From NCBI GenBank assembly GCA_030694985.1, contig JAUYTV010000023.1:1-41128 (forward strand): 41,128 nucleotides of DNA, read 5' to 3'. How positions within the stretch are numbered: the first letter of the stretch is position 1; every line of letters begins with the position of its first letter. Below are positions 1-41,128 of the stretch, piece by piece. The position numbers and the translations under genes were made by a program. The notes beneath the pieces were generated by a model that worked only from the letters and a program-made list of their open reading frames with translations, was not told where the DNA came from and searched no databases. The stretch is from Methanoregula sp. GTDB taxonomy: Archaea > Halobacteriota > Methanomicrobia > Methanomicrobiales > Methanospirillaceae.

Positions 1-108
1 TTCCCCGGGAAGTCCATAATGATACGTGACAGCCCGATCAGAAGACTCCAGGGAAGATTGTGCTGGCATACTATGTGATCAACCTGCCAGAAGAAAAAAG
101 GGCGGGAT

Positions 109-1587
109 TTATTCCAGGAACTTATCGAGGGGAATGTTCTCTATCCTTTCTTTTGTCACTGCCGTCACATCGATCTCGCGGGCCTCGGCTTCCTTTGTAA
201 TCACCCTGACATCGTGCTCAAGCTCCTTGATCGGGATGAGTTTCTTGCGCTTCTCCATCGGGGGATTCATCTTCTCTGCTTTCTCGTAGTCCACCACCTT
301 CTTAAGAATCTCGTCAGGAAGGGATTCGCAGCTCTTGAGAAGACCAAGGAATTCATTGAAGAAGTAGGTGTCAATCTGCATCCGGCGTTTCGTTGCATGG
401 GCGAACTTGCCGATCACATGGCAGATCTTCTCCCGGTCTTCAGGGCTCAGCTGATCGACAAACTGGTAATCCTCGATCTTTCTCAGAGCAAGAACAACCG
501 GTTCAAGACATTCGTGGGTGACAATATACACCTGGTACTCAGCCATATCAAGGTGGTACTCGGTCAGGAACCCGAGCGTGTTTGACGGCACGACGAGGAA
601 GATATCCTTCTTGACAGTCTCTTCTTTGGTATACTTCTTTGCCGCCTCTGCCTGATTTTTAATATAGAGGGGGAAATTTCCAAGTTCATCGGAATTCTTC
701 GGGCTCTTTGCATCGAAGATCACATACTGGTCTGCGATGATGACCGAGTTATCCGGCTTCTTGCCGGACACGGGGAATTTTTCTTTGTCACAATATTCTA
801 TGGTGTGCCGCTGGCAGATCGACCGCAGGGATTGTTCAACAACATCCTCGTGCTTCTTCCATGTTTTTTCCATATCAGCAAATTCCGAACGGATCTCTGC
901 GTCCCGTTCGGCCTGAACCCGGAGCCGGTCATCCTCTAACTGCTTTTTAAGAGACATCAGTTCCGTGACACGGGCATCGTGTTCGCGGGTACGCTCCTCT
1001 TCTTTCTGCCGGAGTTCTGCAAGTGTTTTCTGCGCTTCTATCCACTGGGAATTCAGCTGATCGTATTTTCCTGATGACGCAGATAAGTCCTCTTTTAACT
1101 GGTTTATTGCCTGCTGGTTTTTCTTATCGGCAGCAACTAATCCCCCGGCAATATTTTCTTTTTCATTGATCTTTACTTGCAGATCCTCGTTCTTTGCGGC
1201 AAGCATGACCATATCACTCTTAAGCCGGAGAATGTGATCCTCGCTGTTGACCTGTGCTTCTGCAACCGTTGCTCGTTCCCGTTCTTTTTCAATAATCTTT
1301 TCATTCAGGGACTGGACGCGAATTTGTTCCGATGAATGATCCTGCTGGAGACGGGTTACCTGCTGCTGCTGGTACTCAAGGCGCTGGGAGAGATCCCGGT
1401 TCTTTGAAGCAAGACCGGCAATCTCCTGATCCTTTTCCTGAACATTATTCTGGAGCCGCTGGTATTCAGAGAACGCATCGTATCCCTGCGACACGATTCC
1501 CTGCCACGAAAAAATCCGTTCAAAAAAGCCGACATTCTTTATTCGTTCAAAAAACCTGCGGAGATGTTCGAAAGGGGGAGCGTCCAT
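109..1587 (-). CDS. RmuC-like coiled-coil nuclease-fold protein
   Basis: This 492-residue protein has a long, charged, Gln/Glu/Lys-rich coiled coil (about residues 38-245) and a C-terminal domain resembling the RmuC family, whose members have a PD-(D/E)XK restriction-endonuclease-like fold. The visible core motifs are KPDN at 277-280 and FDAK at 291-294, the usual pattern of a metal-binding Asp followed by D-x-K, with a helical region after them. Bacterial RmuC is linked to limiting DNA inversions and to recombination; the archaeal function is unknown. No signal peptide or membrane segment is evident. The ATG at 1587 is preceded by a weak GGTG. The gene stands alone, with no restriction or recombination partner beside it in the window. 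The family call rests on the motif and the architecture. A structural coiled-coil protein with an inactive nuclease fold is possible. Confidence 0.72.
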   Translation of the reverse strand: MDAPPFEHLRRFFERIKNVGFFERIFSWQGIVSQGYDAFSEYQRLQNNVQEKDQEIAGLASKNRDLSQRLEYQQQQVTRLQQDHSSEQIRVQSLNEKIIEKERERATVAEAQVNSEDHILRLKSDMVMLAAKNEDLQVKINEKENIAGGLVAADKKNQQAINQLKEDLSASSGKYDQLNSQWIEAQKTLAELRQKEEERTREHDARVTELMSLKKQLEDDRLRVQAERDAEIRSEFADMEKTWKKHEDVVEQSLRSICQRHTIEYCDKEKFPVSGKKPDNSVIIADQYVIFDAKSPKNSDELGNFPLYIKNQAEAAKKYTKEETVKKDIFLVVPSNTLGFLTEYHLDMAEYQVYIVTHECLEPVVLALRKIEDYQFVDQLSPEDREKICHVIGKFAHATKRRMQIDTYFFNEFLGLLKSCESLPDEILKKVVDYEKAEKMNPPMEKRKKLIPIKELEHDVRVITKEAEAREIDVTAVTKERIENIPLDKFLE

Positions 1588-1715
1588 GGATTACACCTGA
1601 AGGAAAATATTCTCTCAACAATTGAAGAGTTCTTGGAGAGTACTGCTTATTAACATACTGGGCGAGGAATGAAAATGAGGTTTTCTAAAAACACCCGAAT
1701 AATTGAATTTTCATT

Positions 1716-2087
1716 TCATCCGGATTCCATGGTAATAAGAGGATATTTTATCTCAATCCGGAGTAAACCTACACTATATATTCCTTGAAAAGATCGGGAA
1801 CAACTGTCATGTGCATCTATTACTTTTTTGGCAGTCCTGCCAGCCAGGTTTCCGACCGCAGAAATTTTGTCTCCCTTGATTCCGATATCTGCCATAGTGG
1901 GCACATTGAGGCTTCCATCATACACGGTACCGCCCCTGATAATGATATCATAGTCCGGCTGAGACACCGGCAGCAGGCTGGTGTAACTCAAAAGGATAAA
2001 TCCCACAATCATCGTCGCCATAACGGCAAGCACAATGATGAAGACCACGAGGTCTTTCAGTGCATTGGATTGTGGATGACTCGCCAT
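1716..2087 (-). pseudogene. Truncated membrane-anchored amidohydrolase (D-aminoacylase/dihydroorotase-like)
   Basis: The reading frame starts MASHPQSNALKD, has one strong transmembrane helix, and then shows the typical first beta-sandwich of amidohydrolase-superfamily enzymes (DIIIRGGTVYDG, then IGIKGDKISAVG and KVIDAHD). In intact relatives the last segment leads into PGFIDxHxH, which carries the first metal ligands. Here homology stops right after the VIDA-like motif and the frame ends about 27 residues later in unrelated sequence. No metal-binding His is present and more than 350 residues of the barrel are missing. A GTG at 2096 would add three residues. I read this as the surviving 5' end of a deleted gene. 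Whether the anchored stub is expressed cannot be told from the sequence. Confidence 0.6.
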
Positions 2088-2356
2088 ACAATGCACTGGG
2101 AAACGGGAGTGTTAAAGGGTTGGGAATGGCAAACCGGAAAAACTTGGCGGCAGTCACGAAATATTTCAGGATACGGGGAAAACACCTTCCATTGAGCCGG
2201 CGTACGGTATCATAATGACTACAGATCCGCCCTATCGCGGGGATACCAGAGGAGTTTGCCCACATACTCATCGTAGGGCTGGGCACTGACAATGCGGATA
2301 AAAATGGGAATTTTTTAATAACTTGCCAGAACCAGATCATCCCAGGAAGAGATACC

Positions 2357-2578
2357 ATGCCCCCCTGTCCGTTATGTGGAAGCGATATGGTGTACCCGCT
2401 CCTCAATACCCTGCGGTGCAAACGGTGCAAGCACATATGGAAGGTAGGCGAGGAGGAATACAGTACTTCCCGCTGCCCGGACCTTGTCCCTTCCTTGCGG
2501 GTCCGGAAAAAGACCGACCCCTTGCTGTGTATGATTGTCTCACTGGCGGGGTGTAATGATGAGCTCCCAGATATATGA
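2357..2578 (+). CDS. Small zinc-ribbon protein, probably the 5' part of a frameshifted gene
   Basis: This 73-residue frame starts at an ATG just after an AGGAAGAG ribosome-binding sequence and carries a clear zinc ribbon, with Cys at 4, 7, 21 and 24 (CPLC and CKRC). An Arg/Lys-rich linker follows (LRVRKKTDPL). After about residue 58 the protein becomes less convincing, while a neighbouring frame continues with plausible coding sequence (see the next entry). A promoter-like TTTTTTAATAA lies about 40 nt upstream. Such ribbons occur in many short methanogen proteins that bind nucleic acid or other proteins; no function can be assigned. It may be a real short protein or the 5' end of a broken longer one. 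Confidence 0.45.
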   Translation: MPPCPLCGSDMVYPLLNTLRCKRCKHIWKVGEEEYSTSRCPDLVPSLRVRKKTDPLLCMIVSLAGCNDELPDI

Positions 2579-2774
2579 GCGGGTTCATAACAACCTGAAA
2601 CGCTTGAAACTGATAACCATTGACTCCCACATCGCCGAGATGCAGGGCGAGTTTGCCGGCACGCTCGTGATCGAACCGGACACCGGCAACGCGGAGCCGG
2701 GTCCAAGAAGCGTAAAGAGAGCGGGAAAGCCCTGCAGCGGATCCTGCCGGGGCCTTACCCGTGCGGGAGGATAG
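2535..2774 (+). pseudogene. Out-of-frame continuation of the zinc-ribbon gene
   Basis: This frame opens only at a TTG and overlaps the zinc-ribbon frame by 44 nt. It reads as a reasonable soluble domain (IYERVHNNLKRLKLITIDSH, then GEFAGTLVIEPDTG). At about 2700 the convincing coding signal seems to return to the first frame, giving KKRKESGKALQRILPGPYP and then GRIVIITNEL, and that frame runs on into the next gene to a stop at about 2912. The pattern suggests two compensating indels in one longer gene, or sequencing errors. It is weak evidence because no homologue could be compared. Confidence 0.3.
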
Positions 2775-2786
2775 TCATTATTACCA

Positions 2787-4802
2787 ATGAACTCAATTTT
2801 CAGTATGAAGTTTCCGGTTTTGCTCCTTTGTATCGCTCTTTCTCTTCTTGTGATCTTTGTAAGTCCCCCTGCGTGGGGGGCCGGCATACCGGTCAGCGAA
2901 AGCCCGCCTGAGGGTCAGGCCAGGGTTTTTGCGGATGCAATCCCTCCTCACGGCCCGTCAGATCCCGCGGAGGTGGAGGCGTTCCTTGATGAGATCATGC
3001 CGGCAGCCATTGCCCGCTACAACGTACCCGGGGCCACGGTTGTTGTGGTGAAGGATGGCAGGGTGGTTGTGGCCAAAGGATACGGGTACCGTAATCTCGC
3101 CAACCGTACAATGGTGAATGCAGATACCACCACGTTCCGCATCGGCTCGATATCCAAGCTCTTCACGTGGACGTCGGTCATGCAGCTGGCTGAAGAGGGT
3201 AAGATCGACCTTGACGCTGATGTCAACACGTACTTACACGACATGAAGATCCCGGACACGTACGCGGGGCAGCCGGTGACCATGCGCCACCTCATGACCC
3301 ACACGGCCGGGTTTGAGGACTCGAGCCTCCACATGACCGGTGTGGATCCCGAAGATCTCATCTCCATCCGAACGTATTGCAAAGAGAATATTCCGGCGCG
3401 TGTCAACCCCCCGGGAAAAGTATCCCGGTACTCCAATTACGGTACCACCCTTGCGGCGGTCGTGGTGGAGGACGTTTCCGGGATGTCCTTTGAGCAGTAC
3501 CTCCAGTCCCGGATTTTAACGCCGCTTGCCATGGAAAATACCAGCATCCGGGAGAAACTGCCGCCGCATCTTGCAGCGAAACTTACACAAGGGTACTCGT
3601 TTGCAAACAGTGAGAACAAACCCACCGATGACTTCATCCTGGTGATCGGTCCTGCGGGAAGCATCACCTCAACAGCACCCGACATGGCAAAATTCATGAT
3701 TGCCCACCTGCAGAACGGGACGTACAGCAATGCAACCATCCTCGCTCCAAAAACCGCAGAACTGATGCATGCCCGTTCGTTTGCAAACGATCCCCGCATC
3801 ACCGGGATGTGCCTCGGGTTCTACGAACAGTATTACAATGGCCGGCGCGCGATCGTCCACGGTGGCGACACGGACACGTTCCATTCCCTCCTCTTCCTCC
3901 TGCCCGAAGAACAGACCGGGTTCTTTGTCTCCGGCAGCAGCGCCGGCGGAAGGGGCGTGCGCAATGCACTCTTTACGGCATTCATGGACCACTATTACCC
4001 GGGCAAACCCCATGTGCTTCCCCTGCCAGACCCGTCTGCATCCGCCAGGCTGCAGCAGTTTGATGGATCGTATATGTCAAACCGGCACAACTATGCCCGG
4101 TTCGAGAGATATTTCTCCTTACCGGACCCCCTGGAAGTCACTGCTTCACCACACGGTACACTCATCATCTCAGGAAGCTCCGGCCCGGTAGCGTATGCTG
4201 AGGTCGGGCCGGGGGTCTTTTCCCCGGCCGACGGGACCCGCCCGGCCGATGGCGATGTTGTCTTCCATACGGCGGCCGATGGCTCGCATGATTTTTTCAT
4301 GTACCGGAACAACCCGGCCATGGTCTATGATCGTGTGCCGTGGTACGCGATGACCTCCTTTGGGGACGGTCTCACAACCGTGGCCGGGCTCGTCCTTGCA
4401 AGTGTCCTTCTCTGGCCCCTGCTCGCCCTCTTCCGTCGCATGAACCGAATCCCGGATCCATCAGTGCCAAACCCGGCAGGGATCGCACGGTGGATCGCCG
4501 GTTTGGCAGGACTAATGCTCCTTGTCTTTGTCTTTGTTCTCGTCCCATGGATTTCCAGTGATGTGAAAATTCTCACCATGTACATGACAACGCAGGCTGT
4601 CCCCGCAGCCCTGACCGCAGTCCTTACGCTGCCGGTTATTGCCCTTGTCCTCTCCCTGGCAGCCGCCCTCTTCGTTATCCCGGCCTGGAAATCTGCGTAC
4701 TGGACGCTCCCGCACCGCCTGCATTACACTGCCGTCATTGTTGCGCTCATTGCGATGCTCTGGTGGGTGAACCAGAACAACCTCTGGGTATTCTGCCTGT
4801 GA
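2787..4802 (+). CDS. Membrane-anchored serine beta-lactamase-fold hydrolase (class C / esterase EstB-like)
   Basis: This 671-residue exported enzyme has an N-terminal signal peptide (about residues 1-32, ending near AWGAG), a serine beta-lactamase/transpeptidase-fold domain (about 60-400) and four C-terminal transmembrane helices (about 537-555, 571-591, 604-632, 647-668). The catalytic motifs are SISK at 121-124 (nucleophile Ser121, Lys124), YSN at 215-217 and HGG at 358-360. The third motif has His rather than Lys, as in many penicillin-binding-protein-like esterases and peptidases of this family. Methanogens lack murein, so the substrate is probably a D-amino-acid peptide or an ester outside the cell rather than an antibiotic or cell wall. 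An alternative ATG lies at 2805 (MKFPVLLL). The base composition is more GC-rich than in the neighbouring genes. Specificity is unknown. Confidence 0.85.
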   Translation: MNSIFSMKFPVLLLCIALSLLVIFVSPPAWGAGIPVSESPPEGQARVFADAIPPHGPSDPAEVEAFLDEIMPAAIARYNVPGATVVVVKDGRVVVAKGYGYRNLANRTMVNADTTTFRIGSISKLFTWTSVMQLAEEGKIDLDADVNTYLHDMKIPDTYAGQPVTMRHLMTHTAGFEDSSLHMTGVDPEDLISIRTYCKENIPARVNPPGKVSRYSNYGTTLAAVVVEDVSGMSFEQYLQSRILTPLAMENTSIREKLPPHLAAKLTQGYSFANSENKPTDDFILVIGPAGSITSTAPDMAKFMIAHLQNGTYSNATILAPKTAELMHARSFANDPRITGMCLGFYEQYYNGRRAIVHGGDTDTFHSLLFLLPEEQTGFFVSGSSAGGRGVRNALFTAFMDHYYPGKPHVLPLPDPSASARLQQFDGSYMSNRHNYARFERYFSLPDPLEVTASPHGTLIISGSSGPVAYAEVGPGVFSPADGTRPADGDVVFHTAADGSHDFFMYRNNPAMVYDRVPWYAMTSFGDGLTTVAGLVLASVLLWPLLALFRRMNRIPDPSVPNPAGIARWIAGLAGLMLLVFVFVLVPWISSDVKILTMYMTTQAVPAALTAVLTLPVIALVLSLAAALFVIPAWKSAYWTLPHRLHYTAVIVALIAMLWWVNQNNLWVFCL

Positions 4803-4812
4803 TCAGAAGACC

Positions 4813-4834
4813 GGCCCGGTTCCCGTACCGGGCC
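4813..4834 (+). terminator. Perfect 8-bp hairpin after the beta-lactamase-fold gene
   Basis: GGCCCGGT at 4813-4820 and ACCGGGCC at 4827-4834 form a perfect 8-bp stem with a 6-nt loop, 11 nt after the stop codon. No U-tract follows directly; the nearest T-run is at about 4902. It may stabilise or end the mRNA. The gap lies between two convergent genes. Confidence 0.4.
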
Positions 4835-5001
4835 CGCACGGGTTCCTGCCTGGGGGAAGCAGGGTGAACCCGCAACCATCTCCTCCTGCCCGGTCGGGAA
4901 ATTTTTTTAATAAGCACGGCGGGGAGCGCAGGGTGCTGCCGTAAACCCGGTGGAGATACGAAGCAGAACGATTTCAGGGGTATGCATATTTTTTGTAAAA
5001 A

Positions 5002-5838
5002 TCACGCATTGAGTAATTTCAGCACAAACGCCTGGCACGCCAGCAGGTGGGGGCGATCAGCTTCTGAATTAGTCCATGCTACACTGAAAAGTAAGAGCAG
5101 GGCATTATCCAGCGCGATAAAAAATTCATGATCATCATCCAGTGCCAGGAGCTGGGGTTTTGCAAGCAGACCGTACTCTTCCGGCCGGAATACCTCATAG
5201 GTTAACGGACGGGGTAGTGACTTGTCAATGAGTAAGGAATGTTCTTTTACTATACTAAAAGCCCGCACCAGAGTTGCTACCTCGCCCACATCATCCACCT
5301 GCCCGATAACAGCAGCGACAGCTCTTCGCGCGGCTTCCCTGTACTCTCCATGCGCAAACTGGACAAAGACAACCGCAGCATCATGCGCAGTATCCGGACT
5401 TATACCGGCAAATGAACCACTGGCCTTTTCAATATAGATTTTGAGTGGGGATGCCAGTTCTTTTCTTAAGGATACTTCCGTATGGGCCGAGCCAAACCGG
5501 TATTTCAGGCGTAAAAGCAACAGGGTGATACTTACCGCATACAATATCTGCAGGGTCAACCCGGAAACATAGTCCGTAGGCACAACAAAGAAAATAAAAG
5601 CATAAATCGGTGTTGATAATGCCACAATGTCTTTTTTTGGTCGGATCCAGGCAAGGTAAGCCAAAATACAGGAACTGATTACACAACCAAAAGCAAAAAA
5701 CTGGAAATTTATCTCAAAGCCCATCATCCATACAAGGACACCAATCAGTGTTACACCAAAAGAAAAAATGGGGATGGCAAGCTCCAGATATCGCTGTTTT
5801 TTACGATCTGACTGGATAGTTGTTTTTATACGGGTCAT
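5002..5838 (-). CDS. Conserved-type membrane protein of unknown function (4 TM helices)
   Basis: I do not recognise this 278-residue protein. It has a short basic cytoplasmic N-terminus, four predicted transmembrane helices (about 21-40, 46-65, 73-90, 92-110) and a soluble, mostly helical C-terminal domain of about 165 residues. That domain contains an Ala-rich helix (EAARRAVAAVIGQ) and acidic stretches, with no recognisable catalytic motif. The start at 5838 is an ATG preceded by AGGATC. It lies 75 nt downstream of the OB-fold membrane protein gene on the same strand and could be the last gene of an fdhC transcript, or could have its own promoter. Confidence 0.7.
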   Translation of the reverse strand: MTRIKTTIQSDRKKQRYLELAIPIFSFGVTLIGVLVWMMGFEINFQFFAFGCVISSCILAYLAWIRPKKDIVALSTPIYAFIFFVVPTDYVSGLTLQILYAVSITLLLLRLKYRFGSAHTEVSLRKELASPLKIYIEKASGSFAGISPDTAHDAAVVFVQFAHGEYREAARRAVAAVIGQVDDVGEVATLVRAFSIVKEHSLLIDKSLPRPLTYEVFRPEEYGLLAKPQLLALDDDHEFFIALDNALLLLFSVAWTNSEADRPHLLACQAFVLKLLNA

Positions 5839-5913
5839 GATTAAAAGATCCTGACTGCAAAATTTTTGTAATTCATGTATCGATTACAGGTGATGCATAA
5901 AGAGAAGGAGGGT

Positions 5914-6432
5914 TCATTCATCCGTTGTGCTATCAGCACTTTTTTTACGGATAGACACGCAGTTGACCACGGGATCTCCCGTCGCAATATACCGGCGAAT
6001 AACCTGACCGAGCACTACAACCAGATCGTTTACTTTTATATTCTCATCCGGGCTGGTAAACATCTTGACCGATATCGCACCGGAACGATCAGCAACTGAA
6101 TACTGGGGACGGTTCAGGAACTGAAAATGGACGCGTTCAACCACTCCTTCGATCCGCACAATTTTTCCAATCATATTTTCATTGATCAGTTTAATACGCA
6201 CGGTCTTTGCCTGGCGTTCATACTCCGGTTCAAGTTCCGCATACTGGCTGCGGCTCATATAGTTAAGAGCAACGGGGATGACAAGAAGCATGAACAAGAC
6301 GGGGATCATCCAGATGAGGTTTGATCGTACGTCCGGACTGTACACGGAAGCAACAATAAGAAAAAATGTGAAGAAAACAAACACCCCGATTGAGAGGATT
6401 GAAACCTTCACTTCAACATTTCCGATCTTCAT
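5914..6432 (-). CDS. Two-TM protein with C-terminal OB-fold-like domain
   Basis: This 172-residue protein has two transmembrane helices (about 10-28 and 37-58), a basic linker and a beta-rich domain from about residue 75 to 160. The pattern in that domain (KIVRIEGVVERVHF, SGAISVKMF, VNDLVVVLGQVIRR) fits an OB-fold of the nucleic-acid or NfeD-like membrane type. It begins 24 nt after the fdhC stop codon on the same strand, so it is probably co-transcribed with fdhC. Its role is unknown; a membrane-associated binding domain is the most one can say. Confidence 0.65.
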   Translation of the reverse strand: MKIGNVEVKVSILSIGVFVFFTFFLIVASVYSPDVRSNLIWMIPVLFMLLVIPVALNYMSRSQYAELEPEYERQAKTVRIKLINENMIGKIVRIEGVVERVHFQFLNRPQYSVADRSGAISVKMFTSPDENIKVNDLVVVLGQVIRRYIATGDPVVNCVSIRKKSADSTTDE

Positions 6433-6456
6433 TAAGAAAAAATATTGGATGTTAAT

Positions 6457-7338
6457 CTACTTCAGTGCTGCGATCTCTTTGCGGAACGCAACCCAGTAGA
6501 TGATACCAACAAATAACAGGCCACCGACTACGTTACCGATAGTTACTGGTATAACGTTTGCCGTCCACATGTTGACCCAGTTTGCAGTGGTAGCGGTACC
6601 TGTTAAGCCCGCAGTCATGATGCCCGCAGGAATAAAGTACATGTTCGCGATAGAGTGTTCGAATCCGCTGGAAACGAAGGCCATAATCGGGAACCAGATA
6701 CCAAAGAACTTGCCGACCATGTCATCTGAACAAATTCCGAGGAGGATAGCGAGGTTGACAAGCCAGTTGCAGGCAACGGCCTTTAAGAATGCGGACCACA
6801 TGCCCATCATTCCAACATAACTAACCTTAGCACTGGCAATTGCAACAGCCCTTGTACCGAAAGCAGTGATTGAAGCTGCACCTGCTTCATTGAAGGTAAC
6901 AAACGGACCGTTTGCACAGATATAGGCAAACACGACAGATCCGATGAAGTTGCCGATATATACCCAAATCCACAGGTTGATGACCTGTCCCCAGGTGATC
7001 TTGTGGATAAATGCAGCCATCGGGGCGAGCATTGCGTCGCCAGTGAAGAGCTCAGCACCCGTAAGAACGGTGATGATAAGCCCAACCGGGAACACTGCAC
7101 CAAGAATCAACTGTGCCATACCGGCAGATGCAAAACCACCGGGAACTGCGCCCGCGGTAATTTGCGCTGCCGAATAGACTATACCGGTACTGCACACTGT
7201 TGCGAGAGCAGCACCCATGGCGATGTATGCGCCTGACATGAATCCACGAAGGATCATGTTCCAGGCAGGCAAGCCGACTTTGTACTTACCGGCATCGCCA
7301 GCTTTAGCGACGATTGCTACCGGAGGATGAAACACCAT
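6457..7338 (-). CDS. fdhC: Formate transporter FdhC (FNT family)
   Basis: This 293-residue integral membrane protein belongs to the formate/nitrite transporter family, whose members are pentameric channels with six helices per subunit. Both family signatures are visible: LTGAELFTGD at about residues 86-95 and KAVACNWLVNLAI in the middle of the protein. The segment GFEHSIANMYFIP near residue 223 carries the conserved pore His. In methanogens FdhC imports formate, which is oxidised by F420-dependent formate dehydrogenase to feed methanogenesis. Here it is not next to fdhA or fdhB. The ATG at 7338 has a good GAGGTG ribosome-binding site about 10 nt upstream. The upstream region carries an inverted repeat around a TATA-like box. 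Family assignment is firm; preference for formate over nitrite follows from the methanogen setting. Confidence 0.93.
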   Translation of the reverse strand: MVFHPPVAIVAKAGDAGKYKVGLPAWNMILRGFMSGAYIAMGAALATVCSTGIVYSAAQITAGAVPGGFASAGMAQLILGAVFPVGLIITVLTGAELFTGDAMLAPMAAFIHKITWGQVINLWIWVYIGNFIGSVVFAYICANGPFVTFNEAGAASITAFGTRAVAIASAKVSYVGMMGMWSAFLKAVACNWLVNLAILLGICSDDMVGKFFGIWFPIMAFVSSGFEHSIANMYFIPAGIMTAGLTGTATTANWVNMWTANVIPVTIGNVVGGLLFVGIIYWVAFRKEIAALK

Positions 7339-7402
7339 TTTTTAACACACCTCAATTGTCCACCTATACCAGCAACGTATTAAATCACTTTTTCGTATAG
7401 GT
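7339..7402 (-). promoter_or_regulatory. fdhC promoter with inverted repeat bracketing the TATA box
   Basis: Read on the minus strand, an ATTTAATA box (7378-7385) follows an A-rich BRE-like stretch about 45 nt before the fdhC ATG. An exact 8-nt inverted repeat, GTATAGGT at 7395-7402 and ACCTATAC at 7362-7369 (plus-strand bases), lies on both sides of this box with a 25-nt spacer. The inner arm would fall just upstream of the expected transcription start. This is the layout of a repressor or dual operator. The regulator is unknown. Confidence 0.55.
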
Positions 7403-7810
7403 CAATTTACACTCTCTTGTGTGGATATTAATAATTTTCGAATTGTTTGTCGATTGGACACGTGTACAGCAATGGATAGTAAAAGGAAATCCTTTTATGA
7501 GTTAATGAAAACTGTTGTACCAAATAGATTTATTAATAAACTTGTTGAATAACAGTAAATTGGAAAGGAAATAAAAAAACCGGTTGATAAAGAAAAAAAA
7601 TGATTTTTATTATTACGCGCAGTCAGGAGAAAACAAAGGAATGTATCACTGCGGTCTGCTTTGTCAGGCGGATTTTTTTTGTTCTGTCGTAAAAAAATAC
7701 CTGAAAAATTACCGTACAGTTTTTTCACACAACCTTTTCCACAGTCTGTCTTTTTTTTTTAAGAAAGATAAACCGTTAAACAAAAAAGGAGATATGAACA
7801 ACTATGAAGT
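7403..7810. other. AT-rich divergent intergenic region
   Basis: About 400 nt of very AT-rich sequence separates fdhC from the plus-strand gene at 7811. It holds T-runs (7672-7680, 7751-7760) and TATA-like stretches on both strands, and ends in AAAAAAGGAGAT. Only implausible Lys/Phe/Asn-rich frames are found. I see no tRNA or repeat array. It presumably holds the promoters of both flanking genes and possibly a long leader. Confidence 0.5.
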
Positions 7811-8266
7811 ATGGATAAAAAATCTCAGATCGTTTTAGTTTTGGGCATTGCCTTAACTATCATCATCTATTTTATTTTCGATATCTATCTGGCAGGAATC
7901 TTCTTTGTACTGGCAATTACGTTATTTATGTCCATGCTGATTATGCAGGATAGTAAATATCTTCCTGAGGTTGCGGCAACTCTGGCAGATGATGCCAAAT
8001 CAATTATCTTAAAAAATACAGGTAACTCAACAGCGTTACATATCCATGTGGCCCTTGTCCCCATGAATACCGAGTATGATGTCCCGTCCCTTGCAGTCGA
8101 CGAAACACATGCATACCCATTCGATTCGATGATTGAGGAAGTCAAAGTCGTTGTAACATTTCAAAATGAAAAAAATGGCGGATTTTCGCAGACATACCCA
8201 TTATCCTCGCTGGGAAAAGTGTATGATCCACTTAAACCGGTAATTCCCATGTTCAAATGGAAATAA
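7811..8266 (+). CDS. Small two-TM protein with an extracytoplasmic beta domain, unknown function
   Basis: This 151-residue protein has two closely spaced hydrophobic helices (about 7-24 and 26-45) and a hydrophilic, beta-rich domain without Cys. I recognise no family. The start is uncertain: a GGAG at 7788-7791 sits 19 nt before this ATG, while ATGs at 7794 (14-codon frame) and 7804 (4-codon frame) come earlier, so a short upstream frame may affect translation. It is monocistronic. A T-run at about 8302-8309 may terminate it. Confidence 0.65.
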   Translation: MDKKSQIVLVLGIALTIIIYFIFDIYLAGIFFVLAITLFMSMLIMQDSKYLPEVAATLADDAKSIILKNTGNSTALHIHVALVPMNTEYDVPSLAVDETHAYPFDSMIEEVKVVVTFQNEKNGGFSQTYPLSSLGKVYDPLKPVIPMFKWK

Positions 8267-8442
8267 TTTGAAACCGTAAAAATATCTCAGTTTCCCGGTA
8301 TTTTTTTTATATCCCATGAACAATTTGATGATTGAGCGGGGGCATTTATAGGATTATAGAATAAATCTCCGCAAAAGCAGTTCATCAGCACACGGCATTA
8401 ATACAATAGCACAAGTAGATCAAAAAAAGAGGAACAATACCC

Positions 8443-9078
8443 ATGAGAAAACCCCGGTTCCCCCCGATGGTAATTGATATTGTAGAGACCGCACTGTCAG
8501 CCTGCGATGGGATCGAATTCTCAACCCTGGCAGCCTGCCCGTCATGTGGTGGGACAGTACGGGGATATGACAACAGGAAAAAGCAGTTTGCCATAATTAT
8601 TGAAAATGATAAGAAGCGTATCATTCACATCCGGGTAAAACGTTTTTACTGTAAATCCTGTAAGAAACTCTTTGAAGCAGACGCACCATTTTATCCGGAT
8701 ACACGCATCGGATCGCCTGTTATCGATCTCTGCGTAACCCTTGCAGCAACAATTCCTTTTACCCGCACAGCCACCTACCTCTCAATGATGGGGATCGTTA
8801 TCGATCGCGGCAGTGTCCGGAACTATGCCAACAGGGATTTTGGTAAGATTCCAACTGCGGATATGTTCGGCATGCACCTTCCGTTATCCATCCTCTCCAT
8901 CTCTGCGCTTGCTGCCAGCGCAGGTGAGGGGCGTGGCATCATAGGGGCAGAAGTTCTCGCTGCCTGTGGTTTCCCATACGCACGAAGGGCACCTCTTCAC
9001 CCGCTGTCGACCGGGAAAAATGGGGAGCAGGGGCAGGAAGAGAAAGAGAAAAAAGAACAGGAGACCTGGCGCCCATAA
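8443..9078 (+). CDS. Transposase-like zinc-ribbon/HTH protein lacking a catalytic domain
   Basis: The 211-residue protein has a zinc ribbon (Cys32, Cys35, Cys70, Cys73) like the N-terminus of ISL3-type and related transposases, in which CPxCG is followed by a basic beta region and then CxxC. A helical segment follows that looks like a helix-turn-helix (about 96-130). No DDE catalytic domain follows; instead there is an Ala-rich stretch and a low-complexity, very Glu/Lys-rich tail (EQGQEEKEKKEQ). It could be a transposase remnant, or a DNA-binding protein domesticated from one. No terminal inverted repeats or target duplications were seen nearby. A TTTATAGGATTATAGAATAA promoter-like region lies about 90 nt upstream. 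It converges on mfnF with a 65-nt gap. Confidence 0.6.
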   Translation: MRKPRFPPMVIDIVETALSACDGIEFSTLAACPSCGGTVRGYDNRKKQFAIIIENDKKRIIHIRVKRFYCKSCKKLFEADAPFYPDTRIGSPVIDLCVTLAATIPFTRTATYLSMMGIVIDRGSVRNYANRDFGKIPTADMFGMHLPLSILSISALAASAGEGRGIIGAEVLAACGFPYARRAPLHPLSTGKNGEQGQEEKEKKEQETWRP

Positions 9079-9143
9079 TACAGCGGTGATGAATATCGAT
9101 CCGATGAACAGGATCCGGCTCAATTTCGACCGAGTTCATGGCA

Positions 9144-10106
9144 TCACTTCTTTTTTTTCGGACTGGAAGATGATGGATTTTTAAAACTGATAGCCAGTTC
9201 CCGCACCGCATATGCAGGAAGGGCATCGGCAACCGGACCTAAAATCCTGGTTAAGTCAGTCCCGCCAAGTTCGTCAGAAAATAGTTGTGCGCCGATGCCT
9301 GCAACAATAATCTGCCGGGCACCGCTTTCTGCAGTCACCTTACGAACCTGATCGCATATGAGTTTCCTCTGCACGTCCCAGAATTGTTCTGCTACCAGCA
9401 TGGCTCCGTGTTTCCCAATCTCTTCAAGATCGGCACAGACCACACGGGCGAGCCTGCGCAGGGATGCCGCTTTTGTTTTTTCTTTCTTATCCGGAGTATC
9501 GCAGGAGTACTGGTCGGGGCTGATATGATTAAGGACCAGGTGCGCATCGGCACTTGCGGCAAAATATTCTGAGCTGACCGGTGTTTTCACTCCATTGATA
9601 AGAACGAATTGGAGCTGGGTTGCAACATTACCCCGGAGCATACCGGTATAGATGAGATACCCTTTCTGGAGACGCAAAAGATCTGTAAGACCGGGCAGCG
9701 ATTCAAAACAGGCAAGCGGTATGATGTCTGCTGTGGTGCTACCAATATCAAGAAGGACTGCATCAGGATATTCCTTACAGAGGCAGGCTGCCGAGGCAAG
9801 CCAGTTTGCAGCTGCCAGCTGGGGCACAGCCCGGTGATGGAATTTTGCATCCATGCCGTAAAAACAGGCGCGCGGAAAGGCTCTCTTCACTGCATCCACA
9901 ATAAAGGAGATGCCCTCCATCTTGTTTGAAAAACTGTCCGCAAGTTCGCCGCTCATGACCACAGCTGCCGGATCATCGGGTGAAGTTACGTACTGTTCGA
10001 GTATTGATGTGATCTGTGCATGCTCCCAGAGCGGGCAGTAATGGATGTGGGCACCCTTCGCATTGACAATTTTGAGATTTGCCCCGCCCACATCAATGCC
10101 GATCAT
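9144..10106 (-). CDS. mfnF: MfnF: APMF-Glu synthase of methanofuran biosynthesis
   Basis: This 320-residue protein belongs to the hydantoinase/oxoprolinase-related group with an ASKHA-type fold. It shows the first phosphate loop (GIDVGGANLK, residues 3-12), the second (DIGSTTAD, 120-127) and a later glycine-rich adenosine-type motif (IIVAGIGAQLF). From established work, MfnF joins the diphosphorylated aminomethyl-furan unit to gamma-glutamyltyramine, making the core of methanofuran, the first C1 carrier of CO2-reducing methanogenesis. Its start ATG overlaps the stop of mfnD (TGA) by 4 nt, so the two are translationally coupled. The C-terminus ends in an unusual Ser/Lys run (SSSSPKKKK). Pairing with mfnD makes the call strong compared with the older label of 'H4MPT-linked C1 transfer protein'. 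Confidence 0.85.
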   Translation of the reverse strand: MIGIDVGGANLKIVNAKGAHIHYCPLWEHAQITSILEQYVTSPDDPAAVVMSGELADSFSNKMEGISFIVDAVKRAFPRACFYGMDAKFHHRAVPQLAAANWLASAACLCKEYPDAVLLDIGSTTADIIPLACFESLPGLTDLLRLQKGYLIYTGMLRGNVATQLQFVLINGVKTPVSSEYFAASADAHLVLNHISPDQYSCDTPDKKEKTKAASLRRLARVVCADLEEIGKHGAMLVAEQFWDVQRKLICDQVRKVTAESGARQIIVAGIGAQLFSDELGGTDLTRILGPVADALPAYAVRELAISFKNPSSSSPKKKK

Positions 10107-10990
10107 TTTAACGTGACCTTCCCGTGCGTATCAAAACGAACACTTCCTTTGAAGTGTACCTGTTTCGGACCTCCCCCTTTTGAAGCCTCTACAAGAATCT
10201 CTGCTATCTCTTCTTTCATGCAGGCAGCAATACCGACAAGACTGGTGGTGATCCGGGGATTTATATCGATTACATATACTTTATCGGCAACAACCACATC
10301 AACGCCACAATACCCCTGTCCCCCGAGCACAATGATCGCCTTTTTGGCAACTTCAATGATCTCTTCTTCCCTTGCAGGATGGACGGGTGTCTCTCCACCA
10401 AGGTATTGAATCGCGCCATCCTGTGCATACCCGATATGCTGCCGGTTCACGGCAAGGACCAGCGGAGGATTGCCGGTAAAATAGAGGCACGCATCGCCAA
10501 TTACCCGGCTTGCTACAATACTCACCGAGAAATGTTCGCCATCGATAAACGGTTGTGAAAATTCCCCGTCCCCAACCGGACCCTCTGAAATCCTTACCCC
10601 CAGAGCGCCGCAGCCTTTTATCGGTTTTATCACTCGCTTTACTGAAGAAACTTCTGATGGTACAGGCACGCCATGCGAGCGCAGGATCTTTTCTGTCTGC
10701 ACCTTGTTGGCACAGAGGGCAACGGTCATAAAACCCCATCCGAGATTGTGCGTGTGCTGCTCAAGAATCTGCGTATATCGTGCAAGCAGGTGGTCAGGTG
10801 CGATCACAAGCCCCATTGCACACTGGGGCGCGAGACGTTCAATCTCGGCGGCAAAATCCCCGGTGCCGGGCAGGATCACTTCATACCCGCAGCGTTCAAA
10901 ACTCTGCTTTAATGTCTCTAACATTGCTGCACCCTCAGGGGCGAGCATGGGATCATGAGATGTGGCATATTCTGCGAGCAGGACTTTCAT
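10103..10990 (-). CDS. mfnD: MfnD: tyramine--L-glutamate ligase (ATP-grasp)
   Basis: The 295-residue ATP-grasp enzyme has an N-terminal Rossmann-like part, the ATP-binding Lys and glycine loop at about 122-131 (KPIKGCGALG) and the Mg-binding DINPR at 242-246. The family member MfnD forms gamma-glutamyltyramine from tyramine and glutamate with ATP, an early step in methanofuran synthesis. It is the first gene of a two-gene unit with mfnF. The start is ATG at 10990, in a short divergent gap with surE. Specificity is inferred from the mfnF linkage and the methanogen context; the ATP-grasp fold itself is clear. Confidence 0.87.
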   Translation of the reverse strand: MKVLLAEYATSHDPMLAPEGAAMLETLKQSFERCGYEVILPGTGDFAAEIERLAPQCAMGLVIAPDHLLARYTQILEQHTHNLGWGFMTVALCANKVQTEKILRSHGVPVPSEVSSVKRVIKPIKGCGALGVRISEGPVGDGEFSQPFIDGEHFSVSIVASRVIGDACLYFTGNPPLVLAVNRQHIGYAQDGAIQYLGGETPVHPAREEEIIEVAKKAIIVLGGQGYCGVDVVVADKVYVIDINPRITTSLVGIAACMKEEIAEILVEASKGGGPKQVHFKGSVRFDTHGKVTLK

Positions 10991-11066
10991 CTAAATGATG
11001 TACGCGCTTTAAGAAAATTACCCTATCCGATCGGTGAACTATTTGTGGAGCGGAATCAAAAAGAAG

Positions 11067-11855
11067 ATGCACATGAGACCTTCAATCCTGCTCACAAATG
11101 ATGATGGCGTAAGTTCAATCGGGCTTTGGGCTGCGTATGATGCACTCACCCCCATTGCCGATGTCACAGTTGTTGCCCCGGCAACCCAGCAGAGTGCTGT
11201 AGGCAGGTCCATCTCAATCTTTGAACCCCTGCGGGCAAATAAAATAACCATCAACGGTCTTCCCGCCTGGTCAGTTGCCGGCAAACCAACAGATGCGGTG
11301 ATCATCGGACTGTATGCACTCAAACTCGCCCCCACCTTGATTGTCAGTGGAATAAATATCGGGGAGAATCTCTCAACAGAGTCGATCATGACTTCCGGAA
11401 CAGTAGGAGCAGCACTCGAAGGTTCCAACCAGGGCACGAAAGGTATTGCATTCTCTTTACAGGTTGAAGACCAGGGAGACAAATTCGATGATCCGCGCAA
11501 CCTTGGGCATAGCTTTGATGCTTCAAAAAAAGTGGTGCGCGATGTGGTCTCCCGTGTACTCAAACATGGATTCTCTCCGCATACTGATGTTATAAATGTG
11601 AACATTCCCTCGGTTGTAAAAGGCGGGTACGAGATCACCTGTCTTGCTCCCAAACTGTTTCAAACGGGAGTGGAAAAGCGACTGGACCCACGCGGGCGGT
11701 CGTATTTCTGGATCAATGGTCCGCTCCATGATGATGCAAAAGAAGGTACCGATGTGCATGCAATCCGTAAAGGAAATGTGTCAATCACACCAATTACACT
11801 TGATTGCACCTCCTATGCGGCAGTAGAAGATACAAAAAAAGTTTTTAAGAATTAA
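11067..11855 (+). CDS. surE: SurE 5'/3'-nucleotidase
   Basis: This is a metal-dependent nucleoside-monophosphate phosphatase of the SurE family, of about the usual length (262 residues from the chosen ATG). The diagnostic N-terminal sequence ILLTNDDG carries the metal-binding Asp pair. Later, SGINIGEN and SGTVGAA with GI-AFS give the second conserved block. The frame stays open upstream to a GTG at 11034, but SurE proteins start a few residues before LLTNDDG, so I choose ATG 11067 (ATG 11073 is equally possible). It is divergent from mfnD, with only about 75 nt between the genes. It probably hydrolyses nucleotides or polyphosphate in the cytoplasm during stress or stationary phase, by analogy with bacterial SurE. 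Confidence 0.92.
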   Translation: MHMRPSILLTNDDGVSSIGLWAAYDALTPIADVTVVAPATQQSAVGRSISIFEPLRANKITINGLPAWSVAGKPTDAVIIGLYALKLAPTLIVSGINIGENLSTESIMTSGTVGAALEGSNQGTKGIAFSLQVEDQGDKFDDPRNLGHSFDASKKVVRDVVSRVLKHGFSPHTDVINVNIPSVVKGGYEITCLAPKLFQTGVEKRLDPRGRSYFWINGPLHDDAKEGTDVHAIRKGNVSITPITLDCTSYAAVEDTKKVFKN

Positions 11856-12014
11856 TTTTAAGGAATTGGTTACAATCCACCCAGCAGTCTACCCTGTTTT
11901 TATTGATTACGTAGAATATTTTTTTATCAGCGCCATTGCGACTGTCCATATGCAATACGCCCGGACAATGAAATCTGCATACATTTTTCTCTCTAATCCT
12001 GCATACACTATCCC

Positions 12015-13499
12015 ATGAAGTGGGCATTGCTTTCCGTCTGGGACAAGACGGATATTGTAAAACTTGCGCGGGATCTCTCCGAACAAAAATACAGTATTAT
12101 GAGCTCCGGGGGTACCGGAAAAACGCTGGCAGAAGCCGGGATAAAATTTACTGAAGTATCAAGTTACACAGGTTTTCCAGAAATGATGGACGGACGGGTC
12201 AAGACACTGCACCCAAAGGTTCACGGGGGACTGCTCGGACGAAGACAGATTGATGATGTTGTTATGGCAAAACACGGGATCAACCGGATCGATCTTCTGG
12301 TTGTCAATCTCTATCCGTTTGAGAAGATGTCTGCAAAAAAGATGGAACTCGAAGAGCTCATTGAATATATCGATGTCGGGGGTCCTGCCATGATACGGGC
12401 AGCTGCAAAAAATTACAAGGATGTGGCAGTTGTAGTTGATCCAGCGGATTATCCATGGATCATAAAATCCATCAAAGAAAACGGAATTAGTCCTGATGAG
12501 CGCCTGATGCTTGCAAAGAAAGCCTTTGCCCGGACTGCTGCCTACGATGCAGCAATCAGTAATCATCTCTATAAACTCGATGCGGATTTCCCAACAACCT
12601 TTACCATCCAGTATACTCAGGGCAGGACATTACGATATGGTGAAAACCCCCACCAGAAAGCTGCTGTGTATGGGACTTGTGGAATTGCCGGACTCGAACC
12701 CATCCAGGGAAAACAGATGTCATACAATAATTACCTTGACGTCAATGCCGGAGTCGGACTCCTGCGGGAATTTGATGAACCTGCAGCTGTCATTGTAAAG
12801 CACAACAACCCTTGTGGTGTGGCTGTTGATTCTGAAATTTTTTTAGCCTATGAAACTGCCCGCGATGTTGATCCGGTATCTGCCTATGGATCTGTAGTCT
12901 CATTCAACCGCGAAGTGGATGTGAAGCTGGCAGAAGAGATCTGTAAAACATTTGTCGAAGTGATTGTTGCCCCATCGTTTTCAATAGAGGCTCTTGCAAT
13001 TATGAAAAAGAAAGATACCATGCGAGTGCTGGTGCTTCCCAAAAAAGAAAATGCTGACGAGGTCAGGACAATTGACGGCGGTATTTTAGTACAACATACT
13101 CCGAAATACCAGGAGCACTGGGAAGTTATAACCGACCGGGATCCAACACCCGATGAGATGAAAGCTCTCCAGCTGGCATGGAAAGTCTGTAAACATACAA
13201 AGAGCAACACGATTATTTTTGCCGACCAGAAACGCACGCTCGGAATCGGTGCCGGACAGATGAGCCGCGTTGATTCGGCAAAGATCGCCATCGAAAAAGC
13301 CTGTGCTTCACTCAAAGGTTCATCTGTAGCTTCCGATGCTTTTTTGCCATTCCCAGACACGCTCGAAGTTGCAGCCCAGGCAGGAGCTACTGCACTTGTT
13401 CAGCCGGGTGGATCGATTAGGGATAAGGAAGTGATTGAAGCAGCAGACCGCTTGCAGATGGCAATGGTTTTTACGGGCGTCCGGTACTTCAGGCACTGA
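12015..13499 (+). CDS. purH: PurH: bifunctional AICAR formyltransferase / IMP cyclohydrolase
   Basis: The full-length 494-residue protein is of the bacterial two-domain type. The N-terminal MGS-like IMP cyclohydrolase domain (about 1-150) includes SSGGTGKTL, MDGRVKTLHPKVHGG and VNLYPF. The C-terminal AICAR transformylase domain shows RYGENPHQKA (207-216) and the active-site KHNNPCG (262-268). It ends in RYFRH as is typical. It catalyses the last two steps of IMP synthesis using 10-formyl-tetrahydrofolate. Many methanogens use the unrelated PurP and PurO instead, so this PurH implies a folate-type donor or an adapted cofactor. The gene is preceded by a 159-nt AT-rich promoter region. Its 3' end is present a second time downstream (repeat entries). 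Confidence 0.95.
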   Translation: MKWALLSVWDKTDIVKLARDLSEQKYSIMSSGGTGKTLAEAGIKFTEVSSYTGFPEMMDGRVKTLHPKVHGGLLGRRQIDDVVMAKHGINRIDLLVVNLYPFEKMSAKKMELEELIEYIDVGGPAMIRAAAKNYKDVAVVVDPADYPWIIKSIKENGISPDERLMLAKKAFARTAAYDAAISNHLYKLDADFPTTFTIQYTQGRTLRYGENPHQKAAVYGTCGIAGLEPIQGKQMSYNNYLDVNAGVGLLREFDEPAAVIVKHNNPCGVAVDSEIFLAYETARDVDPVSAYGSVVSFNREVDVKLAEEICKTFVEVIVAPSFSIEALAIMKKKDTMRVLVLPKKENADEVRTIDGGILVQHTPKYQEHWEVITDRDPTPDEMKALQLAWKVCKHTKSNTIIFADQKRTLGIGAGQMSRVDSAKIAIEKACASLKGSSVASDAFLPFPDTLEVAAQAGATALVQPGGSIRDKEVIEAADRLQMAMVFTGVRYFRH

Positions 13500-13606
13500 T
13501 TATCCGAATTATTTTTCAGATTGGACTCAGAATTTAAGATAAATTTTTATTCTGCGAAGATATCATAGCATATTAAATCGTTTGTGGTTGAAGAAGCCAC
13601 GGGGGA
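13451..13606 (+). repeat. Direct repeat copy 1: purH 3' end plus downstream promoter
   Basis: This segment starts in the last 16 codons of purH and runs through the intergenic region to within 21 nt of the next ATG. It matches 14004-14161 with high similarity (I estimate about 80-85% by eye), including GGCAATGGTTTTT, TTCAGGCACTGA, AGAATTTAAGA and TCTGCGAAGATATCATA. The shared AT-rich region (AATTTAAGATAAATTTTTAT) holds the likely TATA box. Confidence 0.85.
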
Positions 13607-13626
13607 TTTTGGAGTTTGATGAATTT

Positions 13627-13920
13627 ATGGCAACTACAGCGTATTTAGTTAAGAACCTGGGCATAATGAGTGTCGCAAAGTTTGGAGCAATCCTTGGTTT
13701 GATTTATGGAATTATTATGGGACTTGTCGGGGCCATGGTTAGCGGGGCCATGATGGGTTCAATTCTCGGTGCTATTGGAGCAGCCATCGGAACGCTCATT
13801 GTTGCGGCTATCGCAGGTGTGATTGGCGGGTTCATCACCGGTGCAATTGTCTCATTCATTTACAACTTCGTTCTCGGGGCTATGGGTGGAATCGAAGTAG
13901 AACTCGAAGTAAAGCAATAA
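13627..13920 (+). CDS. Small Gly/Ala-rich membrane protein
   Basis: This 97-residue, very hydrophobic protein is rich in Gly and Ala with glycine-zipper-like spacing (GLVGAMVSGAMMG and similar). It has about three membrane segments and ends in GGIEVELEVK. It resembles a family of short archaeal membrane proteins that end in GGIE(I/V)EL, possibly related to DUF3566; I am not certain. I choose ATG 13627 over a TTG at 13582: a GGAG lies 12 nt upstream, and translation from the TTG would give a soluble leader encoded inside the repeat. It shares a duplicated upstream region with the DUF4013 gene. Confidence 0.7.
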   Translation: MATTAYLVKNLGIMSVAKFGAILGLIYGIIMGLVGAMVSGAMMGSILGAIGAAIGTLIVAAIAGVIGGFITGAIVSFIYNFVLGAMGGIEVELEVKQ

Positions 13921-14003
13921 ATTTTTTTAATTTTTTAAAAACTTCAATGGCAATTGATATCCTTCACGATGTCATGAAAAAAAGTCATCGAAACTAAAGA
14001 CCA

Positions 14004-14161
14004 CTTGCATATGGCAATGGTTTTTTTAAAAGCGTGCGGTAATTCAGGCACTGAGTATTGTGAATTATTTTCCTGATTCGGTCCAGAATTTAAGAAAAAT
14101 TTATAATCTGCGAAGATATCATACCATAATAATCGTTTGTGACTGAAGAGAGCACGGGTGA
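14004..14161 (+). repeat. Direct repeat copy 2: purH 3'-end relic plus promoter
   Basis: This second copy of the segment at 13451-13606 lies directly upstream of the DUF4013 gene. The purH-derived part is no longer in frame: a run of extra T/A bases near 14025 and several substitutions break it. The regulatory part is kept, with AAGAAAAATTTATAATC giving a better TATA box than in copy 1. The offset is 553-555 bp. Confidence 0.85.
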
Positions 14162-14190
14162 TTATTAAAAAATATATTGTGGTGAAAAAA

Positions 14191-14850
14191 ATGGATTACG
14201 GAATTATGGTTGGAGAATCCTTTGAGTATGCAAAGGAAGCAGTTGTTGGGAAGTGGAACAAGTGGATAATGCTTATTATTGCAACAATTATTCTTGGCAT
14301 CCCGCTTGCAGGTTATTCTTTAAAAGTTCTCAGGGGAGACAAGCCCGCACCTGAAGTCAGTGACTGGGGTACCCTGTTCATTGACGGTATCAAGTATATG
14401 ATTATCATGTTGATCTACATGATACCCGCAATGATTGTCCTTTTCGTTGTTGTTGGTGCATCAGTTCTCGCCACAATGAGCAGCAACCCTTCAGCAGCAA
14501 TGGCCGCAGTCGGGGGTATACTGTTTGGATTGCTGCTATTTTTTGTCGTTGCGCTGATTACTGCAATCTTTGCCATCATTGGAGCAGTCCGCTTTGCACG
14601 GACAGGAAAAATGGGAGAGGCATTCAACTTCTCAGAAATTCTTGTTACCATTGGAAAAATCGGGTGGGGTTCATACATTATTGCTCTTATAGTCCTCTTT
14701 GTAGTTCAGATGATCATTGCATTCATTCTCTCGATAATTATGATGATCCCGTACCTGGGCTTTATTATCTATATCTGTTTAATGTCGCCTATCATGCTCT
14801 TCCAGACACGCTACATCTGCCAGCTCTACGACGGTGCCGGTGCAGCCTAA
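14191..14850 (+). CDS. DUF4013 family membrane protein
   Basis: This 219-residue polytopic membrane protein matches the DUF4013 pattern common in methanogenic archaea: an N-terminal amphipathic MDYGxxxGESFEYAKEA segment, a first membrane helix, a short loop with GDKPAPEVSDW and GTLFIDGIKY, and then about four more helices (AMIVLFVVVGA, GILFGLLLFFVVALI, YIIALIVLFVVQ, IIYICLMSPIML). No catalytic motif is visible and the function is unknown. I choose ATG 14191 because the family begins at this motif; upstream in-frame ATG 14158 would add 11 residues inside the repeat. The upstream region duplicates that of the preceding membrane protein gene, so the two are probably regulated alike. Confidence 0.85.
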   Translation: MDYGIMVGESFEYAKEAVVGKWNKWIMLIIATIILGIPLAGYSLKVLRGDKPAPEVSDWGTLFIDGIKYMIIMLIYMIPAMIVLFVVVGASVLATMSSNPSAAMAAVGGILFGLLLFFVVALITAIFAIIGAVRFARTGKMGEAFNFSEILVTIGKIGWGSYIIALIVLFVVQMIIAFILSIIMMIPYLGFIIYICLMSPIMLFQTRYICQLYDGAGAA

Positions 14851-14919
14851 CCAGACAACTCTTTTTTTAAGATTTAAAGTTACAAACCAAAAATGCCTGA
14901 TTTTAAAAAAGCACACTGA

Positions 14920-15651
14920 TTATTCCACAGGTTTTCTTCCGCTCACGCAGATATTATACGCCAGCTGCGGAACCCTTTTTTCAATGAATGGTTCAACCTT
15001 TCGGGCGAAGTTAAAAAACGGATCAATCATATCGATATGGGCAAAAGAGCACCAGGACACACCCACATCTGAAAACCCGGAATCAGAAAAGAGACTGATC
15101 ATCTCGTTCTTATCGTAATATTTCTCACCAAAATCCTTCATTAAAAGATGTGTAATTCTCATCATCTCGCTGAGTTGGTACATAGCCGGAATTCCCCGGG
15201 TAATAAATTTTTTTCCTAATGTGCAAATTGAGATGACACCACCGGGTTTTAACACCCGTAAGGATTCTTTTAGCATCGCATGCGGATCCTTTACATAACT
15301 AAACACAAGAAGACTGGCAATGGCTTCAAATGAATTGTCAGAAAACGGGATCTTTTCACCGGTTCCTACAATAAAGTCACTTGTCGGGCACCTCCACTGG
15401 GCTCGCGAGATCATCTTTCTGCTGATATCAAGTCCAACAGCTGTTCCACCGGTCTTAATATATTTCTCTACAAAGAGTCCGGTTCCGCAGCCAATTTCTA
15501 ATAATCTTCCACCGCGGGGTAACGGGCGCATGATCTGGCTGCTGACGTGCGTGTGGTAACTTCTTCCACGGCGATGATCATAGTGATGATCGTACACATC
15601 GGCTATGGAATCATAGTGGTGCTGGACTTTGTCATGTCTTGTTGTGCTCAT
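14920..15651 (-). CDS. Class I SAM-dependent methyltransferase (Methyltransf_11 type)
   Basis: This 243-residue Rossmann-fold methyltransferase has motif I LLEIGCGTG at residues 50-58, an acidic motif II in GLDISRKM, a motif near FIVGTGEKIPF and the post-motif LRVLKPGGVISI typical of UbiE/Coq5-like enzymes. The N-terminus is unusually rich in His and Tyr (VYDHHYDHRRGRSYHTH). The substrate cannot be told. It is the last gene of an overlapping operon after the RFC paralogue (4-nt overlap, TGA/ATG), with pantoate kinase and phosphopantothenate synthetase upstream. Confidence 0.85.
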   Translation of the reverse strand: MSTTRHDKVQHHYDSIADVYDHHYDHRRGRSYHTHVSSQIMRPLPRGGRLLEIGCGTGLFVEKYIKTGGTAVGLDISRKMISRAQWRCPTSDFIVGTGEKIPFSDNSFEAIASLLVFSYVKDPHAMLKESLRVLKPGGVISICTLGKKFITRGIPAMYQLSEMMRITHLLMKDFGEKYYDKNEMISLFSDSGFSDVGVSWCSFAHIDMIDPFFNFARKVEPFIEKRVPQLAYNICVSGRKPVE

Positions 15652-16643
15652 GACAGCACCGTATGGACTTTTGTAGCAAATGCCCCAATCTGGACAAATT
15701 CATTGTTGCCGTGTAGCATGCGCAGTTCGGCATCGGCAAGTGCAATCGCAAGTGCCGGGTGATTGTATTCCCTTTTTGTGATGATTCTGATTTGTTCGAG
15801 AACTTCACTGCCGGACAATCCGTAATCGATCATCAGGGATTCAAGTCTTCTGACAGCGTTACGAATATCTCCGTCTTTAATAGCCTTAACAGCCAAAGCC
15901 GACACGTTTGCAGTTTCAGATTGATCAATTTCAAAGAGACTGTGGCATTTTCCGGTCTCTAAAGCAACCTGCAGGAGTAGCATTGCCCTGCGCATATCTC
16001 CGTGAGCTGCCTGGACAATCAACTCCAGATCATCTTCTGAACAACCCTGTTTATCAGTTGGCTCATTTTCCTTTATCATGCGAAGGTATTGAAGCATCAC
16101 GTCTTGATCAAGCGGGGCAAAGAACAGCGGAAGGCAGCGGGATGCAATGGCAGGAATTATTGAACTCTGGTTGGTTGTAGTAAAGATAAACCGGCAGGTA
16201 CCGCTCGAACGTTCCATAATCCTTCGTAATGCCTGCTGGGCATCGAACGTGAGCGTGTGGGCATCTTCAAAAACCATCAGTTTAAACTCTGTATCCAGTG
16301 GTCGCAGGGAGGCATACCATTTGATAATATATTTGAAATTGTTGATCAATGACAGGTTTTTCTGGTAGAGGTGGGCATATCGCTCATCCTGTTCAAGAAA
16401 CGCTTTTCCCTGGGAAAAAAGGTCTGCGGTCTGGAATACAGATGTATTGAGTTCCCGGTTTTCCCCGTACAATGTTCTTGCAAAACACTCGACTGCAACA
16501 CTTTTTCCCGTACCATGCGGCCCGGTTAAAATAAGGTGTGGCAGGGTGCGATTTTTTGCAAACGAGGATAAAAGACGGATTGATGGCTCCTGTCCGAGAA
16601 TTTCTCTAAATTCTTTCGGGCGGTATCTCTCAATCCATAGCAT
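15648..16643 (-). CDS. Divergent replication factor C small subunit (clamp-loader paralogue)
   Basis: This 331-residue AAA+ protein starts like an RFC small subunit (LWIERYRPKEFREILGQ) and keeps Walker A (GPHGTGKS, 41-48) and the SRC arginine-finger motif (168-170). The Walker B/DEAD box is altered to EDAH (126-129), the canonical NASDERG segment is missing, and the region between Walker A and B is about 20 residues longer than in the other RFC small subunit in this window. Some euryarchaea, such as Methanosarcina, use two different small subunits plus a large one; this probably corresponds to the minor one. It overlaps phosphopantothenate synthetase by 14 nt and the methyltransferase by 4 nt. 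It binds ATP as far as one can see, but hydrolysis may be weak. Confidence 0.85.
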   Translation of the reverse strand: MLWIERYRPKEFREILGQEPSIRLLSSFAKNRTLPHLILTGPHGTGKSVAVECFARTLYGENRELNTSVFQTADLFSQGKAFLEQDERYAHLYQKNLSLINNFKYIIKWYASLRPLDTEFKLMVFEDAHTLTFDAQQALRRIMERSSGTCRFIFTTTNQSSIIPAIASRCLPLFFAPLDQDVMLQYLRMIKENEPTDKQGCSEDDLELIVQAAHGDMRRAMLLLQVALETGKCHSLFEIDQSETANVSALAVKAIKDGDIRNAVRRLESLMIDYGLSGSEVLEQIRIITKREYNHPALAIALADAELRMLHGNNEFVQIGAFATKVHTVLS

Positions 16644-17361
16644 GGCAAAGCCTCAGGGTTATCTCACGTATTGCTTCTGACAAAAGATAATGATTGTCAA
16701 CTGATTCGATGAGTTGCCTGCATTCGGGTTCGGATATTTCTTTGCAGGCACTGGATATACCTGGAATTGCACGGGTGAGTTCATCAACAATCGTAAGTGT
16801 TGCAAAACGGGCAGTGCGGGAAAGTGGATTTAAGTCAATTGCAATGACAGTTTTTCCCATGCGCACAAGCGCTTCGCACCGGTCCCCGTCTTCTAATGGA
16901 ACCAGCACAACATCAGCAGAGTACATTCCATCACGCCTGCACCACGCCCGGTCATGGGAGAGTGGCAGTAACTTTTCTGCCTCTCCGGAAAACACATCGC
17001 ATCCGTTATCGCGGAGCAGTTCTTCGATCTGCTGCACCCGTTCTTCTGTCCGGTGGAAGAGGTTTACTTCTACTATTGCCCCGCTGGCTTTCTGGAGCGC
17101 TGCAATCTGTTGTGCAGCGAGTGCTGCTGTGTTGCCGTTTACTGAAATCACCGGGTGACGTGCAGAAATCAGCATTGCTGCAGCGATTCGTTCAGCAAGC
17201 TTAGCACTCTCTGTTGTCCTCTCCCCAATCAGGTAATCAAAAGCTTCTCCCCTGCCATGAGCGGTGAGCCCTTCTAAAGATAAAATGCCGGTGCGGGCGT
17301 ACTGTGCAAGTTTTTCACGGGTGACCAGTGAGTGATACCGTGGGTGATCCTCTGGAATCAT
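16630..17361 (-). CDS. 4-phosphopantoate--beta-alanine ligase (phosphopantothenate synthetase)
   Basis: This 243-residue protein belongs to the archaea-specific family (DUF137/COG1701) that joins 4-phosphopantoate and beta-alanine with ATP, replacing bacterial PanC in CoA synthesis. It starts MIPEDHPRYHSL as family members do, and has SVNGNTAAL at about 74-82 and the conserved VEVNLFHRTEERV and GMYSADVVLVPLEDGDR blocks. The start ATG overlaps the stop of the pantoate kinase gene by 4 nt, so the two consecutive enzymes are translationally coupled. Its own stop overlaps the RFC paralogue. Context and sequence agree. Confidence 0.92.
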   Translation of the reverse strand: MIPEDHPRYHSLVTREKLAQYARTGILSLEGLTAHGRGEAFDYLIGERTTESAKLAERIAAAMLISARHPVISVNGNTAALAAQQIAALQKASGAIVEVNLFHRTEERVQQIEELLRDNGCDVFSGEAEKLLPLSHDRAWCRRDGMYSADVVLVPLEDGDRCEALVRMGKTVIAIDLNPLSRTARFATLTIVDELTRAIPGISSACKEISEPECRQLIESVDNHYLLSEAIREITLRLCHAMD

Positions 17362-18224
17362 ATATTTTCCTCCACGATTCCTGGGCCGGTGGGGGATACA
17401 TGGAACTCGTAGACTTTGCCAAAAGGTAAAAGTACTTCCCGGGCTTTTTTTCCATAAGCAAATACTCCATCTCCAAGCATGGTCATGCCTGACGGAACAT
17501 TTTTCTGATCACATAAAAGAAAAACTTTTTTTACCGAATCCGTGATGAGTCCGCTCCGTTCTGCAAACTGTTTTGATTTAGTAAAAAAATCATGTGCATC
17601 ACAAGGAGATGCTGACGGAAATGCTGATGAAACTTTTTCCATCTGTGACGGAGAACCAAGAACTGTTGGCGTATGAATCGGTCCAAAACTTACCGAGTAC
17701 AAAGGGTCGGGCAGATCAAATTTCCGTTCAATCCCCGCATCGATTCCCGGACCATGCCTGATCACACGCCCGCCTCCCTGGGCAGCTGCAACATCGCCAA
17801 GCCCGGTCCGGTGTTCAACCTCAATCACATGAGAGTGACGGGCAATATCCCATGGGGTTAGCCCGAGCGTAAAGAGATGGTTCAAGGCAGTAGCAGATGC
17901 AAGAAGGGCGGCAGCAGAAAGTCCGAATCCTGCACCGATAGGGAGGTGACATTCTGTTGTAATGGATGCAGTCACTCCCAATCGTTCCATGATTGAGGTG
18001 AGGGGGGGCGATGCGTGTGAGATGGTAGTGATTGTTCCATCCACTGCCCGTTGTCTGATAATGACCGAAGGAGTCTCTGCGTGCCGGACAGTTGCTGTCA
18101 CTCCTTCTGTTATGACAATTCCCGCACCAATACTTCCCGTAGTCATTGATGTGCTCCCCACTATTTTTTTAAAATAGCCGGATATGTGGCCCGGGCAGAA
18201 TGCTACAACACGGTTTTGTCTGAT
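17358..18224 (-). CDS. Pantoate kinase (GHMP family) with unusual or broken start
   Basis: Archaeal pantoate kinase phosphorylates pantoate for CoA synthesis. The GHMP motifs are present: a glycine-rich PIGAGFGLSAAA block and SPTGPGIVEE near the end. The nearest canonical start (GTG 18161) would remove the conserved N-terminal motif AFCPGHISGYF, which lies in frame upstream. No ATG, GTG or TTG occurs in frame before that motif. An ATC codon at 18224 has a strong GGAGGG 6 nt upstream and gives the normal family length (288 residues). Alternatively, ATG 18238 starts a frame (MEGSPSDKTV) that would join this one if 2 nt were removed near 18208, meaning a frameshift or sequencing error. The gene is first in the operon with phosphopantothenate synthetase. 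Confidence 0.85.
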   Translation of the reverse strand: MRQNRVVAFCPGHISGYFKKIVGSTSMTTGSIGAGIVITEGVTATVRHAETPSVIIRQRAVDGTITTISHASPPLTSIMERLGVTASITTECHLPIGAGFGLSAAALLASATALNHLFTLGLTPWDIARHSHVIEVEHRTGLGDVAAAQGGGRVIRHGPGIDAGIERKFDLPDPLYSVSFGPIHTPTVLGSPSQMEKVSSAFPSASPCDAHDFFTKSKQFAERSGLITDSVKKVFLLCDQKNVPSGMTMLGDGVFAYGKKAREVLLPFGKVYEFHVSPTGPGIVEENI

Positions 18225-18294
18225 GGGGAGCCCTCCATGGATATATGAAAGGGTTTGGTGTTTTTCCTCATTAATGGTGCCTGTCTGGGAGCAC

Positions 18295-18323
18295 GGGAAA
18301 ACATTCTCATTTTAAATTTTCCC
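18295..18323 (-). promoter_or_regulatory. Inverted repeat around a TATA-like box upstream of the pantoate kinase operon
   Basis: GGGAAAA (18295-18301) and TTTTCCC (18317-18323) are exact 7-nt inverted arms with a 15-nt loop. On the minus strand the loop contains ATTTAAAAT, a good TATA-like box about 85-90 nt before the operon's first codon. It lies just after the vapC stop codon, so it could instead be a vapC transcription-end hairpin. Both readings are open. Confidence 0.4.
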
Positions 18324-18326
18324 AGT

Positions 18327-18761
18327 TTAAACCTCAAAAGGATTGATTCTTTTGAGCCACGGAATCTTGTTAAAACGCAAATCTTCAGTATAAATCGCGC
18401 TGATATTGTGCTTTTTCATGGTCGCAGCAAGCAAGGCGTCCCAAAAGTTAAAGGAGAACGTGCGCCGGATATTAACAGCATCCATAATCGTCTCCGGGTC
18501 ATAACCGATAACCCTCCAGCCCTCAAATGCGACAATATCCCGGATAAACCGAGTAATAATTTCGTCCGGTAATGGCTGTTTGACTTTCTCTGTCATAACA
18601 ACAGAGAACTCTGCAAGGTTTTGAACTGACACAGCAAGAGCGAGTTCAGATCGCCAGCATCGGGAGAGAAGTTCTGCTGCTATCGCCCGCTTCTCTAGCT
18701 CTCCGGCATCAAAGGCATAGCAGAGGACATTTGTATCAATAAGAGCCGGTTGTGCGGTCAT
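18327..18761 (-). CDS. PIN-domain ribonuclease toxin, VapC-like
   Basis: This 144-residue PIN-domain protein has the acidic active-site residues in order: Asp in IDTNVL near the start, Glu in NLAEFSVV, Asp in NFWDALLAA and Asp in YTEDL near the C-terminus. VapC toxins cleave RNA, often initiator tRNA or rRNA, and are held inactive by VapB. I choose ATG 18761 (MTAQPALIDTNVL). A TTG at 18797 would add 12 residues and bring the gene within 7 nt of vapB. The upstream gene encodes a short DNA-binding-like protein on the same strand, so the pair looks like a type II toxin-antitoxin module. Confidence 0.82.
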   Translation of the reverse strand: MTAQPALIDTNVLCYAFDAGELEKRAIAAELLSRCWRSELALAVSVQNLAEFSVVMTEKVKQPLPDEIITRFIRDIVAFEGWRVIGYDPETIMDAVNIRRTFSFNFWDALLAATMKKHNISAIYTEDLRFNKIPWLKRINPFEV

Positions 18762-18804
18762 AGAGATCTTTTCGTTCTGTATAGAGATGCTTGCCAAGAT
18801 GATG

Positions 18805-18990
18805 TCACGTTTTTAAAAGAGCCAGTGCATCGTGTGCGATCTCTTCTTGTGTCTGCTGCTTCACCCAGTGTTCCAGGGCTTCAGTTGTTGCCTTGCCGAG
18901 GTACCCTTTCCACTCGCCCAGTTTCTTCTTTGCCGCCGCTCGGAAACGTTTCTCGGTCTCATCATCAATGCAGATAGTGATTGTGCCCAT
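18805..18990 (-). CDS. VapB-like antitoxin (ribbon-helix-helix type)
   Basis: This 61-residue protein opens MGTITICIDDETEKRFRAAA, the beta strand and helix of a ribbon-helix-helix repressor, and continues with a longer C-terminal helix (TTEALEHWVKQQ) suited to wrapping a PIN toxin. It lies 43 nt upstream of the VapC ATG. The region before its ATG contains two copies of TTGAATA (18992-18998 and 19002-19008, plus strand) spaced by 10 bp, and a near-palindrome ATTATGATAAT (19024-19034). These are candidate autoregulatory operators. Confidence 0.78.
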   Translation of the reverse strand: MGTITICIDDETEKRFRAAAKKKLGEWKGYLGKATTEALEHWVKQQTQEEIAHDALALLKT

Positions 18991-19048
18991 ATTGAATATA
19001 CTTGAATAGTTTTAACTTTTGATATTATGATAATCTAAAAGTATAAGT

Positions 19049-19171
19049 ATGGTCACAACTCTCATCGCCGCGTATGCGGATTATGATCTCAACTGCACAG
19101 TCATAAACGTTGGCAATAACCGTGTGAATTTCAGGACCGCAGAGAATTGTAAAAAACTAATTCCAACGTGA
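19049..19171 (+). CDS. Possible 40-residue peptide or gene remnant
   Basis: A frame begins ATG GTC ACA and encodes 40 residues (MVTTLIAAYADYDLNCT and on to KKLIPT). A TATA-like region lies just upstream, but no ribosome-binding sequence. The residue composition is normal, yet I recognise nothing. It may be a chance frame or the relic of an acquired gene next to the toxin-antitoxin pair. Confidence 0.18.
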   Translation: MVTTLIAAYADYDLNCTVINVGNNRVNFRTAENCKKLIPT

Positions 19172-19246
19172 TGCAATACCTGATGACGTATTACGGGTAC
19201 ATTATTTGATTAATTTTTTTAAAATTTTTTATCCGGAGAGAGACTT

Positions 19247-19762
19247 ATGCCTGACCCTGTGCACAATGAGATTGCAAAGATAAAATACAAGCTGGATATT
19301 AAAGAGCGAAATGAAGATGAGGTGCTACGAGCGTTTATCGAAGGAGAGGAATTTTTAGTTCTCGAAATACAGGTCGTAGGAACTGTGGATGATGCCAAGG
19401 ACAAAGATCCGCTGACTATCGAGTATCTCGCTGTGTGTAATACAAAAGTGCTTACATCTCCCTGGATGCAGGACAAGATCAGAAAACTCACGACAATCTG
19501 CAAAAAGACTGTCATGAATTTAAAACCTCAAAGAATTGCCGGGCTTATCCCTTTGATCAAGATACACGATAAACAAGAGGTATGTTTGTACCGATTATCT
19601 GCATTGGTGTTTATGGATGAGGATGGTACAAAAAAGTGGAACATCAAGGATAAGATCGATCCGGCACTTATAGAAGTGGACGCATTCGCGCTCCAAAAAG
19701 CGGAATCAGCACGGGAATGGGCTAAGGAAGTGCTGGTGGAATCTCCTGTGGAGTTGGACTGA
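19247..19762 (+). CDS. Hypothetical cytoplasmic protein
   Basis: I do not recognise this 171-residue protein. It is soluble, highly charged, with mixed alpha/beta content, no signal peptide and no membrane segment. Two Cys (VCNTK, TICKK) are not arranged as a metal site. It starts at ATG 19247 with GGAG about 12 nt upstream and appears to be a single-gene unit between the divergent vapBC and the convergent coaBC. A run of eight T follows the stop codon (19763-19770) and may end transcription. Confidence 0.6.
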   Translation: MPDPVHNEIAKIKYKLDIKERNEDEVLRAFIEGEEFLVLEIQVVGTVDDAKDKDPLTIEYLAVCNTKVLTSPWMQDKIRKLTTICKKTVMNLKPQRIAGLIPLIKIHDKQEVCLYRLSALVFMDEDGTKKWNIKDKIDPALIEVDAFALQKAESAREWAKEVLVESPVELD

Positions 19763-19884
19763 TTTTTTTTGCGGGATCCATCTCATTCCAACAGTCATCT
19801 ATGTCACCATCGGTAATCCAGGACGGTTCACAGCGGATTCGTGCCGCAAGCAAGTAGTGTGAGTTCTAAAACCCGACCAAATAT

Positions 19885-21030
19885 TTATTGCAACAATTTT
19901 TCCCAGACGGCAACCGCAATCTCTTCTTTTGTCCCGCTTACTGAAGACTTCTCCCGGCGCGTCACTATCACATACTCGCCGCATTCGCTTCCCATGGTTT
20001 CGGGGGCATTTGTCAGGACCATCTCGATACCCCCACCAGAGATCATTGCATCCGCTATTTTTTCCTGATCCCTGCCCAGTTTGAATGCAACAGTCATGGG
20101 AGAATATTTTTTTATCACTTCATCGAGCAGTTTGGGGAGAGGGTCAAGATCAATATGAACCTTCTTTCCGCTGGGAATTTTTCCGTCAATTTTCCGTGGA
20201 GCAAAATCTGATATCGCTGCGGCACTGATATACACATCTGCACCTTTTTTAACAAAACATTCATGCACCGCAGTGCGCATCTGATCAGCAGTCTCAACAT
20301 AAACATTGTCAACGCACGGAAAAGTATCCCGGTGAACAACAGTCACATCTGCACCCAGACGATATGCCTGAAGTGCAAGTGATCTTCCCATCAGTCCGCT
20401 CGATCGGGTGGTCAGAACACGGATGTCATCCACCGGTTCCCGGCAGGCACCGCTGGTGATAAGAACACGCTTTCCTTTGAGTGGCTTATCTAATACTGCC
20501 CGCTCGCAACAGAGAACAATTTCTTCAGTACCAGCAATCTTGGCCTTTCCCTCTTCAATTTTAGGTCCGGCAAATTCCACTCCCCAGAGTTTCATGCGTG
20601 CAATATTTTCAACAACTGCCGGGTGACGATACATACTGTGGTGCATGGCCGGAACAATGATTACCGGTTTCCTGCTGCCAATTGCAGTTGTGGCAAATGT
20701 TGTAACGGTGGTGTCATCGATACCAGTTGCAATTTTTCCAAGGGTGTTTGCCGTGCACGGAGCGATGAGCAAAAGATCCGCACACCCTTCATCCCCACAA
20801 TACTGCACATGTTCAACCATGCCGGATAACCGCTGGACAGTCTCCCTCCCGCTGGCATAGGTGAGCGCATCAGGGTGAAGGATACCGGTTGCCGCAGCGC
20901 TCATCACCGGCTGGACTATTGCGCCACGACGTCGCAGTGCGTGGATGAGTTTTACTATTTCAACAGCAGCGATACTTCCGGTGACTGCGACAACAATCTG
21001 TTTTCCGGTAAGAGTCTGAACAAGTGTCAT
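19885..21030 (-). CDS. coaBC: CoaBC: phosphopantothenoylcysteine decarboxylase / phosphopantothenate--cysteine ligase
   Basis: The 381-residue bifunctional flavoprotein has an N-terminal CoaC domain (1-180): AVTGSIAA at 15-22, the catalytic-type His52 in ILHPD, the FMN-binding PCTANT at 91-96 and PAMHHSM at 128-133. The CoaB ligase domain follows from about 187: TSGACREPVDD, TTRSSGLMG, SAAISDF, and the late VAFKL and TNAPETMG blocks. The Cys-containing lid motif (ACG) of bacterial CoaC is absent; the aligned region reads GPKIEEGKAKI, with no Cys. It makes 4'-phosphopantetheine for CoA. Its start overlaps the stop of the tRNA-modification gene by 4 nt, and it is the last gene of the operon. 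Confidence 0.92.
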   Translation of the reverse strand: MTLVQTLTGKQIVVAVTGSIAAVEIVKLIHALRRRGAIVQPVMSAAATGILHPDALTYASGRETVQRLSGMVEHVQYCGDEGCADLLLIAPCTANTLGKIATGIDDTTVTTFATTAIGSRKPVIIVPAMHHSMYRHPAVVENIARMKLWGVEFAGPKIEEGKAKIAGTEEIVLCCERAVLDKPLKGKRVLITSGACREPVDDIRVLTTRSSGLMGRSLALQAYRLGADVTVVHRDTFPCVDNVYVETADQMRTAVHECFVKKGADVYISAAAISDFAPRKIDGKIPSGKKVHIDLDPLPKLLDEVIKKYSPMTVAFKLGRDQEKIADAMISGGGIEMVLTNAPETMGSECGEYVIVTRREKSSVSGTKEEIAVAVWEKLLQ

Positions 21031-21905
21031 TGGAGAGTCACATCCTGAACCACATGCCAGTCATGTGGCCGGTATTTCTTCACTTTATGTACAATAATGG
21101 TGGCAGAAAAACCTGCGCCCTCACATATCTTACGGATTTGTTTTTCTACACTCCCGATACTGTGGACATGGATGGTGCTTCCTGTCTCTACATACTCCAA
21201 TGCAGCAGGCAGAAATTTAATTGCGTCAAAATGCCCCATGAGGATCCGGTTGTAAATCCCAGAGAGAAGATCCTTGCAATCACCATATGATGCAACCACA
21301 TAATCGGATAACCCATTAACTGAAATATTTTTTTTAAGGTAATCAAATGCCACCGGATTGATCTCCATTGCATGAACGTGCCCCCCGCTCCCCGCAATGG
21401 GTATCGTGAAGTAACCGATGCCGGCAAACATGTCAGCTACCCGTTCTTCAAAATCACTGTTCCGGACAAGTGTTGCCATCCGCATTTTCTCAACACGGTT
21501 TCCCTGCGAAAACATCACTTTTCCAGGGTCTAAAAGATAGATATACCCGTTCTCCTGGTGCCGGACTTCTCCTACATCTCCCCAGAGAACTTCTGTTGAG
21601 GGAGTCCTTGTCACCTCATTGAGGGATTCTATCCAGAGCACCCCTTGCGGCTGGCGGAATTGCACGATCTCTTCAACTTCAGAGCGAGCAGGCTTTTTTC
21701 CATGAATCACGGCAATTTCACCGATCATGAAAAACCCTCTACCCTTGTACCGTTCTCGTTTGGGAATCACGCAGTCAAACGCAGCATCGTCTTTGACCGG
21801 CACCCAGAGGGTCTCGCCCTCTGCATAAGGACTCCGGGTCCGGTCAATCCAGTCTTCTTCCTGAATAGATCGGATCTTTTCTTTTGGCACCGCTCTGACG
21901 CGCAT
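21027..21905 (-). CDS. Trm5/TYW2-family tRNA position-37 modification enzyme (Taw2-like)
   Basis: This 292-residue SAM-binding enzyme of the Trm5/TYW2 group has the family block MFSQGNRVEKMR at 131-142, the SAM loop ADMFAGIGYFTIP at 157-169 and the acidic AMEINP that binds the SAM ribose. The later segment RILMGHFDAIKFLPAAL followed by IHVH is closer to Taw2/TYW2, which transfer the aminocarboxypropyl group in wyosine formation, than to the NLP motif of Trm5 m1G methyltransferases. Both act on G37 of tRNA in the cytoplasm. It lies 3 nt after nmd3 and overlaps coaBC by 4 nt. Confidence 0.78.
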   Translation of the reverse strand: MRVRAVPKEKIRSIQEEDWIDRTRSPYAEGETLWVPVKDDAAFDCVIPKRERYKGRGFFMIGEIAVIHGKKPARSEVEEIVQFRQPQGVLWIESLNEVTRTPSTEVLWGDVGEVRHQENGYIYLLDPGKVMFSQGNRVEKMRMATLVRNSDFEERVADMFAGIGYFTIPIAGSGGHVHAMEINPVAFDYLKKNISVNGLSDYVVASYGDCKDLLSGIYNRILMGHFDAIKFLPAALEYVETGSTIHVHSIGSVEKQIRKICEGAGFSATIIVHKVKKYRPHDWHVVQDVTLQ

Positions 21906-21908
21906 TTC

Positions 21909-22949
21909 TTACCTGACTACTACGATCTGCTCTCCATCGCGTAAAATATTGAGATGAACACCGGGTCGGGCGCACATCCATGCAAATTTTTTAAATTCAA
22001 TCGTATGACCAGTGTCTGGATCGAGAATCCCAATGATATCCTTGTCAGAAAAAACTACCTGTGCCGGGATGGCATTCCGGGCATTACCAATAATTCGTTC
22101 CACATCCACATCTTTTACCGCACGGAAGCTGCCATCAGCTAGATCCATAACCCGGATATGATTGGACTCAACCCGGTCAACCTCTGCATATCGTCCACGG
22201 GATAAGATTACATCCTGCTTCTGGAAACGGGGAATGCGTAGAGCGTAAGTTATGCGGAAAAGTTGCCTCCCGCTCTTTTCTCCAACCAGTTTAGGATGGG
22301 TGGTGTACCGGCCCCCCAACTGGGCGATGATTGCCTTGCAGATCAGGGTTCCGATATGTTGCGATCCGATGATGATGTCAAGACCATCATGAATCTCATT
22401 CATGTCATTGATAAACGACAGGCGCTCTCCTCCGGCCTGGAGATTATCTTCAACCTGTTGTGCAATTAAGGACGCCTGCTGGATCTCGTACTTACTGGGA
22501 ATCCTCCCATCAGCGCGAACCTGCACAACACCCTCATAGTAACTTCCACTGATCCGGTTGCAGCGATCGCATTGCTCTTTATGCCAGACAAGTTCTACCG
22601 TGCATTTCTCTTCAACAGGTTTGTTATACAGCTGACCGCGGATGACAAGATATGCTCGTGAACGGTTCACGGTCATATCCACAACGGTGACATCGATAAC
22701 TGCTTTTTTTACATCCGGGTGCAGGTGCACAGCGGATCTCGCCAGGTCCGGTGCAAGATCGGACCGCTCCTTTAAAGAATCCGTCCAGGTATTTCCGATT
22801 TTAATTGCATCGCAGCTCGGGCAATGAGTGCTCTGTGCACGTTTGTCGCAGGAGAACCATTTGGTACTTTTAACCTGGCACTCACTGCAAAGCCCTTCGT
22901 TATCTGTTGTTTTGCCACATTTCGGGCAGAATTGATCCAAAATACTCAT
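21909..22949 (-). CDS. NMD3-family ribosome-associated protein
   Basis: This 346-residue protein carries the N-terminal zinc-binding region of archaeal NMD3: Cys8, Cys11, Cys21, Cys24, then Cys34, Cys43 and Cys46, and a further CDRC in the middle. The characteristic DGLDIIIGSQHIG block is present, with an OB/SH3-like C-terminal half (IPRFQKQDVILSRGRYAEV). Eukaryotic NMD3 is the adaptor for 60S export. The archaeal homologue lacks the export tail and probably binds the large ribosomal subunit or its P/E sites. The frame is open to 23000, but ATG 22949 (MSILDQFCPKCG) fits the family and lies 2 nt after the DUF424 gene. Confidence 0.9.
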   Translation of the reverse strand: MSILDQFCPKCGKTTDNEGLCSECQVKSTKWFSCDKRAQSTHCPSCDAIKIGNTWTDSLKERSDLAPDLARSAVHLHPDVKKAVIDVTVVDMTVNRSRAYLVIRGQLYNKPVEEKCTVELVWHKEQCDRCNRISGSYYEGVVQVRADGRIPSKYEIQQASLIAQQVEDNLQAGGERLSFINDMNEIHDGLDIIIGSQHIGTLICKAIIAQLGGRYTTHPKLVGEKSGRQLFRITYALRIPRFQKQDVILSRGRYAEVDRVESNHIRVMDLADGSFRAVKDVDVERIIGNARNAIPAQVVFSDKDIIGILDPDTGHTIEFKKFAWMCARPGVHLNILRDGEQIVVVR

Positions 22950-22951
22950 AG

Positions 22952-23245
22952 TTAAATCCGGTAGATTTGTGCGTGAGGCACTTTTCCTATCATGATACAC
23001 TCTGAACGGGTGACAAGGTTCAAAGAAATTGCTATATTAACCGCACGCTCGCCCATTATGTTAATATTTCCCGCTTTTTTAAGCGCCGTCCGCACTTCTT
23101 CTTCGCTTGCCAGGGTAGTGCCATAAAATGAGTCGTGGACTGTGACTGTAATTTTCTCATGGGTAATTGTTGTATTGAGAAGTTCACGGTCGCAGACCGC
23201 AACCACATCCGCTGACCCTGGGAAGTGATGAATTTTTAAAAACAT
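22952..23245 (-). CDS. DUF424 family protein
   Basis: This 97-residue archaeal protein has the DUF424 pattern: MFLKIHHFPG, VAVCDRELLNTT, a helix with EEEVRTALKKAG, GERAVNIAI and the conserved C-terminal GKVPHAQIYRI. The function is unknown. The family is widespread in archaea and often sits next to translation genes, as here (nmd3 begins 2 nt downstream). It is separated by 46 nt from the TatD-like gene, so an internal promoter may begin here. Confidence 0.88.
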   Translation of the reverse strand: MFLKIHHFPGSADVVAVCDRELLNTTITHEKITVTVHDSFYGTTLASEEEVRTALKKAGNINIMGERAVNIAISLNLVTRSECIMIGKVPHAQIYRI

Positions 23246-23291
23246 TGTTCATTTAATGGGCATTATGGCATGAAAAAGGTAAGCAGTGGAA

Positions 23292-24122
23292 TTACGCAAG
23301 CGTGATTGCAACACCGTATACTTTCTCAATCGTTTCTGCATGAATGCGGAAACAATCTTCCTCAGATATCATGCCGTTTTTGAGCAGCAGGTTTGTATAC
23401 CGTGGCACTGATTTAGGTCCAATCACTGCACCCGGCCGGGAATTTTCATCCATAAAATCGCTCTCAAGGGTAAACGGTCGTTTGTCCCGCGCAAGCTGGG
23501 AGATTGCTTCGTGTTTAGCGATAAGTGAAGGATGCAATGGGGTATCCGGAGAACCGTAATGTTTTACCACCCGCTCTATTGGCACCTTTGCTGCTTGTGC
23601 CATCGCCACGACATCATGACACGGCCCACTTTCAGCATGAATCTGGAGTGCGCAATTGCATTCCGCAGCGAGACTGAGCGCGTGCGCAAGCACATCATTT
23701 GAAGCTGCAAGAATCTCCGGGTCCACCTCATAATGCGGTCTCCCGCTCTTGAGGGCAACGGCTTTTCCTTCATGGACATACCGGGCAGCACAGTTAAGAC
23801 CGGCTTTCATTACAGTTACTGCCTGTTCAAGGTTCATGCGTTCAGTAAGGCGGCTGATCTCTGCCGGGTGAACTCCCAGCACCGTAAAGACAACAAGCCC
23901 GGTACCAGAAACAAGATCTGCAACCCGTAAGGTTTCATCAAAGACTCCAGAATAGTCAGCACCGCATGTGGGATGAACAGATAGTGACCACGAGGGTTTT
24001 GATACAAGGAACATATGAGTTCCGCCAGCCCTCAGAAAATCCTTTGCAGCTTCAAGGCCACGCCCGTTCACAGGATCGATATGGATATGATCGTCAGTGA
24101 TGGGAAACGATATGGATCTCAT
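23292..24122 (-). CDS. TatD-related metal-dependent hydrolase
   Basis: This 276-residue TIM-barrel metallohydrolase has the N-terminal DDHIHID motif (metal ligands His12 and His14), VLGVHPAE, LQIHAESG, KHYGSPD and the late LESDFMD with the catalytic-type Asp. It matches an archaeal TatD/PHP-like group (COG1831). TatD proteins are Mg-dependent 3'-5' exonucleases, but the activity of this branch is not established. I choose ATG 24122, which has GGAG 4 nt upstream; a TTG at 24134 is possible. The 5' end overlaps mptD by 29 nt. Confidence 0.85.
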   Translation of the reverse strand: MRSISFPITDDHIHIDPVNGRGLEAAKDFLRAGGTHMFLVSKPSWSLSVHPTCGADYSGVFDETLRVADLVSGTGLVVFTVLGVHPAEISRLTERMNLEQAVTVMKAGLNCAARYVHEGKAVALKSGRPHYEVDPEILAASNDVLAHALSLAAECNCALQIHAESGPCHDVVAMAQAAKVPIERVVKHYGSPDTPLHPSLIAKHEAISQLARDKRPFTLESDFMDENSRPGAVIGPKSVPRYTNLLLKNGMISEEDCFRIHAETIEKVYGVAITLA

Positions 24123-24447
24123 TGCACTCCACAATCTTCATGAGGGGATAACCGGCTTCTGGTGATAGTCGTGCCCGACAATAAGTAAACCCGACACGAG
24201 TGATAATTTCCACCTCAAACATCAGCCCGGAAAGTTCACTATAACCAAAAACATTCTCAGTCATCAGGCTGCAATTGAGATGAACGGTTATCTCTTCTAC
24301 AAAAGGCTGGAGTATCACTGCTTTTTCTATCGCTGTCTCTACACTCGATGCGGAATTCCGGGAAACAGGAGTGCCCACCCACTGGTGGTACAGCGCACCG
24401 AGTTTGATCCCCGCTTCAAAGACTGCCTGTTCCCTGTCAGTTTTCAT
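24094..24447 (-). CDS. mptD: Archaeal dihydroneopterin aldolase MptD
   Basis: The 117-residue protein matches the archaeal-type aldolase family (DUF372/MptD): FEAGIKLGALYHQWVGTPVS, a helix with SSVETAIEKAV, QPFVEEITVHLN, FGYSELSG and the C-terminal YPLMKI. It converts 7,8-dihydroneopterin into 6-hydroxymethyl-dihydropterin in methanopterin synthesis. It is unrelated to bacterial FolB. It lies 8 nt downstream of mcm and overlaps the TatD-like gene. Confidence 0.9.
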   Translation of the reverse strand: MKTDREQAVFEAGIKLGALYHQWVGTPVSRNSASSVETAIEKAVILQPFVEEITVHLNCSLMTENVFGYSELSGLMFEVEIITRVGFTYCRARLSPEAGYPLMKIVECNEIHIVSHH

Positions 24448-24455
24448 ACTAACCC

Positions 24456-26567
24456 TCAGATCAACTGGATGATTCCCTGCTTGGGCTCCATTGCTTCTCC
24501 GTTTCGCAGGAGCATTTCTACACTTTCTCTCGCTTTATCCCTGCCAAATCCTTTGGAAGCAACCGCATCGATCACCTGCTCAATTCCGGCACGTTTTCCT
24601 TCACCGCCAATGTCACGTATCGCATCCTTGATCGTGCGGACGAGATCCCTCTTTTCTTTTGAGATGCCGGTAGTAACCTTGTCTATATCAAAGGTGCCGG
24701 TCTTTGCATCATAGGCAACCTGGCGCAGGCAGGTATCCATAATATGGATGACTCGTTCTGCATCAGAAATCTCAATGTCTTTTGAGAGCCGGATGCGGGC
24801 ACTTGCCTCAGCAAGCCTGACCAGCGCTTCGAGTTGTCGTGCAGTTACCGGAACTGCTTTATTTGGTTCGGCAAGTCCCCTGAGACTGAGATAATACTTT
24901 ATGATGGCATCCTTTGCCTCAATCGAGAGAATGGGAAAGCAGGTGCGTTTTGCATAGGCAATATATTTCCGGAACAGGGCTGGTTCAATATCCGGCATCA
25001 CCGGTTTGAGCTGCTGCTGGATATATTCCGGTGTCACACCGGGAATAGGTGTTTTCTTGTTCTGTTCGATCTTTTCGCCGATCGTATGCGTTTTTAAGAT
25101 GTGCTCGGCAATGGCCAGATCCCGCTTCTGTTCAGGTTGATCGGGCATAATAAAGATCAGATCGAAACGTGAGAGCAGGGAGGGGGGCATATTGATCTGG
25201 TCAGAGATATCGCCAAACATATCAAATCTTCCTAACTTCGGGTTTGCCGCACCAAGAAGTGCACACCGTGACCGTAAGGTTGCCGTGATACCGGCCTTTG
25301 CAACGCTGATGGTCTGCTGCTCCATTGCTTCGTGCAGGGCGGAACGATCCTCCTTTTGCATCTTGTCCATCTCATCGACAGCTGCAATACCCATGTCGGC
25401 AAGCACGAGTGCGCCAGCTTCAAGCGTCCAGCGCCCTTCTCCGAATTCATCCTTGACAGCAGTTGCGGTCAATCCGGCAGATGTTGATGACTGCCCGCTC
25501 GTGTAGATGGCACGAGGGGAGAGTTTTACTACATACCTGAGCAGCTGACTTTTTGCAATACCCGGGTCACCTACGAGCAGGACATGGATATCCCCACGCA
25601 GACTGGTCCCGTCAGGCATCTCCTTTCTTATCCCTCCAAACATCTGCAGCACAATTGCCTGTTTCACATCATTGCTGCCGTAAATGGTCGGAGCAACCGA
25701 TTGGGTGACCATATGGTAGATTCTCGGATCCTTGCTAAGAGCCATTATCTGATCTTCGGCTTCTTCGTCGATATCTACTTCATCAAACTCTTTTTCTGCT
25801 CTCTCAAAAGAGTTGCATTCCAAAAAGATATCAAAGACGGTACTTTTTTCACCTTTGTTCATCCGCTGCACTGAACGGAGAATGCCATTCACAGTAACCC
25901 GTTCACCCGGCGATAATTGGCCTGAAATATCATCGGTTATGTCGACATCCAGGGTCTGGGGCTGTTCGCCTCCCCTGAGTCCTTCGGGAGATTCCTGTAT
26001 CCTGAGTTTCTGGGAGTCTACAAACTTTGAGCGCTTGGGTAAGAGTTCGAGCTTTTTGAATGCACAGCCATCTGTGGCGCACCCATCAGGTTCAATGTAT
26101 TTTCCAAACTTCTGTTTTTTGACCGTGAAATGACCGGCCGGGCATTTAAAAACGGCTTCAAACATGCGCGGGCGGACTTCGGTGGTCTTTCGCAGGGTAC
26201 CTTCAATTGAGACAAATGTATTGATATCATCCGATCGGATCTTGCGGATTCCGGTCTTTACCGGGAGATTTTTAAACCGGATATTGATGCCCTTTGGCTC
26301 TTTGCCATCCTTTGTTCGTATGAGCTGGCCGCTTTTTACTGCCTCTCCAACATCTTCTAATACTTTTCCGGGATTTTCGAGCAGCTCATCGGCCATTGCA
26401 ATGCCGGCTTTACCGAATCGTTCGATATCCTTGTAGTCAATGTAAAGAGAGCGCTTATGAGGATATTCACGCGATATCTCACCCAGTTCTTTTTTATACC
26501 GGCTTTTAAGTAACCGGCTCCAGTCGCCGGTCTTATCGGATTCTTGCAGATCAGGAGTTTTGTCCAT
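24456..26567 (-). CDS. mcm: MCM replicative helicase
   Basis: This 703-residue minichromosome maintenance helicase unwinds DNA at the fork. It has the N-terminal domain with a zinc site in the form Cys142, His146, Cys163, Cys168, an OB region, and the AAA+ core: Walker A GDPGIAKS (333-340), Walker B VDEM (Asp398, Glu399), sensor-type NPKLGRFD and arginine finger SRFD with Arg467. A C-terminal winged-helix region is present (EGKRAGIEQVIDAVASKG). No intein is seen. It lies 6 nt downstream of rfcS and is clearly co-transcribed with it, joining helicase and clamp loader in one operon. Confidence 0.97.
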   Translation of the reverse strand: MDKTPDLQESDKTGDWSRLLKSRYKKELGEISREYPHKRSLYIDYKDIERFGKAGIAMADELLENPGKVLEDVGEAVKSGQLIRTKDGKEPKGINIRFKNLPVKTGIRKIRSDDINTFVSIEGTLRKTTEVRPRMFEAVFKCPAGHFTVKKQKFGKYIEPDGCATDGCAFKKLELLPKRSKFVDSQKLRIQESPEGLRGGEQPQTLDVDITDDISGQLSPGERVTVNGILRSVQRMNKGEKSTVFDIFLECNSFERAEKEFDEVDIDEEAEDQIMALSKDPRIYHMVTQSVAPTIYGSNDVKQAIVLQMFGGIRKEMPDGTSLRGDIHVLLVGDPGIAKSQLLRYVVKLSPRAIYTSGQSSTSAGLTATAVKDEFGEGRWTLEAGALVLADMGIAAVDEMDKMQKEDRSALHEAMEQQTISVAKAGITATLRSRCALLGAANPKLGRFDMFGDISDQINMPPSLLSRFDLIFIMPDQPEQKRDLAIAEHILKTHTIGEKIEQNKKTPIPGVTPEYIQQQLKPVMPDIEPALFRKYIAYAKRTCFPILSIEAKDAIIKYYLSLRGLAEPNKAVPVTARQLEALVRLAEASARIRLSKDIEISDAERVIHIMDTCLRQVAYDAKTGTFDIDKVTTGISKEKRDLVRTIKDAIRDIGGEGKRAGIEQVIDAVASKGFGRDKARESVEMLLRNGEAMEPKQGIIQLI

Positions 26568-26573
26568 GTTTTC

Positions 26574-27542
26574 TCACTGTTTTTTCTGTGCTGTGAGCAC
26601 AAATCGTGCAAGGAGCGCTTCTAACTGGATATCGCTGTTTGCACCTTCAGAAAGCCTAAAGTCGGTCTCACCGATATGGTCGATCAACTGCACTTTTAAA
26701 CTCCGGTCCATGTCCCGCTTGACAAGCGCACGATAACACTGGTTGATGAGTTCGTTCGGTGCGATCCCGCGTTCATGCAGGAGTTGGTTGAGCAGCGATT
26801 CAGCGGCATCAAAATCCCCTCCCAGTGAGAGAACCAGCAGTTCATTGATCTCATCAGGACGGGCAGTTGAGGTGATCGCATAGATCATCTTCTCATCGAT
26901 CGTAGCACTGATGATAGCTCCACCCTGCAGCGCGTTGATTGCCTTTCGCATATCCCCCTGTGCAATATACACAATTGCATCCATTGCACCGGGTGTTATG
27001 CTGAGTCCTTCTTTACCGGCAATTCTTCGCACTTCTTCCTTTACTGCTTCTGCGCCAAGAGGTTTGAACCGGTAGATCGCGCACCTGCTCTGGATCGGAT
27101 CGATGATCTTTGAGGAATAATTACAAGAGAGGATGAACCGGCAGGTCTGGGCATACGTTTCCATCGTCCTTCTCAGTGCAGCCTGCGCATCAGTTGTCAG
27201 GGCATCGGCTTCATCCAGAAAAAGGATCTTGAAGCTTGCGTCTCCAAGGGGGGTAGTGCGGGCAAACTGCTTGATCTGGTTTCGCACCACATCGATGCCG
27301 CGCTCGTCAGATGCATTCATCTCACGGAAGTTCATCTGGAATGAATCCTTGTAAAACTCCTTTGCAAGTGTGACTGCCGCAGTAGTCTTTCCCACACCGG
27401 CACTTCCAGTAAACAGGAGATGGGGAAGATTTTTGCTCTTTACATAAGATGACAATCGCTCCACGACCTCATCCTGACCTACAATATCGGCAAGTCTGGA
27501 CGGGCGGTATTTTTCTATCCAGATGGTGTGGCTCTCCTCCAT
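26574..27542 (-). CDS. rfcS: Replication factor C small subunit (canonical)
   Basis: This 322-residue clamp-loader AAA+ ATPase has RFC boxes in order: [16 protein letters not shown], Walker A GSAGVGKT (46-53), MNASDERG (75-82), Walker B LDEADAL (109-115) and the arginine finger SRC (152-154). A C-terminal helical collar follows. It loads PCNA on primed DNA together with RfcL. It is the first gene of the eight-gene minus-strand run. The ATG is preceded by a strong GAGGAG 5 nt upstream. Compared with the divergent paralogue at 15648-16643 it is intact in every motif. Confidence 0.96.
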
Positions 27543-27680
27543 GGTGTCTCCTCATCTGCTGTTATTTTATTATGAGTTGATGTATTTTTTATTGTTATAC
27601 TCATTTTCATGCACAGGAAAATGAAGTATTCTTTTTATGAATGTCATAACGTTTATCATAATGGTTTTGAAATTACATTC
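27543..27680. promoter_or_regulatory. Divergent promoter region between rfcS and the DUF3821 gene
   Basis: This AT-rich 138-nt spacer holds promoter-like boxes on both strands: AATAAAAAATA and ATAATAAAATAA on the minus strand for the rfcS-mcm operon, and TCTTTTTATGAA and GTTTATCATAA on the plus strand for the DUF3821 gene. No inverted repeat stands out. Confidence 0.45.
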
Positions 27681-28712
27681 ATGCAAGGAAAATATCTTTT
27701 TATCACTTTTTGCGTAATTTTTCTGCTTATTGCCCCCGCTGCTGCAAGCCTGAACAAAATTGCGGCCGGTTCGCCCGTATTCATTGGTGAAAAAAACATT
27801 GATATTTCGTCTTCCTTATATGGCTGCCGGATTATCGCATGGTGGCAAAACGGCACTTCTCCGAGTGGATCCCCCGCAAAAAATGTTACCCTTTTTGAGA
27901 TCAATACCGAACCTTATCCTATTTATCACTTTGATTTCAGCCCGGAAATATTTGCCGGCCACACCGGTACATGGTATTGCGATGATAAGAAACCCAATTT
28001 CCCGGTCTTTGATGTCCGGGATCCTCAGATCTCGCTTAAAGTCTGGGATACTGATAAGGATCAGGATGTTACGGGAATGACGATCCCGCGCGCAACAAAT
28101 ATCACCTACCGCATTGATACCAATCTCTACCCCGCGCTCAATTACGGCAATCGCCCCAACTTCAATCCGTCCGATGGTTTTTTCACAATGAAACTGACCG
28201 ATCCAATGAATCGGAACGTTCCAAACATCTATACCGGAACTTATGGACTTGCAAATACCCAGATCCTGCCCTTTGAAAACAATCCCTTTTTTACGTGTTC
28301 TACCTATCTCTGGAAAAACGGAAATGCATGGGATCGTGCTGCGCGAAACATCCAGGGAGACCCGATCTATCCCCCCGGTACCTATTCATTTACCTTAACC
28401 CAGAACCTCAATAATATGCAGGAGAGTTATGGGATCGTTGGAGGAAACGGATCGATAGGAAAGACAAGTTCCTTAGCAACAGTTACGTTCCTTCCAGGAG
28501 AACCATTGGTAATGACCACCTCTTTTGTCACTGTCGCAACCACATTACCCGAGGTAACCATTTTTACACCAGCAACGACCGTCACTGCAATGGCAATACA
28601 GACTTCACCCACTGTTGCAAAAAAGACCACATATACTCCACTTCCGGCATGGATTGCAATGCTCGGAATTGGTATTGCAGGATTCCTTGCAATAGTACGG
28701 CGCAATAGATAA
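27681..28712 (+). CDS. DUF3821 domain cell-surface protein
   Basis: This 343-residue secreted protein has a signal peptide (MQGKYLFITFCVIFLLIA, cleavage near AAA). The N-terminal domain begins NKIAAGSPVFIGEKNIDI, the hallmark of DUF3821 proteins of Methanomicrobiales. A Thr-rich, probably glycosylated stretch follows (about 280-318). A C-terminal transmembrane helix (about 320-338) ends in the basic RRNR. The layout suggests a membrane-anchored envelope protein projecting into the S-layer space; its role is unknown. The frame is open upstream to 27609, but ATG 27681 starts the signal peptide. Confidence 0.85.
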   Translation: MQGKYLFITFCVIFLLIAPAAASLNKIAAGSPVFIGEKNIDISSSLYGCRIIAWWQNGTSPSGSPAKNVTLFEINTEPYPIYHFDFSPEIFAGHTGTWYCDDKKPNFPVFDVRDPQISLKVWDTDKDQDVTGMTIPRATNITYRIDTNLYPALNYGNRPNFNPSDGFFTMKLTDPMNRNVPNIYTGTYGLANTQILPFENNPFFTCSTYLWKNGNAWDRAARNIQGDPIYPPGTYSFTLTQNLNNMQESYGIVGGNGSIGKTSSLATVTFLPGEPLVMTTSFVTVATTLPEVTIFTPATTVTAMAIQTSPTVAKKTTYTPLPAWIAMLGIGIAGFLAIVRRNR

Positions 28713-28772
28713 AGCGGCCTTCAAACTATTTTTATCATATCTGAAGTCAAACTATAGATGAGGTTTATTCAG

Positions 28773-29327
28773 ATGAATTTTCGTTTTGTTACAGCATGTG
28801 TCCTTGTCCTGCTTTTTGTTTCCGGTCTTGTGAATGCAGCAGAAACTCCTGCAGGACTTCAGTCTGCCGGTGCGCTCTACGATAAAAGCGTTGATCTTGC
28901 AAATGCAGGAAAATATAATGAAGCTTTGCTGGCAGCCGATCAGGCTCTAGCGCTCAATGTAAGCTCCCTAATGCCGGTCATTCAGGCAAATCGTGCGGGG
29001 ATACTCACGGTAATCGGCAGATATAATGATGCAATCGTGGCCGCTGATGCCGCATTGGCATCGGAAGGCAACCTGACTACCACGCATTCCATTGCCTGGT
29101 ATAACAAGGGAGACGCGCTCCGGCATCTCGGCAGGGCTGATGAGGCAAAGACGGCATTTGCCAAAGCACAGTCTTTGGACCCGACACTTCTGCCTCCAAA
29201 AAATCTGCCTGTTGTGGTTAATCCGGTTACAACAACGGCAAAAACCCCACTCCCATGGACTCTTGCTGCTGGTGCACTCGTACTGGTTTTTGTTATTGGG
29301 GTCGTGTTCTCTCGATGCAAAAAGTAA
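28773..29327 (+). CDS. Secreted TPR-repeat protein with C-terminal anchor
   Basis: This 184-residue protein has a signal peptide (MNFRFVTACVLVLLFVSGLV), about three tetratricopeptide-like repeats (YDKSVDLANAGKYNEALLAA, ILTVIGRYNDAIVAAD, WYNKGDALRHLGRADEAKTA), a short Thr/Pro linker and a C-terminal transmembrane helix (about 163-181) with a basic end. TPR domains bind proteins. ATG 28773 has GAGG 9 nt upstream and is preferred to ATG 28758. It lies 60 nt after the DUF3821 gene and may be co-expressed with it. Confidence 0.82.
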   Translation: MNFRFVTACVLVLLFVSGLVNAAETPAGLQSAGALYDKSVDLANAGKYNEALLAADQALALNVSSLMPVIQANRAGILTVIGRYNDAIVAADAALASEGNLTTTHSIAWYNKGDALRHLGRADEAKTAFAKAQSLDPTLLPPKNLPVVVNPVTTTAKTPLPWTLAAGALVLVFVIGVVFSRCKK

Positions 29328-29393
29328 TATTTTTTCTTTTTTTATGGTCTCCTACCTCAATATTGAAGTAAAAATCCCTCCAATAGCGTGTAC

Positions 29394-30527
29394 ATGCAGC
29401 GCGATGACACCTTCTCGTGTTTTGTATTTTTTTTAATCCTGATTCTCCTTTGCACTGCGGGATGCCTGTCATCTCCTCTTCATCCCTTTATCCCTGTCAC
29501 AACATCCCCTGCACCAATAACCGGTCCTGCCGTAACTCCCCAAGTAAAGGAGACTTCATATGTCATTGTGGAAACACCAGAGCCGGCCCCTGCAAATGTT
29601 ACTGATAAATCCCCGCAGTCTTACCAGGATCTTGTCATTATTCCCGGCCCAACGGATTCCACTGCATACCGGCGATTTGATTTCCGCTATCGTTCCGACA
29701 ATTATGTTGTCAATATACCGGTCAATACTTCACTTTACCGTGCCGCTACCATCTCTCCTAATAAACTGCAAGTGTTTGGGTCTGAAGATTTCGGGTTCCT
29801 GTATCGCGAGATGATGGAAGATCCGGCTCTTGACTCATTTTATACTGATATGCTAAAAGAGATACGAAGAACCCGGTATAAAGGCGGATATAACCTGACC
29901 GATGATGAATATCTTGAGATGGTCACCAGTTTTGTCCAGCAGATCCCATACGATAATACCACAGCAGGAAACCCGCGCTACCCGGTGGAAGTGATCTTTG
30001 AGGGTAAGGGAGACTGCGATGAAAAAGCGCTTCTCTTAAACGGTCTCCTTTCCCGAGAAGGTTACGATGTTGCCCTGCTGGCGTTTCCCTCGCTTAAGCA
30101 TGTAGCTTCAGGAATCCGGATTAATATCGCTTCGAACAAGCCATCGTTTCGTGTATTTTCGGATGGGAAACGGGATTACGTCTATATCGAGACGACCGCC
30201 ACCCGGCTCATTGGTTTTTATTCTGATGACTACATTCAAGTGCCCCAGCCCATTGTTGTTCCTGTCGGGACTGGCACACTCCAGTATACCAAGATCAATT
30301 ATTTGATGAAGATCTTTTTCGATATCCAGACTATGGAAGATCAGCTGGCGATACTGGATGAAAAAGCTGGCACATCCCGTACCCTTGGGGGAGAGGATTA
30401 CAAGGCTGCAATTTCGTATGTTAAAACCTACACATTTGTCATGTCCACAAATGATGTTGACGCGGCATGGACTGCAATCAGAAATAGTGAGCTGCGCCAT
30501 CATACCACGTGTGTGTCGTGTGGCTGA
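29394..30527 (+). CDS. Lipoprotein with transglutaminase-like domain
   Basis: This 377-residue secreted protein has a hydrophobic leader ending in TAGC (lipobox-type Cys24), a Pro/Thr-rich spacer (about 30-75) and a transglutaminase-like domain. The expected triad is visible: Cys208 in GKGDCDEKA, His236 in SLKHVASG and an acidic partner, Glu266, in YVYIETT. Such domains act as proteases, peptide N-glycanase-like enzymes or cross-linkers; the substrate is unknown. The C-terminus ends CVSCG. GTG 29388 is an alternative start. It is the third surface-protein gene in a row. Confidence 0.8.
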   Translation: MQRDDTFSCFVFFLILILLCTAGCLSSPLHPFIPVTTSPAPITGPAVTPQVKETSYVIVETPEPAPANVTDKSPQSYQDLVIIPGPTDSTAYRRFDFRYRSDNYVVNIPVNTSLYRAATISPNKLQVFGSEDFGFLYREMMEDPALDSFYTDMLKEIRRTRYKGGYNLTDDEYLEMVTSFVQQIPYDNTTAGNPRYPVEVIFEGKGDCDEKALLLNGLLSREGYDVALLAFPSLKHVASGIRINIASNKPSFRVFSDGKRDYVYIETTATRLIGFYSDDYIQVPQPIVVPVGTGTLQYTKINYLMKIFFDIQTMEDQLAILDEKAGTSRTLGGEDYKAAISYVKTYTFVMSTNDVDAAWTAIRNSELRHHTTCVSCG

Positions 30528-30588
30528 ATATTTGCAATTGTAATGACTATATCTTGAATAACTCATCCTGACTATTTTAATAGGAATT

Positions 30589-31383
30589 ATGGAAGGGGCA
30601 TCAAGGGTATTTGCCGGGGATTTTTCCGGTTCAACCCTATCAGTTCAGGCAGATGACGGGCAGAGCACTGCATTTGTAGTAACACCCTGCGGAATCTGGT
30701 GCCGGTTTGTGTATATTTCCGGGGCAATGACAGAAATTACTGAGACCGGGGATATGCTGCGATTACGGCTTGCAGATCCAACCGGAGCATTTAACCTTAT
30801 TATCGGGGGGAGAAATTCACCTCTTGCTGAGCAATTCAGAAAAATTCCCGTACCTTCATTTGTGACTGTAACCGGTCGTGCACAGTTGTACCGCAGGAAC
30901 GAAATAGTCGATCTCTCCGTTCGTCCAGATCATGTGGTTGTTGTGGATCGTACGGTCCGGGATCAATGGACCCTTGCAACTGCAAAAGCAACACTTGAAC
31001 AACTTGAACAGATCCATCTTGCCCGTAAGGGCCGGTGTAATGATGAACATGTCCTCACTTCATACCGCCACTATGCTCAAACTGCTGAACAACTTCAGGC
31101 ACTCGCTGACATGATCGGCAGTGCAGTGCAGAGCATCAAACCTACAGGGCCCGGTTCACCCGATACCCCCCTCCAGTCTGAGGTTACCCGGTCACATGTC
31201 CGTGAACTGGTAATGAATATCATGAAAAGTACCAATAGTCCCCGTGGCATTGCCATAGAAGAGATCATCTGTCTGGCGGGTGAACAGGGAATTGTTAAAG
31301 CTGAAGTGCTCTTTGCAATAGAATCGTTAATTGTAGACGATGAGTGCTACCAGCCCCAGAAAGGATTTGTAAAACCATTATGA
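30589..31383 (+). CDS. RPA-associated OB-fold protein (COG3390-type)
   Basis: This 264-residue protein begins with an OB-fold (about residues 30-120; PCGIWCRFVYISGAMTEI, LRLRLADPTGAFNLIIG, FVTVTGRAQLYRRNE). A helical middle and a C-terminal winged-helix-like segment follow (RGIAIEEIICLAGEQGIVK). It matches the euryarchaeal RPA-associated protein family, which in haloarchaea is encoded beside RPA and a phosphoesterase and forms complexes on single-stranded DNA. No RPA gene is adjacent here, but the phosphoesterase follows with a 4-nt overlap. An AGGA lies 7 nt before the ATG. Confidence 0.82.
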   Translation: MEGASRVFAGDFSGSTLSVQADDGQSTAFVVTPCGIWCRFVYISGAMTEITETGDMLRLRLADPTGAFNLIIGGRNSPLAEQFRKIPVPSFVTVTGRAQLYRRNEIVDLSVRPDHVVVVDRTVRDQWTLATAKATLEQLEQIHLARKGRCNDEHVLTSYRHYAQTAEQLQALADMIGSAVQSIKPTGPGSPDTPLQSEVTRSHVRELVMNIMKSTNSPRGIAIEEIICLAGEQGIVKAEVLFAIESLIVDDECYQPQKGFVKPL

Positions 31384-32135
31384 AGATGGAATTTATCGAA
31401 GAGGGCCCTGCACTTGTTATCGAAGGCGAGCAGCGTATGCTCATTGTTGCAGACCTCCACTTCGGGATAGAGGCAGACCTTGCTGCACACGGCCTCCATT
31501 TTAAAAGCCGTAGTGAACGCAGGCTTGAGCGCCTGCATAAAGTTATTGACTCGACAAAACCGGATGAACTGGTGTTGCTGGGTGATGTCAAGCACAGCAT
31601 TCCATCACTCACATGGCAGGAGTATCATGAGATGCCAAAGATTCTCGATTCATTGAGGACAAGATTACCGCTCCATGTGTTTCCGGGTAACCATGATGTC
31701 GGCATCGAACGGTTCTTACACGGGGGAGAGAGCCGACCCAAAGACGGGGCGGTTTTGGATGGTGTGGGATACCTGCACGGGCATATGATCCCTTCTCCTG
31801 AACTTGCCGGGCATCTTGTGGTTATTGGTCATCACCATCCTTTGCTCTCGCTCAGGGATGAGGTTGGCTGTGCACTCCAGTCTCCGGCATATCTCCGGGC
31901 AGGAGTTGATACCGGAGATCCCAGAAAGGAACAATCCGTAAAAAGCAGTTTACCATCCCGCGTCCTGTTCATGCCTTCGTTTAATGAGATTGCCGGGTAC
32001 GACATTCTCCAGATCATAAAAAAACCCTTCTCTCCGCTCTCGCGGCTGATGAAAAAGGAAGAGTGCGAGATCATCCTTGCCGATGGGACGTACATCGGAC
32101 CTTTGCGGGCACTGATCACCGATGAAACAGGTTGA
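31380..32135 (+). CDS. Calcineurin-like phosphoesterase (COG1407-type, RPA-operon phosphoesterase)
   Basis: This 251-residue metallophosphoesterase has the metal motifs in order: VADLHFG (Asp and His), LLGDVKHS, GNHD and GHHHPLL. The pattern is that of COG1407 enzymes, often annotated as ICC-like phosphoesterases and linked to RPA-associated proteins in euryarchaea. ATG 31380 overlaps the upstream stop as ATGA, and the 3' end overlaps the Lhr helicase by 14 nt, so all three genes are probably coupled. The substrate is unknown; a role in end processing of nucleic acid is an inference from context. Confidence 0.88.
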   Translation: MKMEFIEEGPALVIEGEQRMLIVADLHFGIEADLAAHGLHFKSRSERRLERLHKVIDSTKPDELVLLGDVKHSIPSLTWQEYHEMPKILDSLRTRLPLHVFPGNHDVGIERFLHGGESRPKDGAVLDGVGYLHGHMIPSPELAGHLVVIGHHHPLLSLRDEVGCALQSPAYLRAGVDTGDPRKEQSVKSSLPSRVLFMPSFNEIAGYDILQIIKKPFSPLSRLMKKEECEIILADGTYIGPLRALITDETG

Positions 32136-34818
32136 GTCACTGAATCCAAAAGTGCAGGAATGCATAAAAAAACGCGGGTTTACTCATCTTTCAGAAGCCC
32201 AGAACAAAGCAATTCCCCTAATTCTTCATGGAAAACATCTCGTCCTGATTGCTCCAACGGGTACCGGAAAAACCGAGAGCGCAATGTTTCCGGTCTTCAA
32301 TGGCCTGCTGTCACTACCTGCCGGGGGAGGTTTCAAGGCGCTCTATATCACTCCTCTCCGAGCACTCAACCGGGACATCCTTTCCCGGATGCAATGGTGG
32401 TGCGGGGAACTCGGCCTCACTGTCGGAGTGCGGCATGGGGACACCCCTATGGGAGAGCGTCGCAAGCAGGCGCTTTCTCCCCCAGATCTCCTCATCACTA
32501 CACCCGAAACAGTGCAGGCCCTTTTTATGGGTAAGCGCCTGAGGCAGCATCTAAAGCAGATCAGGTACGTGATTGTGGATGAAGTCCATGATCTGGCAGG
32601 CAGCAAACGCGGTGCACAACTTTCAGTTGCACTCGAACGCCTTCATGTATATGCCGGTGAATTCCAGCGCATCGGTCTCTCGGCAACGGTAGGAAATCCT
32701 GATGAGATTGCCCGCTTCCTCTGCGGTGCCCGGCCGTGTTCTGTTGTGCAGGTACCAGTAGCAAAACACCTTGAGATCTCGGTAAAGTACGTAGGCGATG
32801 ATTTCAAACACCAGACAGAAGTGCTCTCAAAAGCGTTAAAGCGCGAAGGTTCAACACTCGTCTTTGTCAATACCCGGGTGACTGCCGAGGCGCTGGGACA
32901 CGCACTCTTTGAGCACGGGGATGTGGAAGTGCATCACGGCTCACTCTCAAAAGAGGTGCGAATCGATGCAGAAGAGCGTTTTAAAAGAGGTGAGATCCGG
33001 ACCCTCATATGCACTTCATCTATGGAACTGGGGATCGATATCGGCAGGGTCGACCACGTGATCCAGTTTGGTTCCCCCAGAGAAGTAGCACGACTGGTGC
33101 AGAGAGTGGGACGTGCCGGTCACCAGCTCAATACTATCTCCCGTGGCACAATTTTTGCAACCGGTTTTGACGATCTGCTCGAATCCCTTGTTATCGCAAA
33201 GAAAGCCAAAGGAAATGAGATCGAGCCGGTGGTGCTTTCGAAGATGGCTGCTGATGTACTCGCCAACCAGGTAGCCGCAATCGCAGTTGAGTACGGTGAG
33301 ATCGAGCGGTCGGCCGTTCTTGAGATTCTTGAGCGCACTGCTCTCTTTTCCGGGTGCGAAACCCTGCTCACAGATGTGTGTCATCAGATGGAAGAACATC
33401 GTCTCATCCGGAATGATGGCGGGCGTATCATTACTACTGCAAGGGCGCGACGTTACCTTTCCTCCAATCTTTCGATGATCCACGATGAACGGAAAGTGCC
33501 GGTCTTTGATATGGTTTCCAGGAGGACGGTGGGCACGCTCGATGAGTCGTTTGTGGTTGGCTGGGTACACACCGGTGCTGTGTTCATCACAAAGGGCCAA
33601 CTCTGGCGCGTGCTTGAGATTGCTGATGGAAAACTTATTGTCGAGCCGACAAAAAAGGCACAGGGGGAGTTGCCTTCATGGGAAGGAGAACAGATCCCGG
33701 TGCCGTTTAATGTTGCACGGGAAGTAGGCGTTATACGCAGAACCCGAAAGATTTCTGATTACACTCAAGGACATGAGGGAATTGCTTTTGCAAAAGCGTT
33801 CCTTTCAGAGATGGATAAGAACCGTTCGCTTATACCAACAGATCATCTCATCACGCTTGAAAATTCTGATGAAGGTGTTGTCTGTAATGTCTGTGCAGGG
33901 CATAAGGCAAACGAAGCGCTCGGGCGAGTGCTTTCCATCCTGATCTCTGCCCGTTACGGTACAACCGTTGGCCTCGACCTGGATGCCTACCGGATGCTCC
34001 TTCGTCTTCCGTCATCTATCCGGGCCGCAGATGTGCGGGATCTTCTTCTCACCCTTGACCCGACTCATATGTCCGGTATTCTCCGGCTCGCACTAAAACG
34101 CACTGCGCTTTTCAAATGGAAACTGGTGCAGATTGCAAAGAAATTCGGGGCAATCGATACCGATGCGGATTACGAGAAGATCAGTATTCACCGTCTTTTG
34201 GATTTCTTTGATAACACGGTTGTGCAACAGGAAGCATACCGCGAGCTGCTCTCCGATTACATGGATGTTGAAACCGCAGCAGCAATAGTTGCCCTGATAA
34301 AAGAGGAGAAGATACGCGTGGAACTGGGTCCCCATTCCCTGATAGGAGCAGGGGGTCTGCTCTCGTCCCGGGATCAGATTCCTCCGCCAACGGCAGACCA
34401 TGCGGTGATTGCAACATTGAAGCGACGACTTGAACAGGATGATGTGGTACTTGCCTGTATGAACTGCAGGGACTGGAAGAGCAGGACCGTAGTCTCGCGT
34501 GTTCCGGAAGTACCCCAGTGCCCGAAATGCGGTGCCCGCCTGATTGCAGCTCTCAAACCCTTTGATGAAGAACAGTATGCAATGATTCGTAAGCCAAAGA
34601 AGAACGCAGAGGAACGTGCAATTGAACAGCGGCTTATTAAAAGTGCAAATATCGTGCTCTCCAGCGGGAAAAAAGCAGTGATTGCACTTTCAGCGAGGGG
34701 GGTTGGTCCGGAAAATGCTTCCCGCATCCTTGGAACGCAGGCTGAAGGTGATGCGTTCTACCGCGAGATCTTAAAAGCCGAACGGACATTTATCCAGACT
34801 CACCGGTACTGGTCATGA
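32122..34818 (+). CDS. Lhr-type superfamily 2 helicase (aLhr2-like)
   Basis: The 898-residue helicase has motif I APTGTGKT (44-51), motif II DEVH (153-156), motif III SAT (187-189), motif V TSSMELGIDIG and motif VI QRVGRAGH. The Lhr winged-helix and core extensions follow. Near the C-terminus there is a four-Cys zinc site (Cys779, Cys782, Cys800, Cys803). Archaeal Lhr2 proteins unwind DNA or DNA-RNA hybrids and are tied to repair and replication-coupled processes. Coupling with the RPA-associated protein and phosphoesterase supports a nucleic-acid repair role. The start ATG at 32122 (MKQVESLNPKV) overlaps the previous gene by 14 nt. It is complete. Confidence 0.93.
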   Translation: MKQVESLNPKVQECIKKRGFTHLSEAQNKAIPLILHGKHLVLIAPTGTGKTESAMFPVFNGLLSLPAGGGFKALYITPLRALNRDILSRMQWWCGELGLTVGVRHGDTPMGERRKQALSPPDLLITTPETVQALFMGKRLRQHLKQIRYVIVDEVHDLAGSKRGAQLSVALERLHVYAGEFQRIGLSATVGNPDEIARFLCGARPCSVVQVPVAKHLEISVKYVGDDFKHQTEVLSKALKREGSTLVFVNTRVTAEALGHALFEHGDVEVHHGSLSKEVRIDAEERFKRGEIRTLICTSSMELGIDIGRVDHVIQFGSPREVARLVQRVGRAGHQLNTISRGTIFATGFDDLLESLVIAKKAKGNEIEPVVLSKMAADVLANQVAAIAVEYGEIERSAVLEILERTALFSGCETLLTDVCHQMEEHRLIRNDGGRIITTARARRYLSSNLSMIHDERKVPVFDMVSRRTVGTLDESFVVGWVHTGAVFITKGQLWRVLEIADGKLIVEPTKKAQGELPSWEGEQIPVPFNVAREVGVIRRTRKISDYTQGHEGIAFAKAFLSEMDKNRSLIPTDHLITLENSDEGVVCNVCAGHKANEALGRVLSILISARYGTTVGLDLDAYRMLLRLPSSIRAADVRDLLLTLDPTHMSGILRLALKRTALFKWKLVQIAKKFGAIDTDADYEKISIHRLLDFFDNTVVQQEAYRELLSDYMDVETAAAIVALIKEEKIRVELGPHSLIGAGGLLSSRDQIPPPTADHAVIATLKRRLEQDDVVLACMNCRDWKSRTVVSRVPEVPQCPKCGARLIAALKPFDEEQYAMIRKPKKNAEERAIEQRLIKSANIVLSSGKKAVIALSARGVGPENASRILGTQAEGDAFYREILKAERTFIQTHRYWS

Positions 34819-34872
34819 GGAGTGTGAAATAAAGGAAATTCAAAAAAAAAGTGCGGGAATAAAGTTCCGTGG

Positions 34873-35105
34873 ATTAACCGGTGAGTATCTCAATGAATTC
34901 TTCCCACGTAAACTTTCCCTATCCAATAATAGAGAGGAGAGTATCGATTGACAGGAGACCCTTGCTTTTGAGACAACATTGATGATCCGTCATCAGCCGT
35001 TATACCGATACCTCCATCTCCACACGCAAATGAAATCCTGATGACTGCGATTTTAAAATGAACTTTGATATCAATATCACTGTTTTTATGTGGTTGAACC
35101 CCCAA
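34873..35105 (-). pseudogene. Decayed remnant of a histidine kinase ATPase domain
   Basis: The intergenic stretch between the helicase and hypC contains, on the minus strand, a segment like a kinase G1 box: KIAVIRISFACGDGGIGITADD, compared with ICEDDGVGVPAE in the intact kinase at 39340-40773. About 100 nt further on, GGAAGAATTCATTGAGAT followed by ACCGG resembles the DNA for REILDITG at the end of such domains. Frame changes are needed to join the parts. An open 71-codon frame covers part of it but lacks the other kinase boxes. I read it as a broken fragment. The match is by eye only and could be chance. Confidence 0.35.
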
Positions 35106-35139
35106 CAGTACAGGTTAGATAATTTAAAGAGGATCATCG

Positions 35140-35364
35140 ATGTGTGTTGCAGTTCCCGCAGAAGTGCTTGAAATAAAAGAGGGAAATATCGGTCTTGTAG
35201 ATTATGGCGATCTCAAACAGGAGGTCAGGCTCGATCTCGTTGATGTGAAAATCGGTGAGTTCGTCCTTGTCCATGTAGGATTTGCCATCCAGCGTCTATC
35301 CCGTGAAGAAGGTCTTGAGACCCGGGAAATATTCAAACAGGTCTATGCTGCGCTGGAGGATTGA
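35140..35364 (+). CDS. hypC: Hydrogenase maturation chaperone HypC
   Basis: This 74-residue protein starts MCVAVPAEVLEI with the essential Cys2 of HypC/HupF, and keeps the OB-like beta pattern and GEFVLVHVGFAIQRL. HypC carries the Fe(CN)2CO precursor with HypD and passes it to the NiFe-hydrogenase large subunit. The first gene of hypC-hypA-hypE, it has AGAGGA upstream and overlaps hypA by one base or more at TGATG. The rest of the pathway (hypB, hypD, hypF) is not in this window. Confidence 0.96.
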   Translation: MCVAVPAEVLEIKEGNIGLVDYGDLKQEVRLDLVDVKIGEFVLVHVGFAIQRLSREEGLETREIFKQVYAALED

Positions 35365-35702
35365 TGCACGAGTTATCCATTGCCTATGACCTGTACGCTA
35401 CCGCACGCAAGGCAGCCATTGAGAATAATGCGAAATATGTAAAACGAGTCAGCGTTGAAGTCGGAAAGATGGCAATGGTAAACCCGGAGCAGGTAACTTT
35501 TTTATTTGGAACAATCAAAGAAGACGATCCTCTTTTTGAAAAAACAGTGCTTGTCTGCACTGACGTAACTCCCCAGACTACCTGCACCTGCGGATATTCT
35601 GGTGAAGAAATATATATCTGCCCCGGGTGTGGGGCGTTACCGAAAATGGTAAAAGGCAGGGAAATTGTAGTCACAAATATTGAGATCGAGGTTGAGGACT
35701 AA
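35364..35702 (+). CDS. hypA: Hydrogenase nickel-insertion protein HypA
   Basis: The 112-residue protein begins MHELSIAYDL, where His2 binds nickel, and has the zinc loop with Cys74, Cys76, Cys86 and Cys89. HypA delivers Ni to the NiFe hydrogenase with HypB. The first zinc pair is spaced CTC rather than the commoner CxxC. The ATG at 35364 overlaps the hypC stop (TGATG); an in-frame TTG one codon before it would move the Ni-binding His and is rejected. The gene is followed by hypE after 1 nt. Confidence 0.95.
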   Translation: MHELSIAYDLYATARKAAIENNAKYVKRVSVEVGKMAMVNPEQVTFLFGTIKEDDPLFEKTVLVCTDVTPQTTCTCGYSGEEIYICPGCGALPKMVKGREIVVTNIEIEVED

Positions 35703-35703
35703 A

Positions 35704-36699
35704 ATGAAAGTCAATATGATGCACGGAGCCGGCGGAGAAGTCATGGGCGAACTTTTACAAACGCTCACTAAGTTTACGCATAACAATGCCGGAGGTATTG
35801 GACTTGAGGCAATGGATGATGGGGCAGTCATCCCTTTTAATGGAAAAAATCTTGTCTTTACAACAGACTCTCATGTAGTCCGCCCGATTTTTTTTCCCGG
35901 TGGAGATATCGGGAAAATCTCTGTCTGTGGAACCATCAATGATCTCGCAATGATGGGTGGTCAGCCAATCGCGCTTTCCTGTGGCATGATCATTGAAGAG
36001 GGATTTGAGATCGATGATCTTGCAAAGATTGTTGCGTCAATGGATGAAGCCCTTGGTGAATGCGGAGCAAACCTTGTCTGCGGAGATACTAAAGTGATGG
36101 AGAAAGGGGCGCTTGACGGTATAGCTATCAATACTTCCGGTATCGGCATTGCAAAAACGGTTGTAAGGGACAATGGTCTTGTTCCCGGTGATGTGATCAT
36201 TGTTTCTGGCACACTCGGGGATCATGGCCTTGCCATTATGGCACACCGTGAGGGTTTTGATCTTGGTGAGCAGATAAAATCTGATGTGGCTCCGCTCTGG
36301 AATATGGTTAAAAAAGCGCTTGATGCCGGCACCATTCATGCAATGAAGGATCCAACACGGGGGGGGTTTGCAAGTGCTATCAATGAAATGGCAAGAAAAA
36401 GTGGTGTCTGCGTACGAATAGAGGAAGATAAAGTGCCAATACGAAAGAACGTAAGGAGTGCCGGAGCTATGCTGGGTATCGATCCGCTCGAAGTGGCAAA
36501 TGAAGGAAAAGTAGTAATGGGGGTTCCGGCATCCTGCGCTGATGCGATACTCACTGCTCTTCGCTCAGATAAATACGGATATGAAGCTACCATTATCGGA
36601 AACGTCACAAAAGGTGCCCATGTCATTATGGAAACATCCATTGGCGGTGAGCGATTCATTGAGCCACCGATGGGGGATCCAGTACCAAGAGTGTGCTGA
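35704..36699 (+). CDS. hypE: Hydrogenase maturation protein HypE
   Basis: This 331-residue PurM/SelD-like ATP-dependent dehydratase turns the carbamoyl group on its C-terminal Cys into cyanide for the hydrogenase Fe centre. The N-terminal HGAGGEVM, DDGAVIP and FTTDSHVV motifs, SGTLGDHGLAIM, KDPTRGG and the terminal PRVC with the reactive Cys are all present. ATG 35704 (MKVNMMHGAGG) is chosen over an upstream in-frame ATG inside hypA, because the family begins just before HGAGG. T-rich sequence after the stop may terminate the operon. Confidence 0.97.
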   Translation: MKVNMMHGAGGEVMGELLQTLTKFTHNNAGGIGLEAMDDGAVIPFNGKNLVFTTDSHVVRPIFFPGGDIGKISVCGTINDLAMMGGQPIALSCGMIIEEGFEIDDLAKIVASMDEALGECGANLVCGDTKVMEKGALDGIAINTSGIGIAKTVVRDNGLVPGDVIIVSGTLGDHGLAIMAHREGFDLGEQIKSDVAPLWNMVKKALDAGTIHAMKDPTRGGFASAINEMARKSGVCVRIEEDKVPIRKNVRSAGAMLGIDPLEVANEGKVVMGVPASCADAILTALRSDKYGYEATIIGNVTKGAHVIMETSIGGERFIEPPMGDPVPRVC

Positions 36700-36917
36700 T
36701 TTTTCCTTTCCGGATTTTTCAATCCTGATTTTTGTCACAAAGGGTAAAAAACAACATTTGGAGACCAGTATTTTTTAGCAGATAATGTGACACGAACTTT
36801 TATCCGGCGATACGCTCTTATCAGAGCCGGACAAATATTTTAAAGCATACAGGAATTGAACCATATTTTTGTTGCTGATAAATCCTGTACAAACAAGAAA
36901 AAACCGGAATAAAAAAC
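36700..36917. promoter_or_regulatory. hypE downstream region and tRNA-Leu promoter
   Basis: The gap starts with T-rich tracts (for example ATTTTTCCTTTCCGGATTTTT) that may end the hyp transcript. ACAAATATTTTAAAGCAT at about 36831-36848 is a good archaeal TATA-like box, about 75 nt upstream of the tRNA. Confidence 0.45.
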
Positions 36918-37002
36918 GCGTGGATATCCGAGTCTGGTCAAAGGAGCGGGATTTAGGGTCCCGTCGCGCAGGCGTTCGCAGGTTCAACTCCTGCTCCACG
37001 CA
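36918..37002 (+). tRNA. tRNA-Leu (anticodon UAG)
   Basis: An 85-nt class II tRNA folds from the sequence: acceptor arms GCGTGGA and TCCACGC with discriminator A; anticodon stem CGGGA/TCCCG around loop TTTAGGG, giving anticodon TAG (reads CUN Leu codons); a long variable arm (CGCGCAGGCGTTCGC region) as expected for tRNA-Leu; and T arm GCAGG-TTCAACT-CCTGC. CCA is not encoded (CATTT follows). No intron is present. Confidence 0.95.
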
Positions 37003-37216
37003 TTTGTGTTTTTCTTAACAACCCCTGATTGGATTCGTGTATTTGTAACGATCTTATTTAAATTGAGAAAAGTCCCTGAACAGGTTTATCTTTGAATTAA
37101 AAATACAGCCCATTCCACCATTTTTTTATAGATAGCACGTTAATATTTGGTTAGTTCACAACATAAAAAATGATCATAATAAAAAGATTTAAAATATTTT
37201 GTTGGTTGTATTTTTT

Positions 37217-37936
37217 ATGTTCGACAAAACTCTTAAACGAATAAAAAATAATCCACACATTGTTTCTTACGCTATTTCCTGTACGCTAATTATCGCTGTT
37301 GTTTTGAATTTTTACATGCTCTTTTTTAGCCAGACGATTATATTTGATCCACTGTTTTATTTTCCCATTATCCTTATTGCATATTATTATCCCCAACGGG
37401 GTGTAGTTGCTTCTGTAAGCATCGCTGTATTGTATCTTGCAATGGTACTGGTGTTACTTCAGGATCCTGCAAAAATTATACTTACCTGTATTGGACATGC
37501 AGGATTCTTTATTATCGTTGGGTTCGTCATTTCGTATCTAATTACCACATTCCCGCATGAATTTGCAATCTATAACCTGCTTGTAGAAACCGTTGAGCGA
37601 TCAAGAATAAAAATTACAGTAATTCCATCTCTTATTGTCATTTTCACATCCGTAATCTTCCTCCTGAATTTTATGGCAATCCAGGCAAGCCACACGGTCA
37701 TCTTCGATCCCCTGTTTTATTTCCCCATTATCCTAATCGCATATTTTTATCCCCGAAGGGGAGTTATTGCATCTGTAATTATTGCAGTGCTGTATATTGT
37801 AATGGTCAATGTTATACCCAATTTACCTGAAGAAATTACGATTACCTGTATCGGACATGCAGGATTTTTTGTTATCATTGGGTTTGTCGTATCGCATCTC
37901 AATATATGTTTTTCACGGGAAGGGCCAATCCATGAA
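37217..37936 (+). repeat. Exact-length tandem duplication (2 x 360 bp) in the sensor membrane domain
   Basis: The first 240 codons form two in-frame units of 120 codons. FDPLFYFPIILIAY occurs at residues 43-56 and 163-176, CIGHAGFF at 91-98 and 211-218, each 120 residues apart. The DNA is also similar (for example TGTTTTATTT and CCCCATTATCCT in one unit and close variants in the other). The ends of the units are more diverged than their middles. Confidence 0.85.
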
Positions 37937-39340
37937 CGATTTGCAAATATTGTGGAGTCCTCCGGGTACGAAGCATACCTGGGAGTGACACCCGATGGTA
38001 TGGTTACGGACTGGAACAAAGGTTCTGAACTATTGTACGGGTACAAAGCGCTTGAGATCGTTAACAGATCAATTTTCATGCTAATGTCTCCTGACCGTCC
38101 AGATGACATCAAGCACCTGCTTAAAAAGATACAAGAAGGCACCGGTCTCGAAGAATATGAAACGGAACTGATGACAAAAGATCGGCAGCGGGTTCAGATC
38201 TCACTTATGGTCTCTCTCATTACAAATTATCGTAACGATGTAATTGGTGCCCTTGTTCTCGCACATAACATTACTGAACGAAAACTAAGGGAACAGGCGT
38301 TGCAGAAGAATGAAGCCAAACAGCGTGCAATGATTGCAAATATTGCAGATGTTATTGCAATTATCGACATTAAGGGAAAAATCCGATATATAAGCGAAAA
38401 TATCGAAAAACTATTCGGTTGGAAGCCTGTAGAACTTATGGGACTCTCACACACTGAAATTGCACACCATGAAGATGTTGAACGGATCACAAAAGTTTTT
38501 CATAAACTATTAGAAGAAGAGAATTCCTCAACAACTATTGAATATCGCTATCAATTAAAAGATGGAATCTTCCACACCATCCAGCTTACAGCAAAGAATC
38601 TTGTTCATGATCCCAATATCAACGGAGTTTTAGTAAATTTCCATGACATTTCGGAACGAAAACTGCTAGAAGACACATTAATACACGTGAACCAGAAGTT
38701 AAACGTGCTCTCCCAACTGACACGAAAAGACTTAACCAACCAGATATTTGTCCTGAGCAGTTACCTGGAACTGGCAGTACAGGATGCAGAAGGACAGGAT
38801 AAAGTGATTGAGAGAATCCAAAATGGTCAACAGGCAGCCCGGTTGATCAATGAGATTGCAGAATTTACCAAAGATTATCAGGATATGGGTGCAAAACCCC
38901 CAAAATGGCAGAACGTAAAGATAGTATCGTTACTTGGGCTCTCACATATATCGATTGGAAAGATACAGCACAGCCTCGAAACAGAAAATCTAGAGATCTT
39001 TGCCGATCCCTTGCTTGAAAATGTATACCAGCGGATCTTTGAAAACTCAGTTGCACATGGCAACCGTGTCACGACTATCCGGGTTCATTACAAAATTTCC
39101 ACCGGAAGTGTTACCATCTACTTTGAAGACAACGGCATAGGTATCCCAAAAGTGCACAAGGAACAGATCTTTTTGCGCGGGGCAACTGCCCGTTCAGCTA
39201 TGCGGAGCCTGATATTTGCAAAGGAAATTCTCGATATTACCGGTATCACCATTAAAGAGACCGGAGAATACGGAGCAGGTGTACGGTTCGAGATGACGGT
39301 GCCTGAAGGTATATGGCGCTTTTCCCGGAATGGTGAATAA
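37217..39340 (+). CDS. Membrane PAS sensor, histidine-kinase-like but lacking the phospho-accepting His
   Basis: This 707-residue protein has a membrane domain made of two tandem 120-residue copies (1-120 and 121-240). Two PAS domains follow (about 240-355 and 365-480, each ending with a PAC-like ITERK/ISERK), then a dimerisation region and a C-terminal HATPase_c-like domain. At the H-box, where the downstream kinase has TRHDIKNQ, this one has TRKDLTNQ, with Lys504 in place of His. The N-box reads FENSVAHG (Asn610), G1 is DNGIGIP, but G2 lacks the GLGL motif (RSLIFAKEIL). It is probably a pseudokinase or partner sensor. ATG 37217 is chosen over TTG 37199. The stop codon overlaps the next ATG (TAATG). 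Confidence 0.85.
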   Translation: MFDKTLKRIKNNPHIVSYAISCTLIIAVVLNFYMLFFSQTIIFDPLFYFPIILIAYYYPQRGVVASVSIAVLYLAMVLVLLQDPAKIILTCIGHAGFFIIVGFVISYLITTFPHEFAIYNLLVETVERSRIKITVIPSLIVIFTSVIFLLNFMAIQASHTVIFDPLFYFPIILIAYFYPRRGVIASVIIAVLYIVMVNVIPNLPEEITITCIGHAGFFVIIGFVVSHLNICFSREGPIHERFANIVESSGYEAYLGVTPDGMVTDWNKGSELLYGYKALEIVNRSIFMLMSPDRPDDIKHLLKKIQEGTGLEEYETELMTKDRQRVQISLMVSLITNYRNDVIGALVLAHNITERKLREQALQKNEAKQRAMIANIADVIAIIDIKGKIRYISENIEKLFGWKPVELMGLSHTEIAHHEDVERITKVFHKLLEEENSSTTIEYRYQLKDGIFHTIQLTAKNLVHDPNINGVLVNFHDISERKLLEDTLIHVNQKLNVLSQLTRKDLTNQIFVLSSYLELAVQDAEGQDKVIERIQNGQQAARLINEIAEFTKDYQDMGAKPPKWQNVKIVSLLGLSHISIGKIQHSLETENLEIFADPLLENVYQRIFENSVAHGNRVTTIRVHYKISTGSVTIYFEDNGIGIPKVHKEQIFLRGATARSAMRSLIFAKEILDITGITIKETGEYGAGVRFEMTVPEGIWRFSRNGE

Positions 39341-40773
39341 TGACAGAAAAAATCCTCGTCCTCTATGTAGATGATGAACCTGCCCTTCGTGATATCGGCA
39401 AACTGTTCCTTGAGCGTACCGGGCATTTTTCTGTTGTAACCATTGACTCGGCATCAGCTGCCTTTACACTCATCAAAAAAAATCATTTCGATGCCATTGT
39501 ATCTGATTATCAGATGCCCGGTATAGATGGTATAGGATTTCTAAAATCTGTCAGGGCACTGGGAGACAAAATATCATTTGTTATATTCACCGGGAGGGGC
39601 AGAGAAGAGATTGCCATCGAAGCTCTCAACAATGGTGCAGATTTCTACATCCAGAAAGGTGGTGATCCAAAATCCCAGTTTGTGGAACTTGCCCACAAAA
39701 TCCGGACTGCGGTAGAGAGACGCCGGACGGAGGATGCGCTTGCAGAGAGCGAGGAACGGTTCCGTGGCATCACTGAGAGAATTTCTGATCTGATCATTGT
39801 TGTAGACCCACAAGGATACTCAACTTTTGTTTCTCCATCCATTATCAGTATCCTTGGAAATCCCCCGGAATTTTATTTCAAAAAAATGGTAGATTCGATT
39901 AATATTCCGGCAGAAGATGCAGAGAAGCTGGGGAATGCTTTTGAGCGGTTGAATAATGGAAGTTTAGCAGAGCATCTGGATTTCCGTATGAAAAAGAGCG
40001 ATGGATCCTATGCTGTTTTCGATGGAAGGGCACTACCCATTTTTAAGGAGGGTGTCTATGCCGGAATCCAGTTGGTAGCCCGGGATATTACAGATCGCAA
40101 GCATGCAGAAGAGGCATTACAGCAGGCAAACCGGAAACTCCACCTTCTCTCTGGTATCACCCGGCACGACATCAAAAACCAGCTCATGGTATTACGGGAG
40201 TATATCCGGACCCTGCAAGAAATGGTTCCTGAACCTGCTCTTGAGGGGAATTTTACCCGTATAATTAATACGAGCGAGCGGATTGCAGCAATGATCCAGA
40301 TTACCAAAACCTATGAGAATATCGGTGTCAAAGCTCCTGTCTGGCAGGATATCCGCTCACTATTTGATACCGCTGTCCATGATACTCCGGTTGGAAAGAT
40401 CAAGTGTAACAACGATATTCCAACCGGAACCGAAGTTTTTGCCGACCCGCTGATAGTCAATGTATGTTATAACCTGATCGATAATGCAGTCCGGTATGGC
40501 AATAAGATCACAACCCTCCGGTTCTCGGTTCTGAAACAAAACGATGATACGATTATAATCTGCGAGGATGATGGGGTTGGTGTTCCTGCTGAAGTTAAAG
40601 AAAAGATCTTTGAGCGGGGATTTGGGATTAATACCGGGCTTGGTTTAGCCCTTTCACGGGAGATTCTCGATATTTCTGGCATCACTTTAAAAGAGACCGG
40701 AGAACCAGGGAAAGGAGCACGTTTTGAGATGATGGTGCCAAAAGGGGTGTACCGGTTCGGTACGCCCCGATAA
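39340..40773 (+). CDS. Receiver-PAS-histidine kinase (reverse-order hybrid)
   Basis: This 477-residue soluble signalling protein has an N-terminal receiver domain with the acidic pocket (Asp11-Asp12), phospho-acceptor Asp56 in IVSDYQMPG and Lys106. A PAS domain follows (about 133-252), then an H-box LSGITRHDIKNQL with His276, and an intact ATPase domain: N-box IDNAVRYG (Asn382), G1 EDDGVGVP (about 409-416) and G2 TGLGLALSREIL. The receiver before the kinase is a layout common in methanogens. It probably receives phosphate from, or reports to, the sensor encoded just upstream, with which it overlaps by 1 nt. No DNA-binding output domain is present. Confidence 0.92.
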   Translation: MTEKILVLYVDDEPALRDIGKLFLERTGHFSVVTIDSASAAFTLIKKNHFDAIVSDYQMPGIDGIGFLKSVRALGDKISFVIFTGRGREEIAIEALNNGADFYIQKGGDPKSQFVELAHKIRTAVERRRTEDALAESEERFRGITERISDLIIVVDPQGYSTFVSPSIISILGNPPEFYFKKMVDSINIPAEDAEKLGNAFERLNNGSLAEHLDFRMKKSDGSYAVFDGRALPIFKEGVYAGIQLVARDITDRKHAEEALQQANRKLHLLSGITRHDIKNQLMVLREYIRTLQEMVPEPALEGNFTRIINTSERIAAMIQITKTYENIGVKAPVWQDIRSLFDTAVHDTPVGKIKCNNDIPTGTEVFADPLIVNVCYNLIDNAVRYGNKITTLRFSVLKQNDDTIIICEDDGVGVPAEVKEKIFERGFGINTGLGLALSREILDISGITLKETGEPGKGARFEMMVPKGVYRFGTPR

Positions 40774-40833
40774 ATTCAATAAAAAAGGTTCTTCGCTGTT
40801 TCATGGGGGTAAGATCGTTATTAAAAATTTGTT

Positions 40834-40941
40834 GGGGAGGTTCCCCCGCCTCAGGGCCTCTCCGAGGCACGGCGGGGCATGGAGGTTTCAACATTTTAGT
40901 CATCAAAACCGCCGCGGGGGCGTCCCCTCGGGGGCGGCGGC
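40834..40941. repeat. GC-rich hairpin cluster
   Basis: Within the AT-rich sequence after the kinase gene is a sharply GC-rich block of about 110 bp with nested inverted repeats: GGGGA (40834-40838) with TCCCC (40842-40846); CCCCGCC (40844-40850) with GGCGGGG (40871-40877); CCGCCGC (40909-40915) with GCGGCGG (40934-40940). The first two share bases and are alternative folds. No long T-run follows. It may be an interspersed palindromic element, a structured RNA or a terminator. The remaining bases of this gap, 40774-40833 and 40942-41128, show no gene that I can support. Confidence 0.6.
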
Positions 40942-41128
40942 GTTCATCGTATTTTGGGGTATAATGGCATCAGCCACCATCTTTGTAATTTACTCACTTC
41001 AAGCTTTACCCATTCAAAATAGCTATGAGCCATAAAAAAATCTTAACGTTCGATCCTAATCTCCAACGTGCTTTTTTAACCAAATCCATAATAATTCTTG
41101 TAAGCATAAAAACCGGTTAATGAAACAG

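Follow-up and report, generated by a model that had tools for sequence, protein, structure and literature searches.

A clade of His-less, G2-less histidine kinase homologs in Methanoregulaceae, often encoded beside intact kinases

Here we describe a membrane-bound pseudo-histidine-kinase of a Methanoregula-like archaeon (assembly G000, 2.49 Mb), whose gene overlaps that of an intact REC-PAS-histidine kinase by a single nucleotide. Its catalytic defects, the absence of both the phospho-acceptor His and the G2 motif, are conserved in three species. They also define a clade of 40 kinase cores, in which the reading frame is maintained and the DHp is strongly conserved. The genes of this clade, referred to as P-type, stand beside intact kinases more often than the intact kinases of the source genome stand beside each other. 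On balance, we lean towards viewing the protein as a non-phosphorylating transmitter that most likely controls the adjacent REC-PAS-kinase, a reading that draws on its sequence motifs and on the logic known from RetS-GacS and DivL-CckA.

Architecture of the gene pair

The window, i.e., the whole stretch of 41,128 nucleotides that was analyzed, carries both genes in the same direction (37217-39340 and 39340-40773), with the following features.

37217..39340, + strand: pseudo-histidine-kinase gene (707 aa) with a tandem membrane domain, two PAS domains, a His-less DHp and a CA domain without G2 (ORF reading, Pfam, alignment, model)
37292..37573, + strand: membrane repeat 1, residues 26-119 (self-alignment, hydropathy; helices in the model)
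37652..37933, + strand: membrane repeat 2, residues 146-239, a copy of repeat 1 (self-alignment, hydropathy)
37973..38278, + strand: PAS domain 1, about residues 253-354 (Pfam; model)
38306..38674, + strand: PAS domain 2, about residues 364-486 (Pfam; NCBIfam; model)
38651..38878, + strand: DHp helical hairpin, model helices 479-523 and 528-554 (dN/dS; model)
38726..38728, + strand: codon AAA for Lys504, in place of the phospho-acceptor His; D505 (+1) and N508 (+4) kept
39038..39061, + strand: N box FENSVAHG, intact, residues 608-615 (alignment, motif scan)
39122..39142, + strand: G1 box FEDNGIG, intact, residues 636-642 (alignment, motif scan)
39188..39217, + strand: position of the G2 motif, now ARSAMRSLIF, residues 658-667 (alignment, motif scan)
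39338..39342, + strand: TAATG stop/start, the 1-nt overlap of both genes (direct reading; the genes likewise overlap or abut in G004 and G012)
39340..40773, + strand: partner gene, a REC-PAS-histidine kinase of 477 aa with every motif intact (ORF reading, Pfam)
39340..39714, + strand: partner receiver domain, residues 1-125, phospho-site D56 with D11-D12, T84 and K106 (Pfam, motif scan)
40165..40167, + strand: partner His276, within TRHDIKN (direct reading)

By direct reading, the pseudokinase frame runs from an ATG at 37217 to the TAA stop at 39338-39340, and the ATG of the partner occupies 39340-39342; the two genes are probably co-translated. The membrane part of the pseudokinase consists of one unit present twice, the two repeats being 76% identical over 217 nucleotides of self-alignment. 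Pfam recognizes two PAS domains and HATPase_c (E 3e-7) and returns no match to HisKA, and neither Pfam nor the alignment reveals a C-terminal REC. The H-box region reads LTRKDLTNQ, with Lys504 in place of the His, and the G1 region reads FEDNGIGI; where G2 would be expected, ARSAMRSLIFAKEIL stands and no GxGL motif is present. Measured against an active HisKA/HATPase_c kinase, the protein thus lacks the His, has an incomplete N/G1/G2 set (G2 is absent) and retains the fold of a DHp hairpin and HATPase_c, which is indicated, at modest confidence, by the HATPase_c match and by a structure model with an alpha/beta CA domain. This model (20-row alignment, pLDDT 71.7, pTM 0.33) is informative for domain order only, and a Foldseek search with it retrieved PAS-kinase and other PAS proteins at low TM-scores. 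HisKA kinases are very unlikely to phosphorylate themselves without the His and G2.

The partner, by comparison, displays the complete series of kinase motifs (TRHDIKN, DNAVRYG, CEDDGVGV and GFGINTGLGLALS) as well as a full receiver site, in which D11, D12, D56, T84 and K106 are all present. Both halves of the pair thus conform to the preliminary description, which had reported Lys504 for His and a lost G2 alongside intact PAS domains, G1 box and frame in the first protein, and a neighbor overlapping by 1 nt with a receiver and all kinase motifs: the former are read directly in the pseudokinase, and the TAATG, the REC site and His276 are all seen. The contig stops at position 41128, the end of the window, which is also the limit of the view 3' of the pair when a downstream regulator is sought.

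Conservation in related species

Orthologs of the pseudokinase occur in two other species, G004 (89% identity) and G012 (86%). Both conserve Lys504 as well as the loss of G2, and in both the same REC-PAS-kinase follows directly; a sequencing error at the Lys codon is ruled out by the presence of the same Lys in three species. Pairwise dN/dS between orthologs is 0.146/0.196 for the whole pseudokinase gene and 0.133/0.096 for the partner, and falls to 0.052/0.024 in the DHp region (residues 486-580), so that conservation is highest in just the region where decay would be expected to begin. As judged from these ratios, the pseudokinase is under purifying selection. The preliminary description had proposed a test of whether the defects represent decay in a single strain, and the sequence half of this test argues against such decay, since the relatives share Lys, Gln or Arg and the lost G2 and since selection is purifying. 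Recent decay of one kinase gene into a pseudogene, to which the missing catalytic residues might have pointed, is therefore rejected as extremely improbable in view of the orthologs, the same defects in three species and in 40 cores, the open frames and a dN/dS of 0.15-0.20.

A clade of His-less, G2-less transmitters

A P-type search profile was built from eleven such cores and run on 108 genomes of the family, which yielded 40 P-type cores in 12 Methanoregulaceae genomes. The cut-off falls into a clean gap, as the lowest accepted core scores 280 bits and the next match 243 bits; above this gap, no P-type core was found outside the family, either in 232 genomes of the order or in an even sample of 295 genomes of the phylum. 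A genome holds up to about eight copies, and the sensor arrangements that bear them comprise dCache-HAMP-PAS, multi-PAS, GAF, PocR and REC-PAS; some of the genes carry a REC of their own (L103, L117, L124). Among the kinase cores of the source genome, nine of 40 are without His, four of these being P-type.

The P type retains the H-box frame TR-x-DL, in which only the His is swapped. Its position is taken by Lys in 25 cores, Gln in nine, Arg in four and Glu in one, and never by Tyr, leaving 39 of 40 cores without His. The single His-bearing member, L101 from G004, was considered as a chimera, and this was rejected: only about 20-30 residues around its H-box resemble His-bearing kinases, and the rest is P-type. 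The +1 residue is Asp or Glu in all 40 cores, and the +4 residue is Asn (24), Ser (10), Thr (5) or Ile (1), i.e., N/S/T in 39 of 40; the Ser found at this position in ten of the 40 cores is unusual. G2 is present in none of the 40, compared with 69 of 71 His-bearing cores, while G1 is kept in every core and the N-box Asn in 36.

In a maximum-likelihood tree of 124 cores, the 40 P cores fall on one side of a branch and are monophyletic (95/78; 94% of bootstrap trees). They nest in a 50-row clade (96/89) that holds one His-bearing member and in which they group with two other His-less lineages, characterized by TF-x-DIQN and YQDIQNK. Since the P cores share one clade with these lineages, and G2 is mostly still present in the TF-x-DIQN lineage, the loss of the His looks ancestral and the loss of G2 appears to have followed later in the P clade.

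Association with intact kinases

Pairing with an intact kinase recurs throughout the clade but is not obligatory. Of the 32 P genes whose surroundings can be seen, about 21 directly adjoin an intact kinase on the same strand, as opposed to nine of 31 intact kinases of the source genome that lie next to another intact kinase (Fisher p 0.005). The difference persists at tight spacing, defined as a start within -8 to +6 nt, counted from the end of the neighboring gene's stop codon: 16 of 32 P genes abut or overlap an intact kinase, often by 1-4 bases, versus four of 31 controls (Fisher p 0.0025). The counts of 21, 32 and 16 were read by eye from gene contexts, with genes cut by contig ends set aside, and the control is one genome, which makes the p-values indicative.

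The partners are also of a preferred kind, being HDINN/HDIKN-type in 21 of 22 cases versus 15 of 31 intact kinases of the source genome (p 0.0003). Departures exist, such as a P gene paired with a HisKA_2 kinase instead (L122) and another (L105) in overlap with a classical HisKA hybrid kinase, and in several partners no REC was detected (e.g., L177, which is possibly cut at its start, L108 and L110). The P gene lies upstream or downstream of its partner, an intact kinase neighbor is missing for about a third of the P genes with context, and intact HDINN-type kinases likewise form clusters among themselves. The trees of P and partner cores are uncorrelated in a mirror-tree test of 16 pairs (Mantel r 0.14, p 0.25), and similarity is no higher between cognate cores than between non-cognate ones (38.7% vs 38.6%); the link is therefore to a type of partner and not to a fixed, co-evolving one. 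The suggestion in the preliminary description that the membrane protein senses and a soluble one catalyzes agrees with the pair in the window, but does not extend to a rule: one membrane-bound and one soluble member are found in nine of 14 complete pairs, no more than the marginals predict (permutation p 0.45).

Comparison with known systems

We file the P clade with the kinase-dead transmitters that regulate other kinases, a known kind that appears here as an expanded archaeal family. In Pseudomonas aeruginosa, RetS is a membrane sensor built like a kinase that has a degenerate HATPase and is devoid of kinase activity, as is predicted here from the motifs, and that controls another kinase, GacS. 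It uses its +4 residue against the GacS receiver and also blocks GacS autophosphorylation; the +4 phosphatase residue is likewise kept here, as N508, and the presumed target kinase likewise bears a REC (PMC5992135). Unlike the archaeal proteins, RetS retains its His, carries its own C-terminal REC domains and is encoded by one bacterial gene, whereas the P clade comprises dozens of paralogs that have lost the His and in which overlap with the gene of an intact kinase is frequent.

DivL of Caulobacter and relatives resembles the P type in its replaced His (Tyr550), its preserved DHp-CA fold and PAS domains and its REC-bearing target kinase CckA; it has neither kinase nor phosphatase activity and senses a phosphorylated receiver in order to control CckA (PMC4211667). 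However, DivL carries Tyr where the P cores have Lys, Gln or Arg (Glu once), is one conserved gene and not a paralogous family, and reads a separate regulator, DivK; the comparison made here covers the kinase fold. An inactive sensor that promotes signaling through a paralogous active kinase is also provided by ChrS of Corynebacterium glutamicum (PMC9491836), which arose by laboratory evolution through a frameshift within its CA domain and is not a natural conserved family.

Among methanogens, the MA_type 2 kinases RdmS and MsmS of Methanosarcina acetivorans have no H-box and bind and hydrolyze ATP without autophosphorylation (PMC11784639). RdmS is a cytoplasmic orphan, and MA_type 2 is described as lacking the whole H-box; the P clade keeps the TR-x-DL frame with the His replaced, has lost G2 and is in many cases paired. 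Archaeal surveys describe HK-like proteins without an ATPase domain and list REC-PAS-kinases as experimentally uncharacterized (PMC5847659). Among the papers that a library search on Methanoregula and histidine kinases listed, none describes the P clade in its title or abstract.

Possible modes of action

Since both the receiver and the active core of the partner are possible targets, and since the partner gene overlaps that of the pseudokinase, we infer that the membrane protein may tune the phosphorylation of the partner via the DHp. The pseudokinase transmitter, as far as its motifs indicate, can probably still dimerize and dock. A signal perceived by the membrane and PAS domains would cause a conformational shift in the His-less DHp, which would then meet the partner receiver, either acting as a phosphatase through Asn508 or reading out the phosphorylated receiver. 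Alternatively, the DHp would contact the DHp/CA core of the partner, forming a mixed dimer in which autophosphorylation is either blocked or promoted. In each case the partner would subsequently phosphorylate a downstream receiver. The retained +4 Asn also permits a phosphatase or receiver-docking mechanism, a route absent from the preliminary description.

Within control of the partner kinase, we place receiver docking or phosphatase action slightly ahead of the mixed dimer. In HisKA proteins the +4 residue is needed exclusively for phosphatase activity on the receiver, and the +1 acidic residue serves the kinase and not the phosphatase reaction (PMC3510030); the latter is kept in 40 of 40 cores, which fits neither route. 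Control of the partner is further weakened by the third or so of P genes without a kinase neighbor, by those with their own REC, by the negative mirror-tree test, by the one-genome control and by the clustering of HDINN kinases, as well as by DivL, the closest His-less case, which has no phosphatase activity (PMC4211667).

A narrower version, in which the pseudokinase is purely a transmitter phosphatase for the partner REC and forms no mixed dimers, is the best placed of the other readings, yet unlikely. The N/S/T found at +4 in 39 of 40 cores corresponds to the HisKA phosphatase residue (PMC3510030) and the REC of the window partner is intact, but this version has to contend with the partners without a detected REC (L177, with the caveat about its start, L108 and L110), with the unusual Ser at +4 in ten cores and again with the inactivity of DivL as a phosphatase (PMC4211667).

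Somewhat less probable still is that the pseudokinase acts alone or on other targets, as an independent sensor or scaffold, with adjacency as a by-product of the expansion and shuffling of kinase genes. The P genes without a kinase neighbor, the mirror-tree result, the variable gene order and the clustering of intact HDINN kinases would all be expected in that case. The excess of abutting or overlapping neighbors over the controls speaks against it, as does the pair in the window, which is held together in three species.

We regard as improbable an active ATPase or kinase that uses another acceptor, as proposed for RdmS and MsmS. The N box (36/40) and G1 (40/40) are indeed kept, and RdmS binds and hydrolyzes ATP without an H-box; however, G2 is lost in all P cores, no conserved substitute acceptor stands at the His position (K/Q/R/E), and the kinase from the literature itself has no autokinase activity (PMC11784639).

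Concluding remarks

Control of other kinases by pseudo-histidine-kinases has been described for a few individual genes of bacteria, such as RetS (PMC5992135) and DivL (PMC4211667). Here, absence of the acceptor His and G2 is fixed across a whole archaeal clade, which has expanded and whose members repeatedly lie beside intact kinases. Many P-clade genes neighbor a working kinase, which suggests a systematic use of dead kinases as controllers in these archaea. We tentatively speculate, as a possibility of rather low probability, that Methanoregulaceae possess a pseudokinase layer, in which His-less, G2-less transmitters with many paralogs have been shuffled onto many sensor domains (dCache-HAMP, REC-PAS, GAF, PocR) and would serve as interchangeable regulatory subunits of intact HDINN-type kinases, the functional sensor then being a mixed two-protein kinase and not a homodimer. 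If the pairs work as proposed, a considerable share of the sensing in these methanogens would pass through catalytically dead transmitters, many genes annotated as 'histidine kinase' would not be kinases, and natural pairs would be at hand in which to study the control of an active transmitter by a dead one.

Sensor part and surroundings of the pair

The membrane domain of the window pseudokinase (37292-37933) is a tandem duplication. In relatives, a similar membrane-PAS layout is attached to an intact TRHDILN-type kinase (L005, L011 and L014-L016), and the sensor part therefore also occurs on live kinases. Upstream of the pair lie:

35140-36699, genes that, judged by reading their translations, resemble hypC, hypA and hypE of hydrogenase maturation
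36918-37002, tRNA-Leu gene, after these genes

In species G012, the first 152 codons of the ortholog appear inverted at a contig end (L038/L097, C65:3-458), most likely through an assembly fault.

Neighbors and variants within the P clade

Two members of the P clade, to which the window pseudokinase also belongs, are:

L103:4998-6437 (G000 C28:5596-7035), REC-PAS-pseudokinase of the window's own genome
L101:1629-3389 (G004 C102), sole P-clade member with the His

A glutamine synthetase gene lies 22 nt from L103 on the same strand. NMT1-type periplasmic binding domains are found elsewhere, fused to the intact partner kinase (L110) or encoded by a separate gene adjoining the P gene (L112, L120). 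The SITRHDINNQ stretch of L101, about 20-30 residues long, resembles His-bearing kinases, while its remaining core is P-type; gene conversion or an assembly error could each account for this. A P gene of the usual kind lies on the same contig, together with its partner.

Other His-less kinases

Additional kinase cores have other residues at the His position (L078, L085, L089, L090 and L093), with TKTELANR, RTDLTNQ, TRNDITNQ and TRTTMNNQ among their motifs. A second His-less lineage, marked by TF[NQSTR]DIQN, is spread over Methanoregulaceae:

L079-L082, L086, L087, L131, L133, L134, L139, L162, L169, L170 and L173, kinases of this lineage

In the window's genome, L133 and an intact HDINN kinase share a 1-nt overlap. 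Since most kinases of this lineage retain G2, they may still bind ATP.
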